DNA of 41,689 nt, from the NCBI GenBank assembly GCA_002726235.1, contig PBSN01000016.1, positions 1 through 41,689 on the forward strand, given 5' to 3'. Below the pieces are notes generated by a model. It was given only the letters and a program-made list of their open reading frames with translations, had not been told where the DNA came from and made no database searches. Positions within the stretch are counted from its first letter, which is position 1. Every line of letters starts with the position of its first letter. This stretch comes from Nitrospiraceae bacterium (GTDB taxonomy: Bacteria; Nitrospirota; Nitrospiria; Nitrospirales; UBA2166). The position numbers were made by a program, and so were the translations under genes. Below are positions 1 to 41,689 of this stretch, in pieces.

Positions 1-177
1 ACCCGCTCCGTAAGGGGAAGCAGGCGACGTCCCTGGCCCGCACTTAATAATATAGCCCTCATCTGCGATGATCCCTCTTCTTCCTAATTGTGGTTGCGGG
101 ATGAGAACTGACGTGTTATTCATGAGTTGCCGTCCACAGTTGGAACGCAACCTACCAGACCTTTCGTAGAATTTCTC

Positions 178-1245
178 GTGATTATCAACCGCTATCTCAC
201 GTGCGAAATCATCAAACCCCTGCTTGCGGTCTGCTCAATCCTGATTATTATCTTTGTGAGCTATAAATCTGACCGGTATCTTGCCGATGTCGTTGAAGGA
301 CTTCTTCCGGCAAACACCGTCATCTCATTGCTCTTTCTAAAAGTCACGATTGCCCTGGAAGTCCTCCTACCCATCACGCTGTATCTTTCCGTCGTGATAG
401 GGTTGGGACGACTACACACGGATTCCGAAATGACAGCACTCTTCGCGTGTGGTGTGAGCCCAAATACAGTGCTGAAAAACGTGTTTGTGTTTTCCCTGCT
501 ACTCGCTATTCTTGTGGGAACTTTATCACTTTTTGTCCGTCCATGGGCATATGAGAAGAGCTATCTCATCACCGCCCAAGCGGAAACCAACTTTGACTTT
601 TCCCAAATACGTTCTGGCCATTTCTACGAACAACAACATGGGAACCGGGTTGTCTTTATTGACCATCGTAATGACTCCAAGACATCGAATAACGGTGTCT
701 TTACACTAACTGAACGAAACAATGTCGTACAAGCAATTTTTGCCAAACGCGCCCATCAAGAGACCGATCACGTGACGGGTGAAAAAACTATCGTCTTCGT
801 CGATGGTCACAAATACACACTCTCGCGCGACGGATCACGAGACCGTATGATTCGCTTTGGTACCATGACCACACGGCTGAAGAAAAAGGAGCCCAAACCA
901 GAATACAAACGCAAAGCCGCGCCAACCCTGCAACTCGCCAGCTCGACAGCTCCTTATGATGTCGCCGAATTTCAGTGGCGTATCTCAACTGCTATTTCGA
1001 CCATTCTCCTTGGACTACTCGGCATTCCGTTAAGTCAAACGTCCCCTCGACAAGGAAAGTACGCAAAGATGCTGACTGCAGTCATCATCTTTGCTGTCTA
1101 TTACAACCTGAGTGCAATCGCCAGAAATTGGGTTGAGCAAGGGGTTATCGGTCCCATACCTGGAATCTGGTGGGTAAACACCTTGCTTGCTTGCACAGTC
1201 GTCCTATGGTTTTTACTTTCACCTCGGGAAGCACAACTCCGATGA
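178..1245 (+). CDS. lptF: LPS export permease LptF
   Basis: This is an inner-membrane permease subunit of the LptB2FG transporter that extracts lipopolysaccharide from the inner membrane. The protein shows the YjgP/YjgQ layout: an N-terminal amphipathic stretch and three hydrophobic segments in the first ~120 residues, a polar periplasmic beta-rich middle, and about three hydrophobic segments in the last ~90 residues. I chose the GTG at 178, giving 355 residues beginning like other family members (MIINRYL); a TTG at 127 would add 17 unlikely polar residues. The stop overlaps the next start as ATGA (1242-1245), which implies translational coupling to lptG. The call is firm; the F versus G assignment rests on gene order and similarity of style. 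Confidence 0.9.
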   Translation: MIINRYLTCEIIKPLLAVCSILIIIFVSYKSDRYLADVVEGLLPANTVISLLFLKVTIALEVLLPITLYLSVVIGLGRLHTDSEMTALFACGVSPNTVLKNVFVFSLLLAILVGTLSLFVRPWAYEKSYLITAQAETNFDFSQIRSGHFYEQQHGNRVVFIDHRNDSKTSNNGVFTLTERNNVVQAIFAKRAHQETDHVTGEKTIVFVDGHKYTLSRDGSRDRMIRFGTMTTRLKKKEPKPEYKRKAAPTLQLASSTAPYDVAEFQWRISTAISTILLGLLGIPLSQTSPRQGKYAKMLTAVIIFAVYYNLSAIARNWVEQGVIGPIPGIWWVNTLLACTVVLWFLLSPREAQLR

Positions 1246-2306
1246 GAACACTTAATCGTTACATTGGAATACACGTTAGCAAAGGATATCTTCTTGTTCT
1301 GCTCATCTTACTCTCGGTATTCAGCTTCTTTGCCTTCGTAGAAGCGTTAGATAATGTAGGAACCGGCCAATACAGATTGGGCGACGCGTGTCTCGCCATA
1401 CTACTCACTCTACCGCGACGAATCATCGAACTCGCACCCATCACAGCCTTGCTGGGTAGCGTCATCGCACTCGGACGACTCGCTAGCAGCAACGAGCTCT
1501 TGGCCATGCAAGCCTGCGGCGTATCGGCTAGGCGCATTTCACTCTCAACCTTGAAAACTGGGTTCGTGTTCATCCTTGCGATACTCATACTTGAATTCGT
1601 CATCGCGCCTCCACTCGAACAACTCTCGCAAACCCGTCACTCTGTCCTGATATCAGGAACCGACACACTACGAACCGAACAAGGATTTTGGTTTCGTAAC
1701 GGGAGAAATTTTATCAATATTAGGCACATCCAACACGGCAGAGTCCCTGCCGACATTGATATATATGAATTCAACGAACATGGACATTTGCATACCTTCA
1801 CGCAAGCTCGAAAAGCAAATATTCAACGTAATAACAAATGGGCACTCACGGATATCACCCAAACATATATCAAACAAGAAAACATCACGGTCCAACACCA
1901 CACAACTATCCATCGGGAGAATCTCCTGAGTCCGGAACAGATCAACATTCTCCTTCTTCCTCCTGAGAGTCTTTCTCCATCCGAGCTCTATCAATACGTG
2001 CAATACCTCAAGAAACACGGCCAGAACGCAGATCAACACAACCTCGCGCTCTGGAAAAAAGCCAGCATGCCCATAGCTACCAGTGCGATGATCGTGATGG
2101 CAATCCCGTTTGTGTTTGGGCCTTTACGCGTTGTCACCGCAGGTCGGAGAATTATGGTCGGGGCGATGGTAGGCATCGTGTTCCATCTGGGCAACCAAAT
2201 TGCGGGCAATATCGGACTGCTCCTTGAACTACATCCCGCGGTAATCACCATGACGCCAATTGCCGCCGTTCTAGGCGTTACGATGGTGCTATTACGCAAA
2301 ATTTAG
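1242..2306 (+). CDS. lptG: LPS export permease LptG
   Basis: This is the second YjgP/YjgQ-family permease, the partner of the preceding gene in the LPS transporter. The 354-residue protein starts at the ATG overlapping the lptF stop (MRTLNRYIG), followed by a hydrophobic helix, the conserved early segment LGSVIALGRLASSNELLAMQ near residues 65-90, a polar periplasmic domain, and three C-terminal hydrophobic helices. Length is typical for LptG. The last 15 bases are shared antisense with the 3' end of the convergent metallophosphoesterase gene, so there is no room for a terminator between the two. Neither lptA, lptB nor lptC lies in the window. Confidence 0.9.
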   Translation: MRTLNRYIGIHVSKGYLLVLLILLSVFSFFAFVEALDNVGTGQYRLGDACLAILLTLPRRIIELAPITALLGSVIALGRLASSNELLAMQACGVSARRISLSTLKTGFVFILAILILEFVIAPPLEQLSQTRHSVLISGTDTLRTEQGFWFRNGRNFINIRHIQHGRVPADIDIYEFNEHGHLHTFTQARKANIQRNNKWALTDITQTYIKQENITVQHHTTIHRENLLSPEQINILLLPPESLSPSELYQYVQYLKKHGQNADQHNLALWKKASMPIATSAMIVMAIPFVFGPLRVVTAGRRIMVGAMVGIVFHLGNQIAGNIGLLLELHPAVITMTPIAAVLGVTMVLLRKI

Positions 2307-3230
2307 AGACTGTTCAAGCGCTATAGGAGTACCCAACTCCATAAAACGTTGTTCTGCTGGAGAATAACCCCGAACCGAGAGTTGTATACTCCACGTCGAT
2401 ACCTGGCGAGTGAGGCGATATAGGTGGTATTGCGCCCCGCGATCCGGATGATGGCTTCTCGCTGAAGCAGCAGGTACACCAATTGCTGGAACGATGCGAC
2501 CCTGGGCTACTATCTGCCGTATTGATGTGCAATGTGCATGTCCATGCAAGACTAACTCTGCACCGCAACGTGCCACAACTGAACGAAAAGATGCATGATC
2601 GGTAAGTTGCTTCCGCCATGGCACCGTACCCGGAATCGGTGGATGATGGAGCAAGATGATACGAAAAAGACGACGTTCCCCAGTTTCAACGAGAACCCGT
2701 TCGAGAGCCTGTAGTTGGGAGTGGCCAATGCTTCCAGTGGCAAGAAATGGTGCAGATGGGTGTGCGGTCGATAGCCCGATGAAGGCAACCGAATCACGAA
2801 CCCGCAAGCTAGGAAAACATGCTTGGCGTTCACAACCTCCAGCGACTCCCGCAATATCTGAGCCCATATAGGGAATCCACAATGCAAGCGTACTGTCCCA
2901 GTCTGCCTCAACATACGCATCATGGTTTCCTGGAATGATGGTGACCTCAGACGGCATCCCAAGAGCATCAAGCCAATCTTTTGCCTCCTGAAACTCCTGT
3001 GGCAACCCTATATGAGTTAAATCACCAGTAACCACAGTATGATCTGGTTGCTGAGATTTTAAGTCCCGCACGAGCTCGGCAAGAATTTCCGGTCGATATT
3101 TGGCGCGCCGATTCAGGCGCCATGAGAGATACCCTAACACACGCTTACTGAGCAAATCCCGCGCCCTGACATTGTCGAGTGACGACAGATGAGGATCGGA
3201 AAGTTGTGCAATGGTAAATGTCTCTGTCAT
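2292..3230 (-). CDS. calcineurin-like metallophosphoesterase
   Basis: This is a 312-residue soluble dimetal phosphoesterase. All signature blocks are visible: SDPHLS (D12, H14), TGDLTHIG (D70), PGNHDAY (N102, H103), LLHHPP (H195/H196) and LHGHAH (H229, H231). There is no signal peptide, so it should be cytoplasmic. The substrate cannot be read from the sequence; the class III cyclic-nucleotide phosphodiesterase branch and lipid-related phosphohydrolases share this motif set. It is divergent from the lipid cassette that begins at 3384, sharing a 153-bp intergenic region, which makes a lipid substrate an idea worth holding but not shown. Its 3' end overlaps lptG by 15 bases on the opposite strand. 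Confidence 0.85.
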   Translation of the reverse strand: MTETFTIAQLSDPHLSSLDNVRARDLLSKRVLGYLSWRLNRRAKYRPEILAELVRDLKSQQPDHTVVTGDLTHIGLPQEFQEAKDWLDALGMPSEVTIIPGNHDAYVEADWDSTLALWIPYMGSDIAGVAGGCERQACFPSLRVRDSVAFIGLSTAHPSAPFLATGSIGHSQLQALERVLVETGERRLFRIILLHHPPIPGTVPWRKQLTDHASFRSVVARCGAELVLHGHAHCTSIRQIVAQGRIVPAIGVPAASARSHHPDRGAQYHLYRLTRQVSTWSIQLSVRGYSPAEQRFMELGTPIALEQSLNFA

Positions 3231-3261
3231 CGCATCACGTTGTCAGGAGCGCCCATCAACC

Positions 3262-3290
3262 TTTACCGACGATGAGTCGTGATATACAAT
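3262..3290 (+). promoter_or_regulatory. candidate sigma-70 promoter for the lipid cassette
   Basis: A -35-like TTTACC (3262-3267) and a -10-like TACAAT (3285-3290) are separated by exactly 17 bases on the forward strand, upstream of the CDP-alcohol phosphatidyltransferase gene. The expected start of transcription is near 3297, giving a leader of about 85 bases that contains the inverted repeat at 3331-3359. This is a motif match only. Confidence 0.4.
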
Positions 3291-3330
3291 ACGTCGGTTT
3301 CCACCTTTTTTGTCTAGGAGTATTCGGTTG

Positions 3331-3359
3331 GTGAGGATTAAGCACTACCAAATCCTCAC
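3331..3359. repeat. 9-bp inverted repeat in leader/divergent region
   Basis: GTGAGGATT (3331-3339) and AATCCTCAC (3351-3359) form perfect 9-bp arms around an 11-base loop, ending 24 bases before the ATG at 3384. It lies between divergent genes, so a transcription terminator is not expected here. It may be an operator or a leader hairpin that affects ribosome access. Confidence 0.5.
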
Positions 3360-3383
3360 TCAGACGTTCTTTAAGCTAAAATT

Positions 3384-4625
3384 ATGACAATATTTGTACA
3401 TATCGTTGGAAATTCGCCGGTTCTACTCTGGGGACTCTCCTCCCACGAGCGATTGAAGCGCATGCTCCAAGAAGTTGGAAATGCAACGGTGATTGATGAC
3501 CTCGAGACAATTCCGACAGACAGCTCGCTGCTTCTCATTCGCGGCGATTACGTGTTTGATTCCCGCGTCCTCAACTCTCTCATCCATACTCCAAATGTGA
3601 TGCTTGAAATCTGCTGTGAGAATCGAGCATCTATCGTTGCAGCACATGTTCCATCACACTTGAAAGACGGTGCTCGCGACGTATTAAACGGCACCATGCG
3701 ACCCGATATACTACCACGCATCCATACGCGGACACCTGAGACATTGACATCGGCATATCACGCACAACTCAAAAAGTCAGACCCTCCCTTTGTACTCCCC
3801 ATTACTTTGGAACATCAGGCCGCATTGGAGAAAAAACTCTTTTCTGGAGCCTACAAAGGCATCACAGATCTTGTCACCAAATGGATATGGCCATATCCCG
3901 CCCAATGGGCAACCCTAATATGCGTCCAGCATGGAATCCGGCCGAATCATGTCACGATCACAAGCCTTGTCTTGGTGATAATCACTGGATGGTTGTTTCT
4001 TAACGGACATTATGGCTGGGGCCTCATGACCGGATGGCTGATGACATTCCTCGACACCGTCGATGGAAAGCTTGCACGTGTTACCGTCACATCAAGTCGG
4101 ATAGGGCATCTATTCGATCATGGCATTGATCTGATTCATCCACCGTTATGGTATCTCGCATGGGGGCTTGGACTCAGTGCATTTATCCCAGAGGCATCAT
4201 GGCTTTCGCTGAAAACAGTGTTAGGATTGATCGTTGGTGGATACGTTGTCGGACGCTTAATCGAAGGCTCATTCCAATTATGGTTAGGAGCATTTGGAAT
4301 ATTCTGCTGGCGTCAAATTGATTCGTATCATCGCCTCATCACTGCACGCCGAAATCCAAACCTCATCCTTCTGACAAGTGCGTCTCTCATTGGGCGACCT
4401 GACATCGGCCTCGTTGCTGTCGCGTTACTGACGATCATCTCGACCCTGGTCCTTCTAGTGCGTTTTGCTCTCGCGACCTACACGCGCCTAACCACAGGCA
4501 CACTTCATGCCTGGTTTGCCACGCTCGATGATATCTCGACAGACCAATCACTTGCCATCAGATTATTTACCACGCAACCCTCAACTCAAGTGACATCAGC
4601 GTCGGCTACTGGCCAAAATGAATGA
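3384..4625 (+). CDS. CDP-alcohol phosphatidyltransferase with N-terminal extension
   Basis: This 413-residue integral membrane enzyme should transfer a phosphatidyl or phospho-alcohol group from a CDP-activated donor. Residues 224-249 match the family signature exactly: D224, D227-G228, A231-R232, then G241, D245 and D249. It is preceded by the usual PNHVTITSL segment and surrounded by hydrophobic helices. The first ~140 residues are a soluble extension with an RGDYVFDSRVL stretch that resembles the acceptor part of sugar-nucleotidyltransferase folds but lacks a recognisable GxGTR nucleotide loop. It may therefore be a degenerate nucleotidyltransferase domain. The gene overlaps the following lipid kinase by 8 bases. 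The alcohol acceptor is unknown. Confidence 0.88.
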   Translation: MTIFVHIVGNSPVLLWGLSSHERLKRMLQEVGNATVIDDLETIPTDSSLLLIRGDYVFDSRVLNSLIHTPNVMLEICCENRASIVAAHVPSHLKDGARDVLNGTMRPDILPRIHTRTPETLTSAYHAQLKKSDPPFVLPITLEHQAALEKKLFSGAYKGITDLVTKWIWPYPAQWATLICVQHGIRPNHVTITSLVLVIITGWLFLNGHYGWGLMTGWLMTFLDTVDGKLARVTVTSSRIGHLFDHGIDLIHPPLWYLAWGLGLSAFIPEASWLSLKTVLGLIVGGYVVGRLIEGSFQLWLGAFGIFCWRQIDSYHRLITARRNPNLILLTSASLIGRPDIGLVAVALLTIISTLVLLVRFALATYTRLTTGTLHAWFATLDDISTDQSLAIRLFTTQPSTQVTSASATGQNE

Positions 4626-5682
4626 TCTGTTACACGAAGCCGTCCTTGACGGGCCTGACCGCTCCGCAACCGTTTATTCAGCAACGATTTCACGTCCAAC
4701 GCCAGTAGTCAAAACAATGCGCCTTGGGGTGCTTAATAACCCTCTAAGCGGCGGGAATCGAAATGGTCTTGGCGCCATCTACACAATCCAGAAGGAATTC
4801 CCGCAGATTCCACATCGCGAAGTCAACACACCGGAAGACATTTCCGCCGCTCTGTCAGACTTTGCTGAACGAGGAATCAATCTGGTCGCGATTAACGGCG
4901 GTGATGGAACCATCCAAGCAGTACTCACCTCATTATTCCGGAAATTGCCATTCCAATTCCATCCCCTACTCAGTGTACTCCGAGCAGGAACCACAAGCAT
5001 GATTGCTGGAGATGTTGGACTGTGTGGTTCTCGTGTTTCGGCGATGAGAAAACTGTGTGCCTGGGCAAAGGCCACACACCACAGCACACCTCACTCTGAG
5101 ATCATACGCCGACCAGTGCTTCGTATTCACACAGCGCATGCACAAGAACCACTCTTCGGCATGTTCTTCGGAACAGGAGGCATTACTCAGGGCATTGAAT
5201 TTTGTCGAACTAGGATTCACTCCCTTGGCCTTCGGGGGGAAATTGCTGCTGGACTCGCAACGGCGATGCTGCTCGCATCCCTGCTACGCAAACGATCTAG
5301 CTACGTCACACCGACACGTATTTCCACAAGCGTCAACCAATCCCCGACAACACAGTACGAATGTCTTATTGTGATAGTGAGTACATTGGAGAGACTCTTT
5401 GCCGGCTTACGTCCGTATTGGGGAAGGGAAATCGCTCCGTTGCATTACACCGTTCTTCGCGCAAACCCCAAGTACATGTGTCGCACACTCCCGGCATTAC
5501 TACGCGGCCGCAAGCACCCATATGGAATACCTGAACACGGCTATATTAGCCATAATGTGGAACGCGTTTGTCTGCAACTAGAGTGTCCATTCACACTTGA
5601 CGGCGAACTTTTCGGCATCAACGGTGACTCCCATCAGGTCGTCGTTGAGAGCGGAGGACACGCATCTTTCATCCGCATATAG
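4618..5682 (+). CDS. diacylglycerol/lipid kinase family protein
   Basis: The 354-residue protein is a DAGK-catalytic-domain lipid kinase (YegS/BmrU/DgkB type) that phosphorylates a lipid hydroxyl such as diacylglycerol or a sphingoid/undecaprenyl-like acceptor. Visible marks are NPLSGG at 41-46, the nucleotide-binding NGGDGT at 93-98, an FFGTGG loop near 180 and the C-terminal FTLDGELFGI typical of this fold. The first ~34 residues are a family-atypical extension. It starts within the previous gene (8-base overlap) and is 10 bases from the next, so all three cassette genes are probably co-translated. Phosphatidic acid as product is the natural guess from the neighbours. Confidence 0.87.
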   Translation: MNDLLHEAVLDGPDRSATVYSATISRPTPVVKTMRLGVLNNPLSGGNRNGLGAIYTIQKEFPQIPHREVNTPEDISAALSDFAERGINLVAINGGDGTIQAVLTSLFRKLPFQFHPLLSVLRAGTTSMIAGDVGLCGSRVSAMRKLCAWAKATHHSTPHSEIIRRPVLRIHTAHAQEPLFGMFFGTGGITQGIEFCRTRIHSLGLRGEIAAGLATAMLLASLLRKRSSYVTPTRISTSVNQSPTTQYECLIVIVSTLERLFAGLRPYWGREIAPLHYTVLRANPKYMCRTLPALLRGRKHPYGIPEHGYISHNVERVCLQLECPFTLDGELFGINGDSHQVVVESGGHASFIRI

Positions 5683-5692
5683 AAAACCGACC

Positions 5693-6643
5693 ATGACCAT
5701 TCCGCATACTCTTACCACAATCATCAGTGAGCAGCAGACACATGCCATTCTTCCAGCAACCCAATGTGCCATTGATCAGATCCTCACACGTTATGGCCAC
5801 GCGGTCCAAGCAATCATCTTTTACGGGTCCTGTTTGCGACAATCAACCGACAGTGGCCTCATTGATCTCTATGTCCTTGTCGATCAGTACACATCCATAC
5901 ATGGCGTACGGCTCCAAGCCATACTAAACAAGCTCCTTCCACCTAATGTCTACTATCTAGAATTCCCATTGGGTGACAAAACGATTCGTGCGAAATATTC
6001 CATAGTGTCGCTGTCAGATTTTCAACGTTGTACGACCATGCAATGGTTTCATTCGTATTTCTGGGGCCGATTTGCCCAGCCCACAGAACTCGTGTTTGCT
6101 CGCGACCATCAAGTGAAAAAAACTGTGCAGATGGCAATGGCACAAGCGGTCATGACACTTATGGCTAGAACACTGCCATATATGCCACGTAATTTTGAGG
6201 CACGAGACATTTGGCAAAAGGGACTCTCCCTTAGCTATCAAGCTGAACTACGCTCAGAACGACTAGGGAGCATTTCACGTCTTTTCGATGCGGCCTCTGT
6301 CTACTATGAGCGCGTGACACAAGCCTGCCTTATGACAATGCCCTTTCACGTCACACAACACACAACTGCCTCTCACACCCATTACCATGCCACGATCCCA
6401 CAGAGCGTTCGATCCAAGAACAAATTGGCATGGACGATCAGAAAACTGCAAGGCAAAATCCTCTCCCTACTTCGACTGCTTAAAGGACTCTTTACCTTTC
6501 ATGGCGGAGTCGACTATATCCTTTGGAAAGTAGAACGGCACTCTGGAATTACTGTGGAGGTTACGCCACGACTGCGCAAACATCCTCTCCTCGTTGGCTG
6601 GGTCGTATTCTGGAGACTCTATCGCCGCGGAGCATTCCGTTAG
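5693..6643 (+). CDS. Tam41-like nucleotidyltransferase (putative phosphatidate cytidylyltransferase)
   Basis: The 316-residue protein starts at the ATG 10 bases after the lipid kinase; an upstream in-frame start at 5597 would overlap that gene heavily. It has a nucleotidyltransferase opening, IIFYGSCLR (41-49) followed by LIDLYVLVD (56-64). The order of later blocks recalls mitochondrial CDP-diacylglycerol synthase Tam41/TAMM41: PPNVYY (83-88), KYSIVSL (101-107), W118, and GRFAQP (125-130). From memory, Tam41 proteins carry YGS, a VDL/IDL strand, GVYYN, KYGVIS and AGRLHKP in the same order. The predicted reaction is CTP plus phosphatidate to CDP-diacylglycerol. The location between a lipid kinase and bioD, downstream of a CDP-alcohol phosphatidyltransferase, fits this role. 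The alternative is another minimal nucleotidyltransferase; only a profile search can decide. Confidence 0.65.
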   Translation: MTIPHTLTTIISEQQTHAILPATQCAIDQILTRYGHAVQAIIFYGSCLRQSTDSGLIDLYVLVDQYTSIHGVRLQAILNKLLPPNVYYLEFPLGDKTIRAKYSIVSLSDFQRCTTMQWFHSYFWGRFAQPTELVFARDHQVKKTVQMAMAQAVMTLMARTLPYMPRNFEARDIWQKGLSLSYQAELRSERLGSISRLFDAASVYYERVTQACLMTMPFHVTQHTTASHTHYHATIPQSVRSKNKLAWTIRKLQGKILSLLRLLKGLFTFHGGVDYILWKVERHSGITVEVTPRLRKHPLLVGWVVFWRLYRRGAFR

Positions 6644-6649
6644 ACTGTA

Positions 6650-7357
6650 TTGGGACATGGACTTTTCATAACCGGCACGGACACTGGTGTTGGAAAAACT
6701 GCAGTGGCCTGTGCGCTAGCGACAAAACTGCGCGCCCAAGGGCACGATGTTGGTGTCATGAAACCGGTTCTTACCGGAGCAAACGTACATCCAAATGATA
6801 CTGACCGCCTGATGCTCGCCGCGAAGGTTTCCGACCCACGCCACCTCGTAAGCCCATATCAGTTCAACCATACCCTTGCTCCCCAAATTGCGGCTGAGCG
6901 TGACAAGGTACCCATCGACATACAGAACATAAAAACAGCTTTCGATGCTCTGCACGCACAACACGACATCCTCCTAGTGGAAGGCATTGGAGGAATCATG
7001 GTCCCCATCACCAAGGAATTTTACGTTCTTGACCTGATCACCTTGCTCGGCCTAAGCGTCCTCGTCGTCGCTCGAGGAAATATTGGAACGATCAATCACA
7101 GCGTCATGACCATCAAGCTGTTACAGATTCACAAAATTCCCGTAGCAGGACTTGTGTTGAATTATCCAAATACAACACCAGTCCACTCCCCTCAAGACTT
7201 GGGATGGCCGAGGATCTTGAGATCAACCGGAGTGAATTCCAGAGGCATCCTGAAGCATATCTCCAACCTTGAAGAATCGTGGGACGAAGGAATTGTGTAC
7301 TTAAGCCAACAACTGTTAACTGATGATTTGTTCAGTGTTCACACGCAATCAGAATAA
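6650..7357 (+). CDS. bioD: dethiobiotin synthetase BioD
   Basis: This enzyme closes the ureido ring of dethiobiotin from diaminopelargonate, CO2 and ATP. The 235-residue protein has the P-loop GTDTGVGKTAV at 8-18, the VEGIGGIMVPI segment near 105-115 and the ARGNIGTINH block near 140 that fit BioD. The only sensible start is a TTG at 6650, seven bases downstream of the previous stop codon's first base, so it probably rides on the lipid cassette transcript. No other biotin gene lies in the window. It converges on ilvD. Confidence 0.9.
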   Translation: MGHGLFITGTDTGVGKTAVACALATKLRAQGHDVGVMKPVLTGANVHPNDTDRLMLAAKVSDPRHLVSPYQFNHTLAPQIAAERDKVPIDIQNIKTAFDALHAQHDILLVEGIGGIMVPITKEFYVLDLITLLGLSVLVVARGNIGTINHSVMTIKLLQIHKIPVAGLVLNYPNTTPVHSPQDLGWPRILRSTGVNSRGILKHISNLEESWDEGIVYLSQQLLTDDLFSVHTQSE

Positions 7358-7401
7358 AGAATCGCGCATCACGCCATACAAATATCCAAGCACTCCCTCT
7401 G

Positions 7402-7429
7402 TTTCACTTTGGCCCATGGCAAAGTGAAA
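7402..7429. terminator. hairpin between convergent bioD and ilvD
   Basis: TTTCACTTTG (7402-7411) and CAAAGTGAAA (7420-7429) are perfect 10-bp arms with an 8-base loop in the 163-bp gap between two convergent genes. The position suits a bidirectional transcription end. No U-tract follows on either strand, so it may act through structure or with Rho. Confidence 0.5.
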
Positions 7430-7520
7430 GTACCGCAGAACCGAAATGTATCGGGAAATACATGAGAGCCTCCAGCACCACAGCTGTTATGAGATAAAAG
7501 GGGACTGCCTGAAATAATTA

Positions 7521-9188
7521 CTAAATCGTTACGGCGCCGTGAGAGGCCGACGAGACATCCCGCGCATACTTCGCCATGACACCGCGGAGATACCTTGGAG
7601 GTGGAGGACTCCAATTCTTCAAGCGAGATGAAATTTCAGCGTCTGAAAGCTCAACATCGAGGCGGCGTGTAGACACATCGAACACGATCATGTCGCCATC
7701 ACGAAGCGCAGCAATCGGCCCCCCCTTGGATGCCTCAGGTGACACATGCCCAGCCATGAGACCATGCGTGGCACCCGAAAACCGTCCATCCGTCAGAAGC
7801 GCCACAGAATCACCGAGTCCAGCCCCCACGATTGTGCCGGTCACACCAAGCATCTCACGCATTCCCGGACCACCCTGCGGACCTTCATATCGGATGACCA
7901 CAACATCACCGGACTTGATCTCTCCGCGCTGCACAGCTTGAAATGCATCTTCTTCGCAATCAAACACCTTTGCCGCACCTCGATGCTGCATGCGCTCATG
8001 TCCTGCTACTTTCAGGACGCATCCCTCTGGAGCTATATTACCCTTGAGAATAACAAGTCCTCCAGTGCCTTTCAAAGGATTTGAAACCGCTCGCAGCACC
8101 TCCTGGCCCGCGGTTTCTTGAGCGCGGTTCGCTTCTTCTCCAATTGTCTGGCCGGTGACTGTCGGTTGACCCCCGTGAAGATGACCAGCATCAACCAGAC
8201 GCTTCGCGACAAGACGAGTTCCCCCCGCATTAAACAGGTCTGCGGCAACAAAACGCCCCCCGGGTTTGAGATCCGCAAGGAGCGGAACCTTCTGGTTAAT
8301 CGCATCAAAGTCCTCGAGTTCGAGGAGAATTCCAGCCTCGCGCGCTACCGCGAGAAGATGTAGAACAGCATTGGTTGATCCACCCGTCGTCGCAACTGCG
8401 GCAATGGCATTCTCGATCGACTTACGCGTAATAATCTCCAAGGGAAGAGTTCCCTTGCGAAGCAGGTCCATCACCATTTTTCCAGTCTGAAACGCAACGT
8501 CATCTTTTTGCAAATCCATTGCGGGTACTCCGTTAAAACCCATCGGTGAAATGCCCATAAACTCAAAGGCAATCGACATCGTGTTTGCCGTAAACTGGCC
8601 ACCGCACGCGCCCGGACCGGGACAGGCATGATCCTCGATGTCACGAAACATTTCAGCAGTCATACGTCCAGCCGCGTTCGCACCAACGGCCTCAAACACA
8701 TCCTGAATGGTAATGTCTTTCCCCCCAACCATACCAGGCATGATCGATCCACCATACAACATCAACGACGGAAGATTCAGTCGGGTGAGCGCCATGACCG
8801 TACCTGGAATCGTCTTGTCACACCCAGACAGAGCAACCACCGCATCAAACAGATATCCTCGAGCAGTTAACTCAATCGAATCGGCAATAACTTCGCGGCT
8901 AATCAACGACGCTTTCATCCCCTCCGTACCCATTGCAATACCGTCTGAGACTGCAATAGTGTTGTATTCGATGGGTGTGCCGCCCGCTGCCCGAACTCCT
9001 GCCTTTACACGTTCGGAAAGTCTCCGAAGGTGCGAATTGCACGGCATGATTTCAATCCAAGTATTGGCAATGCCGACCAATGGCTTCGCGATGTCGTCGT
9101 CAGTGAATCCGACGGCCTTAAGCATCGCACGCGCCGGGGCGCGGCTCGGCCCTTCCGTCATCGCTCTACTTTTATGCTTCATATCCAT
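7521..9188 (-). CDS. ilvD: dihydroxy-acid dehydratase IlvD
   Basis: This iron-sulfur enzyme dehydrates 2,3-dihydroxy acids to 2-oxo acids in valine, isoleucine and leucine (and pantothenate) synthesis. The 555-residue protein is of normal length. Cluster-ligand cysteines are in place at C50 (PCNSHL), C123 (SGCDKTIPG) and C195 (CPGPGACGG), and the C-terminal TDGRFSG block is present. Two ATGs, at 9188 and 9182, are both possible. A TATAAT (9191-9196, reverse strand) sits so close that a transcript from it would be nearly leaderless. The tRNA-Leu gene lies 45 bases upstream on the same strand, so read-through from the tRNA is another possible source of transcription. Confidence 0.96.
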   Translation of the reverse strand: MDMKHKSRAMTEGPSRAPARAMLKAVGFTDDDIAKPLVGIANTWIEIMPCNSHLRRLSERVKAGVRAAGGTPIEYNTIAVSDGIAMGTEGMKASLISREVIADSIELTARGYLFDAVVALSGCDKTIPGTVMALTRLNLPSLMLYGGSIMPGMVGGKDITIQDVFEAVGANAAGRMTAEMFRDIEDHACPGPGACGGQFTANTMSIAFEFMGISPMGFNGVPAMDLQKDDVAFQTGKMVMDLLRKGTLPLEIITRKSIENAIAAVATTGGSTNAVLHLLAVAREAGILLELEDFDAINQKVPLLADLKPGGRFVAADLFNAGGTRLVAKRLVDAGHLHGGQPTVTGQTIGEEANRAQETAGQEVLRAVSNPLKGTGGLVILKGNIAPEGCVLKVAGHERMQHRGAAKVFDCEEDAFQAVQRGEIKSGDVVVIRYEGPQGGPGMREMLGVTGTIVGAGLGDSVALLTDGRFSGATHGLMAGHVSPEASKGGPIAALRDGDMIVFDVSTRRLDVELSDAEISSRLKNWSPPPPRYLRGVMAKYARDVSSASHGAVTI

Positions 9189-9233
9189 AAATTATACAAT
9201 TGTGATGAAAACTAATTGGAAGGTCGCAACGTG

Positions 9234-9320
9234 TGGTGCCCGGAGGGAGGGTCGAACTCCCACTCCCGCAAGGGAACCAGATTTTGAGTCTGGCGCGTCT
9301 GCCAGTTCCGCCATCCGGGC
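9234..9320 (-). tRNA. tRNA-Leu (anticodon CAA)
   Basis: On the reverse strand the 7-bp acceptor stem GCCCGGA/TCCGGGC closes the molecule, followed by discriminator A and an encoded CCA (9234-9236). The anticodon stem-loop CCAGA-CTCAAAA-TCTGG gives anticodon CAA, which reads UUG. A long variable arm (TTCCCTTGCGGGA-type) identifies a class II tRNA, consistent with leucine. The T-arm GGGAGTTCGACCCTC region is normal. Confidence 0.96.
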
Positions 9321-9327
9321 AATCCTT

Positions 9328-9534
9328 TTAAATCACGAGATTACGTTCTTTGGCCTCCATCGCCTGATCAGCAAGTGGATTACCATACGTGTCGACTTCA
9401 TGTTCCTTCTTCAAATCTTCCTCATCGGCCTTCTCAAACGCTGTTCTGCTACTCCATGATTCCTCATTTCGTGAGGCAACTTTGTTCTGACGGAAGCAAC
9501 GAACCTTATACAAGTCTCTGAATACCACTGTCAA
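9328..9534 (-). CDS. possible small protein upstream of tRNA-Leu
   Basis: A 68-codon reading frame ends 7 bases before the 5' end of the tRNA gene on the same strand. The second half is charged and looks protein-like (KADEEDLKKEHEVDTYGNP), while the first half is less convincing. No Shine-Dalgarno sequence is evident, so the real start may lie at a later codon. I recognise no family. It could equally be a remnant or a chance frame. Confidence 0.25.
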   Translation of the reverse strand: MTVVFRDLYKVRCFRQNKVASRNEESWSSRTAFEKADEEDLKKEHEVDTYGNPLADQAMEAKERNLVI

Positions 9535-9811
9535 ATCAGGTAATCAGAACCAAACGCGCTTCTTGTTTTTCGTACCCTGTGCTAGTGCTTGAATGAACCC
9601 ACACTCAGATCAACTCAGTCTCACGATTGCTCCATACCACAGTCCAAGGTGGTACGTGGCTAGAAGAATAGACTTTCAATGTGCTACATCCTTGGTGTAA
9701 ATCCTTGTCCACTCCTCCGGCATTACAACCCTAACTTGTTTGCTCATTATTGGGATCAGGCATCTTAACCTTATCACTGATACATTCTACGCAGGATATC
9801 TCATCGGTCTC
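9535..9811. other. 277-bp region without a recognised gene
   Basis: Between the small frame at 9328-9534 and the 3' end of the ankyrin gene I see no convincing coding frame or RNA gene. The only structure noted is a short TACCAC/GTGGTA hairpin near 9636-9655. Nothing marks an insertion or a tRNA-linked attachment-site duplication. Confidence 0.4.
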
Positions 9812-10687
9812 TTACGTCTGCCGTTTTTGATCTGTCATATGGGGCAGGAGAATTTCGAGGACACCAAGATAGCCACTGTTTGCGGCCATATTAATAGGTT
9901 GCATGCCGAGTTGAGAGCGCGCCAACACGTTTGCCCCTCCGGAGATCAGACGCTTCACGATAGCAATATAACCTTTACCAGCGGCGTGATGTAATGGGGT
10001 GAACCCTTCTTCATCAGACATGTCCACCGAAACATCAGCATGAAGTAAGAAGCCTACCATGTCCATATGTCCAACCAAACACGCCAACGCCAAAGGCGTT
10101 TGTCCCTTAGTGGTTACGGCGTTCATATCAGAAGACGCGGTACTGAGCAATCGGGCCACGGGCACATGCCCACCCAATGCCGCCGAATGGAGCGGGATAA
10201 AGCCGTCATCGTTGGTCCCATGAACGAAAGCTCCATTTTTGAGCGCCAAATCCACAAGCTTTATGGCACCTTGTATCGCAGCCATATGCAACAGCGACAA
10301 TCCAGTATCAGTGGTGAGGGAAATATCCGCTCCCTTTTCAAGAAGCAACGCGGCAATCTCGTGATGTCGCCCATGCGCGGTCAGATGCAACGAGGTAAAT
10401 CCAAACTGATCTTTAGCATTGATATGGGCGCCCGCTTCGATAAGCAGCTTCACAACTTCCCTATGCCCATATTCCGACGCGAGATGCAGCGGCGACATGC
10501 GTCCATGGATCTCGAAATCGTTGACAGTTGCGCCTTGAGCAATCAGCGTCCCCACCAACGGAGTGTCCCCACGCCGAGCAGCATCATGCAATGGCCCAGG
10601 AAAAGCATCCTGCGGCAAAAAGACCACTAAGAATGCGAGAATTACCAAACGACCTGTCACACTTTCCCGCATAGGCTCGCAACTCAT
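9812..10687 (-). CDS. secreted ankyrin-repeat protein
   Basis: This is a 291-residue protein with an N-terminal signal peptide (hydrophobic VILAFLVVFL, cleavage likely before GPLHDAA) followed by eight consecutive ~33-residue ankyrin repeats that fill the rest of the chain. Each has the G-x-TPLHxAA-x-xGH-x-x-(V/I)-x-x-LL frame; the first and last are degenerate. It should act as a binding scaffold in the periplasm or outside. The ATG overlaps the stop of the upstream gene as ATGA (10684-10687), so the two exported proteins are made together and may bind each other. An in-frame ATG five codons in (10672) gives a cleaner signal peptide. The ligand is unknown. Confidence 0.88.
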   Translation of the reverse strand: MSCEPMRESVTGRLVILAFLVVFLPQDAFPGPLHDAARRGDTPLVGTLIAQGATVNDFEIHGRMSPLHLASEYGHREVVKLLIEAGAHINAKDQFGFTSLHLTAHGRHHEIAALLLEKGADISLTTDTGLSLLHMAAIQGAIKLVDLALKNGAFVHGTNDDGFIPLHSAALGGHVPVARLLSTASSDMNAVTTKGQTPLALACLVGHMDMVGFLLHADVSVDMSDEEGFTPLHHAAGKGYIAIVKRLISGGANVLARSQLGMQPINMAANSGYLGVLEILLPHMTDQKRQT

Positions 10688-11175
10688 TCAAGCCGTTCAA
10701 CAGAACGAAATTTCATGCGTAACAGACATTTGTTTCCTGGATTCTGGTTTCCTTCGGAAGATATGTAGCTAGCATGAACGTCTCCTTTTAGGAAAACCGC
10801 CTGAAGATCTTCATCAAGCATGATCCTTCCATAGATCGAATAGAACCACACTTCAAAGGGAGGCGCTTGGACCGCGGGATGAATAGCTTCAGAGGCTATG
10901 ATAGCAACAAACTCTGCTCGCGATGATGATTTTATATATCGAACCATTTTCATCACAATAGGATTTTCAAAATCAGCATTGAACGCAATGGTCAATTGGT
11001 TTGAGGCGTCAAAACTAAACCACATCTCACTGGTTGGAGTTGTTTCAAAATCTCCATTATCACAGGCTTCAACAATCTTGGTAATATCAAGCTTGAACAC
11101 TTCAGCTGCGTGAGCCGTTGCAAATGAAAAGATCATCGCGCTGAAACAAACGTAAATGATTTCGCGTCTCATCAA
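10684..11175 (-). CDS. exported protein of unknown family
   Basis: This is a 163-residue protein with a clear signal peptide (MMRREIIYVCFSAMIFSF, cleavage after AHA). The mature part is mixed alpha/beta in appearance, with two cysteines (in VEACDNGDF and NKCLLRM) that could pair in the periplasm. I recognise no domain. A Shine-Dalgarno-like AGGAGG precedes the ATG by several bases. It is the first gene of a two-gene operon with the ankyrin protein and probably its partner or target; ankyrin proteins paired with small exported proteins sometimes act as immunity or inhibitor pairs, but nothing here proves that. Confidence 0.8.
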   Translation of the reverse strand: MMRREIIYVCFSAMIFSFATAHAAEVFKLDITKIVEACDNGDFETTPTSEMWFSFDASNQLTIAFNADFENPIVMKMVRYIKSSSRAEFVAIIASEAIHPAVQAPPFEVWFYSIYGRIMLDEDLQAVFLKGDVHASYISSEGNQNPGNKCLLRMKFRSVERLE

Positions 11176-11260
11176 AACCTCCTGCCAAGGTTAATACTAT
11201 GCGATACCACGCCGAGCGTAGTCTAGCACTATCCCATCACACAGAAAACGACTGAGACGG

Positions 11261-11315
11261 ACGTGATCATGGTACAATGTTCGAGAATCTGTTCATGTAC
11301 CATCCCGTATCACGT
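11261..11315. repeat. interrupted inverted repeat upstream of amgK
   Basis: Two nested arm pairs face each other: ACGTGAT (11261-11267) with ATCACGT (11309-11315), and ATGGTACA (11269-11276) with TGTACCAT (11296-11303). Together they give a 15-bp stem with an asymmetric bulge and a 19-base loop in the 230-bp intergenic region between divergent transcription units. It may be an operator region or a structured leader for amgK-murU. Confidence 0.5.
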
Positions 11316-11405
11316 ACAGCCAATGGAACACATGTATAAAATGTCAAACTTCAGTTTTTACACATTAAATCTGCACCAGCATACATTTATAGTAGCGTTA
11401 CGACC

Positions 11406-12482
11406 TTGAGCCGTCCGGACAGCGAGCGGGTCATCAGAACGACTCGTGAACAACTTCGAATCCCCGCAACATCAGTTGATCTCACCCCACTACCAGGTGA
11501 TGCCTCCAATCGCAGGTATTTTCGCGTATCTCTGAAATCCCTGTCTCGACACCGCACACAATCTCTCATTCTGATGCAGCTACATGATCCAGAAGGATTT
11601 AAGCAATCTGAAGAAGCGATCAGCATAAGCCATATCCCAATTACGGAACTACCATTCGTAAACATTCATGCTCATTTACGGGCATCAAATGTTCCCGTTC
11701 CTCGACTCCACTACTACGATCACGATGCCGGGCTGCTTTATCTTGAAGATCTCGGAGACATAACACTTAAGCATGCCACGTGTAATGCTGACCAACAGAT
11801 TATTCATACGCTGTATACCAAAGCAATTGATCTTCTGTGTGCAATACACACGCGCGCATCACGCCAAAACCAGACAGCGCAACAATGTATCGCATTTGGA
11901 CGAATATTCGACGTCCCACTCCTTACGTGGGAGTTTGATCACTTTCTTGAATACGGAGTCATCGCAAGAAATGGGCGCCTAATGTGCTCGAATGATTTTG
12001 TCCCATTGAAGGAAGAGTTCCAGAAAATTGCTGAGTTAATTGCATCCCAGCATCAAGTATTTACACACCGTGACTACCATTCTCAAAATCTCATGGTACA
12101 CGGAAATAAGATTGGTCTTCTGGACTTTCAGGACGCCCTTATGGGGCCAGCGGCATATGACTTAGCATCCCTTCTTAGAGACGCATACATCCAACTAGAC
12201 GAGGAGATCGTCGATGAATTTGTCATGAGATACATCAACAATATGCCAAAGGACTTGATTGGCGATATAGATGATTTTCGTCGAGTTTTTGATTTCACAA
12301 GTATCCAGCGAAACCTCAAAGCCGCTGGACGGTTTGTCTACATCGCCAATGTCAAAAAGAACTCGAAATTCCTTGCCTATATTCCTCGAACACTTGGATA
12401 CGTAAAGAGAAATCTCCAGAAATATCCCGAGCTCAAGACACTCCATACTCATCTCGCTCCGTATGTACCGGAGCTCAGTTAA
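11406..12482 (+). CDS. amgK: AmgK-type anomeric MurNAc/GlcNAc kinase
   Basis: The 358-residue aminoglycoside-phosphotransferase-fold protein should phosphorylate the anomeric hydroxyl of N-acetylmuramic acid released from peptidoglycan turnover. It shows the family opening PLPGDASNRRYFRV near 26-40, LEDLGD near 110, the catalytic loop HRDYHSQNLMVH near 220 and the metal-binding LLDFQDALMGPAAYDLASLL. The start is a TTG at 11406; no ATG or GTG lies upstream in frame. The function is supported by the immediately downstream uridylyltransferase, the standard AmgK-MurU pairing that bypasses de novo UDP-MurNAc synthesis and confers fosfomycin tolerance in Pseudomonas. Confidence 0.87.
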   Translation: MSRPDSERVIRTTREQLRIPATSVDLTPLPGDASNRRYFRVSLKSLSRHRTQSLILMQLHDPEGFKQSEEAISISHIPITELPFVNIHAHLRASNVPVPRLHYYDHDAGLLYLEDLGDITLKHATCNADQQIIHTLYTKAIDLLCAIHTRASRQNQTAQQCIAFGRIFDVPLLTWEFDHFLEYGVIARNGRLMCSNDFVPLKEEFQKIAELIASQHQVFTHRDYHSQNLMVHGNKIGLLDFQDALMGPAAYDLASLLRDAYIQLDEEIVDEFVMRYINNMPKDLIGDIDDFRRVFDFTSIQRNLKAAGRFVYIANVKKNSKFLAYIPRTLGYVKRNLQKYPELKTLHTHLAPYVPELS

Positions 12483-12489
12483 CCCATCC

Positions 12490-13272
12490 ATGCAAGCTAT
12501 CATTCTTGCCGCCGGATTCGGTACTCGCTTACAGCCCCTCACCAACACTATTCCAAAACCGTTGCTTCCGATCGCAAAGCGCCCTTTGATCGTCTGGAAT
12601 CTTCGCCTCCTTCGGGACCACGGGATCACCAAGGTCATCGTAAACCTTCATCATCTCGGCGACCAGATCGAACGCTATCTTGGCAGTGGATCTCATCTTG
12701 GTATGCACATTGCCTATTCTCGGGAGAAAAAAATTCTAGGAACGGGAGGAGGAATCAAACAAGCCGAGCAGTTTTTGCGAGAATCGTCTGACGATGCGTT
12801 TTTGGTGTTCAATGGAGATACAATAATCAACATCGATCTGAGCCATATGATCGACAATCACTTTACGCACGGCGGCCTTGCGACCATGGCAGTTCGAAAC
12901 GACCCTGATGTCGACCGTTGGGGCGCGCTCGAATTGGACAATACTAATCGGATAGTCACTATTCTAGGGCGTGGACAACCCGCCGCACACAAGACGCAAC
13001 CAATAACGCGTAAAATGTTTGCGGGGGTGCACATTATGAGTCCACTCTTGCTTCGTGATATTCCCATTGGGCAAGAATCATCCATCATCAGTCCGTATAT
13101 GAAGTGCTTGGAAGATGGTGCAAAGATTTACGGGTACCAGACGACCGGATATTGGTCAGATGTGGGAACTCCGGAGCGATACGATCAGACGAAACGAGAT
13201 GCTGAAGACGGAATCCTCAATTGGATCTCATGGGAAGAATGCGCTACAAAAACTGGAGGCCAAAACTTATAA
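12490..13272 (+). CDS. murU: N-acetylmuramate alpha-1-phosphate uridylyltransferase MurU
   Basis: This 260-residue nucleotidyltransferase converts MurNAc-1-phosphate and UTP to UDP-MurNAc. The start at 12490 gives the canonical MQAIILAAGFGTRLQPLT opening with the nucleotide loop and KPLLPI; an upstream ATG at 12463 lies inside amgK and is less likely. NGDTIINID (metal aspartates) and GVHIMSP are present, and the length matches MurU rather than the longer RmlA or GlmU proteins. It follows amgK after 7 bases. A short 69-bp gap separates it from the convergent mnmE gene. Confidence 0.87.
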   Translation: MQAIILAAGFGTRLQPLTNTIPKPLLPIAKRPLIVWNLRLLRDHGITKVIVNLHHLGDQIERYLGSGSHLGMHIAYSREKKILGTGGGIKQAEQFLRESSDDAFLVFNGDTIINIDLSHMIDNHFTHGGLATMAVRNDPDVDRWGALELDNTNRIVTILGRGQPAAHKTQPITRKMFAGVHIMSPLLLRDIPIGQESSIISPYMKCLEDGAKIYGYQTTGYWSDVGTPERYDQTKRDAEDGILNWISWEECATKTGGQNL

Positions 13273-13341
13273 CCTGAGCAAAGCGCGACGATGACTATGT
13301 GCCAGAGAACAACGATGATCACGACAAAAATAGACCTCCCA

Positions 13342-14742
13342 TCATTTTCCAATACAAAACTTGCCAAAGATCTGACCCAAAATGTCATCCGTCGTCGTCA
13401 CGCCAACAATCTCACCCAAAGCATCAATCGCTACACGAAGATCCAATGCGAGACATTCGCCTGGCTGTTGATTGTCAATCGAACCCAATACGAGTTCTAA
13501 TGCATCTCGTGCGTTGCATAGCGCATTTTTATGTCGAACCTGAGTCACGATTACCGAATCATCTAACTGTCTTGTCGTATTTAGAATCACCTTCTTTATT
13601 GCATCTTTCAAGTCTTCCAAGCCCCTACCAGTCGTTGCGGAAATACTGACGATCGACCCGCTCGCATGCTGTTGTTCTAGTTCATCGACAGATATCCGTG
13701 TGCCGAGATCAACCTTATTCAGAACAATGAGATGTTGTTTGCCTTGTAGCTGCCGCAAGAATTCCCAGTCCTGCACTTCAAGCGCTACGCTTCCATCGAG
13801 CACAACGAGAATAAACTCTGCCTGATCTAACGCACGATAGGTTCGGCGAACCCCTTCCTGCTCAGCGATATCGCGACTATGACGAATCCCAGCCGTATCC
13901 AGCAATTTGATTGGAATTCCACGTATGTTCAGAAACTCTTCCAGTACATCGCGTGTTGTCCCTGGCAGTGGAGTAACAATTGCCCGATCGCTCTGCGTCA
14001 AAGCATTAAGTAGACTTGATTTCCCAACGTTCGGACGGCCGATGATGGCAGTGGCAAGTCCGTCTCGGAGTATCCGGCCTTCATCAGCCGTGTCAATTAA
14101 AGCTTGAAGCGCTGCAATACTTACCTTAATCCCACCGACACATTCCGCAGATGTCACGAAGGTAATATCTTCATCTACGAAATCAATGCCCGCTTCGATA
14201 TGCGCAAGCATCTGCACAAGATCATCTCGAATTTGCATGATGGGCTGCGAAAGCTTGCCTTCAAGTTGATGTAACGCCGCGTCCAATCCACCACTGCTCC
14301 GTGATCGAATAATATCTATAACGGCTTCGGCCTGCACGAGGTCGATGCGCCCATTGAGAAATGCTCGTTTCGTAAATTCTCCAGGTTCAGCGAGCACTGC
14401 GCCGTGCTGTACCAACAGTTCCAACACATGGTGAAGAACCAACGGACTCCCATGACAGTGAATTTCTGCCATATCCTCACGCGTATACGTGCGTGGTGCC
14501 CGCATGATCATCAACATCACCTCATCCACCAAAGTCCTTGAGTCAGGATTTTCGATCCTTCCAAGATACATCACATAGCTCTTCCATTGTTTGTGGTACC
14601 GACGGCGCTTTGATAGAAACAGTTGCCCAAGAATCTCAATCGTCTTCGGGCCACTCACACGAATTATTCCAATAGCTCCTTCCCCTGAAGCAGTGGAAAT
14701 TGCGCAGATGGTATCGCCAATATGGTCGAAAATATACATCAA
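13342..14742 (-). CDS. mnmE: tRNA modification GTPase MnmE
   Basis: Together with MnmG this protein builds the cmnm5 group on U34 of tRNAs. The 466-residue sequence has the N-terminal tetrahydrofolate-binding domain (DTICAISTASGEGAIGIIR), a helical middle, an inserted G domain with GRPNVGKSSLLNAL, DTAGIRH and NKVDLG, and the invariant C-terminal FCIGK with its catalytic cysteine. Either ATG 14742 or 14739 may be used. It is the last gene of the rpmH-rnpA-yidD-yidC-mnmE run, 48 bases after yidC, the classic order near the chromosome origin in many bacteria. Confidence 0.97.
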   Translation of the reverse strand: MMYIFDHIGDTICAISTASGEGAIGIIRVSGPKTIEILGQLFLSKRRRYHKQWKSYVMYLGRIENPDSRTLVDEVMLMIMRAPRTYTREDMAEIHCHGSPLVLHHVLELLVQHGAVLAEPGEFTKRAFLNGRIDLVQAEAVIDIIRSRSSGGLDAALHQLEGKLSQPIMQIRDDLVQMLAHIEAGIDFVDEDITFVTSAECVGGIKVSIAALQALIDTADEGRILRDGLATAIIGRPNVGKSSLLNALTQSDRAIVTPLPGTTRDVLEEFLNIRGIPIKLLDTAGIRHSRDIAEQEGVRRTYRALDQAEFILVVLDGSVALEVQDWEFLRQLQGKQHLIVLNKVDLGTRISVDELEQQHASGSIVSISATTGRGLEDLKDAIKKVILNTTRQLDDSVIVTQVRHKNALCNARDALELVLGSIDNQQPGECLALDLRVAIDALGEIVGVTTTDDILGQIFGKFCIGK

Positions 14743-14790
14743 CTACAGCATCCGCAAATATGACTGCATGATACGGTGTGACAGGAAAAA

Positions 14791-16572
14791 CTATTTACTG
14801 CCTTGAGAAGGCTTGCCGTGCTTCTTGGATTTCTTTGAGATTTTTTTGGACGGTTCCCCATCACCTTTCGAGGCGGATGATGATTTCAACGTCGTCTCCG
14901 GAACAGGCGCAGTGGTCCGTGGAACGAGAAACTGCTCGGTGATGTACTGCTGGGCAATAGTAAGAACATTATTGACCACCCAGTATAACACCAGTCCGGA
15001 GGCAAAATTGAGAAAGATGAACGTGAGAAAGAACGGCAACATCAACATGATTTTTGCGTGTTGTGGATTCATCGGTGTTGGCTGAATCTTTTGCTGAATG
15101 AACATTGATACACCCATCAACACGGGAAGAACGAAGAATGGATCGGGGGAGGAGAGATCACTAATCCATAGCATAAACGGTGCCTGCCGAAGCTCAACCG
15201 TCATGTACAAGATATTGAACAACGAGATAAACACCGGCATCTGGAGGAGGATTGGTAAACACCCGCCGACCGGATTCACCTTCTCGTTCTTGTAGAGGTT
15301 CATGACCTCAATATTCATCTTCTGCTTATCGTCTTTGTATTTTTTCTGAATTTCCATCATTTTCGGTTGCAGCTTAGCCATGGACTTCATCGAAACGTAG
15401 GCCTTGTACGTGAGCGGAGCAAAGAGGATTTTGATCCCAATGGTCAATATAATAATGGCGAGACCATAGTTGTGTGTGTACTCGTAGAGAAAACTGAGAA
15501 CAGAAAAAAGTGGCTTTGCAACTGCCCGAACGAGTGACCAACTCCCATAAATAAACCAGCCAAAATCAATAGTATCCTCAAGACCAACATTGAGGGCACT
15601 CAGCCCGTTGTAGGATTTCGGACCCGCATACAATCGATAGCTCGATGCCTGAGGTCCTTGCAGCGGATTGACCAGCACCCCTGCCGAAAATAGTTTCTCC
15701 TCCCGGGGAATCAAACTCACCTTCCCTAGGTCGGGACCCGCATCAGCTGCACCATCAGGAATCAACGCAGAAATAAAGTATTTGTCCTGAAGCGCAACCC
15801 AACTGAGGAGTCCCTCGCGAATTTCTTCAGCCTCCGGGCTGGTCTTATCGATCTCTCCATTCATAAATGTGGCAGGGCCGTTAATCCCGATGAACGTTTG
15901 TTCATCCCATTCAGTGACCCCGAAATTCGTGCCGAGAGACACGACATACGGATCCGACAATTCACTTGTTTTAATTTCGACATCCACAACGTAACTGTCG
16001 TTAGAGAAGGTCATGCTCTTTGAGATGCTCGCACCTGTTTGTGGATCGTGATACCAAAAGGTGAGTTCCCCACTAGGGTCAAACTCACTTAAATCAAGGT
16101 CGCCACCTTCCACTGTATACACCGCAGTGGAAAATGGGTGATTTGCTTCAGAGGCTTCAGTCAAGATGGCAAGCGGCCCAGGATACGAGACTTCCGTATC
16201 GGCAATAAGCTCAATTGGCTGACGGTTTTTTACATCCGCATTAAGATGACGCTTCAACGTCCAACTCGTAACGACACCCCCAACACTAGAGAACACCGCA
16301 CGATACAGATCGGTATTCACCTCCACGTCTTGTTCTAAGACAAGCATACCTTCCGATTGCGTGACCGCCTCAGGTAGGAGCATCTCCGGGGTCTCTTCGG
16401 ATAGGACAGGAGTTCGTTCATCTGAGTCAATGACCGTGAAGCCTCCCTCGTGAAATTCCTCATCAACCAGTGACGGCGCAGGGGTAATAATCCCCATCTT
16501 TTCCAAGAGGAGAGGATAAAACACAATAACCGTAAGCGAAATGACGAGAAAAAGGATGACCCGTTTTTCCAT
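14791..16572 (-). CDS. yidC: membrane protein insertase YidC
   Basis: This 593-residue insertase helps inner-membrane proteins fold alone or with SecYEG. It shows the Gram-negative form: an N-terminal helix (MEKRVILFLVISLTVIVFYP), a large periplasmic beta-domain to about residue 340, then the conserved five-helix core starting at YNYGLAIIILTIGIKI with the PVGGCLPILLQMPVFISLF block, and a lysine-rich C-terminal tail (KKISKKSKKHGK) likely to contact ribosomes. It follows yidD by 34 bases. Confidence 0.97.
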   Translation of the reverse strand: MEKRVILFLVISLTVIVFYPLLLEKMGIITPAPSLVDEEFHEGGFTVIDSDERTPVLSEETPEMLLPEAVTQSEGMLVLEQDVEVNTDLYRAVFSSVGGVVTSWTLKRHLNADVKNRQPIELIADTEVSYPGPLAILTEASEANHPFSTAVYTVEGGDLDLSEFDPSGELTFWYHDPQTGASISKSMTFSNDSYVVDVEIKTSELSDPYVVSLGTNFGVTEWDEQTFIGINGPATFMNGEIDKTSPEAEEIREGLLSWVALQDKYFISALIPDGAADAGPDLGKVSLIPREEKLFSAGVLVNPLQGPQASSYRLYAGPKSYNGLSALNVGLEDTIDFGWFIYGSWSLVRAVAKPLFSVLSFLYEYTHNYGLAIIILTIGIKILFAPLTYKAYVSMKSMAKLQPKMMEIQKKYKDDKQKMNIEVMNLYKNEKVNPVGGCLPILLQMPVFISLFNILYMTVELRQAPFMLWISDLSSPDPFFVLPVLMGVSMFIQQKIQPTPMNPQHAKIMLMLPFFLTFIFLNFASGLVLYWVVNNVLTIAQQYITEQFLVPRTTAPVPETTLKSSSASKGDGEPSKKISKKSKKHGKPSQGSK

Positions 16573-16606
16573 TTAGCAACGATGTCCTTCTGAGGCCGAC
16601 AGGCAG

Positions 16607-16816
16607 TTATCGAACAGGATCAAACCCTCCCGGGTGGAAGGGATGACATTTAAGAATACGACGAACGGCTAACCAAGTCCCCTTGAATACACCGCATTGA
16701 TGATAGGCCGTCATCGCATAAGAGGAACACGTGGGGTAGAATCGGCACGAAGGCGGAAAAAGCGGAGAAACAATCAATTGATAGAGACGAAGGAGTAGAA
16801 GAATGCCCCTTGTCAT
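16607..16816 (-). CDS. yidD: membrane protein insertion efficiency factor YidD
   Basis: This 69-residue protein has the full YidD signature: [20 protein letters not shown] near 11-30, SSYAMTAY, and HPGGFDPV at the end. It is an amphipathic inner-membrane-associated protein that aids YidC-dependent insertion. Its ATG shares one base with the rnpA stop (TAATG at 16814-16818), indicating coupling. Confidence 0.95.
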
Positions 16817-17148
16817 TAAATAGGTAATTTCTTGGCGAGAGATTGCCAGGTCCGATCAACCATGTGGTACGGCACCTTATCCATACCCGGCTTGGGGAAA
16901 AACACTAGATCTATGTTTTGAAGCAAATGTAGTCGCCCATGACACGTCATTTCACGAAACACACGTTTTGCGCGATTCCGCCTTACGGAATTGCCAAATC
17001 GTCGACCAACCATAATCCCAATCCGGTTATGAGAAAGTGCATTCGGCCGATGCAGGAGTTTAAAAAACTCTGTACGAACCCAAGTCCCTTCATCGAACAT
17101 CCTCTGAAAATTCGAGCGCCCACGAAGAATGTGTCGATGCCGAGCCAT
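16816..17148 (-). CDS. rnpA: ribonuclease P protein component RnpA
   Basis: This is the protein subunit of RNase P that helps the catalytic RNA trim tRNA 5' ends. I place the start at the ATG at 17148 ([18 protein letters not shown]), giving 110 residues, the normal length. Longer versions of this frame run across rpmH and are not real. The RNR signature is present as [19 protein letters not shown]. It lies 28 bases downstream of rpmH and its stop overlaps the yidD start. Confidence 0.94.
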
Positions 17149-17176
17149 AATGAATGTGGGGGAAAACCGGATGTGA

Positions 17177-17314
17177 TTACACGGAGAGGCGAGCGCGTCC
17201 CTTAGATCGCCGCCGGGCCAAAACTTTACGCCCATTTTTCGTTCGGCTTCGTACCAAGAACCCATGAGTCCGTTTCCGCTTTTTATTTGATGGGTTGTGG
17301 AAAGTAAGAGACAT
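17177..17314 (-). CDS. rpmH: ribosomal protein L34
   Basis: A 45-codon frame from ATG 17314 to TAA 17177 encodes a very basic protein beginning [19 protein letters not shown] and continuing through [16 protein letters not shown] to a KGRARLSV end, the L34 pattern. The extended N-terminus (HNPSN instead of KRTYQPS) is unusual compared with E. coli. It sits directly before rnpA, as nearly always, and 40 bases downstream of a consensus promoter. It is short enough to be missed by length-filtered gene finders, and another frame across it is open. Confidence 0.95.
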
Positions 17315-17354
17315 AACAAGCGACCCCTCTTCAGTCTAAAAACAAACGCCGTAG

Positions 17355-17383
17355 ATTATAGAAACCCCCTAGAACAGTGTCAA
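17355..17383 (-). promoter_or_regulatory. perfect sigma-70 consensus promoter for rpmH operon
   Basis: On the reverse strand TTGACA (17383-17378) and TATAAT (17360-17355) are both exact consensus hexamers separated by exactly 17 bases. The predicted transcript starts near 17348, about 35 bases ahead of the rpmH ATG. Such a match suits a gene needed at ribosomal-protein levels. Confidence 0.88.
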
Positions 17384-17408
17384 CCCAATGCCAAAGGAGG
17401 GACTTTGT

Positions 17409-17570
17409 ATGAGCACACACATTGGAGACACCTCTAGGGGTGGGGAGAGAGTCGATGCAAGCACTCAGGCTCCCGAGGCTTACCACCACGTCTCCACTGA
17501 TAACGTCGAAGCGCGTACACACGATGCGGGATTCCACGGTGAAGCTACTCGTCTTGGTGCTGCGTACTGA
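17409..17570 (+). CDS. candidate 53-residue small protein
   Basis: This short frame starts at an ATG preceded by AAAGGAGG (17393-17400) with 8 bases of spacing, an ideal ribosome binding site, and runs to TGA at 17570. The product (MSTHIGDTSRGGERVD...) is polar, rich in H, T, G, A and D, lacks hydrophobic segments and cysteine, and matches nothing I know. The ribosome site overlaps the divergent rpmH promoter's upstream flank. It ends 19 bases before the convergent pterin dehydratase gene. The evidence is the ribosome site and position, not homology. Confidence 0.4.
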   Translation: MSTHIGDTSRGGERVDASTQAPEAYHHVSTDNVEARTHDAGFHGEATRLGAAY

Positions 17571-17589
17571 ATCTAGGATAAACGCTCGC

Positions 17590-17955
17590 CTATGGTTGGA
17601 TGCCCTCGGTAGCGGATCTCACGATTTCAAGGACGCGATCAGACTTTGCTGCCAGAAAAAAATCGCTTTCAGTCAGTCCATTTATTTTATGCGTCCAAAG
17701 ATCAACGGTGCATTTTCCCCAGCCGATGTGGAGCTCAGGGTGATGGCCTTCCTCCTCTGCGACATCTGCGAGTTTATTTGCAAAATCCATCGCATGAACA
17801 AAATTCTTGAACAGGTACGATCGTTGAAGATGAGTGGCACTGTTGGTCAATTCCCAGCTTGAGTCAAGTTGTCCAAGAAGGTTCATCGCTTGACTTTCGG
17901 TAAGTGGTGGAACCCCGCCTCGGCAAGGGATACATTTGTTGTCGGCCAAACTCAT
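17590..17955 (-). CDS. 4a-hydroxytetrahydrobiopterin (pterin-4a-carbinolamine) dehydratase
   Basis: The 121-residue protein dehydrates 4a-hydroxy-tetrahydropterins (PCD/DCoH family). The active-site pattern is complete: EEEGHHPELHI, then VDLWTHKINGLTESDF near residues 72-105. The N-terminus carries a CIPC pair followed by GGVPPL, a prelude seen in many bacterial members of this family. An AGGAGG ribosome site precedes the ATG by about five bases. No aromatic amino-acid hydroxylase lies in the window, so its role may be in a folate/pterin side path. Confidence 0.92.
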   Translation of the reverse strand: MSLADNKCIPCRGGVPPLTESQAMNLLGQLDSSWELTNSATHLQRSYLFKNFVHAMDFANKLADVAEEEGHHPELHIGWGKCTVDLWTHKINGLTESDFFLAAKSDRVLEIVRSATEGIQP

Positions 17956-18278
17956 GCCATCCTCCTCATGTCATCTCTGCTTATTCGTACGGTATCGCAT
18001 ATTGATTTGGTCATATTTTATCAATCAAGTCGTTAAAAAACGCAGGAAATATCATACTGCATGATCATCCGAAGTAAGCCACTCATCACAAGAAAGGAAT
18101 ACTATACACAGAGATGTTCTAGACGGAAATAACTCCCAGTGAACATCAGGTCGCATCCGCGCCGAAACCAGCAAAACAGTTGAGTTGATTGTTCAATGAC
18201 AGAAAATATTGGTGCAATCTGGAGCAGGCCTGGGAGTACAAATTCCTGACGCCGATTATGTTTGTATCGATGCAGAAA
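17956..18278. other. 323-bp gap without a recognised gene
   Basis: The gap holds the promoter area of the pterin dehydratase gene and the 3' flank of the large SBBP gene. It is A+T-richer than its surroundings. I see TTGATT and TAAAAT elements on the reverse strand but no well-spaced pair, and no coding frame, RNA gene or strong hairpin. Confidence 0.4.
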
Positions 18279-20852
18279 TCAGCCGCCACCTATTGCACGG
18301 ATGAGCATATTGTTACGCTCATTCCCCTCCACAACCGCGTCACCATCATCAATAACGATAATCGCGAATTTGTCGACGAGAGATTCGAGCTCGCGAACTT
18401 TAAATTTCCGTATTCTCGGCTCAAGAACTTCTACTTGAAATGATTGTCGCGCCGGCCGATCATTATCATCAAACACATTGTCATCGGACACAAACAATGA
18501 CACGAAAAACGGTGCAATATCCGCACTCGCTCCAAAATTTCCAATATTCAGCTTCACGACAAGCTGATCTCCAGATGCCTTGACTTTATGTTTAAACTTC
18601 ATAATTTCAGCGGAAAGGTCAGGCAAACCAGCTTGTTCAACGTCAGTAATCTTTAGAATAAAAGCATCACTTTCCCTTCCAAATATTTCCTGAACCGCAT
18701 CAGTCGTTGGAAAGTCAACGGACGTTGTTTTTCCTGCGATATAGGCATTTCCACCACGATCAACAATAATCGAGGTCCCAACATCATCACTCCTACCCCC
18801 AATATACGTGGAATACAAAAGTAGTTCGCCATCCGAATGAAGCTTTGCAGCAAATGTTTCTCCGTCAAAAATCCCGCCATTTTTTTCCTCTTGCACCGCA
18901 TTCATGACCGGGAAATCATCGGAAGTCGTCCGACCAGTAATATAGGCATTACCCGAAACATCAAGCGCAATGCTGTTGCCAATGTCATCACGTTGTCCAC
19001 CAACATAAGTGGAAAAGATAAGAAATTCTCCAGTAGGCGCGAGCTTCAATACAAAGGCATCACCATTTCTTGCCACATTATTTGACCCAAAACCTGGCTG
19101 CAACACCCCTTCTGTCGTGGGAAAATCCCTTGAGCGAGTACCACCAACAATGTACCCGTTCCCCGCACTATCAAGGGCCACCCCACGGCCTATATCGTCG
19201 CCTTTACCCCCTAGGTAACTGGAATACTCAAGCTGTGTTCCCTCAGAATTGAGTTTCACGATAAACGCATCATCCCGCCCACCCAAAACCGTTTGCACCG
19301 ATTCAGCGGTTGTCGGAAAATTTTCTGAATCTGTCACACCAGTAACAACGACCTGACCAAAAGAATCGACGACAATTGCTTCCCCTTGATCATCACCAGC
19401 TCCCCCGAGATAGGTTGAATAGAGCAAATCGGTTCCACTCGCATTAAGGCGGGTGACAAACGCATCATCCTCGCCACCGGATTGAGGTTGTACCGCCGCA
19501 TCGCTCGTCGGGAAATCTTCCGAACCTGTACGACCTGTCATAAACGCCTCACCCAAAGAGCTCACCGTAATCCCAAGCCCAATATCGCTCTCACTGCTTC
19601 CCAGAAAAGTGGAATAGATGAATGCGCTGCCCTCTGGATTCAACTTAAACGCAAATGCATCAACACCTCCATTCATCCTTGTCTGAAACGCACCAGCAGT
19701 AGCCGGAAAGTTTTTTGAGAACGTGCTTCCCACAACATACACCGCTCCATTCGCATCGACCGCCATGTCATTTGCAACATCAATGTCATGGCCGCCAATA
19801 ACTGTTGAGTAGATCAACTCATTTCCCTGTGACGTGAACTTGGCAACGAACACATCTTGCACACCAGCTCCTGTTGGCTGCAGCGAACTCTCAGTCGGGA
19901 AACCGCCGTTGGTTGTTCCTGCTACAAACACGTGTCCATTGGCATCTAATCCGATTCCAGCTCCATGATCAAGACCATTGCCTCCGAGATAGGTTGAATA
20001 GAGCAACACAGGATCAATCACAAGAGGTTTTGTTCGATCAAAGGCCGCAACATGAAATCTGACGTTCCCATCATTCGTAATGCGGTATCCCCCCTTGATC
20101 GGCACTCGGGTCCGAGTGACACCATCCCCAGTTGGCGATTCGGTTACGTCTTGGTAAATCACCGGCTTCTGATAGATTAGGCGCGCTCCTGCAACCGACA
20201 ACACGAGATTTCCTCCACGATCAATCGCCATCGTGTCGACACCATCAAAACCTATGGTAACGTCATGAGGATTGGCACCCGATTCAACAATGACATCATA
20301 TTCAAAATGTCCTTTGTTTCCGTAATAGACCATGTGAATCCCAGGGTATACCTCGTCATACCGCACCCTGGCATACATCGGAATGTCGGTGTGCCAGCGC
20401 GCAGGATCACTACCTCCCAAATAATGGTATTTGCCGTGTAAGGGATCTAGCCCCTTAATAGTTGGAGAAGGGTTGGCTCCAATAAATCGCATCCGAAGCA
20501 TAGACGAACGAGGTGAATTCTGCGTGATTGATCCAGACAGCGCTTCATGAGGTGGATCGAAAACGAACACCCGCTCGGAGGAGGAAAGTAACAGAGAACC
20601 TCCCCGCTGCTGAGAGAAAAACTTCACCTCAGAGTTGAACTGCCCATGGTTTGCTTGGAAGGTCACCGGCAACGTGGTCGCATTCATTGCCATCACTGGT
20701 ATCGTTTCCATACTCCACGACGTCGTTGGAAGACTCACAATCCCTCCAAACAACATGACAACACCCATTCTGCGTGTGAAGACAGACAAGGCCGCGACAT
20801 CCCAATAGGACACTTGCCTCATCACCATCCTAAACACCCGAACACCATCCAT
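18279..20852 (-). CDS. large secreted SBBP-repeat protein with C-terminal CARDB-like domain
   Basis: The 857-residue protein has a signal peptide (MGVVMLFGGIVSLPTTSWS). A ~220-residue N-terminal domain follows, typical of SBBP proteins, containing FQANHGQF, HYLGGSDPARWHTDIP and YPGIHMVYYGNKGHFEYDV. Then come seven beta-propeller-like repeats built on LLYSTYLGG-x3-DDxG-x-x-I-x-(L/V)D-x-x-GNxY(I/V)xGxT-x-S-x-DFPTT, spaced about 60 residues. The last ~110 residues resemble a CARDB adhesion module (LPDLSAEI...GNERNNMLI). Neither a transmembrane anchor nor a sorting tail is evident, so it is probably released or surface-attached. The first ATG overlaps truA by 23 bases; the ATG at 20828, just after the truA stop, is an equal candidate. 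Confidence 0.88.
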   Translation of the reverse strand: MDGVRVFRMVMRQVSYWDVAALSVFTRRMGVVMLFGGIVSLPTTSWSMETIPVMAMNATTLPVTFQANHGQFNSEVKFFSQQRGGSLLLSSSERVFVFDPPHEALSGSITQNSPRSSMLRMRFIGANPSPTIKGLDPLHGKYHYLGGSDPARWHTDIPMYARVRYDEVYPGIHMVYYGNKGHFEYDVIVESGANPHDVTIGFDGVDTMAIDRGGNLVLSVAGARLIYQKPVIYQDVTESPTGDGVTRTRVPIKGGYRITNDGNVRFHVAAFDRTKPLVIDPVLLYSTYLGGNGLDHGAGIGLDANGHVFVAGTTNGGFPTESSLQPTGAGVQDVFVAKFTSQGNELIYSTVIGGHDIDVANDMAVDANGAVYVVGSTFSKNFPATAGAFQTRMNGGVDAFAFKLNPEGSAFIYSTFLGSSESDIGLGITVSSLGEAFMTGRTGSEDFPTSDAAVQPQSGGEDDAFVTRLNASGTDLLYSTYLGGAGDDQGEAIVVDSFGQVVVTGVTDSENFPTTAESVQTVLGGRDDAFIVKLNSEGTQLEYSSYLGGKGDDIGRGVALDSAGNGYIVGGTRSRDFPTTEGVLQPGFGSNNVARNGDAFVLKLAPTGEFLIFSTYVGGQRDDIGNSIALDVSGNAYITGRTTSDDFPVMNAVQEEKNGGIFDGETFAAKLHSDGELLLYSTYIGGRSDDVGTSIIVDRGGNAYIAGKTTSVDFPTTDAVQEIFGRESDAFILKITDVEQAGLPDLSAEIMKFKHKVKASGDQLVVKLNIGNFGASADIAPFFVSLFVSDDNVFDDNDRPARQSFQVEVLEPRIRKFKVRELESLVDKFAIIVIDDGDAVVEGNERNNMLIRAIGGG

Positions 20853-21651
20853 CGTACGTCACGTTCATCAAGTATAACCCATGAGGTGGAGCCGTTCTTC
20901 CAGATTGACATCGGTCCCGTGCCTCAAGAATATCGGAGATTGATGAGGCAGAAATCTTTCCTGCTCCCACATCAACACAGGTCCCCACTATCACACGAAC
21001 CATTTGCTTTAGAAAGCGATCTGCTTCAACAGTCAACACGATTTCATCACCTTCTTTAATGACCTTGCAGGATACCACCGTGCATATGGTGTCTTGAGTC
21101 TGTGTGGGCATGCAACGAAACGATGTAAAGTCGTGCATTCCGCAAAACCGCTTTGCCGCCTCTTGCATGTCCTGAACAGAGAGAGTCTGCCAAATATGCC
21201 ACCTACGATTCCATGCAAGCCCAGAGCGTTCACGCCGGTTGAGTATCCGATACTCATATCGTTTGGTCCTTGCAGAAAATCTCGGATGAAAATCATTGCC
21301 GACGGGCTCCGCCAACCGAACGGAAATATCGGCTGGCAGGAGGCGATTCAATACATACCGCCAATCGCGATGAGAATGTGCGCCATCAACGCGAAAACTT
21401 GCAACTTGTGCTACGGCATGCACGCCTGCATCCGTGCGGCCTGCTGCCACCACCGGCGTATCTTGTTGAATAATTTGCTGAAGGGAGTTTTCAACAACTC
21501 CTTGAATGGTAGGAACGAGAGGCTGTCTTTGCCATCCATGATAGCATGTCCCATCGTATTCAACGATGAGCCGAATCTGTACTTCCTTACTCTCCGGAAA
21601 CAACGTACTGCGATTTGTTATATGCCGGAATGTATTCTGATATTCCAACAA
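20830..21651 (-). CDS. truA: tRNA pseudouridine(38-40) synthase TruA
   Basis: TruA isomerises uridines 38-40 in the anticodon stem-loop. The sequence has RLIVEYDGTCYHGWQRQP, the catalytic-aspartate motif AAGRTDAGVHAVAQVA, RFSARTKRYEYRIL and LRMVR-like FLKQMVRVIVG. The start is uncertain: the TTG at 21651 gives 273 residues but overlaps the amidase gene by 65 bases; a TTG at 21603 would trim this. An AAGGAAG sits 7 bases before an ATT at codon 26, just at the conserved region. All options leave the enzyme domain whole. Confidence 0.93.
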   Translation of the reverse strand: MLEYQNTFRHITNRSTLFPESKEVQIRLIVEYDGTCYHGWQRQPLVPTIQGVVENSLQQIIQQDTPVVAAGRTDAGVHAVAQVASFRVDGAHSHRDWRYVLNRLLPADISVRLAEPVGNDFHPRFSARTKRYEYRILNRRERSGLAWNRRWHIWQTLSVQDMQEAAKRFCGMHDFTSFRCMPTQTQDTICTVVSCKVIKEGDEIVLTVEADRFLKQMVRVIVGTCVDVGAGKISASSISDILEARDRCQSGRTAPPHGLYLMNVTYDGWCSGV

Positions 21652-22798
21652 AGATCGACTCTGCGACCTGCTGGCGGAACTTTGATGACGCGAGGCGCTT
21701 TCTATCCTTTGAATTCGTCAGGTAAGCAACTTCAGCGAGGATGCCAGCCATCGGTGCAGCAGTGTGTCGAAGCACATAAAACGGTGCAGTCTTTACGCCC
21801 AAGTCGGCAAGGTTATATTTGGCTCCAAGCTGTTTTGCCATCGCTTCCCTTGTCAACCATGCCAAATCAATGGAATTCTCAACCTTCCGTCGCATAAGCA
21901 GGTCGCTATTTAGCTGGGCGATCTCGTTAATGTCGCCAATCTCTTCAAGCGAGATCCCATTCTCTCTGGCCGCAACTGCTAAAGCACGCTCATCTTCAGC
22001 CACCCCAAACGTATAGACTTCCAGACCCTCGACCTTTGAATTTGAATGGGCATTGGCATGAATGGAAATAAACAAGTCAGCCTTCTTCTCGTTCGCCAAT
22101 GCTACTCGATCTTCCAACTCAACAAACACATCCGTCTCACGCGTCATATAGATCGTAGCATCGGACCGGTTTTCCATAATCAGGCGAAGTCTAAGCGCAA
22201 TATCCAGAACAAGATCCTTCTCTTCAAGTTTTGCTTTTTTAACCGTCGCTCCTGGATCTTTTCCACCATGCCCTGGATCAATCACAATGGTCCGAATGTC
22301 TCCCTCGGCACGACGCTGCTCTTCCGTCAAAACTTTGGGTGAGGTTCCTGATTTCGATGCACCATGCGCTCGCTGTGTCGACACGTCATAGAGATCGATC
22401 ACAAGCCGATAAGGCTTATCGAGACTGAGAATCCTAAACGTTCCCATCACGGCAAGATCAAGATCAACACGAACCCGATCGCCCTTCCACGAGTAAATGC
22501 TCATTGGGTGGGGAATATCGGTACTGACAATGGCCTGTTGCGCCTCCGGCCCAAGCACAACGTCTTGGATCGTGATCGTCGCACGATCAGGGTTTGCCAG
22601 CCGTTGATGTGCATAGTCAGCTTGCTGCTCGAGATCAAACACAACCCGAACATACTCCGGTGAATGCCCCACGCGGATATTTTTTACAAGTGATTGAGTA
22701 GCAGAAAAATCGGCGAGACCGAGACTAGGAAAGGAGAAAAACAACGTGAAAGCGACCCACAGGACTCCCCCGAACAAAAACGTCCTTCTGGCACTCAC
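21587..22798 (-). CDS. N-acetylmuramoyl-L-alanine amidase (AmiC-like, AMIN domain)
   Basis: This 403-residue periplasmic zinc amidase cleaves the amide between MurNAc and the stem peptide, usually at the septum. A signal peptide (to about residue 29) is followed by an AMIN domain (~35-140) that binds septal peptidoglycan, a linker, and an Amidase_3 catalytic domain with IDPGHGGKDPG (H177), LEEKD (E192/E193), SIHANA (H247) and AEVAYLTN holding the catalytic glutamate. A helix between the second histidine and the final motif (NEIAQLNSDLLMRRK) resembles the autoinhibitory helix that needs an EnvC/NlpD-type activator. It overlaps truA at the 3' end. Confidence 0.93.
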   Translation of the reverse strand: MSARRTFLFGGVLWVAFTLFFSFPSLGLADFSATQSLVKNIRVGHSPEYVRVVFDLEQQADYAHQRLANPDRATITIQDVVLGPEAQQAIVSTDIPHPMSIYSWKGDRVRVDLDLAVMGTFRILSLDKPYRLVIDLYDVSTQRAHGASKSGTSPKVLTEEQRRAEGDIRTIVIDPGHGGKDPGATVKKAKLEEKDLVLDIALRLRLIMENRSDATIYMTRETDVFVELEDRVALANEKKADLFISIHANAHSNSKVEGLEVYTFGVAEDERALAVAARENGISLEEIGDINEIAQLNSDLLMRRKVENSIDLAWLTREAMAKQLGAKYNLADLGVKTAPFYVLRHTAAPMAGILAEVAYLTNSKDRKRLASSKFRQQVAESIFVGISEYIPAYNKSQYVVSGE

Positions 22799-22867
22799 AG
22801 CGGCATACGACCTGTTGTAAATATGGGCTTCGATATTTTTTACTCAGAACAACGCGCCAACCAGGGT

Positions 22868-22897
22868 AATCTATGCCTAGAAAATGAGAAAAGTCAA
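22868..22897 (-). promoter_or_regulatory. candidate promoter for the amidase-truA-SBBP run
   Basis: On the reverse strand TTGACT (22897-22892) and TAGATT (22873-22868) are 18 bases apart, about 70 bases before the amidase ATG. The -35 matches five of six consensus bases and the -10 four of six. Confidence 0.35.
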
Positions 22898-23041
22898 GTC
22901 AGCAAAGGCGAAAACCACTGTGCCTACAGACCCTGTTGCAGTTGATGGCAACGGGATGAAGCGGGCGATATCGTCATCATTCTGCCACACCCCCCCCATG
23001 TGCTTGACAAGAAAATTCAGGCCTCTCTACCCTAACGAGGT

Positions 23042-23581
23042 ATGGCTCAGAAAGTCATTATAGACGGCTACAATCTTCTCGGGGTGCGTGGACCGATCCG
23101 GGCTGAGATGGAGCAGGAACGCGCACACCTCATTCACGAACTTGGACGCTATGCAAAGCGAAAACACCATCAACTCACAGTGGTATTTGACGGGTGGAAA
23201 TCCGGGGATCCCGTGGAAGGCCAACAGCGCATATCAGGCATCACGGTGATCTTTTCCAAGCTAGGCGAACGAGCTGACCAAGTCATCCAACGGCTCTGCG
23301 TTGAGTACGGAACAAATGCTGTTGTGGTGTCATCAGATCGCGAAATCAGCGACTACACACGCAGCCAGGGAAACTTCGCCATCAGCGCTCAAGAATTTGA
23401 ACAACGCCTTCACCAAGCGTCGACCGATAAAACACGACACCAAGCCAGAGGCAAAACAGAACTCGACGACGATGGTGTCGACCAACACGGGGGAGAGAAA
23501 CAAACCGGAAAGAAAAAAGGCAACCCTCGAAAACTCCCGAGAAAGGAACGACTGCGAAACCGCCGTTTACAACAATTCTAG
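23042..23581 (+). CDS. YacP-type NYN domain ribonuclease
   Basis: The 179-residue protein has a PIN-like NYN_YacP domain in residues 1-125: KVIIDGYNLLG with the first metal aspartate, TVVFDGWKSG, GERADQVIQRL and VVVSSDREISDY. This family (Rae1/YacP) contains ribosome-linked endoribonucleases. The last ~55 residues are a highly basic, disordered tail (KKKGNPRKLPRKERLRNRR) likely to contact RNA. It stands alone, convergent with tatD; a GAGG lies close to the ATG. The substrate is unknown. Confidence 0.87.
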   Translation: MAQKVIIDGYNLLGVRGPIRAEMEQERAHLIHELGRYAKRKHHQLTVVFDGWKSGDPVEGQQRISGITVIFSKLGERADQVIQRLCVEYGTNAVVVSSDREISDYTRSQGNFAISAQEFEQRLHQASTDKTRHQARGKTELDDDGVDQHGGEKQTGKKKGNPRKLPRKERLRNRRLQQF

Positions 23582-23660
23582 TAAGATATCGAAGCAATCC
23601 ACCAGCGACCTCGATGGGCAAGCCGATTCTGACACCCTGCTCGAGTCAAATCACTGTTGT

Positions 23661-24428
23661 TCACCCAATCCCAAACAGTTTCTTGGCATTGGCTGACGAC
23701 ACTCGTGCAATCTCTTGCACCGATGTGGGAAACTTTTCATCCGCAATGGTCGCAAGAACGGCAGGTAAATACGAGGGCTCGTTGCGCTTTCCTCGATATG
23801 GAATCGGAGCCAGATACGGGCAATCGGTTTCGATAAGTAGTCGATCAAGCGGAACAACTTGCACTGCTTCCCGCAACTCAGTTGCCTTGGGAAAGGTCAC
23901 AATGCCTGAAAACGACACCATGAATCCGAGATGCAACGCCTGCGTTGCATAGGCAGGATCTCCCGTAAAGCAATGAAACACCCCGGGACGATCCTTCCAT
24001 TCCTCTTCAAGAATAGCAAGTGTATCCTCTTGCGCATCACGCGTATGGATCACCACCGGAAGATCCAGAGCACGTGCAATGCCGAGCTGATCCTTAAATC
24101 GCTCGCGTTGAATGTCACGCGGTGAATGATCATAGTAGTAATCCAATCCAATTTCTCCATAGGCAACGACACGAGGGTGACTCGCCAACACACTGAGTCC
24201 CGCCAAGTCCTCTGCGGTGAGATCTTTAGCCTCATGCGGATGACCACCCACAGTGGCATAGATAAATGAGTGTTGCTCGGCAAGTGCAACAGCCGCACGA
24301 CTGTTCTCAAGATCCGTCCCAACCGTAATTAGCACCTCAACTCCAGCGTTGCGAGCACGAGCGATTACCTCATCACGGTCAGAGTCGAACCGTGCATCGT
24401 GAACGTGTGAGTGGGTATCAATCAACAT
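23661..24428 (-). CDS. tatD: TatD-family metal-dependent deoxyribonuclease
   Basis: The 255-residue TIM-barrel hydrolase has the full set of metal ligands: H6 and H8 (DTHSHVH), E92 (GEIGLD), H128 (VIHTRDA), H152 (VFHCFTG) and D202 (IETDCPYLAP). Family members trim 3' ends of DNA or remove D-aminoacyl groups. Its start overlaps the 3' end of plsC by 7 bases, so it is the second gene of a plsC-tatD pair. YcfH/TatD paralogues cannot be told apart by eye. Confidence 0.93.
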   Translation of the reverse strand: MLIDTHSHVHDARFDSDRDEVIARARNAGVEVLITVGTDLENSRAAVALAEQHSFIYATVGGHPHEAKDLTAEDLAGLSVLASHPRVVAYGEIGLDYYYDHSPRDIQRERFKDQLGIARALDLPVVIHTRDAQEDTLAILEEEWKDRPGVFHCFTGDPAYATQALHLGFMVSFSGIVTFPKATELREAVQVVPLDRLLIETDCPYLAPIPYRGKRNEPSYLPAVLATIADEKFPTSVQEIARVSSANAKKLFGIG

Positions 24429-25180
24429 AGAGTTCCTTGATGGTTCATTTCACCTACCGTCTTTTCGATCCATGATTCCGCCAATACGTTAATCTCTGCG
24501 GCAGACCTTCCCTCTGAATCAATCACCGGACCAAACGTCAATTGAATGGTCCCGGGGCGCTTCAAAAATTTACGCCGCGGCCAACACTCCCCCGCGTTGT
24601 GAGCTACCGGAACCACCGGATACCCCGTTCGCGCAGCAAGCAATGCCCCCCCCAACGCATACACACCCCTCGAACCTGCCGAAACGCGTGTGCCCTCTGG
24701 AAACACAACAAGCCATCGACCGGCCTCCAAACGTTCACGCCCTTGAACCAATAACTGATAGATTGCCTTACGGCGAGCCAAGCGATCAATGGCAACAGGC
24801 TCAAGAAGAGCCAATCCCCAGCCAAAAAGTGGAATCCACAACAACTCCCGTTTGATAACAAATGCCAAAGGTGGCAAACACAGAGGTAAAACCAATGTCT
24901 CCCAAGCCGACTGGTGCTTGCACAACACAATCGCGTTGGTTGCTGGAATATTCTCTCGCCCAATCACCTCGTAATGGATTCCACACGTTAGCGCAAGCCA
25001 CCACACATTGAAGCGATTCCACTGGATAAAAAACCAATATCGCCATAAAAATGGTAATGGGAACACGAGAAGACAAAACGGCGCAAAAATAATCGTCGAG
25101 ACCCCTTGCCCCAACACGAATAACAACGACCGAACATATGCGCCCATAGAGTCCAAAATCACCCGTTCAAACCAAAGCAC
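24422..25180 (-). CDS. plsC: 1-acyl-sn-glycerol-3-phosphate acyltransferase PlsC
   Basis: The 252-residue membrane-bound enzyme acylates lysophosphatidate to phosphatidate. The catalytic block reads KHQSAWE (H89 to E94, the HX4E variant common in several Gram-negative groups instead of HX4D), with the substrate block FPEGTR at 160-165 and a following GGALLAARTGYPVVPVA. One or two hydrophobic segments precede the catalytic domain. An ATG at 25147 would shorten it by 11 residues. It can supply the phosphatidate consumed by the putative cytidylyltransferase encoded at 5693-6643. Confidence 0.93.
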   Translation of the reverse strand: MLWFERVILDSMGAYVRSLLFVLGQGVSTIIFAPFCLLVFPLPFLWRYWFFIQWNRFNVWWLALTCGIHYEVIGRENIPATNAIVLCKHQSAWETLVLPLCLPPLAFVIKRELLWIPLFGWGLALLEPVAIDRLARRKAIYQLLVQGRERLEAGRWLVVFPEGTRVSAGSRGVYALGGALLAARTGYPVVPVAHNAGECWPRRKFLKRPGTIQLTFGPVIDSEGRSAAEINVLAESWIEKTVGEMNHQGTLC

Positions 25181-25273
25181 ACATCCAACATAATTGTATT
25201 GATAGAAACGAAGCCTTCCTGTACGCTTGAATGAGATTCAGCATCGTATCACACGACAACGCCCACGCGAATA

Positions 25274-26383
25274 ATGATTTCTCCCCGAAACATACCCACA
25301 CTCTGCCTATACGCCTGCACTCTAGCCGTGATCTCTACCTTCCACGTTCCGCCGACCTTTGCAACGGACATGAGTATTTACAGTGTCCCACTTAACCATA
25401 TCATCCTCGATGACTTCCGCGGTGGTGCCATCCCGCTCAATCAGGCATCACCAGAACTCATTGAAACACTCAAAGATCGCATTCCGCCACTGACTAACCC
25501 GCGGTACAGCATGGCGCAGGAAGCATCATGGCTTGCGAACGATGATATTGTCCTTGGCTTTGTGGAAAAAGGCGATGCTCGTGCTTTTCCAACGCGCATT
25601 TTGAATTTTCACGAAATCGTCAATGACACCATCGGCGGACGAACGGTCTTAATATCGTATTGCCCACTGTGTCGTTCGGGACTGGTTTTTGATCGCCAGG
25701 TTGGAACTAAACTCCTCACCTTTGGAAACACTAGCGGGTTATACGAGAGCGATATGGTAATGTATGACCATCAGACTAAGAGCTACTGGTTTCAAGTCAG
25801 AGGTGAAGCAATTGTCGGATCGCTCACGGGTACAAGGCTCACCCTCCTCCCAGCCTTCCTCCTTCCTTGGAGCGAATGGCTCACTCTCTACCCGAACACG
25901 AAGGTCCTATCTCGAGAGACAGGGTTTTCACGGCCCTACCATCGCGACCCTTTTCGCGGATATGATGAGCTAGGAACACTGCCTGGATTTCCAATCAACA
26001 CCACAGACAATCGGCTCGATCCGAAAGAAAAAGTATTGGGACTCACCCACAACGGGGTAAGAAGAGCATATTCACTAACCCGGCTAGGCCACTCCGCAAC
26101 CATGGATACCATCGGCGGCAAGCCAGTCGTGGTATTCTCAGACAGCGCAGGACCATCCGGCGCAGTGTTTGATGCTACTGCCAAGTCGCTCGCCCTTTCA
26201 TTTTTTCTTGCACAAGGGATGTTTAAAGATCACCAGACGCGATCAACATGGAACCTTGCAGGAGAAGCAACAAATGGCCCTCTTAAGGGCCTTCGTCTCA
26301 CCCCTCTTGCAGCACACAGCACCTTCTGGTTTGCCCGGATCGCCGCATTCCCAGACACAGGCATCTATACGCCACATTCCTAG
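25274..26383 (+). CDS. DUF3179 exported protein
   Basis: The 369-residue protein has a signal peptide (cleavage after PTFA, about residue 30) and a DUF3179 domain over nearly all the mature part. The family mark SYCPLCRSG places two cysteines at 130 and 133 in a CxxC, and paired segments FGNTSGLYESDMVMYD and WFQVRGEAIVGSLTG follow; a partial second copy of the fold (IGGKPVVVFSD..., TWNLAGEATNGPL) is visible. The function of the family is unknown; the CxxC in an exported protein suggests metal or redox chemistry. It precedes rpiB by 30 bases and may share its transcript. Confidence 0.87.
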   Translation: MISPRNIPTLCLYACTLAVISTFHVPPTFATDMSIYSVPLNHIILDDFRGGAIPLNQASPELIETLKDRIPPLTNPRYSMAQEASWLANDDIVLGFVEKGDARAFPTRILNFHEIVNDTIGGRTVLISYCPLCRSGLVFDRQVGTKLLTFGNTSGLYESDMVMYDHQTKSYWFQVRGEAIVGSLTGTRLTLLPAFLLPWSEWLTLYPNTKVLSRETGFSRPYHRDPFRGYDELGTLPGFPINTTDNRLDPKEKVLGLTHNGVRRAYSLTRLGHSATMDTIGGKPVVVFSDSAGPSGAVFDATAKSLALSFFLAQGMFKDHQTRSTWNLAGEATNGPLKGLRLTPLAAHSTFWFARIAAFPDTGIYTPHS

Positions 26384-26413
26384 TACCTCACCATAGAAGG
26401 AGACCTTTCACCA

Positions 26414-26872
26414 TTGAAAATCGTGATCACTGCAGACCATGCCGGTTTTCCACTCAAAGCCATTTTAGTCACAGACCTTACAACCGCTGGCCACGAGGTA
26501 ACCGACCTCGGGACGAACAGCGCGGACTCGCCGGTTGATTATCCGGACATCGCAACCCTCGCGTGTGAGACGGTGCGATCTGGAAATGCGGATCGCGCCA
26601 TTATCCTGTGCGGAAGCGGTGTCGGTGTCACCGTTGCTGCAAACAAGTTTCCCGGCATTCGTGCCGGATTATGCCATGATCACTATTCCGCACATCAGGG
26701 TGTCGAACACGACGACATGAACGTCCTGTGTATGGGAGCCCGTATTTTAGGCCAAGAGCCTGCCAGAGAAATTGCCCAAGCCTTTGCCTCAGCTCAATAC
26801 ACCGCAGAAAAGCGCCACGCGCGCCGCCTAGACAAAGTCAAGGCGATCGAAGCGAAATATACAAAGGGGTAG
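26414..26872 (+). CDS. rpiB: ribose-5-phosphate isomerase B
   Basis: This enzyme interconverts ribose-5-phosphate and ribulose-5-phosphate. The 152-residue protein has TADHAGFPLK near the start, the catalytic cysteine in LCGSGVGV (C66), and EHDDMNVLCMGAR with H99. The start is a TTG at 26414 served by AGGAG (26398-26402) about 11 bases upstream. Pgi follows after 5 bases, making a sugar-phosphate operon with gnd. Confidence 0.94.
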   Translation: MKIVITADHAGFPLKAILVTDLTTAGHEVTDLGTNSADSPVDYPDIATLACETVRSGNADRAIILCGSGVGVTVAANKFPGIRAGLCHDHYSAHQGVEHDDMNVLCMGARILGQEPAREIAQAFASAQYTAEKRHARRLDKVKAIEAKYTKG

Positions 26873-26877
26873 GCCCC

Positions 26878-28638
26878 ATGCACATACACCTTCCTGACGC
26901 ACTCGATACTGCCGTACACATGTCGCTTGACTCATGGAACGCAAACAAGAAAGTGCAAAAACTATGGGCCAAAGACGCCTCACTCTGGACAGGAACGAAC
27001 GAAGCCAATTGGCTCGGCTGGCTCAATATTGCCACCGACCAACTCGAACATATCGAAACCCTCGAACAAGCTGGACATGCAATTGCTCAGGCAGGGTTTA
27101 CCCACATCTTATTGCTCGGTATGGGCGGATCAAGCCTATGCCCGGAAGTATTTACCCGCACCTTCTCCACCAAAGCAGGTGCTCCAATTTTGCACATGCT
27201 TGATTCTACAGACCCGAGTCAGGTCGCAGCCGTGGAAGCAACCATTGACCTGCCACGCACAAAAGTCATCGTCTCGAGTAAATCCGGGACTACACTTGAG
27301 CCAACCATTCTAAAGCAGTACTTTTTCAATCGCATCAAACAGGTTGTTGAACCCAACACCGTTGGCACACATTTCATCGCTATTACGGACCCAGGATCAC
27401 GCATGGAAGCCGTTGCAAAACGCGATAAATTCGATGTGATCTTTCACGGCATACCCAGTATCGGCGGCCGATATTCCGCGTTATCAAATTTCGGCATCGT
27501 TCCCGCTGCCGGTATGGGTATGAACATTCGTAAGCTACTCACACACGCAAAAAACATGAGCAAGCAGTGCGGCGCAACCGTCGCCCCCGAGCACAACCCA
27601 GGCGTCATGTTAGGGACTGTCATTGGCATGTGTGCAAATGAGGGACGAGATAAGTTGACAATCGTGACGTCCCCTGCACTTCGAGCCTTTGGAGGATGGT
27701 TAGAGCAATTACTGGCGGAGTCGACAGGAAAAGAAGGAAAAGGAATCATTCCCGTCGACCTCGAGCAGTGTGGACCTCCCAACGTCTATGGCAACGATCG
27801 TCTATTTGTATATATCACCCTAGCCGGCGAAAAGAATTCGCGACAGGATGCGCGCATCAACGAACTGCAAGATGCCGGACATCCTAGCGTTCACATCCCC
27901 CTTGCCGACCGATATGAGCTCGGCGCAGAGATGTTCAGATGGGAAATGGCCACTGCAGTAGCGGGCACCATTCTCGGCATCAACCCGTTCAACCAGCCGG
28001 ATGTGGAAGCAAGTAAAATAGCTACCCACGTCTTAACAACGGAATATGAAAACACAGGATCGCTACCGCCGGAAACACCATTGCTCGAGGAGTCCGGCAT
28101 TCGAATCTTTATCGATACACACAACGCCAAATCCCTAGGGGATATCGCGGGTAATGACAAGACTTTGCTGGGGTATCTCAAGGCACACCTGAACACCCTC
28201 AAGGTGGGCGATTACTTCGCGCTGCTCGCGTATATCCATATGAACGAAACACATCATGTGCTGCTAGACACCATTCGTCATCGGGTCCGTGACACTAAAA
28301 AAGTTGCGACCTGTCTCGAATACGGACCTCGATTTCTCCATTCCACAGGTCAGTTGTACAAGGGAGGTCCAAACTCAGGGGTATTTGTGCAGATCACCTG
28401 TGATGACGCCACTGACCTTAAGGTTCCAGATCAAGCCTATACTTTTGGCATCGTGAAGTCCGCACAGGCGCGAGGCGACTTTCAAGTCCTGTCAGAACGC
28501 GGTCGCCGGGTATTGAGGCTACATCTTGGAACAAACGTACCTGCCGGATTGGCCGTACTGAAACAGACAATCGAAGAGGCCCTACACATAGGCCACAAGA
28601 CATATCCCCTTCAAACACGACGGAACCCTCAACCCTAA
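26878..28638 (+). CDS. pgi: glucose-6-phosphate isomerase (long, tal-pgi-related type)
   Basis: Pgi links glucose-6-phosphate and fructose-6-phosphate. I start at the ATG at 26878 (586 residues); an upstream frame extension lies in rpiB. The SIS-domain blocks are GMGGSSLCPEVF, SSKSGTTLEP and GGRYSALSNFG. The C-terminal third has HSTGQLYKGGPNSGVF, recalling the isomerase half of transaldolase/Pgi fusion proteins rather than the classic E. coli type. No transaldolase domain is attached here, so this is the stand-alone form. An AAAGGGG serves as ribosome site across the rpiB stop. Confidence 0.92.
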   Translation: MHIHLPDALDTAVHMSLDSWNANKKVQKLWAKDASLWTGTNEANWLGWLNIATDQLEHIETLEQAGHAIAQAGFTHILLLGMGGSSLCPEVFTRTFSTKAGAPILHMLDSTDPSQVAAVEATIDLPRTKVIVSSKSGTTLEPTILKQYFFNRIKQVVEPNTVGTHFIAITDPGSRMEAVAKRDKFDVIFHGIPSIGGRYSALSNFGIVPAAGMGMNIRKLLTHAKNMSKQCGATVAPEHNPGVMLGTVIGMCANEGRDKLTIVTSPALRAFGGWLEQLLAESTGKEGKGIIPVDLEQCGPPNVYGNDRLFVYITLAGEKNSRQDARINELQDAGHPSVHIPLADRYELGAEMFRWEMATAVAGTILGINPFNQPDVEASKIATHVLTTEYENTGSLPPETPLLEESGIRIFIDTHNAKSLGDIAGNDKTLLGYLKAHLNTLKVGDYFALLAYIHMNETHHVLLDTIRHRVRDTKKVATCLEYGPRFLHSTGQLYKGGPNSGVFVQITCDDATDLKVPDQAYTFGIVKSAQARGDFQVLSERGRRVLRLHLGTNVPAGLAVLKQTIEEALHIGHKTYPLQTRRNPQP

Positions 28639-28812
28639 TATGTTGAAACGCAGGATAGTCAAAAAAACCAGTCCAATAGGGCCGCAGGCTTGTTTGTCAA
28701 ACGGAGCGTACGCGAAGTGCTCACACACGACAGCGGAACGAGAATATCGCTGGCTGACTTTTTCCGCATCCTTTTGCACACTTACAGCTTCACCCACGGA
28801 AGGAGATACCCA

Positions 28813-29796
28813 ATGCAACTTGGCATGATTGGGCTTGGCCGCATGGGCGGAAACATGACAGAACGGTGCATACGTGATGGACATAAGATGGTGGTCTATG
28901 CGACCGATAAAGATGCCGTAAAAAAATACGCTGGCATGGGCGCCGTCGGCGCGTCATCAGTTGAAGACCTAGTCAGCAAACTCTCAAGTCCCAAAGCCGT
29001 CTGGATCATGATCCCCGCCGGCGAAATTACCGAAAGCGTGGTAACGCAGTTAGGCACACTGCTTGAAAAAGGTGATATCATCATCGATGGTGGGAATTCC
29101 ATGTTCAAGGATGATGTACGGCGCGCCAACACGCTTAAAAAGAAAGACATCCACTACATTGATGTTGGAACCAGCGGCGGTGTGTGGGGACTCGACCGAG
29201 GCTATTGCATGATGATTGGCGCATCCAGGGAAGCCGCCACTGTTCTTGACCCTATTTTCAAAACCCTCGCTCCGGGACGAGGAGAGATTGAACGCACACC
29301 CGGACGAGAAAAAGTTGACGGCACCGCAGAAGACGGTTATCTCCATTGCGGCCCACCCGGCGCAGGCCACTTCGTCAAAATGATTCACAACGGAATCGAA
29401 TACGGGATCATGCAAGCCTATGGTGAAGGCTTTGACATTATGCGCAATGCTAATTCAACTGAACTCGACGAAGCATTGCGGTTTGATCTTAATCTTGCCG
29501 ACATCGCAGAAGTATGGCGGCGAGGCAGCGTGGTCAGTTCTTGGCTTTTAGATCTGACGGCTATAGCGCTGCTGGAAAATCCCGATCTCTCCAATTATAC
29601 CGGGTTCGTACAGGACTCTGGCGAGGGACGATGGACCATCAATGCGGCAATTGAAGAAGCGGTCCCAGCCGATGTCCTCGCCGCATCATTGTTTGCCCGA
29701 TTCCGATCGCGTAAAGAGCACACTTTCGCGGAAAAAATTCTCTCCGCTATGCGACAAAAATTTGGCGGCCACATTGAACGAGCCGCAGGCGGCTGA
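28813..29796 (+). CDS. gnd: 6-phosphogluconate dehydrogenase, decarboxylating (short NAD-type)
   Basis: This enzyme oxidatively decarboxylates 6-phosphogluconate to ribulose-5-phosphate. The start at 28813 follows GGAAGGAG by 8 bases and gives 327 residues, the short form (YqeC/GndA-like) without the long C-terminal duplication. The nucleotide fold [11 protein letters not shown], the substrate loop [15 protein letters not shown], the catalytic-lysine block [16 protein letters not shown], and the C-terminal FGGH are present. Together with rpiB and pgi upstream it covers the oxidative pentose-phosphate to ribose connection; zwf is not in the window. Confidence 0.94.
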
Positions 29797-30041
29797 TGGC
29801 AACCGACGAATCCCCCAACAAGACAACCCTCTTCCGCGAATGGATCATCTTTGCAATAGCAATGGGCGCGGGTGCTCACATCTCACTGGGTTTGATTCTA
29901 CATGCCCCGGATAAATGGGATTGGGGGCATACTGCCGTCTACACCTTTCTCATTGGACTCTCCGTATACATCACTATCCAAGTGGGGCGCTCCTGCTGGT
30001 GGTTCCTTATGAAACGCAGGAGCGGTTCTCAACCGGACTAA
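29796..30041 (+). CDS. small two-helix membrane protein
   Basis: The 81-residue protein overlaps the gnd stop by one base (TGATG), so it is very likely translated with it. Two hydrophobic helices are visible, EWIIFAIAMGAGAHISLGLIL (about 14-35) and YTFLIGLSVYITIQVG (about 48-64), with a basic C-terminus (KRRSGSQPD). I recognise no family. The tight coupling points to a membrane role linked to the sugar-phosphate operon or simply transcript sharing. Confidence 0.75.
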   Translation: MATDESPNKTTLFREWIIFAIAMGAGAHISLGLILHAPDKWDWGHTAVYTFLIGLSVYITIQVGRSCWWFLMKRRSGSQPD

Positions 30042-30423
30042 GTCAATCTGACGTTACTATCAACCATCCGCACTTCTCTTTGCCAACAGTGCTGGAAGAG
30101 ATCGTCAGCGTAAATTTTGATGCCCGCCCGCGAACCTGCGAAATTCTGAAGAGCTCGCATACATTGCAGTGCAAGATAGCTAAACCTCATCGATTGCTTT
30201 CGAGCCTCGTGAACACTGCAGTCAATACAGCGTGCCTGAAAACACGCATGACATTTCAGCGTTTCAAAACAGAGTGTCTAAAGCAAACCAAATCTGTGAA
30301 GAGACGATCAAAAAGCTGCGCTAACTTGACACAGCGTGTGAAGCGCCTAACCAGTTTCCCAAAGGATTTTCTGTTCGCTGAGAAACCTTGACCCCTTAGA
30401 GTGAGTTCGTTAGTATTCCGCGC
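30042..30423. other. 382-bp gap of low coding character
   Basis: Frames here are open on both strands but their products look random (rich in K, T, R and S with no pattern). A TTGACA occurs at 30326-30331 on the forward strand, without a decent -10. No RNA gene or clear hairpin is seen. It could be a decayed gene or a leader for the following small genes. Confidence 0.4.
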
Positions 30424-30693
30424 ATGGATTCCGGCCTTCCTAAAAATTTGTGGGCTCGTACGCAAAAACGACACGCGCCACCACGGCAAAAAGAGACTGA
30501 TTCACAATTTGGCGCGCTACGCGCATCACTGCTATTCTGCCAGAAGTGCTGTCAGGCCACACCTGCACGAGAACGATTGCTTCTTGTCCTCCCCACCGGA
30601 AATCTGTACGAATATCTTTGCGCGCACTGTGGAACCTCAACAGGATCCAAGACGGACAACCAGCAGCAAAACGCTCAAGTTATTATTCCCTAG
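30424..30693 (+). CDS. four-cysteine putative zinc-ribbon mini-protein
   Basis: The 89-residue frame has paired CxxC motifs, CQKC (C39, C42) and CAHC (C66, C69), separated by a hydrophobic strand region (RERLLLVLPTGNLYEYL). This is the layout of a small zinc ribbon. Flanks are polar and probably disordered. The ribosome site is weak, so the start is uncertain. It precedes the Rieske gene by about 85 bases on the same strand. The cysteine spacing is the only support for it being real. Confidence 0.5.
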   Translation: MDSGLPKNLWARTQKRHAPPRQKETDSQFGALRASLLFCQKCCQATPARERLLLVLPTGNLYEYLCAHCGTSTGSKTDNQQQNAQVIIP

Positions 30694-30778
30694 TCACAGA
30701 CTTATTCTCTAAACACTCATGGCATGATCTGCCAAATCGTCGGTTGATCATGATATTGCATTTCCAGCAGGAGGCGTG

Positions 30779-31090
30779 ATGGCTCGTTTTATACGTATTG
30801 CGGCGGTAGAAGAGGTGGGGGAACCGGGATCAGTAATTACCGCAAGTGACGGTGACCATGAATACGCGATCGCAAACATTGACGGAACGTATCACGTGAT
30901 CGACAACGATTGCATTCACCAGGGTGGTCCGTTAGGTCTGGGCACACTCAACGATGGTATTATCGAGTGTCCCTGGCACGCATGGCAATTTGATGCCAAA
31001 ACAGGTGCGTGTCTCACACGAACTGGAACCGGAGTAAAGTGCTACGACGTGAAGATTGAAGACGGGGAGATTAAGATCGCAATTCCATAG
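30779..31090 (+). CDS. Rieske [2Fe-2S] ferredoxin
   Basis: The 103-residue soluble Rieske protein has the two cluster boxes C45-I-H47 (DCIHQGGPLG) and C64-P-W-H67 (ECPWHAWQFD). Lacking a membrane helix or signal peptide, it belongs with the dioxygenase-ferredoxin/NirD-like group of small electron carriers. AGGAGG (30769-30774) lies 4 bases before the ATG; a GTG one codon earlier is the alternative. No oxygenase or reductase partner is adjacent. It converges on arsC. Confidence 0.93.
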   Translation: MARFIRIAAVEEVGEPGSVITASDGDHEYAIANIDGTYHVIDNDCIHQGGPLGLGTLNDGIIECPWHAWQFDAKTGACLTRTGTGVKCYDVKIEDGEIKIAIP

Positions 31091-31110
31091 CGTCGCGACC
31101 GCACGCCAAC

Positions 31111-31536
31111 CTACGACTCTTTACTATTCTCTTGAATAAACTGCTTGGCGCGTTCGGAAATAATATCACGGACCCGCGCAAATTCGGCCTGTCGCTCATC
31201 ACTCGACCCACTGAAACTAGTCGGATCATCAATACTCCAATGCAGGCGTGTGGACGCCGCAGGAGTGGTTGGGCACGACTCCTTAGCTCGGTCACAAACC
31301 GTCACCACATAGTCAAACGACATACCGTCAAACTCATCGATGGATTGAGAGCGTTGGTCGGAAATATCGATGTCGACGTCCTGCATTGTTTCCACAGCAC
31401 GACTATTCAAACCCATCGGATACGTCCCCGCACTCAACACCTCATATTGATCTCCAGCAAAGTGGCGTAAAAAACCCTCCGCCATTTGGCTTCGGCAGGA
31501 GTTTCCCGTACAGAGAAAAAAAACAGTTTTCTTCAT
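31111..31536 (-). CDS. arsC: thioredoxin-type arsenate reductase / low-Mr phosphatase-fold ArsC
   Basis: The 141-residue protein carries the P-loop CTGNSCRS (C9 nucleophile, C13) and a redox pair C81 and C88 in VCDRAKESCP, which correspond to the three-cysteine arsenate reductase mechanism of S. aureus ArsC (C10, C82, C89). It would reduce arsenate to arsenite using thioredoxin. An in-frame GTG at 31548 adds four residues. There is no arsenite pump or ArsR nearby; instead it closes the PspA-DUF4178 cassette, with only 14 bases between genes. A role in stress phosphatase chemistry is possible but the cysteines favour arsenate. Confidence 0.9.
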   Translation of the reverse strand: MKKTVFFLCTGNSCRSQMAEGFLRHFAGDQYEVLSAGTYPMGLNSRAVETMQDVDIDISDQRSQSIDEFDGMSFDYVVTVCDRAKESCPTTPAASTRLHWSIDDPTSFSGSSDERQAEFARVRDIISERAKQFIQENSKES

Positions 31537-31550
31537 GGAATCCGACACGG

Positions 31551-32105
31551 TTAGTGCATCAACCGCGGAAGAATGTTGGTGAACTCATACTCTTCAACAT
31601 ATTTACCAACGGACGCTTCAAACTGATCCTCTCCCCACTGCTCAATCGAAAGTATTTTCTCGCCAGACGAATCGGTATAATCCCAGAAAATCATCTGATC
31701 TCCACTCCCCTTCCCATCCTTACGATAGTATCCTGCTCCACTTCCTTCCGCAGAAAATCGTTGACCGTCAAGGGTTAATTCTTGAGGTGGATCGTCATGA
31801 CTACGGATATGCGCTCTCACCCCTTCAGTGACATCGGAGAGGGTGATTTTTCTTGTGATTGTCCACTCTACGTCATCATCCTCAGCCCGTTCGAGAAAAC
31901 ACCGATCGTCACCACAATCAAGTTCCCATTCTTCTGCCCGATCGCCCTCGAAATCATAGGTTCCATAACTTTTGACCTCCCATGTCTTGAGGTCAAAATC
32001 AACAAGATATCCAACTTTGAGATTAGAAAGGGTGAGATCGTGAAGAGGATCGGTCAAGTCCTCAGGTTTCTTGTCGCCAAACCACCGATCGAAGAGTCCC
32101 GCCAA
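31551..32105 (-). CDS. DUF4178 domain protein
   Basis: The 184-residue acidic protein matches the DUF4178 pattern: an opening LSNLKVGYLVDFDLKTWEV, YGTYDFEGDRAEEWEL, and a later QWGEDQFEASVGKYV. No membrane segment is seen. This family is known chiefly from gene neighbourhoods with PspA, channels and other membrane-stress proteins, and its function is undefined. It starts 14 bases after pspA. Confidence 0.82.
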   Translation of the reverse strand: MAGLFDRWFGDKKPEDLTDPLHDLTLSNLKVGYLVDFDLKTWEVKSYGTYDFEGDRAEEWELDCGDDRCFLERAEDDDVEWTITRKITLSDVTEGVRAHIRSHDDPPQELTLDGQRFSAEGSGAGYYRKDGKGSGDQMIFWDYTDSSGEKILSIEQWGEDQFEASVGKYVEEYEFTNILPRLMH

Positions 32106-32119
32106 ATGCGTACCCAGAA

Positions 32120-32824
32120 TCAGGTGATGCCGAGCTTGCTTTTCATCGCCGCGAGAGAATCCGACGATTGATGCGTCGACCCTTGCAATGCTGCATTGAT
32201 CTCATCATCAATACTCTTGTCCGCCTCGGCCATATCGCCATAGGCCTGAGCCAGAGACTCATCCTCGATGACTTTGTTTTTCATCTTCTCAAGCATCGCC
32301 AACGTTCCGGATGAGTCCACCTTGGCGAGCTGAGCATTAATTTTCTTCGTTGACCCCGCCGTACGCGCTCGTGCCCGCAACGTCACAAGATCATTCTCAT
32401 AGCCCGTCACGGTTGATTTGAGTTTCTCGACTTTCGATTGCAATTGCGTGGCCATCTTGTCCTGCGCTTCCCATTCCTTCATTTGTCTCACGGCATTCGC
32501 GCTCGCATCCTCTTTTCGTTTAAGAACCTCCAGTGCAAGCTTGTCGGCTTCTTCCTGCGCCAACTCCCCTTTCTGCATCTTTTGCAACAGCAACATGGCC
32601 TTCCGCTCATACTCAGCCGCACGTCCTTTATTCTCCTCAGCCTCTTTCTTCAAGCGAATGGCAATCGCCTTGACCTCGGCCAAACTCACCATGCTCGCCT
32701 GAAGATCTTTTTTCAGATCGCGAATACCTTGTTCCGTCATACGAATGGGGTCTTCCAAACCATCGAGCGCTGAATGGGCCTGGGATTGCCCAATTTTAAA
32801 TATCCTCTGGAATACACCGGTCAT
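32120..32824 (-). CDS. pspA: PspA/IM30 (Vipp1) family protein
   Basis: The 234-residue protein is a long alpha-helical coiled coil of the ESCRT-III-related PspA family that assembles on stressed inner membranes. The opening MTGVFQRIFKIGQSQAHSAL supplies the amphipathic membrane helix, followed by DPIRMTEQGIRDLKKDL and the central KAIAIRLKKEAEENKGRA...KGEL segment. Neither pspF nor pspBC is nearby, so regulation must differ from E. coli. Neighbours are YbjN before and DUF4178 after. Confidence 0.92.
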   Translation of the reverse strand: MTGVFQRIFKIGQSQAHSALDGLEDPIRMTEQGIRDLKKDLQASMVSLAEVKAIAIRLKKEAEENKGRAAEYERKAMLLLQKMQKGELAQEEADKLALEVLKRKEDASANAVRQMKEWEAQDKMATQLQSKVEKLKSTVTGYENDLVTLRARARTAGSTKKINAQLAKVDSSGTLAMLEKMKNKVIEDESLAQAYGDMAEADKSIDDEINAALQGSTHQSSDSLAAMKSKLGIT

Positions 32825-32875
32825 TCCGTCCTCCGTTCGCTATCCATTCTGATTGCCGACTGATTGCCGAGATCG

Positions 32876-33271
32876 TTACGTCTTCGCGCTGGCCAAGAGT
32901 TCCTCAGCATTTTCGGCGAGAGCAAGACTAAGCGCCTCAATGGAACCTTCCAGCTCATTGCGGTCCAGGTTCTCAAGACACAGTGTATCGCGGAAAAGAA
33001 TTGTCTCGCCTTTCTCATCCAACACAAATGCCCCATGGACAAGTGTGCGGTTCATCTGAAGAAGACGCTTGTACAAATCGCCGGGATTCTTGGGTGCCTT
33101 CATAATAATTTGTTCGAGTACAACAATGGGATCTTCACAATCAATAATAAGATTTTTAATTCCCTTCTCTTCATTATTGATGACTACAAGCTGTTCCTTA
33201 GGATCCTCCGTAGCAATGGCATACCCCATATCCACCACAAACCCTTTTACGCATTCAAAATATTCCACCAT
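32876..33271 (-). CDS. YbjN-domain protein
   Basis: The 131-residue acidic protein looks like a YbjN (type III secretion chaperone-like fold) member: [52 protein letters not shown] and [19 protein letters not shown]. Such proteins are small cytosolic adaptors. Its start lies 25 bases inside the channel gene's 3' end, which argues for coupled translation with the channel and a functional tie to PspA 51 bases downstream. Confidence 0.8.
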
Positions 33272-34326
33272 TTTTTCCTCGTTTGATGTTGAGTGTCACC
33301 GTCATCGAGCCGCTCGATACCGATGACTACCAATCGATCGCTATCGGTGATTATACAGTTATTGGATGGGTTCGCAAGAAATCGGCCCTCAGATGTTCGC
33401 TCGATCGCAAGAGTAATGAGATCCCGATCACGCTTCAGCGCAGTCAAGACATCAAGGAAGGTAGACCCGATCAAATCGGGAGGCGGGGAAATCTTAAAAA
33501 TGTCATTTCCGATGCGATTCGTTACCAACTCCGTGATAATTTGCGTCACACCATGATCAAGTGCCGCCTGCACGAGAAGATTCGTGCTCAATTCTCCGGC
33601 AACAATAATCTCGTCGGCTTTGGCGCGATTGCAATGTTCAATATTGCTTCGGTCAACGAGTTCAACACACGCATAGAGCTCCGGATGTATGGTTTTGATC
33701 GTGAGCGTGTCCAGAATCGTCTTCGCATCTCGGACATGATGGTCAGCCAGTTCATCCGCAAGCAGAATGACCGCAAAAGCATCCCGGCTGTTTGCCCGCG
33801 AGAGAGTTTCCTTGCTCACTACACCACTGACGAAATAAAGATCATCGTCATCAACCAGCGGCTTGTCTTGAAACTCTGCAATCACCACAACGGGACTGCA
33901 TGCTGCCTTCTGATCGGCGCGAAGCTCGGCCACAATACGCTCAGCCTTGTAGTTCCACCCACAGATAATCATATGCTGCTTGACTTTGACGGGTTTCACG
34001 CCCTTGCCCTCCAAAAATCTATTTTCAATAAGCATCGTGGCCATGGTGGCCGTAAACATTCCAAGCAGTCCAATTCCAAAGATCATGAGTATGGCGCCCA
34101 CAATACGCCCACCGGGCGACGCAGGAGAAATATCCCCATACCCGACCGTAGTCATGGTGACCACCGCCCACCACAGAGAGTCTGCGACTGACAGTGTAGA
34201 TTCGAAAACACTCATCCCAACCACCCCCACAAGAAGGGTGATGAGAATGACAGCGACAAGCTTGTCCAGCTGATGCTTTCGAAGCTGGGAAACGAATCGT
34301 TTGACGAAGTAGAGGACGTTGATCAT
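33247..34326 (-). CDS. two-helix potassium channel with cytosolic RCK/TrkA-N domain
   Basis: The protein has two transmembrane helices around a pore loop with the K+ filter TTVGYGD (59-65 from the start used), then an RCK/TrkA-N domain beginning [14 protein letters not shown] and a TrkA-C-like end. The nucleotide loop is CGWNYKAER rather than GxGxxG, a variant seen in some prokaryotic channels. Starts are ambiguous: ATG 34326 (359 residues), 34359 or 34392. The last two lie in or beyond a perfect palindrome (34344-34365), so 34326 leaves that site upstream as an operator. It heads the channel-YbjN-PspA-DUF4178-ArsC run. Confidence 0.88.
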
Positions 34327-34343
34327 ATTGCAGATGTAGGCTC

Positions 34344-34365
34344 GGGCATATGATATCATATGCCC
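34344..34365. promoter_or_regulatory. perfect 22-bp palindrome, candidate operator
   Basis: The two 11-base halves GGGCATATGAT and ATCATATGCCC are exact reverse complements with no spacer. The site lies between the divergent channel cassette and the DUF3386 gene, 18 bases before the chosen channel start and 83 bases before the DUF3386 start. Its symmetry and A/T-rich centre fit a dimeric repressor site; no regulator gene adjoins it. Confidence 0.65.
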
Positions 34366-34448
34366 CCAAAACCTTCCCCTCGTTGGCACCACTACTACGA
34401 GAAAAGGAACATACCAAACTAAAAAGTCTCACATTAAGAGGAGGACAC

Positions 34449-35123
34449 ATGCCACAAGCAACGCAAGAGATATCAGAAACCGCCGTTACAAACGATCCCA
34501 ACGCCCGCGCACTACTGCAAAAAGCATTTGAAAACACCGCCCGATGGCCAGCAGACTTTGGTGGGTTTACGTCCAACCTGGAAGTCAACACAAACGGAAC
34601 AAAATCACAGGGAACGGTAACGGTCAACAGCGCCAAAGATGTATCAGTTTCGCTCCCCGATGCCGACCTTCAGAAATCCATTGAGGGGACCGTTGGCATG
34701 ATCGTCGTCCATCGTGCACACCGAACCTTTGATGAGGCTGATGGAAAGTATGCCCTCACATTCGAAGGAGACGCCAACCATCCATTTGGACAACGGCTTC
34801 GTATTCACGGAGACAATTCCAGTTCCTTCTATTACCTGAAGGACAACCGCATTACACAAATCAACCGCACCATGCAACACATCGCGTTTACAATTAACGT
34901 TGAGGAGAGCGCTGTCACACCGGAAGGGAAGAATCTCACGATAAAATACACTGTGTACTATTCATCACCAAAAGATGGCAGCCTCAGAAACGTGGAAAGC
35001 GTCACCGACACCCACGTTCGCGTTGGAACCGCCGATTTACCGGCGACACGCCGCATCATCTCCTATGAGAACAAGCAGGTCGTGACAAAAACCTTGACCT
35101 TTACCAATCACAAGCTCACCTGA
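34449..35123 (+). CDS. DUF3386 family protein
   Basis: The start at 34449 is fixed by AGAGGAGG 6-8 bases upstream and gives 224 residues. The sequence fits DUF3386, known mainly from cyanobacteria and phototroph relatives: ARALLQKAFENTARWPADFGGF, VHRAHRTFDEADGKY, HPFGQRLRIHGD, and a closing LPATRRIISYENKQV...LTFTNHKL. No signal peptide or membrane helix is seen. The function is unknown. It is divergent from the PspA cassette and shares the palindrome-bearing region with it. Confidence 0.82.
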   Translation: MPQATQEISETAVTNDPNARALLQKAFENTARWPADFGGFTSNLEVNTNGTKSQGTVTVNSAKDVSVSLPDADLQKSIEGTVGMIVVHRAHRTFDEADGKYALTFEGDANHPFGQRLRIHGDNSSSFYYLKDNRITQINRTMQHIAFTINVEESAVTPEGKNLTIKYTVYYSSPKDGSLRNVESVTDTHVRVGTADLPATRRIISYENKQVVTKTLTFTNHKLT

Positions 35124-35141
35124 GCACACACCGTCACAATG

Positions 35142-35178
35142 CTCCTTCTTCTCCCTGCCCGTGGAAGGGAGAAGGAGG
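35142..35178. repeat. imperfect inverted repeat after DUF3386 gene
   Basis: CTTCTCCCT (35148-35156) pairs perfectly with AGGGAGAAG (35166-35174), and purine/pyrimidine flanks extend the arms imperfectly. It sits 19 bases after the DUF3386 stop, where a transcription end would be expected, but no T-run follows. Confidence 0.4.
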
Positions 35179-35293
35179 ATCGGAACGTACGAAACATTGC
35201 AATACACGCTGGCGATGTCACCTGCCTCACGATCGCCAACGATGGAAATCAGTGTGAGGTGGAACCATTGATCAGCACTTAGGAGACTGCGTC

Positions 35294-35749
35294 TTGATCT
35301 TTATGATCGCCCATACGGTCGTGTATACCGCTGGATATCACGGCAGAAGCCTCGAGGATTTTTTTGATCTCCTGAAGAAATTTGATATCCAGGTTCTTGC
35401 AGATATCCGTGCGAATCCATTTAGCAGAAATTCCGTCTTTTCGAAAAAGCAACTGCAATCTGCGATCACAGACATCGGCATCGAATACGTTCATTGGGGG
35501 ACACTAGGCGCCCCCCAAGAAATACGAGATGCGTTCAAAGCAACACAAAACAAGCAGGCGTTTGGTGCATCATACTCTGCCCACCTTCATGCACATCAAG
35601 CCACACTGCAAGAGATCTCTCAACTCATTCGACATAAAACGCACTGTCTCATGTGCCTTGAACGTGACCCCCTCTCCTGCCATCGACACATCACAACCGA
35701 CATACTTCATCACTTCAACCACTCCACTCTGACGATCTGCAACCTTTGA
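35294..35749 (+). CDS. DUF488 family protein
   Basis: The 151-residue protein has the DUF488 features: YTAGYHGRSLEDFFDLL, LADIRANPFSRNSVFSK, YVHWGTLGAP, and the cysteine/histidine end LMCLERDPLSCHRHI. The family is uncharacterised; the C-x-C-H-R end suggests a redox or metal role. AGGAG (35281-35285) is 8 bases before the TTG at 35294, which favours that start over the ATG at 35303. It converges on the sensor kinase gene, 29 bases away. Confidence 0.87.
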   Translation: MIFMIAHTVVYTAGYHGRSLEDFFDLLKKFDIQVLADIRANPFSRNSVFSKKQLQSAITDIGIEYVHWGTLGAPQEIRDAFKATQNKQAFGASYSAHLHAHQATLQEISQLIRHKTHCLMCLERDPLSCHRHITTDILHHFNHSTLTICNL

Positions 35750-35778
35750 TGAAAAGACTTCACCCCTCCCAAGCCTGA

Positions 35779-37404
35779 TTAAACCCGGATTGAAAACGTA
35801 GCCAGGACTCCTCCTGTCACGTTCTCTAGCCGTACATCGCCTTTGTACTGTGTAGCGATGTCTTTGACCACGTGAAGGCCAAGACCACTTCTTTTTTCGT
35901 TCACACCAGGGAGCTTTCGCGAAAAAAATGGCTCAAACACCCGCTTCCGATCATCGTTGTGAATGCGAGGTCCTTCATTTTGAACCGTGATACACACCCG
36001 CCTCCTCTGCACGTTAGCTGAAATCACAACTTTTCCTTTTGTGGAAGTCCACTCGATCGCATTCTTCACCAGATTGTCAATCACGGTATACAAATCCTCC
36101 GCAAGAAAGGGTCCTCCTCTCACCTCCATTTTCCCCTTGACTTGGGAGAGATCCACTGTGAGATTCTTTTGTGTTACCAACGCCTCTTTCTCCTTCTCAA
36201 CCTTCCGAATCAACTCACCAATCGCAACAGGCTTCCCTTTTTCTTTGCTCTGAAGCTTGCGGCGCCTTTCCAGACTCGCTAGATCCTGCATCACATCAAC
36301 TGCCCTGTTGATCCGCATTGTTGCCGTCTCAATACTGCTCCGATAGTCTGCCCGTTCTTTCACAGACTTCTTATCGTCAGCTAAGCTTTGCGCGTGTAAT
36401 CGAATGATTGTGAGAGGGTCTTTAAGTGCGTGTGCATACGCCGAGACGAAGCGATAAACACCTCTTTTTATCTTTTCCTCTTGCTGCCGCTTCAGTTGAA
36501 CGAACAAGACAATTAATATGATCCCACCAATCATGATGAAACCCACGAGGATTACTCCATCGAATTGTGTGTCCATGTTCATAAGTTCGGACAACATCGT
36601 TTTCGCGTGGGAATTACCCAACACCATATATCCCTTTTCCTCATTCTGGATCATGATCGGCACAATCGCATAAAGTAGCGACTTGTCTTGAATATTGAGT
36701 AGACGCGTGTGGATATTGTCGATTAGATCGGCGATTTTGCGTATGATTGAGGGTTTGAGATCGTCGACATCATCTTGAAACTCTGCAATCACCACGGGAA
36801 CCTGAGATCCCTCAATTGTAGCGTTCCGATCTCTAGCCTTCCTGTCCCACGCCTCTTTGACAGCCTCCAGTTCAGGACAGTCCCCGATTTTTGTTAAGTT
36901 ATTGGGATCTTTGACATTATTGGGATCTTCGGAATAAAAAATGATCTTCCCTAACTTGACATCATAAATGCAGAGTTCCATATCATCTTGACGCTGATCT
37001 ATCTCATGGTGCAGATAGGCTCGGAGAGTTTGCGTATTGGGATCTTCGGACCCACCTTCCGCTGCGGACGCGTCGTCCAATCCACCATCCTCGATCACAA
37101 CTTCCACTTTCGTGGAGATATCAGGAACGCGAGATTTCCTATCCATACGCTTTTCAAGGCACGTAGGGAGGCGAGTGGCCTCCCCAGCATCTCTCTCGGC
37201 ATAACAGGGTTTGAGTTCCGCAGTTATTCGTTCAACCCATAGCTTTGCTTGATCCTCCAGCTGCACCGTGACCAGTGTGGTGAGGGCCTGATAGCTCGTC
37301 CTGCTATCTTTCACAGACAAAAATAACAGGACACCAAGTGCCCCAAACAGGACGACGATCAGAATAAACAGGACGAAGATCCGAATGGAATAGGTACTCT
37401 TCAT
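35779..37404 (-). CDS. membrane sensor histidine kinase
   Basis: The 541-residue kinase has a transmembrane helix at ~8-30, a ~250-residue extracytoplasmic sensor, a second helix at ~283-303, then directly the dimerisation helix with H325 in AYAHALKDPLT, and an ATPase domain with the N-box IDNLVKNAIEW (442-452) and G-box SGLGLHVVKDIA (506-517). No HAMP domain separates helix and H-box. The sensor holds three cysteines early (C67, C82, C145) and a polar, acidic linker; its ligand is unknown. Its ATG overlaps the response regulator stop as ATGA (37401-37404). Confidence 0.92.
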   Translation of the reverse strand: MKSTYSIRIFVLFILIVVLFGALGVLLFLSVKDSRTSYQALTTLVTVQLEDQAKLWVERITAELKPCYAERDAGEATRLPTCLEKRMDRKSRVPDISTKVEVVIEDGGLDDASAAEGGSEDPNTQTLRAYLHHEIDQRQDDMELCIYDVKLGKIIFYSEDPNNVKDPNNLTKIGDCPELEAVKEAWDRKARDRNATIEGSQVPVVIAEFQDDVDDLKPSIIRKIADLIDNIHTRLLNIQDKSLLYAIVPIMIQNEEKGYMVLGNSHAKTMLSELMNMDTQFDGVILVGFIMIGGIILIVLFVQLKRQQEEKIKRGVYRFVSAYAHALKDPLTIIRLHAQSLADDKKSVKERADYRSSIETATMRINRAVDVMQDLASLERRRKLQSKEKGKPVAIGELIRKVEKEKEALVTQKNLTVDLSQVKGKMEVRGGPFLAEDLYTVIDNLVKNAIEWTSTKGKVVISANVQRRRVCITVQNEGPRIHNDDRKRVFEPFFSRKLPGVNEKRSGLGLHVVKDIATQYKGDVRLENVTGGVLATFSIRV

Positions 37405-38141
37405 AGCTCATCATTCAACGAATAGCCGAGTTCAGTATGAGTTTGAATAACGTCTTTCGGGTTCGGATCTTCTCGAATCTCTTTCAATTTGGCTCGAATT
37501 TTCTTTATCTGGACATCCACATTGCGCCGCTGATCATGATTACTGGTGTCCTTGCCGTCAGGCATTTCGACCCAACATTCATCTATCAGATCATCCCTTT
37601 TCTGGGGACGCCCAGCTCGGCTGATCAAAACGGTCAATATTCTGTGCTCAAGCGGGGTGAGCACCAGCACCTTCTCGAAATAGCGAACCTGTTCCCTTGC
37701 TTTATCGTAGAAGAAAGGGCCACTGCGAAGATCACCGCACGGTACATCTGGGTGAATTCTTCGACGCGAAATAGCCTCTTTCACTTTCACCGCAACCACT
37801 TTTCCTTCACACGGTTTGGTGATGTAATCATCCGCCTTGAGCCGCAAACCAGAGACTTGATCCTCACTGGAGGTATGCCCGGTGAGAAAGAACACCAGTG
37901 TAGAAGGGGCATGCTCACGAATTTTTGGGCAAAGATCAAATCCGCTCTCACTGCCTTGAAGCCCAATATCCAGCAAAATTAAATCTATCGGCCTGCCTTT
38001 CTTCTTCGCCTCTCTGAGTGTGGGAATGACGCTGTCACCTTCTTCAACACAGAGGGTCTCAAGCCCTTCCTCTGCGAGATGGGCCTCAAGCCCCCTGGCA
38101 ATTTCAGGATCGTCATCGACAATCAAAACTCGATACTTCAT
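37401..38141 (-). CDS. OmpR-type response regulator
   Basis: The start at 38141 (MKYRVLIVDDD) follows GGAAAGGAG and gives 246 residues. The receiver has the acidic pair D9/D10, phosphoacceptor D58 (LILLDIGL), T87 and K109 (YITKP). The C-terminal DNA-binding wing-helix follows the OmpR plan (LVLTPLEHRILTVLISRAGRPQKRDDLID...VDVQIKKIRAKL...YSL). The region between the two parts has an unusual lysine/arginine-rich linker. It is first in the two-gene operon with the kinase and lies 96 bases downstream of the exosortase gene on the same strand. Confidence 0.93.
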   Translation of the reverse strand: MKYRVLIVDDDPEIARGLEAHLAEEGLETLCVEEGDSVIPTLREAKKKGRPIDLILLDIGLQGSESGFDLCPKIREHAPSTLVFFLTGHTSSEDQVSGLRLKADDYITKPCEGKVVAVKVKEAISRRRIHPDVPCGDLRSGPFFYDKAREQVRYFEKVLVLTPLEHRILTVLISRAGRPQKRDDLIDECWVEMPDGKDTSNHDQRRNVDVQIKKIRAKLKEIREDPNPKDVIQTHTELGYSLNDEL

Positions 38142-38237
38142 CACTGCACTCCTTTCCTGCGAGGTGCCTTCGTCTCGCGACGCAATGCCAGCATACGCCA
38201 GGTCATGGTCATAGAATGTCGTCCCACCCACAAAACC

Positions 38238-39044
38238 TTAAATCGCACTCTTCACATGCATGGGCGCTCGCGTCTTTGTCCGTATGTACTGTAGACCCAG
38301 AAAACAGCAGAATACGATCGTGCAAATGATCGACACGGTCACCACATGCTCGACAAATGAGTCCGCAAGAGATCCTCGATATAGCCCCGTCATTACCGGA
38401 ATGCCAACCACAAACGCCCCATACCACACAAGAGAAACACGGATAGCGGGCGGCAAACCACGATGGATGCCAGCAGACGTGGAGTGTGGAGACGTCCGTC
38501 TGGCCCGACCCTCGAACATACGCTCGATCGTGACATACGTAGCCACGAGCGACATGACATAGACAAGCGTTCCCAGCGCGCGGTGTATACGATCCGGCGT
38601 AACCCACGCATTGTAAATCTCCATCTCATACACATGCATGGCGGCAATGATTCGTATCGCATTCGTTCCCACCGTGAGCACAAACGCAATGAGCAACGTC
38701 AGGCCACCCCACCCCAGTTTCCCGACCAAGCCCTGCACCCGGTGCACAAATGAAAAATAGAGTGCCGCGAAGGTAAGGATCAAAAAATTGGTGCCCGCGC
38801 AGCTCGGCCCGACAATCATCGTGTGGGGATGATTGACCCACCCGAAAAATGAATCCCACTCAAAGTGAATTCCCGTCGTCCCTCCAATGAGCCGCACAGT
38901 GGGAAACAGAATCCAATGTAGCTGCTCCGCATTGGCCCCACTGCAGAACCACTTCATCCCGATCACAAGACACACGCCTGGAATGTAGAAGATGCTGTTG
39001 GCCCACACGTGGACTCCAGGTGTGCGGCCTGTCGACAGCTTCAC
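38238..39044 (-). CDS. exosortase (compact, XrtK-like)
   Basis: Exosortases are membrane cysteine proteases/transpeptidases that process C-terminally tagged exported proteins. The catalytic triad residues are C82 in VGPSCAGTNFL, R131 in GTNAIRI and H154 in RIHRALGTL, spread over several hydrophobic helices. The most credible start is the GTG at 39044, which has AGGAGG 8 bases upstream; it gives 268 residues. A longer frame to 39146 would overlap the upstream gene. The SCAGTNF form recalls exosortase K, from memory. The likely substrate is encoded immediately upstream, and the C-terminal ~100 residues add a short extra membrane region. Confidence 0.87.
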   Translation of the reverse strand: MKLSTGRTPGVHVWANSIFYIPGVCLVIGMKWFCSGANAEQLHWILFPTVRLIGGTTGIHFEWDSFFGWVNHPHTMIVGPSCAGTNFLILTFAALYFSFVHRVQGLVGKLGWGGLTLLIAFVLTVGTNAIRIIAAMHVYEMEIYNAWVTPDRIHRALGTLVYVMSLVATYVTIERMFEGRARRTSPHSTSAGIHRGLPPAIRVSLVWYGAFVVGIPVMTGLYRGSLADSFVEHVVTVSIICTIVFCCFLGLQYIRTKTRAPMHVKSAI

Positions 39045-39105
39045 AGCCAGTGCCTCCTGCTCAAGCGATGGAAGAATGCCATAAGCGCCAGGAGCATCAA
39101 CATCC

Positions 39106-41076
39106 TCACGCCCATTTTCGCTTGCGCGCGAGACCGAACAATGCAATGAACGTCAGGAGAACCCACAGTGCAGGCTCGGAGGCAACCGCATAATTCGACA
39201 CCCCGTATCCCAGAGAAAGCGGCTGAGCTCTATCAATCGCATGACCGCTGGGATTGCGAATCTTCTCAAGCACGGCAATGAAGGAGGTGTATTTTGTCAG
39301 GAGTGAATACGTCAGGCCAAGTGACGTGATCTCGGACACAAGCTCAGCGTTCTCGTTTCCAAAGTTAAGATCAGACAGCCGCGTGATACTGCTACGCGCC
39401 CAAAGATAGGGAAGCGCGCTATTCTCCTGGCGTGGTTTGATTTCCGAGACCTTAAACACTTTCCGGTAGTGTCCATGGGCACTTTTTCCGGAGACTTCGA
39501 TGCTCCCGACCCGTGCCCCTCGCCATTTTCCGAACACGACAATCGGACGCTCGGCTAGAAGGTTTGGAATCGATGGAGGCTCGATATCGTAAATTTCAAA
39601 CCCGTTCGATTGAACTTGAACGTTGGTTAGGACTGGAGACGCCACGTACTCACGAAACCGTTTCGCCGCACTTCCCGCCTCGGCGGGTTCTGTCACAACA
39701 AATGGCTCCCCAAGACCCGCTCGTGCCATTCCCTCGATGAGATACCGATTGACACTTGAACCAATGCCAAACGAAAAAAAGTTGGTTGTGTTGAGGTTGT
39801 TTTGGATGATTTCAAAAACCCTGTTCTCCGCAGCAATGTAGCCGTCAGTCACAATAACAACCGTTCGAGAAACATGTTCATCCCGAGGGAGAGCAAGCGC
39901 TCGCTGCAAAGCGGGAACAATTTCCGTCCCGCCTCCACCCTGTGTCGCTTCAATCCATCGAATCGCGTCCTGTACATTTTTCCGTGTGGCTTGATGCGAT
40001 GTCGGAGCCATCACCTGAGATGCCCCAGCAAAGAGCACGACATTGAACTTATCAGTATCGCGAAGGCGTCCGATCAGATCCTTCATCACTGTCTTTGCTG
40101 TGTTAAGCGGAAACCCGTTCATGGAACCGGAAACGTCGAGAACAAAGATGTATTCTCGCGGAGGGATATCCTTCAGCTCAACCCGCTCTGGCGGCTGCAT
40201 CATCAGGAGAAAGAAGTTTTCATTCTTTCCCTCAAAGAGAGACAAGCCACTTTGTATCTGTTGCCCAACCAGCCGATACTTCAGGATGAAATCTCGATTC
40301 CCCCCAAACGTTTTCGGGTCAGCAAGCGAGACGGTTGCCATCGTCCGCTCGCTCCATGCCACATTGACGTCATGGGTGGAACTGGCAACCTCCTGAAGCT
40401 CCAAGCCGGTCGAGAGCATCACTTTCAGATCAAAGGTCGTTCGAGGCTCTGTGCCTTCTTTGAGGTACGGGCTTTTCACCCACTGATCACTTTCAGGAAA
40501 TTCCGATTCACTCTGGTTTGAATAGCGCGGTCCAACCACCGTGGGATACACAAATTGGTAGGTTCCCGCTGTTGGAACCAGAAGTTCGGTGTACCGTAAT
40601 TCGACATCCACCTGATCCCCTGGCATGATATTGGCCACCTTCATCGTGAAGACATTGGGGCGATTCTGGGAGAGGAGCGACACGCTTTTCCCTTCGGCTT
40701 TTGCTTTGGTAAATTCTTTTTTTGCCTGCTCGCGTTTTTTGATTTTGGCAACGACCACATCATCGCCGATCTTCATTTTCATGCCATGAACGGCGACGTG
40801 TGTGGATGCGGGAAACACATATCGAGCATTCAGCGGCACTGTCCCATCATTTGCATAGGTTTGCCTGACGATCACATCGGCAATGACACCATTGACATTG
40901 GCAGAAACCGTGGTCGCCTTGAGCGGAAAGGCATCGCCGGAAGCCTCTTGAGTCTCGACAAAAAAGTAGGGAGAAAGTGTTTTCCCCTTTCCTTTTTCTT
41001 CTCCGCCAAATACCTGCCCTCCCACCAAAACCAATCCCAGCACCACAAAACACCCAATAATGACATGCTGTTTCAT
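39106..41076 (-). CDS. VIT-vWA protein with SEP-type C-terminal sorting tail
   Basis: The 656-residue exported protein starts at 41076 (AGGAG seven bases upstream) with a signal peptide to about residue 24. A VIT domain (~35-175) contains the YVFPASTHVAVHGMKMKIG and KKREQAKKEF segments, and a von Willebrand A domain follows with an intact metal site DVSGSM (314-319), TEIVPAL and VTDGYI. The last 24 residues read SEPALWV, a hydrophobic helix, then ARKRKWA: a tripartite exosortase-like tail. It resembles the inter-alpha-trypsin-inhibitor-like proteins called marine sortase targets. The neighbouring exosortase gene, 61 bases downstream, is the obvious processor. Confidence 0.9.
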   Translation of the reverse strand: MKQHVIIGCFVVLGLVLVGGQVFGGEEKGKGKTLSPYFFVETQEASGDAFPLKATTVSANVNGVIADVIVRQTYANDGTVPLNARYVFPASTHVAVHGMKMKIGDDVVVAKIKKREQAKKEFTKAKAEGKSVSLLSQNRPNVFTMKVANIMPGDQVDVELRYTELLVPTAGTYQFVYPTVVGPRYSNQSESEFPESDQWVKSPYLKEGTEPRTTFDLKVMLSTGLELQEVASSTHDVNVAWSERTMATVSLADPKTFGGNRDFILKYRLVGQQIQSGLSLFEGKNENFFLLMMQPPERVELKDIPPREYIFVLDVSGSMNGFPLNTAKTVMKDLIGRLRDTDKFNVVLFAGASQVMAPTSHQATRKNVQDAIRWIEATQGGGGTEIVPALQRALALPRDEHVSRTVVIVTDGYIAAENRVFEIIQNNLNTTNFFSFGIGSSVNRYLIEGMARAGLGEPFVVTEPAEAGSAAKRFREYVASPVLTNVQVQSNGFEIYDIEPPSIPNLLAERPIVVFGKWRGARVGSIEVSGKSAHGHYRKVFKVSEIKPRQENSALPYLWARSSITRLSDLNFGNENAELVSEITSLGLTYSLLTKYTSFIAVLEKIRNPSGHAIDRAQPLSLGYGVSNYAVASEPALWVLLTFIALFGLARKRKWA

Positions 41077-41308
41077 ACACCGTCTCCTCTCCACATACAC
41101 TGCATTACCTGCGGCACGTTAATGAGAGCTGAATGGATAAACATACAATTAGAGAAAAGATGGAAGGGGGCAACCCTGGAGTCACACATCGCACACATAG
41201 GAAGAAAGAGAGACTCTCCATCGACCCGCTCATCAACCTCGTTGCCCTGTGGGGCATCCATGCTGTCGAAGGAACTCTGCAAAATGAGCATGGATGCCAC
41301 CTCGGCAA

Positions 41309-41485
41309 TTACGTGCGTACGAGGCGCACAACCTGCCGTGGTCGACTCATGCTCCCGTTTGGCATCACACTCAACCTAAAATATCCACAGTTGACACAAC
41401 GCATCCCATTGACCATTGGAAGATCATCATGCCTACTTCGGTTTTCATCAGTCACCATAAGTCCATGGCACCGGACACAGCGCAT
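41309..41485 (-). CDS. zinc-ribbon mini-protein
   Basis: The 58-residue version starting at ATG 41485 (preceded by GAGGGGGT) begins MRCVRCHGLMV and carries a second pair RCVNCGYF; the four cysteines (C3, C6, C30, C33) form a zinc ribbon as in small CxRCxGLMV proteins common in several Gram-negative phyla. An ATG at 41533 would add 16 residues before the first cysteine. Function is unknown; it may bind nucleic acid. It lies between the VIT gene and the Pal-like gene, all on the reverse strand. Confidence 0.6.
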   Translation of the reverse strand: MRCVRCHGLMVTDENRSRHDDLPMVNGMRCVNCGYFRLSVMPNGSMSRPRQVVRLVRT

Positions 41486-41605
41486 CTCGCACCCCCTCGC
41501 AGCTAGAACCTGTACTCTATGTGCTTGCTCCATACATCACGCTAACCACCATCAACACCCAGGAAGAGCGCGGTACGAAAACGCTCCGCGAACACTGCGC
41601 TGGGG

Positions 41606-41689
41606 TTACTTCACCACGAGGTTGGCCCGCCGATTCGCCTTATGACACTGCACATCATCAGTAACGCAGGTGAGGCCTTCACGGCCGTA
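41606..41689 (-). CDS. C-terminal end of a Pal/OmpA-family protein (partial)
   Basis: The last 27 codons of a reverse-strand gene enter from the right edge and end at TAA 41606-41608. They read YGREGLTCVTDDVQCHKANR and then RANLVVK. The YG-x-E opening, a paired-cysteine loop and the (K/N)NRR-x-x-(L/F)VV end are typical of the peptidoglycan-binding OmpA domain of Pal lipoproteins. The rest of the gene is outside the window. Confidence 0.6.
   Translation of the reverse strand, partial: YGREGLTCVTDDVQCHKANRRANLVVK

Follow-up and report, generated by a model that had tools for sequence, protein, structure and literature searches.

A probable ceramide phosphoglycerate operon with a Tam41-family CpgC protein in a Nitrospiraceae bacterium

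Introduction

Which lipid is made by the three closely packed plus-strand genes found at positions 3384-6643 of a Nitrospiraceae contig? The genes lie in a window, the whole stretch of 41,689 nucleotides that was analysed here, and were originally predicted to form a CDP-diacylglycerol cassette, in which a soluble Tam41-like nucleotidyltransferase would act in place of the integral-membrane CdsA. Here we compare the cassette with the cpgABC genes of Caulobacter, with the remaining genome and with related loci, and we evaluate what its Tam41-like protein may produce.

Results and Discussion

Organization of the locus

ORF calls and Pfam searches identified the three genes as cpgA, cpgB and cpgC candidates, all of which are intact and of full length. 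The first, cpgA (3384..4625, plus strand), encodes a 413 aa CDP-alcohol phosphotransferase (CDP-OH_P_transf, PF01066, 36.5 bits, cut-off 22), cpgB (4618..5682, plus strand) a 354 aa lipid kinase of the DAGK_cat family (PF00781, 38.8 bits, cut-off 23.6) and cpgC (5693..6643, plus strand) a 316 aa Tam41-family nucleotidyltransferase (Tam41_Mmp37, PF09139, 35.8 bits, cut-off 24, E 7.8e-9). Genes cpgA and cpgB overlap by 8 bases, 10 bases separate cpgB from cpgC, and bioD is located downstream of cpgC. The coordinates and motifs of the original prediction were correct and each Pfam match was above its curated cut-off; the CDP-alcohol signature DGKLARVTVTSSRIGHLFDHGID was confirmed in CpgA, and the YGS, ID(L), NVYY, KYSIVS and GRFAQP blocks are all present in CpgC.

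Upstream of cpgA, the window encodes second copies of an LptF-type permease, LptF2-like (127..1245, plus strand; PF03739, 222.8 bits at 190-1212), and of an LptG-type permease, LptG2-like (1170..2306, plus strand; PF03739, 221.1 bits at 1257-2300), the latter being in the same place in relatives, as well as a calcineurin-like metallophosphoesterase on the minus strand that is the counterpart of CC_1158 (2292..3230; PF00149, 52.8 bits). Another LptF/LptG pair is found elsewhere in the genome (contig C8, 389040-391223).

The order of CDP-alcohol transferase, lipid kinase and CDP-DAG-synthase-domain protein matches that of CC_1159-1160-1161 in Caulobacter, and the LptF2/LptG2-like and phosphoesterase genes are linked to cpgABC as in the Caulobacter locus. 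There, CC_1152-CC_1168 comprises two nucleotidyltransferases, bCerS, LptF2/LptG2, the phosphoesterase, CpgA, CpgB, CpgC and ceramide genes, with CC_1155/CC_1156 as LptFG2, CC_1158 as phosphoesterase, CC_1159 as CpgA of the CDP-alcohol family, CC_1160 as CpgB, CC_1161 as CpgC and CC_1162-CC_1165 as ceramide genes (PMC11324152). In Caulobacter crescentus, cpgABC corresponds to CCNA_01217-01219 and cpgD to CCNA_01210. A search of the Caulobacter vibrioides control genome with PF09139 gave no match at E <= 0.001, and CC_1161 must therefore be more divergent than the CpgC described here, which is above the Pfam cut-off.

Ceramide genes and operon identity

On another contig than cpgABC, the genome (1.87 Mb, 91% complete), which its closest named relatives place in the Nitrospirales, encodes a protein scoring 620.9 bits against the NCBIfam serine palmitoyltransferase model with its cut-off of 500 (SPT, C8:624136-625188), and the closest solved relatives of this protein are serine palmitoyltransferases. 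The genes spt, acpR, cerR and aasR run in one stretch and in the same order as CC_1162-CC_1165; AcpR is an 82-aa acyl carrier protein adjoining SPT, whilst the CerR-like reductase and the AasR-like acyl ligase were assigned by family and place. At C8:89-92 kb, a bCerS-like acyltransferase, assigned by place and by 56% identity to the gene of relatives, lies beside two sugar-type nucleotidyltransferases, one CofC-like and the other CpgD-like. The predicted ceramide gene set spt, acpR, cerR, aasR and bCerS is complete in the genome, and the pathway genes are divided over three genome places.

In relatives belonging to several phyla, bCerS, two nucleotidyltransferases, LptF, LptG, the phosphoesterase, CpgA, CpgB and CpgC are encoded in a single locus, which also holds SPT/CerR/AasR where the flank is long enough; in a congener and other genomes of the order, the ceramide genes are contiguous with LptF, LptG, the phosphoesterase, CpgA, CpgB and CpgC. 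The ceramide genes in this genome, together with the linkage of the same set in relatives as in Caulobacter, argue that 3384-6643 is very probably the cpgA-cpgB-cpgC operon of the phosphosphingolipid (ceramide phosphoglycerate, CPG/CPG2) pathway, orthology to the Caulobacter Cpg proteins being judged from family membership, gene order and the annotation in the literature.

CpgC belongs to the Tam41 family

The CpgC alignment contained the window protein and 80 homologues from a collection of species genomes (81 rows), across which Y44, G45, S46, D58, K101, R126, F127, Q129, Y182, R187 and E189 are invariant, showing that the motif order did not arise by chance. Individually, 58 of the 81 homologues matched PF09139 and none matched another Pfam family, the match of CpgC itself spanning profile positions 68-232 of 322. 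The AlphaFold model of CpgC (pLDDT 86.5) aligned with Firmicutes Tam41 7ecd at Z 19.0 over 228 residues and with fission-yeast Tam41 6ig4 at Z 18.2 over 224 residues (Foldseek E 2.3e-11 against the Tam41 fold), and the 81-row profile had Tam41 6ig2 as its best match among PDB sequences (E 4.3e-6), values that, as those for CpgA below, indicate kinship and not substrate. When the PDB sequences were searched with CpgC alone or with an 8-row profile, Tam41 was missed.

CpgC is thus a genuine Tam41-family nucleotidyltransferase by Pfam, profile-to-PDB match and fold, and the link to Tam41 made in the original prediction was borne out. No other Pfam family was hit in the 81 homologues, and the next structural family, the aminoglycoside nucleotidyltransferases (ANT), reached Z 10.1 compared to 19.0, over ~115 residues of the NTase domain only. 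The NTase motif runs from Y44-G45-S46 to D58 (5822..5866, plus strand). Of the active-site acidic residues expected in the prediction, D58 is kept and invariant, whereas the second position of the usual pair is Y60, in 75 of the 81 rows. Tam41 is reported to retain one of the three canonical NTase acidic residues (PMC11646218), with which the replacement by Y60 agrees. The two Tam41 structures, 7ecd and 6ig4, match CpgC about equally. Tam41 in bacteria is already known and not new, as the Firmicutes enzyme has been crystallised and shown to make CDP-DAG (Kimura 2022, cited in PMC11646218; PDB 7ecd).

CpgA and CpgB

The N-terminal part of CpgA (residues 1 to ~155) is a truncated nucleotidyltransferase-like domain, which is joined to a membrane CDP-OH_P_transf domain, and the CDP-alcohol signature residues of CpgA are all retained. 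Its AlphaFold model (pLDDT 88.9) had AF2299, a CDP-alcohol phosphotransferase, as the best PDB match (Z 23.9) and matched IPCT-DIPPS 4mnd at Z 20.9. Identity to CpgA is 50-55% for the proteins of seven other Nitrospirales genomes and 79-80% for those of two congeners; one copy, close to the end of its contig, is interrupted by an internal stop. CpgD makes CDP-glycerate (PMC12275187).

An assignment of CpgB to the YegS/DgkB subfamily of kinases was rejected, as the NCBIfam models gave weak matches only, far under their cut-offs (best 23 bits compared to 118.65). In Caulobacter, CpgB has been shown to be a ceramide kinase (PMC10331486), and we predict the same function here.

Distribution of the locus

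Protein-based scanning of an 84,980-species collection identified 379 CpgC relatives. PF09139 was found in only 2 of 395 genomes across the phylum, a count that understates the spread since many CpgC proteins that protein-based scans detect escape the Pfam model. Among the best 80 of the 379 CpgC loci, 74 carry cpgB (median cpgB-cpgC gap of 21 bases) and 50 a metallophosphoesterase near LptFG and cpgBC.

All informative loci (46/46) hold cpgB together with cpgC. Both cpgA and a CpgD-like gene are present in 30 of them, cpgA only in 6, a CpgD-like gene only in 0 and neither in 10, a co-occurrence with a Fisher p of 2e-6 over the 46 loci, uncorrected for shared ancestry. Where genomes of the kind represented by the 10 loci without cpgA could be searched, matches to other CDP-alcohol transferases were either absent or both short and weak; Zymomonas, too, is without CC_1159 (PMC11324152). 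This pattern is in keeping with the model in the literature, in which CPG is the product of CpgB and CpgC, the second unit being attached by CpgA and CpgD.

In the CpgC tree the phyla are intermixed, which may result from transfer, paralogy or binning errors. The locus or its core occurs in Nitrospirota, Desulfobacterota, NC10, Planctomycetota, other phyla and plasmids; this spread to the four named phyla and to plasmids is new here, as is the Tam41 fold and active-site evidence for CpgC. The full ceramide phosphoglycerate gene set in Nitrospirota lies beyond the alpha-, beta- and gammaproteobacteria of the paper describing the cluster, and we found no paper joining sphingolipids with Nitrospira in the literature searched. 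Ceramide phosphoglycerates help Caulobacter to survive without LPS, and the spread of the locus hence bears on the outer-membrane make-up of major environmental bacteria.

Proposed pathway and the role of CpgC

In the pathway we propose, ceramide would be formed by SPT, AcpR, AasR, CerR and bCerS, as their genes elsewhere in the genome suggest, and phosphorylated by CpgB, the kinase activity of which was shown in Caulobacter. CpgC, judged by its family, would activate ceramide-1-phosphate with CTP, and phosphotransfer to glycerate would give CPG. As in the published Caulobacter proposal, CpgA may then attach one more phosphoglycerate, for which the CpgD-like enzyme would supply CDP-glycerate, and LptF2/LptG2 would probably carry the product to the outer membrane.

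Judged by gene context, CpgC probably acts on ceramide-1-phosphate and not on phosphatidate. Its fold, motifs and position make us lean towards CpgC being a CTP:ceramide-1-phosphate cytidylyltransferase that converts CTP and ceramide-1-phosphate to CDP-ceramide. In line with this, CC_1161 carries an InterPro domain of the CDP-DAG-synthase type and formation of an NDP-activated ceramide by CpgC was suggested in 2024 (PMC11324152). Against it, neither a mention of CDP-ceramide together with bacterial sphingolipids nor a test of its formation by CpgC was found in the literature searched. In Caulobacter, deletion genetics put CpgC between ceramide-1-phosphate and CPG, where it is described as acting 'via an unidentified mechanism' (PMC13228409, May 2026). 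Since CpgA acts later than CPG according to these genetics, the conversion of CDP-ceramide to CPG has no enzyme assigned to it; we looked in every locus examined for a second CDP-alcohol transferase that could accept CDP-ceramide, and the only distinct one was on plasmid pDCB2.

The same deletion results would also fit a CpgC that has the Tam41 fold and makes no CDP-lipid, but joins phosphoglycerate directly to ceramide-1-phosphate or performs another transfer within the cpgABC operon. No other enzyme is known for the step from ceramide-1-phosphate to CPG, and some genomes encode CpgB and CpgC without a full-length CpgA match anywhere. However, the invariant YGS, D58, K101, R126 and R187 fit a CTP-using family, and direct condensation was judged energetically not very favourable (PMC11324152), making this mechanism possible but rather doubtful. 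If CpgC instead forms CDP-ceramide, a Tam41-family enzyme makes this sphingolipid counterpart of CDP-diacylglycerol in bacteria of several phyla, a compound for which we found no bacterial enzyme in the literature searched, and the CpgC step called 'unidentified' in 2026 would be filled. Tam41-type activation to CDP-ceramide is a candidate mechanism for CpgC, the only headgroup enzyme without an established chemistry.

Three enzyme classes such as these would on paper suffice for the glycerolipid route originally predicted, in which the kinase would turn diacylglycerol into phosphatidate, the Tam41-like enzyme would stand in for CdsA by forming CDP-diacylglycerol, and a special phospholipid would come from the CDP-alcohol transferase; mitochondrial and Firmicutes Tam41 do make CDP-DAG (PMC11646218). 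A replacement of CdsA by CpgC was, however, rejected in view of the normal CdsA of this genome (PF01148, 200 bits, C8:93330-94112), the gene of which adjoins genes reading as uppS and dxr, its usual operon. Moreover, the genome holds ceramide genes, which relatives carry in linkage with the cassette, the cassette itself corresponds to the cpgABC operon of the literature, CpgB is not YegS/DgkB-like by curated models, and ceramide is the substrate of the Caulobacter homologues (PMC12275187; PMC10331486). We therefore consider this route very unlikely, and the speculative phospholipid pathway is replaced by a testable assignment. A remnant operon that has decayed or lost its function, for which the reduced 1.87 Mb genome and the scattering of pathway genes could be taken to speak, is still more improbable given intact genes, conserved catalytic residues and the cpgA conservation in the two congeners, apart from the internal stop in the one contig-end copy.

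Comparison with known systems

CpgC shares with mitochondrial (6ig4) and Firmicutes (7ecd) Tam41 the fold, the YGS motif, one acidic residue where a pair is usual and the K-Y, GRF-P and SLSY-R blocks. In contrast, its identity to these enzymes is only 15-18%, its gene context is ceramide and not cardiolipin, and it has a conserved basic C-terminal block of its own (~residues 247-316). CdsA, the integral-membrane CDP-DAG synthase, catalyses the same type of reaction as Tam41 but is of an unrelated family, and is encoded here by a separate gene. AF2299 and IPCT-DIPPS 4mnd, both of Archaeoglobus, have the overall shape of CpgA, with a nucleotidyltransferase-like N-domain followed by a CDP-alcohol membrane domain, whereas their identity to CpgA is 14-18% and the predicted donor of CpgA is CDP-glycerate. 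The CPG2 locus of Caulobacter crescentus resembles the Nitrospirota locus in its ceramide, headgroup, phosphoesterase and LptF2/LptG2 genes and in having cpgA, cpgB and cpgC adjacent and in the same order. On the other hand, the Nitrospirota locus is split over three places in the genome, and its relatives carry an additional fatty-acid hydroxylase gene.

Plasmid-Borne Loci and Variation in Gene Content

A nearly complete ceramide phosphoglycerate (CPG) locus was identified on plasmid pPNP1 of Pseudomonas sp. JS425 (NZ_CP073662.1, ~65-86 kb), comprising genes for an SPT-like aminotransferase, ACP, an epimerase, an acyl-AMP ligase, LptF/LptG, the kinase, CpgC, CpgA and a CpgD-like protein. Since pPNP1 is an IncP-type plasmid and the locus lies close to an integron, the trait may be mobile and thus transferable between bacteria. 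Headgroup genes were also present on the conjugative plasmid pDCB2 of Diaphorobacter sp. JS3051 (NZ_CP065408.1, ~53-68 kb), where the CpgC and CpgA genes overlap and a second fused CDP-alcohol transferase (P0001, 402 aa) adjoins LptFG; P0001 is a candidate enzyme for the missing step from CDP-ceramide to CPG.

Among relatives, CpgB-CpgC lies between two CpgA-like genes within one locus in three Nitrospirales NPIRA bins (L044, L051, and L052). No CpgB match was found in the examined stretch around CpgC in loci L098, L103, and L113, where SPT/CerR/AasR or bCerS is close to CpgC, and the kinase gene may be located elsewhere.

In the source genome, bCerS-like, CofC-like, and CpgD-like genes (G000:C8:89-92 kb; L118:7223-10010) directly adjoin a series of genes resembling uppS, cdsA, dxr, and rseP on another contig. 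The window itself also encodes a 291 aa ankyrin-repeat protein with a hydrophobic N-terminus (9815-10687, minus strand) and an 857-aa protein (18282-20852, minus strand) that contains DUF7948 together with beta-propeller (SBBP) repeats.

Each of the ten informative loci that lack cpgA (e.g., L046, L047, L058, and L068) retains the CofC-like nucleotidyltransferase, the counterpart of Caulobacter CC_1153, which was assigned to the step yielding CPG2, with its second phosphoglycerate (PMC11324152). Despite this assignment, the CofC-like enzyme may act earlier than the CPG2 step.
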